Assembly: GCA_003554345.1 (NCBI GenBank)
Contig: PWGE01000166.1
Coordinates: forward strand, 1-13,926
Origin: T1SED10-198M sp003554345 [NCBI: Candidatus Sumerlaeota bacterium]
Lineage (GTDB): Bacteria; Sumerlaeota; T1SED10-198M
DNA length: 13,926 nucleotides
Direction: 5' to 3'
In this document: in pieces, positions 1 to 13,926 of the stretch
Numbering within the stretch: position 1 is the first letter of the stretch
Layout: every line of letters begins with the position of its first letter
Program-made: the position numbers and the translations under genes
Notes under the pieces: model-generated
What the model saw: only the letters and a program-made list of their open reading frames with translations
What the model was told of the DNA's origin: nothing
Database searches by the model: none

Positions 1-650
1 TAGAATCCTTGAATAAATGTTTTACATCAATGATACGTGGATGAAGTCAAGATAAGGCCAGAAAGAAAAAGAAACCAGAAAATTTGCATCGATGGACAGG
101 ATATGCAGGATATCAGAAAAAATTAATCTCATCAGATCCGAAAAAAGAAATGTAACAAGGATTGACAGGATGAAACAGGATGCCAGAGAAAAGATGATGT
201 TATCAGATCCTGGAAACTGAGTAGTATCTTTTTTTTCGTGTTTTTTCGTGTTTTTCGTGGTTTATTCTTATCTGAAAATAGAACCCTACAAATATAGTAC
301 CCGTTGCTAAAAAAACTTGCACTTCATGAGTGTATTTCTGCTGTTCCCGGGAGCGCCGATCTCTGACTTACAGTCTGCCTATGGCGGAATCGGCATCTTA
401 TTCTTATTCTGCAAGTTCACTCTGGCGGATTCATCATGGGTGGCGTCAGCACTCGTGCTGACATGAATAACTCCACTGAAAATAAATCTATTAAAGTCTG
501 TCTGATTCCGTGATCCTATATCTCCTATTGCTCATATTGGTCCTATCTGGTCATATTTATTCTGAAAGTTTACTCTAATGGGCTGTAAGTCCGCTTGTGA
601 CGGATTCATGATTAGTGATGCCTGTGCCGGTATAAGGATCTTAAGCAGCG
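1..650 (-). repeat. Mosaic intergenic repeat region R1
   Basis: No credible gene lies here. The stretch is built from modules found again, often inverted, at 5490-6432, 11053-11330 and 13257-13926. In order: CAGGAT-rich words (83-102 is identical to 5559-5578); a T-tract-CGTG tandem (229-260); a module starting GGGAGCGCCGAT near 349 and closing with ATCGGC near 390; a variable-hairpin unit (411-473); a segment with CCTATATCTCCTATTGCTC (about 513-531) that is the reverse complement of about 13715-13735; and a degraded second unit at about 560-635. Orientation is assigned relative to the unit at 13261-13330. The copies differ by many substitutions, so this is an old dispersed family rather than one recent insertion. 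Confidence 0.8.
411..473 (-). repeat. Variable-hairpin repeat unit, copy 1
   Basis: The unit contains a perfect 18-bp palindrome GTCAGCAC-TC-GTGCTGAC (435-452) next to the conserved spacer (reverse complement of GCCACC-N-ATGAAT). The CCGCC hairpin is half-degraded: GTTCACTCTGGCGG, with one arm changed to GTTCACT. The palindrome arms differ from those in the other copies, yet full complementarity is kept. Confidence 0.8.
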
Positions 651-678
651 AAACGGTGTTATCCCTCTTTCTTCCTGA

Positions 679-706
679 TTGCAGTTTGGGGGAAGTTATT
701 TACAAT
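679..706 (+). promoter_or_regulatory. Probable argJ promoter
   Basis: TTGCAG (679-684), a 16-nt spacer and TACAAT (701-706) match a sigma70-type promoter. Transcription would start near 713. An upstream in-frame TTG at 679 therefore lies inside the promoter, which argues for translation starting at the ATG at 739. Confidence 0.6.
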
Positions 707-738
707 ACAAGAATCAGCATTATGTGAAGGAGAGAAGT

Positions 739-1908
739 ATGCAGCACGTATTACCGGAGGGATATTCTGTAGGCGGTTATTGTGCCGGGCTGAAAAAATG
801 GGAAAAAGAAGATGTGGGTATCATTCTTTCAGAGACACCGGCAACGACGGCAGGCATCTTTACCGTCAATAAATTTCAGGCAGCTCCTGTGTATATTTGC
901 AAAGAGCATATTGATAATAATATATGTGCTGTACTTGCCAACAGCGGCTGTGCAAATGCCTGTACCGGCACGGAGGGTTATGAAAATGCTTTTTCCACGT
1001 TGCGTCAGGCGGCGCGCCGATTTGCCGTTCAGTCTTCTCAGATTTTGCCGGCTTCCACGGGGGTCATAGGTAAACAGCTGGAAGTTACAAAAATTAACAG
1101 GGCTATAGAAAAAGTGGAGACCGGCTTTATAGAGAAGCATCTGCAGGCTTTTGCCCGTTCTATTATGACGACCGATACCTTTCCCAAGATAGTGAGTCGA
1201 CAACTTTCTTTGAAAAAAGGTCCGGCAACCATTACGGCTTTCAGCAAGGGGGCGGGAATGATAGCTCCCAACATGGCTACCATGCTGGTATTTATATTAA
1301 CTGACGTAGATATTAAAAAAAGTCTTTTACATCAGATGCTTTCTCAAGCAGCTGATAGTACGTATCACAGTATTTCCGTGGATGGTGATATGAGCACCAA
1401 TGATAGCGTATTCTGTTTAGCCAATGGGCGTGCTGGGTCCATTAAAGGCAAAGAGGATTACTTTTATGAGCAGTTAAAGGGGGTAATGGAGGAGTCGGCA
1501 CGCTTGATAGTAAAAGACGGAGAAGGTGCCACCAAGCTCATTACCGTTGAAGTGAAATCGGCTCCATCAAAAGAAGTGGCTCATGGTATTGCCATGAAGG
1601 TGGCACGTTCCAACCTGGTGAAGACTGCTTTCTTCGGAGAAGATGCCAATTGGGGACGTATTATCAGCGCTGCCGGTAGTTACGAGGGAGATTTTGATCC
1701 CCGACCTATGGAGGTATATATTGGACCTCACCTTTTATTTAAAAACCTTGTACCGCTTGATTTTGATGAAGAAAAGGTGACCCGTACCCTGCAAGAAGAT
1801 GAGATAACCGTGTGTATTGATCTGAATCAAGGAGAAGCAGGTGCCAGAGCCTGGACCTGTGACTTTTCTTATGAATACGTCAGAATCAATGCCGACTATC
1901 GTACTTAG
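739..1908 (+). CDS. argJ: Bifunctional ornithine acetyltransferase / N-acetylglutamate synthase ArgJ
   Basis: ArgJ moves the acetyl group from N-acetylornithine to glutamate, closing the acetyl cycle of arginine synthesis in the cytoplasm; some members also use acetyl-CoA. The 389-residue product has the family signatures in order: NSGCANACTG (68-77), STGVIG (106-111), TTDTFPK (144-150), KGAGMIAPNMATML (170-183), FFGEDANWGR and the C-terminal CDFSYEYVRINADYRT. By family knowledge the precursor cleaves itself before the Thr of ATML, here Thr181, giving alpha and beta chains with Thr as nucleophile. The ATG at 739 has AAGGAG six bases upstream; an in-frame TTG at 679 would add 20 residues but sits in the promoter. 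No other arg gene is in the window. The stop codon overlaps the convergent radical SAM gene by 4 bp. Whether the enzyme is mono- or bifunctional cannot be read from sequence. Confidence 0.97.
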   Translation: MQHVLPEGYSVGGYCAGLKKWEKEDVGIILSETPATTAGIFTVNKFQAAPVYICKEHIDNNICAVLANSGCANACTGTEGYENAFSTLRQAARRFAVQSSQILPASTGVIGKQLEVTKINRAIEKVETGFIEKHLQAFARSIMTTDTFPKIVSRQLSLKKGPATITAFSKGAGMIAPNMATMLVFILTDVDIKKSLLHQMLSQAADSTYHSISVDGDMSTNDSVFCLANGRAGSIKGKEDYFYEQLKGVMEESARLIVKDGEGATKLITVEVKSAPSKEVAHGIAMKVARSNLVKTAFFGEDANWGRIISAAGSYEGDFDPRPMEVYIGPHLLFKNLVPLDFDEEKVTRTLQEDEITVCIDLNQGEAGARAWTCDFSYEYVRINADYRT

Positions 1909-3341
1909 GACGAAAAAAATATTTTACGAAAAGCCTTACATTTGGCTTTAAATTCAGACAGTGAACGGAGGCGAAGAATCTCGCGCAGAATTTTTTGAGG
2001 ACGCAGGTAAAAAGCTTTCATGGCTTTTTTTTGCCAGAATTGAAGGCGTTCTGCTGGCAGATGGGGATACGAAATGACCGCACTTCCTTCTTCTTCAAAT
2101 GCTTCCCATTTTCTGGTTGTTAAGAGGGAATGGTTACGGGCGTATTGGTAAAACTCCGTTCCCGGAAAAGGGGTGGCAATATGAAAATTGACAAAGTCAG
2201 GACGCAGTTTTCTGGCAAAACGAATGGTTTTTTTGATGGTCTGCTCTGTTTCTCCCGGTAAACCCAGTATGAAATAGCCAAAACTCAGAATACCTGCTTT
2301 GCGGGTAACTTTAATAGCTTTTCTTATATCCTCACTTGTGATATCTTTTCGGGCACTTTTCAGAATGTCAGGATGGGGGCTTTCAATACCGTAAGAAACC
2401 ATCAGGCAACCACTTTCTTTCATGGCTTGAAGCATTGGTAAATCTACTGCATCTACCCGGCTGTTGCAAATCCATCGGAGGGGGGTGGCTAACTCTTTGA
2501 GGGCTTTGCAGAAATCCATCACCCATTGACGGGAAAAAGTAAAAGAATCAGTCATGAACACCAGGTTTTTAATTTCGTATCGTTGAGTAATAAGTTCGAT
2601 TTCTCTGATAACATTTTCTACGCTTCTCAAGCGCACTTTACTTCCCCATACCCTGCCTGCCCGGCAGAAAGTACAGCGATACGGACAGCCGCGGGACGGT
2701 ATAATAGTTACAAATGGTTCATTATTAAAAAACGGCATGGTATAGCGCTCTAATCTCATCAGGCAGCGTTCCGGGAAAGGAAGATTATCCAGGTTTGTAA
2801 CATAGGATGGTGTATGATTCACATGTATAGAACCGTCATCCTGTTTGAATGCCAGGGCGGGAATGTCCTTTGCTTTTGATCTCCAGGATTTAAAGAAATC
2901 TTTCCAGATGGGAACCAGGAAAGAAAGGGTGTTTTCTGCTTCATTGATTAATACGAAGTCTATTTCTTCGCTTTTACAGGTTTCTTCGGTATAGACTGAT
3001 GAATGTGTCCCCACCATCCCTATCAGGCTTTCTGGTAGATATTCTTTAATAAGGCGGGCATTTTGCAAATCATTGTTGAAAGTAGGGGTGGTGGTCAACA
3101 TGATAATGACGGAGGGTTTGTGATTGAGAAGATATAACTTGAGGTTCTCAAAATGCAGGTGGGGCAGCATACCGTCCCAGAAGAGAGGTTGAGCTCCACT
3201 CTCCCCGGCAACGGCTGCAAGTGAGGCAAGACCGGTGGGCGGCCAGTATTCGCCGGCAATACTTTTGCGCCCACAGCGACCAACTTCTTTCATATAGACG
3301 GATCCCATTAAGTGCGGTGGATTGAGAAAAAGAATTTTCAT
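1905..3341 (-). CDS. B12-binding-domain radical SAM protein
   Basis: This 478-residue protein has the layout of cobalamin-dependent radical SAM enzymes of the BchE/HpnP type. An N-terminal Rossmann-like B12-binding domain (about 1-160) begins MKILFLNPPH and contains GTHSSVYTEE and DFVLINEAENTL, equivalent to the usual GGPHAT...PE and D-x-V-x-x-GEGE-x-T. The radical SAM domain follows with CxxxCxxC at Cys219, Cys223 and Cys226 in SRGCPYRCTFC, then YGIESPHPDIL and GLPGETEQT. The C-terminal tail is basic. Family members methylate or rearrange unactivated carbons using SAM and a 4Fe-4S cluster; the substrate here cannot be named. The start codon overlaps the stop of the upstream peptidase gene (ATGA), so the two are translationally coupled and share a promoter. 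Its stop overlaps argJ from the opposite strand. Confidence 0.88.
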   Translation of the reverse strand: MKILFLNPPHLMGSVYMKEVGRCGRKSIAGEYWPPTGLASLAAVAGESGAQPLFWDGMLPHLHFENLKLYLLNHKPSVIIMLTTTPTFNNDLQNARLIKEYLPESLIGMVGTHSSVYTEETCKSEEIDFVLINEAENTLSFLVPIWKDFFKSWRSKAKDIPALAFKQDDGSIHVNHTPSYVTNLDNLPFPERCLMRLERYTMPFFNNEPFVTIIPSRGCPYRCTFCRAGRVWGSKVRLRSVENVIREIELITQRYEIKNLVFMTDSFTFSRQWVMDFCKALKELATPLRWICNSRVDAVDLPMLQAMKESGCLMVSYGIESPHPDILKSARKDITSEDIRKAIKVTRKAGILSFGYFILGLPGETEQTIKKTIRFARKLRPDFVNFHIATPFPGTEFYQYARNHSLLTTRKWEAFEEEGSAVISYPHLPAERLQFWQKKAMKAFYLRPQKILREILRLRSLSEFKAKCKAFRKIFFSS

Positions 3342-4408
3342 GGTTGGGAAAAGGGATCCTCCGAAATGGATAAATGAGGTTCTTTTGAGCTCATGCGTAC
3401 CGGGGCTCCTATGGGAAGAGGAAGATTATCACGAATGTGCCCAACAGGGAAATCATAAATAATCGGATAGTCATATTCTCCCAGGAGGTCATCAAAAACT
3501 ACTTCCAGGGTATAATCAGGTTCCTCATCGTAGCCTTCAATATTGACAAATCTGCCCAGTATTAATCCATTGAGTTTATCCAGAGCTCCGGAAAGCTTTA
3601 TCTGGGTTAACATGCGGTCGATTTTGTAAAGGGGTTCTCCTACATCTTCCAGGAAAAGGATTTTGCCATCCCAGTCAGGTTCATAGGGGGTACCTATCAT
3701 TGAGGAAACAAGGCTCAGGTTGCCTCCGATGAGTTGTCCGCTGGCACTGCCGGAGTTCAAAGTTTGTACCTCAATGGAGTCGACGGCATTTTCCTGGTGT
3801 CCGCCCCAGTCTGAGAGGCTGATGGAATCGTTATCTTCCGCAAGGATGAGGGCTTTGAGATGTTCGAGAGCATAGGGACGTGGCTGAGGATTTCCCCAGA
3901 GGAAAATGACGCCGGTAGAATGAACAGAAGGGAAGCCGGCTTTTGACTGCAGGGCAAAATGCAAAGCGGTGTTATCTGAAAACCCGACGAATATTTTCGG
4001 GTTTTCCCGGATTGTTTCCCAGTCTAAGTGGTCTAATATGCGCATAGCGCCATATCCGCCGGCAATGGTAAAAATGGCTTTCACTTCAGGATTGGTGATC
4101 ATTTCCATGAACTCTTCGGCGCGCACCTCATCTCTGCCGGCTAAGGCTCCATATTTTCGCTCTCGCAGATCTTCACGATAGATAACATTGAGACCCTGAT
4201 TTTCCAGGGCTTTTATCCCTTTTTCGAACATCTCGATATCATAGCGGGTTAAAGAATTGGCTGGAGCAATAACACCTACTGTATTTCCCTCTTGCAATAA
4301 GGATGGTGCCTCCAGCCGTGCTTTAGTTTTATTTTCAGCTTCAGACGACAGCGTAACACTGAAAATGAAGCATACAACAAATAGAATAAAAAAGCGTGTT
4401 TTTCTCAT
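3338..4408 (-). CDS. Secreted S66-family peptidase (LD-carboxypeptidase / MccF-like)
   Basis: The S66 family includes LD-carboxypeptidase A, which trims the terminal D-Ala of murein tetrapeptides, and MccF, which inactivates microcin C. The 356-residue product has the family frame: LLQEGNTVGVIAPA (37-50), AIFTIAGGYGAMRIL (111-125), the nucleophile motif VGFSDNTAL with Ser144, GGNLSL (228-233), FLEDVGEP with Glu254, and FPVGHIRDNLPLPIG with His324. Ser, Glu and His form the known catalytic triad. Unlike classic cytoplasmic LdcA, it begins with a charged stretch plus hydrophobic core (MRKTRFFILFVVCFIFSVTL) and a possible cleavage site after SSEA (residue 24), so export to the periplasm is inferred. 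GGGAGGG (4414-4420) lies five bases before the ATG. It is the first gene of a two-gene operon with the radical SAM protein. True substrate unknown. Confidence 0.9.
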   Translation of the reverse strand: MRKTRFFILFVVCFIFSVTLSSEAENKTKARLEAPSLLQEGNTVGVIAPANSLTRYDIEMFEKGIKALENQGLNVIYREDLRERKYGALAGRDEVRAEEFMEMITNPEVKAIFTIAGGYGAMRILDHLDWETIRENPKIFVGFSDNTALHFALQSKAGFPSVHSTGVIFLWGNPQPRPYALEHLKALILAEDNDSISLSDWGGHQENAVDSIEVQTLNSGSASGQLIGGNLSLVSSMIGTPYEPDWDGKILFLEDVGEPLYKIDRMLTQIKLSGALDKLNGLILGRFVNIEGYDEEPDYTLEVVFDDLLGEYDYPIIYDFPVGHIRDNLPLPIGAPVRMSSKEPHLSISEDPFSQP

Positions 4409-4434
4409 AATTGCCCTCCCTGGATAATTAAAAT

Positions 4435-4443
4435 ATTATAACA
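4435..4443 (-). promoter_or_regulatory. Extended -10 promoter of the peptidase / radical SAM operon
   Basis: On the minus strand TGT-TATAAT gives a perfect -10 (4435-4440) with an upstream TG (4442-4443). No good -35 stands at the normal distance, which fits an extended -10 promoter. It sits about 27 bases before the peptidase start and diverges from the pilin promoter. Confidence 0.55.
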
Positions 4444-4507
4444 TATCCTGTTTTTACTTAGGGATTCAGGCTCTATAAAAAATTTATTGAAGATATTGAA
4501 AAAAAAG

Positions 4508-4536
4508 TTGCAGGAAGTAGAAAAAACAAGTATAAT
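4508..4536 (+). promoter_or_regulatory. Pilin promoter
   Basis: TTGCAG (4508-4513), 17-nt spacer, TATAAT (4531-4536). The spacing is ideal and the gene start is 54 bases downstream, with an AAGGAGG ribosome site at 4578-4584. Confidence 0.65.
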
Positions 4537-4589
4537 AAATTATATGAGATGAAAAGTTTTATACCACTATTTATAATAAGGAGGTCTTT

Positions 4590-5234
4590 ATGATGAGAAA
4601 AAGAGGGTTTACACTCATCGAACTTTTGATTGTTGTGGCAATTATTGCTATCCTGGCGGCAATTGCCATACCCAACTTTTTGCAGGCACAAACACGTGCT
4701 AAAATCTCGCGGGTCCAATCAGACCTGCGCACGTATGCCACAGGTCTGGAATCGTATTACGTGGACTACAATGCGTATCCCCCCATGGCAGATTATCCGG
4801 AACCGGCGGTAGAAGATGGGAGTTATACAGAACATTTTCATTCTCGTTTCCCCACTTATCTGACAACGCCTGTTGCCTATATCAGCAATATTTTGTACGA
4901 TCCCTTTATTCCTTCCGAAACCCATGAACTGATCCAGTTTGGAGAGGGTACTGAAATGGCGCGCCGTTACATCTATTTTAATTATTCTGAATTTATAGAG
5001 ACACTTGGTGATGACCCTGACCCGGACAGCTTTTTCGTCCGCATGCAAAGCCTCGTCGGTCCCTGGCTCACCTATAGCTGGGGTCCCAATACAGATTATG
5101 AAAACTCCCCAGCAGATTATGTTTACATTAACTATGATCCTACGAATGGAACCATAAGTCTGGGTAACATTTTCCGAACTCAAGCGCACTCTGAATCTCC
5201 ACCCTTTGAAGAGGAATTCGAAAGCTCCAGGTAG
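4590..5234 (+). CDS. Type IV pilin-like / type II secretion pseudopilin (GspG-like)
   Basis: The 214-residue product starts with a class III prepilin signal: MMRKRG|FTLIELLIVVAIIAILAA. Prepilin peptidase would cut after Gly6, leaving an N-methylated Phe and the conserved Glu at mature position 5 (Glu11). The hydrophobic helix continues through NFLQAQTRAKISRVQSDLRTYATGLESYYVDYNAYP, the usual GspG/PulG helix ending. The C-terminal domain is acidic and ends in GPNTDY...YDPTNGTISLGNIFRTQ, a tail recalled from pseudopilins of several candidate phyla. AAGGAGG at 4578-4584 serves the first ATG (spacing 5); the second ATG at 4593 is possible too. The gene stands alone between its promoter and a strong terminator, and no secretion ATPase, platform protein or peptidase is nearby. 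It could be a minor pseudopilin or a surface filament subunit. Confidence 0.9.
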   Translation: MMRKRGFTLIELLIVVAIIAILAAIAIPNFLQAQTRAKISRVQSDLRTYATGLESYYVDYNAYPPMADYPEPAVEDGSYTEHFHSRFPTYLTTPVAYISNILYDPFIPSETHELIQFGEGTEMARRYIYFNYSEFIETLGDDPDPDSFFVRMQSLVGPWLTYSWGPNTDYENSPADYVYINYDPTNGTISLGNIFRTQAHSESPPFEEEFESSR

Positions 5235-5262
5235 TACATAGTTCGAGGAATTACATGTCAAT

Positions 5263-5300
5263 AAAAGAGGAGGCGTTCCGAATAGACGCCTCCTTTTTTT
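5263..5300 (+). terminator. Rho-independent terminator of the pilin gene
   Basis: GGAGGCGT (5269-5276) pairs with ACGCCTCC (5286-5293) across a 9-nt loop, followed by seven T. An A-run precedes the stem. It sits 29 bases after the stop codon. Confidence 0.93.
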
Positions 5301-5489
5301 ATGGAATACATTTTGAACTCCTGGGAACGCTGTCAGTGTATGTATAATAAAATATTTTTGGTAAGACTTCTATCAACGAATTAATATTTTTTTTTGTAGT
5401 CGGCACATGAAGACGCTTGCTTTATGATAAAGAAAGAACCGCTTTAATGGTGCTTTTTTTACGGAAGGTGTACTTTAGTCAGCCAGAAA
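5301..5489. other. Gene-free AT-rich spacer
   Basis: No coding region is seen. TATAAT at 5343-5348 lacks a matching -35. A weak hairpin (AAAG-x-ACC / GGT-x-CTTT, 5433-5456) followed by a T-run could end a short transcript, but the evidence is thin. Confidence 0.4.
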
Positions 5490-6028
5490 ACAAAATATTC
5501 AACAGGGATATACAGAATAAAACTAGATGAAGACAAAAATGATTAAGAATACAGAATATTTGCATCGATGGACAGGATAATCAGGATAGGAAACAAAGAC
5601 AAACAAACCCCGGAATAAGAATGCATCACGAAAAATTTCCAGGCTCGCAAAGTGAACCCCATAGAAGATATATTGAGGAAGAACTCAAAGAAAACAAAGT
5701 CCGCAAATCCTTCAGAGTAAACTTTCAGGAAGACAGAAAATCAGCATCGGAAAAAAGAAGATGTAACAAGGATATACATAATGGAGAGGATACCGGAATA
5801 AGATAAAAGAGAGAATTATTGTCACCGGAATTATCTTTTTTTCGTGTTTTTCGTGGTTTATTCTTATCTGTAAATAGACTCTTCAAAATATAGTAAACGT
5901 TACTAAAAAAACTTATACTCCATTAGTGTATTTCTGGTTTCCTGGGAGCGCCGATCTCCGACTTACAGTTCACTATGGCGGTCTGAAAGTCCGCCTCTGG
6001 CGGAATCGGCATCTTGTTCTTATTCTGC

Positions 6029-6091
6029 AAGTCCGCCTATGGCGGATTCATAATTGGTGGCGGCAGCCCTCGCGCTGGCGTGAGGAACTCC
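6029..6091 (-). repeat. Variable-hairpin repeat unit, copy 2
   Basis: A perfect CCGCC hairpin TCCGCC-TAT-GGCGGA (6032-6046), the conserved spacer and a variable hairpin CGGCAGC...GCTGGCG (6061-6080) with one G-G mismatch. Confidence 0.8.
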
Positions 6092-6290
6092 TCTAAAAAT
6101 AGAACCTTTTTGAGACGCAAAATATTGCCTGGCTACCCTGAGATAATTTGACGTTTCTTTCAAAATATTTGTGATGGTCTTTTTTGCGAGCTTTTTTATC
6201 TTTTGCGATCTTGACTGATTCTTTGTCTTCTTTGCGGCTTGGCGACCTTTGCGTGATACTTTCTTTTTCTGAATTTTTTTTATTCTGAAA

Positions 6291-6350
6291 GTTCACTCTG
6301 GCGGATTCATGATTGGTGGCGGCAGCCTTTGCGCTGGCGTGAATAACTCC
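6291..6350 (-). repeat. Variable-hairpin repeat unit, copy 3
   Basis: GTTCACTCTGGCGG (one arm of the fixed hairpin lost), the conserved spacer, then CGGCAGC...GCTGGCG (6320-6339). The variable hairpin matches copy 2 in arms but differs in loop. Confidence 0.8.
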
Positions 6351-6432
6351 TCTGATGTCATTGGCCATTCTGAGTTGTACAATGTTGAGTCTCCACCTTT
6401 TGACAAATTGATGTTTCTTTCCGAAGGTTTAA

Positions 6433-6799
6433 TGAGGGCATATTCGTGGTCGTTGTTTTTAGCAATATTGACTTTTCAAAGTCAATGGTTGTATCACTAG
6501 CAGAGAAATGATGTGAAATTATTACCGGGAGTTCCGGTTAAAAAATGTACATGCCCGAACACTTGTGTTTTTTTTTAATAAATGCTCCAACAATTCAGAA
6601 TAAATCCCTGCATATAATTAGAAAGTTAAAATAAGAATATGATCGGCGATACTAAAAGGAATGAAAAAATCAAGAGGTAAAAATTACAGCCTATGGGCAA
6701 AGAATTGTTCAGGTTATAAACTCATCAGCATTGAGGCCTGATCAATTTTAGAAAAATTTTCCATTCATTACGAAAGTTCCAAAAATGATGCTGACGATT
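6433..6799. other. Gene-free spacer with one perfect palindrome
   Basis: No gene is supported. A 20-bp palindrome ATTGACTTT-TC-AAAGTCAAT lies at 6468-6487, not followed by a T-run, so it is more like a binding site or cruciform than a terminator. The rest is AT-rich. No convincing terminator for the minus-strand transporter ending at 6800 was seen. Confidence 0.5.
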
Positions 6800-8224
6800 C
6801 TATTTTTTCTTCTGTTTGGTTTGAGCAGAAGATGGGAATGTGGAAGGTTTTTTAACCTTTTCCCCCGTTTTCTTGAAGCTTTTGAGATACTGGGTAGAAA
6901 AACCCAGAAATGTCTCCCGGGCACGAAAGATACCAATGCCAAAGAAGTTTTTCATAAGACCTCTCAAACGAGGGTCTTTAACAGCTTCTACTTTTTTCAA
7001 AGGAATACCTGCACAGAGCCGGGCAATGAGACCCAGTAAAAAAAGAAACTGTATTCCATAAAAAGTCTGTCCGAATACTTCTATGGAAAAAGGTCTGAGC
7101 CATTGTGCCAGTAAACCGGCTATTACACCCGCCACCAGTGCTACGGCGCCTAATATTATGGCATAAACGCCTAAATAACTTTCAGCAGGGTCATCAACTG
7201 TTTCTAAGAGGAAATTGAAAAAAGCCAGATTAACTGCTGAAAAAGAAAAGGCCGTGATGATATGGTCAAGAAAAAGAGCAAAATGGACGTTGGCAGGATT
7301 CATGATCAAATAGAGAGCGGGAGAGAGTACTGAAAGATGTATTCCAATATAAAGAAGTGGTTTATTTCCAAAACGATCAGCCACTTTACCGTAGATAACA
7401 TATAAGACAATAGAAAATAGACCTGTTATAACAGTCATCTGTCCCAGAAAACTATTAGGAACGTGCATATATTCCAGGGCAAAATAAAAGAAAAAAGGCC
7501 GGGTGAGTTCCAGGGCAAATACCCATACAGCGCAAAATGTCAGAAAACTGCGAAAATTACGATGGGTGAGAGGGGTGCGTAAATCAAGGTGATGAAGGGG
7601 TTCCTTTTTTTTCGGAAAGCGGTGATGAGAGAGCAATCGAATGGTGACTAAGGCAAAAAATGATGCCAGCAGGGTCACCAGAAATATTCCGACACCTTTC
7701 CAGGGTAAATCCAGAAGATAAGAGTAAAAAAGAGTGAAAAACATGCCGCTGGAGGTAACGAATAAAGACCTCATCCCGAAATATCTACCCCTTTTTCGCT
7801 GGGGGATCAGCATTCTCATGCCTGTAGTCCAGATATTATTAATAAAAGCACTCATGAGAGAAAACAGAAGTATAACCACAAAAAGAAGCCACGGCTCATT
7901 AAGGCCTACCAGTACCGCAAAAGGGAGAAGAATGAAGGGAAAACGGGCTCCTATGGCGGCAAAAGTAAGGGCTTTTCTTTGACTGCGGCAGCATTTTTGA
8001 TACAGGGGACAGATCACCTGAAAGACCTGGGCGATGACCGGCATAACGGAAAGCATAGAAATCAGAAAAGGAGAAGCCTGAAAATAGATCGCCAGCGTGA
8101 TCAGAATAAAACCATGGGTGGTTACGAAAAAACCATTAAAAAATAGCCCTTCCCAGAGGGCTGTTCGCATGGTATGATTATAGTCTGACCAGTTTTTCTG
8201 GAAATAGTGTTTGATAAAAAGCAA
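6800..8224 (-). CDS. MFS-type membrane transporter
   Basis: The 474-residue product is a hydrophobic membrane protein with about 12 predicted helices in two halves (roughly 24-198 and 224-410), separated by a basic loop (199-222, HHRFPKKKEPLHH). Between helices 4 and 5 is PQRKRGRYFGMRSLF (141-155), like the P-x-x-RGRYFG motif of bacterial MFS proteins of unknown substrate. YGKVADRFGNKPLL (278-291) is the MFS motif A equivalent in the second half. The tail from 445 on is basic and probably cytoplasmic. The longest frame starts at a TTG at 8224 with only a poor ribosome site (AAGAAA); an ATG 18 codons later (8170) has none, so the start is uncertain. A faint TTGAGT-16-TAATTT promoter lies upstream. 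Its upstream edge coincides with the end of the duplicated A/B block. Substrate unknown. Confidence 0.85.
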   Translation of the reverse strand: MLFIKHYFQKNWSDYNHTMRTALWEGLFFNGFFVTTHGFILITLAIYFQASPFLISMLSVMPVIAQVFQVICPLYQKCCRSQRKALTFAAIGARFPFILLPFAVLVGLNEPWLLFVVILLFSLMSAFINNIWTTGMRMLIPQRKRGRYFGMRSLFVTSSGMFFTLFYSYLLDLPWKGVGIFLVTLLASFFALVTIRLLSHHRFPKKKEPLHHLDLRTPLTHRNFRSFLTFCAVWVFALELTRPFFFYFALEYMHVPNSFLGQMTVITGLFSIVLYVIYGKVADRFGNKPLLYIGIHLSVLSPALYLIMNPANVHFALFLDHIITAFSFSAVNLAFFNFLLETVDDPAESYLGVYAIILGAVALVAGVIAGLLAQWLRPFSIEVFGQTFYGIQFLFLLGLIARLCAGIPLKKVEAVKDPRLRGLMKNFFGIGIFRARETFLGFSTQYLKSFKKTGEKVKKPSTFPSSAQTKQKKK

Positions 8225-8283
8225 TGGATTGTTTCTTAAATTAAAGAATAATTAAGTTAACTCAATAAAATCATAACAATAGG

Positions 8284-8322
8284 AATAAAAAAAACCGGGC
8301 TTGCTTGCACAAGCCCGGTTTT
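8284..8322 (-). terminator. Rho-independent terminator of gene A1
   Basis: A perfect 13-bp stem (8291-8303 with 8310-8322, core CCGGGCTTG/CAAGCCCGG) has a 6-nt loop. On the minus strand it is followed by eight T. It lies 35 bases after the A1 stop. Confidence 0.95.
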
Positions 8323-8357
8323 CAGAAAAAACTATTCGTATGTCTTCTTCAGATTAA

Positions 8358-9389
8358 TTAATACTGTTCCCAGCTGTCAACATCAACAGGAGCCTGAATT
8401 TCCCATACGCCTACAAAGTTATTGGTGGCACCTGCGGCTACATATAGCTTTACGAATCCGTCTTCTATATAAGCATAAGGATATACTGAAGCACCTCCAG
8501 TTCCATTCGTGTTTGTGTTGACAAGATAATCATCAATCTCAGCAGTAGCTACACGAACTCCTGTTTGCGCATTATAAATGCTCACGTTAGGATAATCTGT
8601 ACCTGGATCTTGCCCGGTAAGACCAACATATTGATATCCTTCAATATCAAAATAAACGTTACTCATTAAAGTGCCGGACTGACTGAATGGAGCTTCCTCA
8701 ATAATGTCTCCTGATTGTCGCTCATAGATATTAAATCCACCTAAATGTCCTAATGCAAAATTGCCATCGGGTAAGAAACCGGAACTCAGGTTTTCTACTT
8801 CATCTTCTACCTGTCGTATTTCAACGTCTGCTGGATCTGTCCAATTTCCTGCAGCTGTCCTTCTGACCAGAAAATACATTCCTTCACTTCCGAAGCCTCC
8901 GCTCATCAAGATTTCAGTGTTTCCAAAAGAATCCTGACGGGTAGTTAAAGCGTCACCTGTTCTAATTCCTTCTGCATCTTCCATGGTCCAGACTTCGGGA
9001 TCCTCGCAATCTTCGTCAGAGTAGAAGTAAATATAAGGATCATCGCCAGCTACAGCCAGGTTTGCCACTACAATCTGGCCGGTAGGCAGAACATCTATGT
9101 TAGCCACACCTCTGGTACCATCGAAACCTTCTTCTGGTTCTGCTAAGGTGCCAATGTGACCTCCATGTCTGCCCTCGAAGATATGAACTTCAGCTGGATC
9201 TCCCACTGCAACCAGAATATTACCGGTTTTGGGATTACCTGCTACTCCACGTAACTCGTTATTGTCTTCAGAAGTCCAATCCTCTTCGCCAGGTTCAATA
9301 ACCCACCGTTCATTTAGCTCCCAGTCGTAATCCGCCATAAGTGGAAGAAGAAGACAAAGAACGCTGATGAGCATTACAAGTTTTCTCAT
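8358..9389 (-). CDS. Secreted beta-propeller-like protein A1
   Basis: The 343-residue product has a clear signal peptide, MRKLVMLISVLCLLLPLMA, with cleavage likely before Asp20. The mature part shows recurring propeller-style segments: NPKTGNILVAV (52-62), LPTGQIVVANL (101-111), SFGNTEILMSG (154-164), FLPDGNFALGHL (205-216), DIEGYQYVGL (248-257), NVSIYNAQTGVRVAT (268-282) and KLYVAAGATNNFVGVWEIQAP (314-334). The pattern recalls DUF4623-type secreted proteins, from memory and unchecked. No catalytic residues or anchor are evident, so a periplasmic or released binding/structural role is only a guess. GGAGG stands nine bases before the ATG. The gene has its own promoter and terminator, so it can be expressed alone. 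It is a close paralogue of 11542-12576 and a distant one of 9621-10688. Confidence 0.85.
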   Translation of the reverse strand: MRKLVMLISVLCLLLPLMADYDWELNERWVIEPGEEDWTSEDNNELRGVAGNPKTGNILVAVGDPAEVHIFEGRHGGHIGTLAEPEEGFDGTRGVANIDVLPTGQIVVANLAVAGDDPYIYFYSDEDCEDPEVWTMEDAEGIRTGDALTTRQDSFGNTEILMSGGFGSEGMYFLVRRTAAGNWTDPADVEIRQVEDEVENLSSGFLPDGNFALGHLGGFNIYERQSGDIIEEAPFSQSGTLMSNVYFDIEGYQYVGLTGQDPGTDYPNVSIYNAQTGVRVATAEIDDYLVNTNTNGTGGASVYPYAYIEDGFVKLYVAAGATNNFVGVWEIQAPVDVDSWEQY

Positions 9390-9433
9390 AGAAAAAGCCC
9401 TCCTTTTTTATTTTTTCATCGTCATCACTATCT

Positions 9434-9462
9434 AATATATATTATTTTTTCTAAAGTGTCAA
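9434..9462 (-). promoter_or_regulatory. Promoter of gene A1
   Basis: On the minus strand TTGACA (9457-9462), 17-nt spacer, TATATT (9434-9439): near-consensus. The leader of about 40 bases ends in AAGGAGG. The -10 lies between two 9-bp direct repeats TATTTTTTC (9409-9417 and 9443-9451). Confidence 0.85.
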
Positions 9463-9620
9463 GTTTTATTTGTAAAAAGTCCGCTAAATATTTCCTTTTC
9501 ATAAAACAACTATCTTGAGTACTTATTTTGGAATGAACTAGTAGTATCTTTACATATCAGTATATACAGGTATCGCATTCGCAGGTGAGGCTTGTATTCC
9601 TTGTAACTTTATTTTCCAAT

Positions 9621-10688
9621 TCATTGCCGGGGAACCTCTTCCACTTCGATGGGAGCCTCTACTTCCCAGACTCCCAGGTAGTTATTAGTTGCCATGGCTG
9701 CCACATAGAGTTTAGGGTCTCCTCCATCATAGCTGTATGGAAAGAGTGAAACATCACCGGCTCTCAGCCTGTTTTCATTGAGGTTAGACAGCTCGCTGAT
9801 ATCGGCTCGTCCTACTTTTTCACCTTCTCTATCATCGTATATGGCAATATAGTCGTGTCCATCAAATTCAGATCCCTGTACCGGTGCACTTGCAAGGTAG
9901 TGGTCTCCTTCAATGTCAACATAGAGATTACTGATAATAGCCTGGGGCGGAAGTTTGATAGCACCTTCCATTATCATGGCACCGTAACGGTCTATTTGCT
10001 CATAGCGTCCCCAGAGTTCGTGGACATAAAAAGACCCATCTGGAAGCATGGTTACAGAATGAAAGGCAGGATTGCCATCTACTTCGGGTTCTTTGACTTC
10101 CCAGTAACCACGGGCATAATTAGCCTGGATAATATCGCCGGGAGTAATAGCAGCTGCTATGAGCCGTACGTTTCCATAAAGGTCTTCTGTTATTGCCAGG
10201 GTATCTCCCAGGCGTTTGGGTTCCTCTGTTTGATGTACGAGAATTTCGGGCTCTGTATCCTCTTCGTTTTCATAAAGGTATATTTTAAAAGGAGCTTCGG
10301 AGGCATCGGCAGTGAAGTTACAAACGGCTATAGTCCCTGAAGGAGCGGCTATCACCTGGCTGACCATCAACAAGCCGCCCGTAAACCCATCTTCCGGTTC
10401 GGGGAGTGTTCCAATCTTTTCTCCGCTACTACCATCTAAAATAATCACCCGGCTTTTATTACCGTCAGCCACCAGGATGTTGCCTGTGCGGGGATTAGCG
10501 GTCATGCCAAGCGTTATATCATTTTTCTCAAACCACTCTTCTTCGCCAAATTCAACAACCCATTTCTCGGTAAATTGCCAGTCATGATCGTCAGACTGAT
10601 CATTTTCTGCTTTTTCAGAGCTGTCTTCAGCTATAACCCACATTCCAAGTAACATTATCATTAAAAAATATAAACCGAACCGTTTCAT
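9621..10688 (-). CDS. Secreted beta-propeller-like protein B1
   Basis: The 355-residue product begins with a signal peptide (MKRFGLYFLMIMLLGMWVIA, cleavage likely after Ala20) and then an acidic linker (EDSSEKAENDQSDDHD) absent from the A proteins. The body shares the A framework: WQFTEKWVVEFGEEEW (37-52), NPRTGNILVADG (65-76), KIGTLPEPEDGFTGG (91-105), APSGTIAVCNF (115-125), MLPDGSFYVHEL (214-225), SNLYVDIEGDHYLAS (253-267) and KLYVAAMATNNYLGVWEVEAP (326-346). This is the same beta-propeller-like fold family; function unknown. AAGGAGG stands eight bases before the ATG. The gene has its own promoter, and no clear terminator was found in the 231 bases before A1, so read-through into A1 is possible. 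Its shrunken paralogue is at 12753-12968. Confidence 0.85.
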   Translation of the reverse strand: MKRFGLYFLMIMLLGMWVIAEDSSEKAENDQSDDHDWQFTEKWVVEFGEEEWFEKNDITLGMTANPRTGNILVADGNKSRVIILDGSSGEKIGTLPEPEDGFTGGLLMVSQVIAAPSGTIAVCNFTADASEAPFKIYLYENEEDTEPEILVHQTEEPKRLGDTLAITEDLYGNVRLIAAAITPGDIIQANYARGYWEVKEPEVDGNPAFHSVTMLPDGSFYVHELWGRYEQIDRYGAMIMEGAIKLPPQAIISNLYVDIEGDHYLASAPVQGSEFDGHDYIAIYDDREGEKVGRADISELSNLNENRLRAGDVSLFPYSYDGGDPKLYVAAMATNNYLGVWEVEAPIEVEEVPRQ

Positions 10689-10730
10689 GGTGTTGTCCTC
10701 CTTGTCAATTCAGGGCAAACTTTACTGTTT

Positions 10731-10759
10731 ATAATATATTATATTCAATCATTAGTCAA
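10731..10759 (-). promoter_or_regulatory. Promoter of gene B1
   Basis: On the minus strand TTGACT (10754-10759), 17-nt spacer, TATTAT (10731-10736). The arrangement is preserved in the degraded copy upstream of 12968. Confidence 0.75.
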
Positions 10760-10890
10760 GAAGAAAAAATATTGCAGAATTATCTGGTGAGACTACATCA
10801 TCTGAAAAAGCCTTCAATAACAGAGAAGAAAAAAGTTCTGAAAAAGTGGTAAAGAAAACACTTTGCATATTATGTGGAATATTATTCATG

Positions 10891-11052
10891 ATAGAGCAGA
10901 ACAAGGCGACTTTAGGGAAAAACAGGTAGACTTATATGGACTGGCATGGACGTTATGGATATGAAAACAATAATACGGATCGAATATATCTGTTGTTGTA
11001 AGGTCTGGACAATTTTTAAGTTTCCTCCAGGCTGCTGTAAGTTGTTTTCAAA
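10891..11052. other. Unique spacer between B1 leader and repeat
   Basis: This is the only part of the 10689-11052 gap with no counterpart in unit 2. Two tiny frames (10872-10964, 30 codons; 10936-11001, 21 codons) have no good ribosome site, so no gene is called. Confidence 0.4.
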
Positions 11053-11330
11053 GGGAGTTATTTATGTCAGCGCGAGGGTCTGGCGCCACCAATCATGAAT
11101 CCGCCATAGGCGGACTTGCAGAATAAGAACAAGATGCCGATACCGCCAGAGTGAACTGTAAGTCGGAGATCGGCGCTCCCAGGAAGGCAGAAATACACTA
11201 ATGGAGTACAAGTTTTTATAGCGACGTATACTATATTTTGAAGGGTCTATTTTCAGAGGAGTTGTACACGCCGGCACAAGTACTGAAGCATCCAATCATA
11301 AACCCGCCAGAGTGACCTTTTAGAATAGAG
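11053..11330 (+). repeat. Mosaic intergenic repeat region R3
   Basis: This block is inverted relative to 1-650 and 5490-6432. It holds one variable-hairpin unit (11053-11128, with a perfect TCCGCC-ATA-GGCGGA at 11100-11114 and a weak variable hairpin GTCAG...CTGGC that uses a T-G pair), the GCCGAT/ATCGGC module in reverse complement (11131-11180), and a strongly decayed unit (11256-11330, CGCCGGCAC... and CCCGCCAGAGTGACC). It separates the two duplicated gene modules. The 77-codon minus frame across it is repeat sequence, not a gene. 11331-11407 is a further degraded tail with nothing recognisable. Confidence 0.8.
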
Positions 11331-11472
11331 TTTTATTGCCATTTCAAGAGTGGACTTTAAAAGTTTTTTCTTAAGGTAGCGTTATTTTTAGAGGAATTTT
11401 TGAAAAAATTGTTTCAGAAAACAAAGAAAAGAATAATGTAATTGCCAGAATAAAATTACAAACAGTAGAAGT

Positions 11473-11508
11473 AAAAAAAAACCGGACCTGATAAACAGGC
11501 CCGGTTTT
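11473..11508 (-). terminator. Rho-independent terminator of gene A2
   Basis: The stem (11478-11490 with 11496-11508) has a 5-nt loop and on the minus strand is followed by a T-run. Compared with the A1 terminator, one pair changed on both sides (T-A to C-G). Another position is A-C on the plus strand but G-U in the minus-strand RNA, so the RNA stem is intact. Confidence 0.9.
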
Positions 11509-11541
11509 TAGAAAACCTGTAAGCTCTATGTCTTCTTCAAA

Positions 11542-12576
11542 TTAATAGAGTTCCCAGCTGTCAACATCAACAGGTGCCTGGATTTCCCATACGCCGATAT
11601 AGTTGTTATGACAGATAGAGGCAATATACAGTTTTGTAAATCCGCCAGGTGTGTAAGCATACGTATATACAATAGCTGAGCCGGCGCCGTTAAGGTTACG
11701 GTCACCTTCCATGTATTCAGTTATATCCTTGGTGGCAACCCGTACACCGGTTTGAGCATTATAGATGCTGACGTTGGGATCATCAGGATGGCTATCTGGA
11801 AAATCAGGATCTGCAGTACGAGGAGTAACACCGATATAATTAAAACCGTCAATGTCGCTATAAACGCTGCCTATGAAAACCTGTCGCTGACTCATTGGAG
11901 CTGGTCCAATAAGAGAGCCGTCGCGATTATTCCTGGTTATATAAGGGTCTCCGGCAAGAGTTGAAATAATCAATGATCCATCAGGATAATAACCAGCGGC
12001 ATAGTTGTTATTTACACCTTCCAGAGTGATGGTAGATTCTCCCCATCCACCAGTGGCGCCGCGACGAACGCGTAATGCGTCACTGAACCGACCGGTCAGA
12101 ATCTCCAGGTTCCCGTACAGGTCTTCACGTGCAGCCAGGCTGTCACCAGTACGATAAGGTACCGACGTTTCGTATATTTCAGGATCAGTGTCGGTTTCGC
12201 TGTCGTATAAATAAATCTTGACAGTACCGTCACCAGTCTGCAGGTTATTTACAACAATACGACCTGATGGCAGGGCGACAATCTGGTTAACAGCAAAAGT
12301 TCCGCCGGTAAAGCCACCTTCTGGTTCGGGTAAAGTTCCGATATAGGAACCATCTCTACCATTCAGAATATGAACGGCAGTCCCGGCTGTTCTGCTGGGT
12401 ACCAACACATTGCCTGTTTTGGGATTTGCTGCACCGGCTCTTACGGTATTGTCAGCCTGAAACCAGTCAACATCACCTGCTTCAATCACCCACCTTTCAG
12501 TTAATTCCCAGTCCCAATCAGCCATGAGGGGAAGAAGAAGACAAAAAACACCAATGAGTGTTAATAGTTTTCTCAT
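11542..12576 (-). CDS. Secreted beta-propeller-like protein A2
   Basis: The 344-residue product is a close paralogue of A1. The signal peptide is MRKLLTLIGVFCLLLPLMA, the mature start is DWDWELTERWVIEAGDVDW, NVSIYNAQTGVRVAT is identical in both, and the tail GVWEIQAPVDVDSWELY differs from A1 by one residue. The middle is more divergent and in places closer to B1 (IGTLPEPEGGFTGG against IGTLPEPEDGFTGG, and KIYLY). Repeated segments include NPKTGNVLVPSRTAG, ALPSGRIVVNNL, DLYGNLEILTG, YYPDGSLIISTL and DIDGFNYIGV. The frame is intact with no stops, and the ribosome site GGAGG is kept. However, the promoter seen at A1 is deleted here, so expression may come from the B2 promoter about 440 bases upstream. 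It may be a functional variant or an early pseudogene. Function unknown. Confidence 0.83.
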   Translation of the reverse strand: MRKLLTLIGVFCLLLPLMADWDWELTERWVIEAGDVDWFQADNTVRAGAANPKTGNVLVPSRTAGTAVHILNGRDGSYIGTLPEPEGGFTGGTFAVNQIVALPSGRIVVNNLQTGDGTVKIYLYDSETDTDPEIYETSVPYRTGDSLAAREDLYGNLEILTGRFSDALRVRRGATGGWGESTITLEGVNNNYAAGYYPDGSLIISTLAGDPYITRNNRDGSLIGPAPMSQRQVFIGSVYSDIDGFNYIGVTPRTADPDFPDSHPDDPNVSIYNAQTGVRVATKDITEYMEGDRNLNGAGSAIVYTYAYTPGGFTKLYIASICHNNYIGVWEIQAPVDVDSWELY

Positions 12577-12615
12577 AGAAAAAGTCCTCCTTTTATATTT
12601 TTTCTAAAGTGTTAC
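12577..12615 (-). promoter_or_regulatory. Disabled A2 promoter remnant
   Basis: Reading on the minus strand, GTAACACTTTAGAAAAAATA runs straight into TAAAAGGAGG. A1 has TTGACACTTTAGAAAAAATA followed by 34 extra bases that include the -10. Only one TATTTTTTC (12596-12604) remains of the two direct repeats at A1. The -35 has also drifted (GTAACA). Confidence 0.75.
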
Positions 12616-12680
12616 TTCTTTTTTTAAAGACCCTGTTGAAGATTTACCATTCGAAATTTTCAACGCTAACAATCGTGCAG

Positions 12681-12708
12681 AAAAAAATGATGGAAATATT
12701 TTTTCCAT
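12681..12708 (-). terminator. Weak possible terminator downstream of B2 remnant
   Basis: On the minus strand an AT-rich 7-bp stem (ATGGAAA/TTTCCAT, 5-nt loop) is followed by CA and seven T. The stem is weak, so read-through into A2 is likely. Confidence 0.3.
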
Positions 12709-12752
12709 TTGCTTATCCAGAGTTTTTTTAATGTTTAATCTATTTTCCCTTT

Positions 12753-12968
12753 TCATTCCTCTGGAATTCCTTTTACTTTGATGAGGGGGTCCACTGCCTG
12801 GACTACCGGGTAGTTATTAGTTGCAATGACTGCCGGTTGGAGCTTGAGATTTGTTGCAACATACATGAAGGGAAAGAGCGAAACATTGCCTGTTTCAGCT
12901 CTATCTCGTGATATAAGCTTTACGCCGGATAGAAACATCCTTAAAAAGTATAATCGAGGTGGCTTCAT
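12753..12968 (-). pseudogene. B2: internally deleted paralogue of B1
   Basis: The 71-codon frame joins the two ends of a B-type gene. Residues 1-22 (MKPPRLYFLRMFLSGVKLI) match B1 residues 1-22 (MKRFGLYFLMIMLLGMWVI), and residues 23-71 match B1 from about 309 to the end: GNVSLFPFMY against GDVSLFPYSY, AVIATNNYP against AAMATNNYL, and an ungapped tail of the same length to the stop. About 285 codons are missing in frame. Basic residues interrupt the signal-peptide core, and the conserved GVWE is changed to VVQA, so both export and fold are probably lost. The ribosome site (AAGGAAGG) and promoter remain. A functional micro-protein is possible but unlikely. Confidence 0.85.
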
Positions 12969-13011
12969 GGCATTGCCTTCCTTGTTAACTTCAGCTTGTA
13001 TTCACTCATTA

Positions 13012-13040
13012 ATATTACATTATATTCTGGCAAAAGTCAA
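13012..13040 (-). promoter_or_regulatory. Surviving promoter of B2, possible driver of A2
   Basis: On the minus strand TTGACT (13035-13040), 17-nt spacer, TAATAT (13012-13017). It matches the B1 promoter in position and spacing even though the gene it served is gutted. Confidence 0.65.
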
Positions 13041-13256
13041 GAAAAAAACCGTATTATACAGATATTTTCATCAGGTAGTATAATTTAATCCACCATTATT
13101 CAAGAAAAAAACTATCATAAAAATATTTACATCCTCTATGTTGTAGAATTATCCGGTGAGAACACGTCACCTGAAAAGCTCAAAATAGAGAAGAAAAATT
13201 TACAGAAACTTCTGTAGAAAAAGAAAAAAGAGAATTTCGTATGTTTTGTGGAATTT
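13041..13256. other. Spacer upstream of B2, right end of duplication unit 2
   Basis: No gene. From about 13143 the sequence parallels the region upstream of B1 (GAATTATCCGGTGAGA here, GAATTATCTGGTGAGA there). About 60 bases (13075-13135), with a repeated TTCAAGAAAAAAAC-like word, are additional compared with B1. Confidence 0.55.
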
Positions 13257-13260
13257 CGCC

Positions 13261-13330
13261 GGGAGTTCCTCACGCCAACTCAGAGTTGGCGCCACCAATC
13301 ATGAATCCGCCAGAGGCGGACTTTCAGAAT
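13261..13330 (+). repeat. Variable-hairpin repeat unit, reference copy
   Basis: Variable hairpin CGCCAACT-CAG-AGTTGGCG (13273-13291, perfect), spacer GCCACCAATCATGAA, fixed hairpin TCCGCC-AGA-GGCGGA (13306-13320), end CTTTCAGAAT. Confidence 0.85.
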
Positions 13331-13583
13331 GAAAAAAATCCAGAAAAAGAAAGTATCACGCAAAGCCGCAAAGTCATACCACGGAGAAGAAATAGTGGTT
13401 GAAGATAAAGACCGCAAAGGTCAAGAAAGAACGCAAAGCAGAGGAATGTTTTCTGAAAAAGAGAGAACCCAGAAAAGAATGCATCATGCTAAGGACCATA
13501 TAAAGTCGCAAATCCGCCAGAGGCGGTTTTTCAGGAAGACCATGACAAACATTTTGAAAGACCCATCAAATTATCTCAAGGTA

Positions 13584-13605
13584 GAGACGCAATATTTTGC
13601 GTCTC
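13584..13605. repeat. Perfect GAGACGCAA palindrome
   Basis: GAGACGCAA-TATT-TTGCGTCTC, 9-bp arms. The surrounding 70 bases match the reverse complement of 6105-6180, where one arm is broken. Confidence 0.8.
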
Positions 13606-13620
13606 AAAAGAGTTTTATTT

Positions 13621-13695
13621 TCAGAGGAGCTATTCACGCTGATGCAGACATCAGCGCCACCAATGATGAATCCGCCAGAGGCGGACTTTCAGAAT
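13621..13695 (+). repeat. Variable-hairpin repeat unit, full copy
   Basis: CGCTGATG-CAGA-CATCAGCG (13637-13656, perfect), GCCACCAATGATGAA spacer, fixed hairpin TCCGCC-AGA-GGCGGA (13671-13685), then CTTTCAGAATAA. Confidence 0.85.
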
Positions 13696-13772
13696 AAATA
13701 TGACTGATAGGACCAATAAGAGCAATAGGAGATATAGGACCACGGAATCAAACAGACTCTAATAGTTTTATT

Positions 13773-13815
13773 TTCAGAGGAGTTATTCACGCTGATGCGG
13801 ACATCAGCGCCACCA
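13773..13815 (+). repeat. Variable-hairpin unit lacking the fixed hairpin
   Basis: CGCTGATG-CGGA-CATCAGCG (13790-13809, perfect) and GCCACCAATAATGAA, after which the sequence switches to an A-rich CGCAAAG module. The arms equal those of the neighbouring unit; the loop differs by one base. Confidence 0.8.
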
Positions 13816-13926
13816 ATAATGAAAAAAAATCAAGAAAAAGAAAAGTATCACGCAAAGCCCGCAAAGTCGCAAAGAAAACAAAGAATCAGTCAAGAACGTA
13901 AAAGATAAGAAAGAACGCAAAGTCAA

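Follow-up and report, generated by a model that had tools for sequence, protein, structure and literature searches.

An intergenic hairpin repeat with covarying arms at the head of modular, head-to-tail units in a bacterial assembly

The window, a stretch of 13,926 nucleotides, corresponds to contig C306 in a bacterial assembly of 2.55 Mb (454 contigs, 87.7% complete) and contains nine copies of a hairpin repeat as found by a covariance model search, one of which is decayed. The model was built from 51 sequences with distinct 20-nt hairpins, including the window copies at 11257, 6306 and 6047, and describes a segment of 46 positions, the whole unit being longer. On the minus strand, a unit start consisting of lead, type C hairpin (445–462) and core lies at 430–475 (55.5 bits), with its right end, a TATTTTCAGATAAG variant, at 267–280; the decayed copy (605–644, 17.5 bits, E 0.026) is found upstream of it in the same orientation. 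Two further minus-strand unit starts form an array, the first at 6306–6351 and the second at 6047–6092, both with type D hairpins in which one inner pair is mismatched.

The plus strand carries two more arrays. In one, a first unit at 11053–11099, with an imperfect hairpin and one extra base, is followed by a second at 11257–11302, also with an imperfect hairpin, and the right end of the former (GTCTATTTTCAGAGGAG, 11245–11261), as read from the sequence, abuts the latter. In the other, the first unit start (13261–13305) has a perfect type B hairpin at 13273–13291, and the two internal ones (13625–13670 and 13778–13823) have perfect type A hairpins at 13638–13657 and 13790–13809; the right ends of the units starting at 13261 and 13625 were both read as TTTTATTTTCAGAGGAG, at 13613–13629 and 13766–13782, respectively. 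A tenth model row at 4579–4597 was rejected as a copy, its E of 0.89 being at chance level. The seven copies reported in the initial annotation are real, but that count was too low, and its hairpin positions hold to within ten bases, with 435–452 corrected to 445–462, 13637 to 13638, and the rest correct. Its statement that pairing is kept between copies is true of most copies in the window but not all, because those with CGGCAGC/GCTGGCG arms (6061 and 6320) have one mismatch within these seven pairs and form six of eight pairs overall, and those at 11053 and 11257 form only four of eight.

Read in the direction of the core, each unit comprises a lead (GAGTTNNTCA), an 8-bp hairpin, the core (GCCACCAATNATGAA) directly after it, an optional CCGCC module, a body and a right end (GTTYTATTTTCAGAGGAG, closing in TTTTCAGAGGAG). 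The unit starts at GAG|TTNNTCA, with the hairpin next. Beyond the right end comes unique DNA, a further repeat module or, with no gap, the start of another unit. The bodies, 73 to 456 bases long in the 80 units measured, are put together as mosaics from a small number of blocks that recur. Whole units come to about 130 to 520 bases. The CCGCC module, 22 nt in length, is present after the core in 46 of the 117 units classified (two more are cut), and it also occurs at several module junctions, one of which was filled in 36 cases and empty in 15. A second hairpin, CCGCC-N3-GGCGG, had been described as a constant part of the frame, which does not agree with the optional nature of this module, nor with the presence of a GCGG partner in only 15 of the 46 (27 instead begin with TG, and four are of other kinds). 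Ahead of the hairpin, the DNA of 41 first-in-array units falls close to background at distances above about 18 bases, within which there is a weak TTTYAGGGGAG-like preference. On the opposite strand, GTGG lies directly 5' of the 8-bp palindrome; the corresponding plus-strand CCAC after the hairpin has its four bases at 68, 70, 71 and 68 of 76 sites, which were found through the right end and lead. This tag is conserved no better than the rest of the core, with the adjoining core bases equal to it.

The core matches 165 places in the assembly (96 + 69) at up to two mismatches, compared with 18 (7 + 11) for the reversed pattern, and 122 compared with none at up to one mismatch. The set of copies used below was drawn from the first 100 listed of the 165 core places, together with their neighbours in the same stretches, so that decayed copies are under-sampled and conservation of the core is biased upward. 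Of the first 30 copies listed, 14 lay no more than 200 bases from the end of a contig. Stretches 1200 bases or longer held 30 arrays, only three of them inside an open reading frame of at least 120 amino acids, the setting being mostly intergenic. These findings confirm a real hairpin repeat between genes, present in well over a hundred copies.

A 271-base query had no match in 60 relatives, and the core pattern at one mismatch gave 0 to 8 matches per relative, against 122 in its own genome. With the covariance model (62 candidates scored per genome), one of 98 relatives, 39 of them from the same phylum and the remainder from the same domain only, had a lone weak match with an E of 0.007, which was taken as chance. 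No match to the repeat was found in plasmids and phages. Single matches in each of 18 IMG/VR stretches and at least 80 GTDB contig stretches were provisionally taken as chance too, and no description of this repeat was found in the literature searched.

Because the search for copies relied on sequence next to the hairpin, the arms themselves were not ascertained, save for the base that closes the 3' arm. Six of 113 copies were not anchored (three cut by contig ends and three without a recognisable lead), leaving 107, and the 94 of these with hairpins of 19–21 nt supplied 58 distinct hairpins for a pairing test. Watson-Crick pairs were present at 328 of 464 pair positions, against 247 ± 9.6 expected and a maximum of 278 when whole 3' arms were redealt 2000 times. 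In the alignment of 51 sequences, three measures were reached in none of 500 shuffles, these being the percentage of paired cells (81.6%, shuffled 72.8 ± 1.3), the number of cells with two-sided changes (71, shuffled 33 ± 6.3) and the covariation score (0.494, shuffled 0.336 ± 0.021), for which structures slid by 1–3 columns reached at most 0.207. Two further measures showed no excess, namely pairs with two-sided change (8 against 7.1, equalled in 176 of 500 shuffles), which is at its ceiling because all eight pairs vary, and further pair types (17 against 17.8, reached in 432 of 500). These two of the five are those described as least misled by relatedness.

Since the copies are related to each other, a tree-aware simulation in the manner of R-scape was also carried out. 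The summed stem score was 87, against a null mean of −0.2 (sd 14.6, maximum 50.6 in 1000 simulations), while the 291 Watson-Crick cells equalled the maximum of the null and did not exceed it. Single pairs were weak, the best having an E of about 0.12; in a run of 87 sequences (the distinct rows out of 103) the best pair had an E under 0.02 and the next 0.77, and the top four column pairs were all stem pairs. The helix as a whole covaries, and hardly any single pair passes alone. The proposal made initially, that the arms covary between copies, is therefore upheld at the level of the whole stem, above both the shuffles and the tree-aware null. In place of the few arm types lacking covariation that the initial annotation named as refuting it, 49 distinct arm pairs were found among 103 copies.

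These arm types are variants of one skeleton, some of them joined by surviving one-sided intermediates. The purine/pyrimidine pattern YRYYRRY is kept at 787 of 812 arm positions (97%) in the 58 distinct hairpins, and changes in the arms amount to 198 transitions and 25 transversions, compared with 79:53 in the loop with pair 8, 31:29 in the core and 53:41 in the lead of first units; a body block with 70:17 indicates that transitions are favoured there too. One complete single-step chain was recovered, running from arm pair B (14 copies) through an A·C intermediate (four) to the compensated form (five). On a minimum spanning tree of the 49 arm pairs, which is a network summary and not a history, one-sided pair changes number 89 and two-sided ones 10, three to six changes fall on 20 of the 48 edges, and the routes linking types A, B, C and D cross a gap of four. 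The arms have mostly not been rewritten together; rewriting of both arms at once is unneeded, and is possible for single events. The wholesale rewriting of both arms, one of two possibilities raised in the initial annotation, gains no support, given the single skeleton, the bias to transitions and the intermediates that survive, though gaps of three to six changes are left in the network.

All 37 pairs of neighbours within 600 bases are head-to-tail, with none opposite. Position within an array was compared for 110 of 119 units; left aside were six whose hairpins were shorter than 16 nt and three close to the end of a piece. Internal units form 7.1 of eight pairs on average (68 units, 37 with perfect hairpins) and first-in-array units 5.1 (42 units; Mann-Whitney p 3e-9), and the lead likewise has 0.44 mismatches of 12 in internal units and 1.60 in first ones. 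At the right end, there are 0.53 mismatches of 18 where a unit follows and 1.64 otherwise (30 and 50 units, p 4e-4). First and internal units show no significant difference in any of ten blocks of core and body (lowest p 0.056), and pooled body divergence gives p 0.13 for first against internal and p 0.046 for last against non-last units. The idea that first-in-array units are simply older was lowered on these block and pooled body results.

Despite the 49 distinct arm pairs, 57 of the 69 internal units belong to types A, B, B' and C, and 35 of the 50 first or edge units are of type D or unassigned. The link between hairpin type and the following module is weak (p 0.06 for 68 internal units, p 0.008 for all 119) and there is none with the preceding module (p 0.54), so reassortment of modules has gone far without being complete. 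The contrast between edges and interior is most simply read as recombination among units that makes the interior of arrays uniform and does not reach the edges, which adjoin unique DNA. A similar edge pattern would come from an integron-like polarity or from an older founding subfamily, and the latter could explain part of the effect, as first-in-array hairpins are mostly of type D or unassigned.

Among known repeats, the closest likeness is to REP sequences. PMC3686654 defines these as GT(A/G)G with, after it, a palindrome whose composition varies; in stenotrophomonads the palindrome directly adjoins the tag and has eight or nine bases in perfect pairing. The present family has a short palindrome of variable sequence, a high copy number and an intergenic position, with GT(A/G)G directly 5', and the REP-like hairpin that the initial annotation had offered as one possibility is the best fit, given the GTGG directly 5' of a variable 8-bp palindrome on the opposite strand. 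REP or GTAG-tagged palindromes, which are associated with RAYTs, are also mostly intergenic and in high copy; the GTGG-tagged family of O. terrae, for example, shares the 8-bp palindrome beside GTGG (here on the opposite strand), the short loop and subfamilies of complementary stems. PMC3733652 describes both GTGG tags and subfamilies whose stems carry alternative, mutually complementary residues, and PMC3116915 calls compensatory changes on both sides of REPIN hairpins common and mentions tandem arrays, so covarying arms are already known for repeats of this kind.

The family differs from these in its conserved flanks, its arrays of units and its lack of inverted doublets. Most published REPs have diverse flanking DNA, as far as PMC3733652 was available, whereas here the flanks are conserved on both sides, units are roughly 130 to 520 bases long, neighbours are head-to-tail only and no intact RAYT was found in the assembly. 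The REPINs of Pseudomonas resemble it in their compensatory hairpin changes and tandem arrays (PMC3116915, in the part available) but are inverted doublets, while all 37 neighbour pairs here are direct. BOX elements of pneumococci are alike in modularity, secondary structure, variable length and occurrence in few species; however, in what was available of PMC3049150 they have terminal inverted repeats and target duplications, neither of which was seen by eye here in 21 rows; among these rows are two with a common right end and at least two followed by a further, decayed unit.

A search for a transposase, as suggested initially, did yield a Y1 match, but a single and truncated one (C235:3408–3641, profile positions 44–121 of 121, on a contig ending at 3724), and no intact Y1 was found in the assembly. 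By our own reading the fragment is RAYT-like. A copy of the repeat lies about 290 bases upstream of it, with a different GTAG-tagged palindrome between the two. No match to the integron integrase TIGR02249, the tyrosine recombinase PF00589, the reverse transcriptase RVT_1 or the TnpB family was found in this 87.7% complete assembly. An IS200/IS605-derived MITE would be expected to have a cognate TnpA (Y1) and a subterminal hairpin at each of its ends; here the left hairpin is present, and one at the right end, judged by eye, is inconsistent between body types.

Taken together, the results show a real and constrained hairpin repeat, and the preferred reading, to which we give a probability of about one half, is that these are REP-like, non-autonomous DNA repeats heading modular head-to-tail units, with the hairpin constrained through propagation and the units recombining within arrays. 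A REP-type mechanism is likely. The hairpin and its GTGG tag on the opposite strand may serve, or have served, an HUH/Y1 (RAYT-type) nuclease as the single-stranded site that it recognises; copies with good hairpins would then have been propagated, fixing compensatory changes in the propagating lineages, and copies out of circulation would decay regardless of pairing. Recombination among array units would subsequently reassort and homogenise the interior but not the edges. Counted against this reading are the failure to find an intact Y1 or inverted doublets in the assembly, a tag conserved only as well as the rest of the core, the two covariation measures that stay within the shuffles, the weakness of single pairs, and neither an empty site nor movement being seen. 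If REP-like, the family presents within one genome a palindrome that changes its sequence and keeps its fold, with some one-sided intermediates surviving, and links such hairpins to modular head-to-tail arrays with homogenised-looking interiors.

An integron attC site, an RNA element and template switching were dropped or lowered as the main reading. It is doubtful, though conceivable, that the arrays instead represent a new class of modular element, in which cassette-like units with common ends and exchangeable bodies would be joined by a non-tyrosine recombination that reads the covarying junction hairpins, the first hairpin of an array being a fixed and slowly diverging anchor.

Selection on RNA structure, with the hairpin acting in transcripts through mRNA stability, termination or as a small RNA, would agree with the covariation of the stem and the mostly intergenic setting, and RNA roles are proposed in the REP literature (PMC3733652, in the part available). 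This seems unlikely here, however. Under selection for RNA pairing on the modelled strand, G·T mispairs would be expected to exceed A·C. Mispairs in the 58 distinct hairpins comprise 43 G·T and 36 A·C (two-sided binomial p 0.50), and as these are about equal there is no sign of RNA selection and no clear strand preference. Relative to the upstream gene, seen for 22 of 30 arrays, nine have the same orientation and 13 the opposite; Rfam at gathering scores places no family in the window, and of 61 distinct hairpins, 49 occur once and have one or more non-Watson-Crick pairs. The near equality of the two mispairs and the mixed orientation therefore favour a constraint at the DNA level on copies that spread, with decay afterwards, and single copies may have RNA roles. 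The undescribed RNA class raised in the initial annotation gains no support from the same two observations. The family could be used to test whether a hairpin is constrained by mobility or by RNA function.

Correction of quasi-palindromes by template switching, in which one arm is copied onto the other, would produce covariation without selection. The frequency of perfect hairpins inside arrays is in keeping with this, as are the 10 one-step two-sided pair changes and the spanning-tree edges that hold three to six changes. It is nonetheless decidedly unlikely, given the skeleton kept at 97% of positions, the excess of transitions, the 89 one-sided pair changes and the first-in-array hairpins, which stay imperfect. 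Plain descent, that is, the amplification of a few founder arm types with pairing unconstrained and the first-in-array hairpins an older subfamily, is judged just as improbable. It would account for the distribution of types between internal and edge units and for the two covariation measures that do not rise above the shuffles, but not for the three that exceed all 500 of them or for a stem score above all 1000 tree-aware simulations, and first units show no measurable sign of greater age in their bodies.

Small dispersed repeats of Nostoc are reported to move through RNA intermediates, and the 22-nt CCGCC module, with filled and empty versions at one of its several junctions, would fit such movement, but with no RVT_1 match in the assembly it is very unlikely that the family moves in this way. 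Least probable of all, and highly unlikely, is an integron-like cassette array in which a recombinase inserts units at a folded hairpin and the first hairpin is a fixed attachment site, since the common unit ends, head-to-tail order, structure-conserved junction hairpins, divergent first and uniform internal hairpins and reassorted bodies that recall integron cassettes are set against the lack of any integron integrase or tyrosine recombinase match in the assembly, bodies of 73 to 456 bases with little room for genes, and a hairpin at the start of the unit, not its end. The integron core-site consensus does not fit this repeat.

The CCGCC module, 22 nt long, is present at several module junctions within the stretches of the window's own assembly (G000) that surround repeat copies. 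At the junction GATGCCGAT|CGGAGATCGG in these stretches, 36 versions are filled with the module and 15 are empty, and it looks as if the module had been inserted on its own.

A truncated Y1 transposase was identified by profile match on another contig of the assembly (G000:C235:3408-3641, covered by stretches L031 and L046), with the first 43 of the 121 profile positions missing, and we read this fragment as RAYT-like. Immediately upstream of it lies a GTAG-tagged palindrome, which is perhaps a second REP family; GTAGGGGC[AG]GAC occurs five times within the G000 stretches examined. Tyrosine recombinases of family PF00589, XerC/XerD included, were not found when the whole assembly was searched with the profile, although each of the 14 control genomes has one; gaps in the assembly may be the cause.

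Degenerate short-period motifs (CGCAAAG, ACAGGAT, CACGAAAA and ATAGGACCAAT) were observed by eye in the unit bodies and adjoining intergenic DNA, at 61-300, 5460-5860 and 13340-13900 of the window, and, likewise by eye, these recur in unit bodies elsewhere in the assembly.

The window also encodes, on the minus strand, three adjacent proteins (8358-9389, 9621-10688 and 11542-12576) that are mutually similar, as evidenced through DNA similarity, none of which matched Pfam at E 0.001. By eye, there seems to be a remnant of a fourth near 12760-12970.
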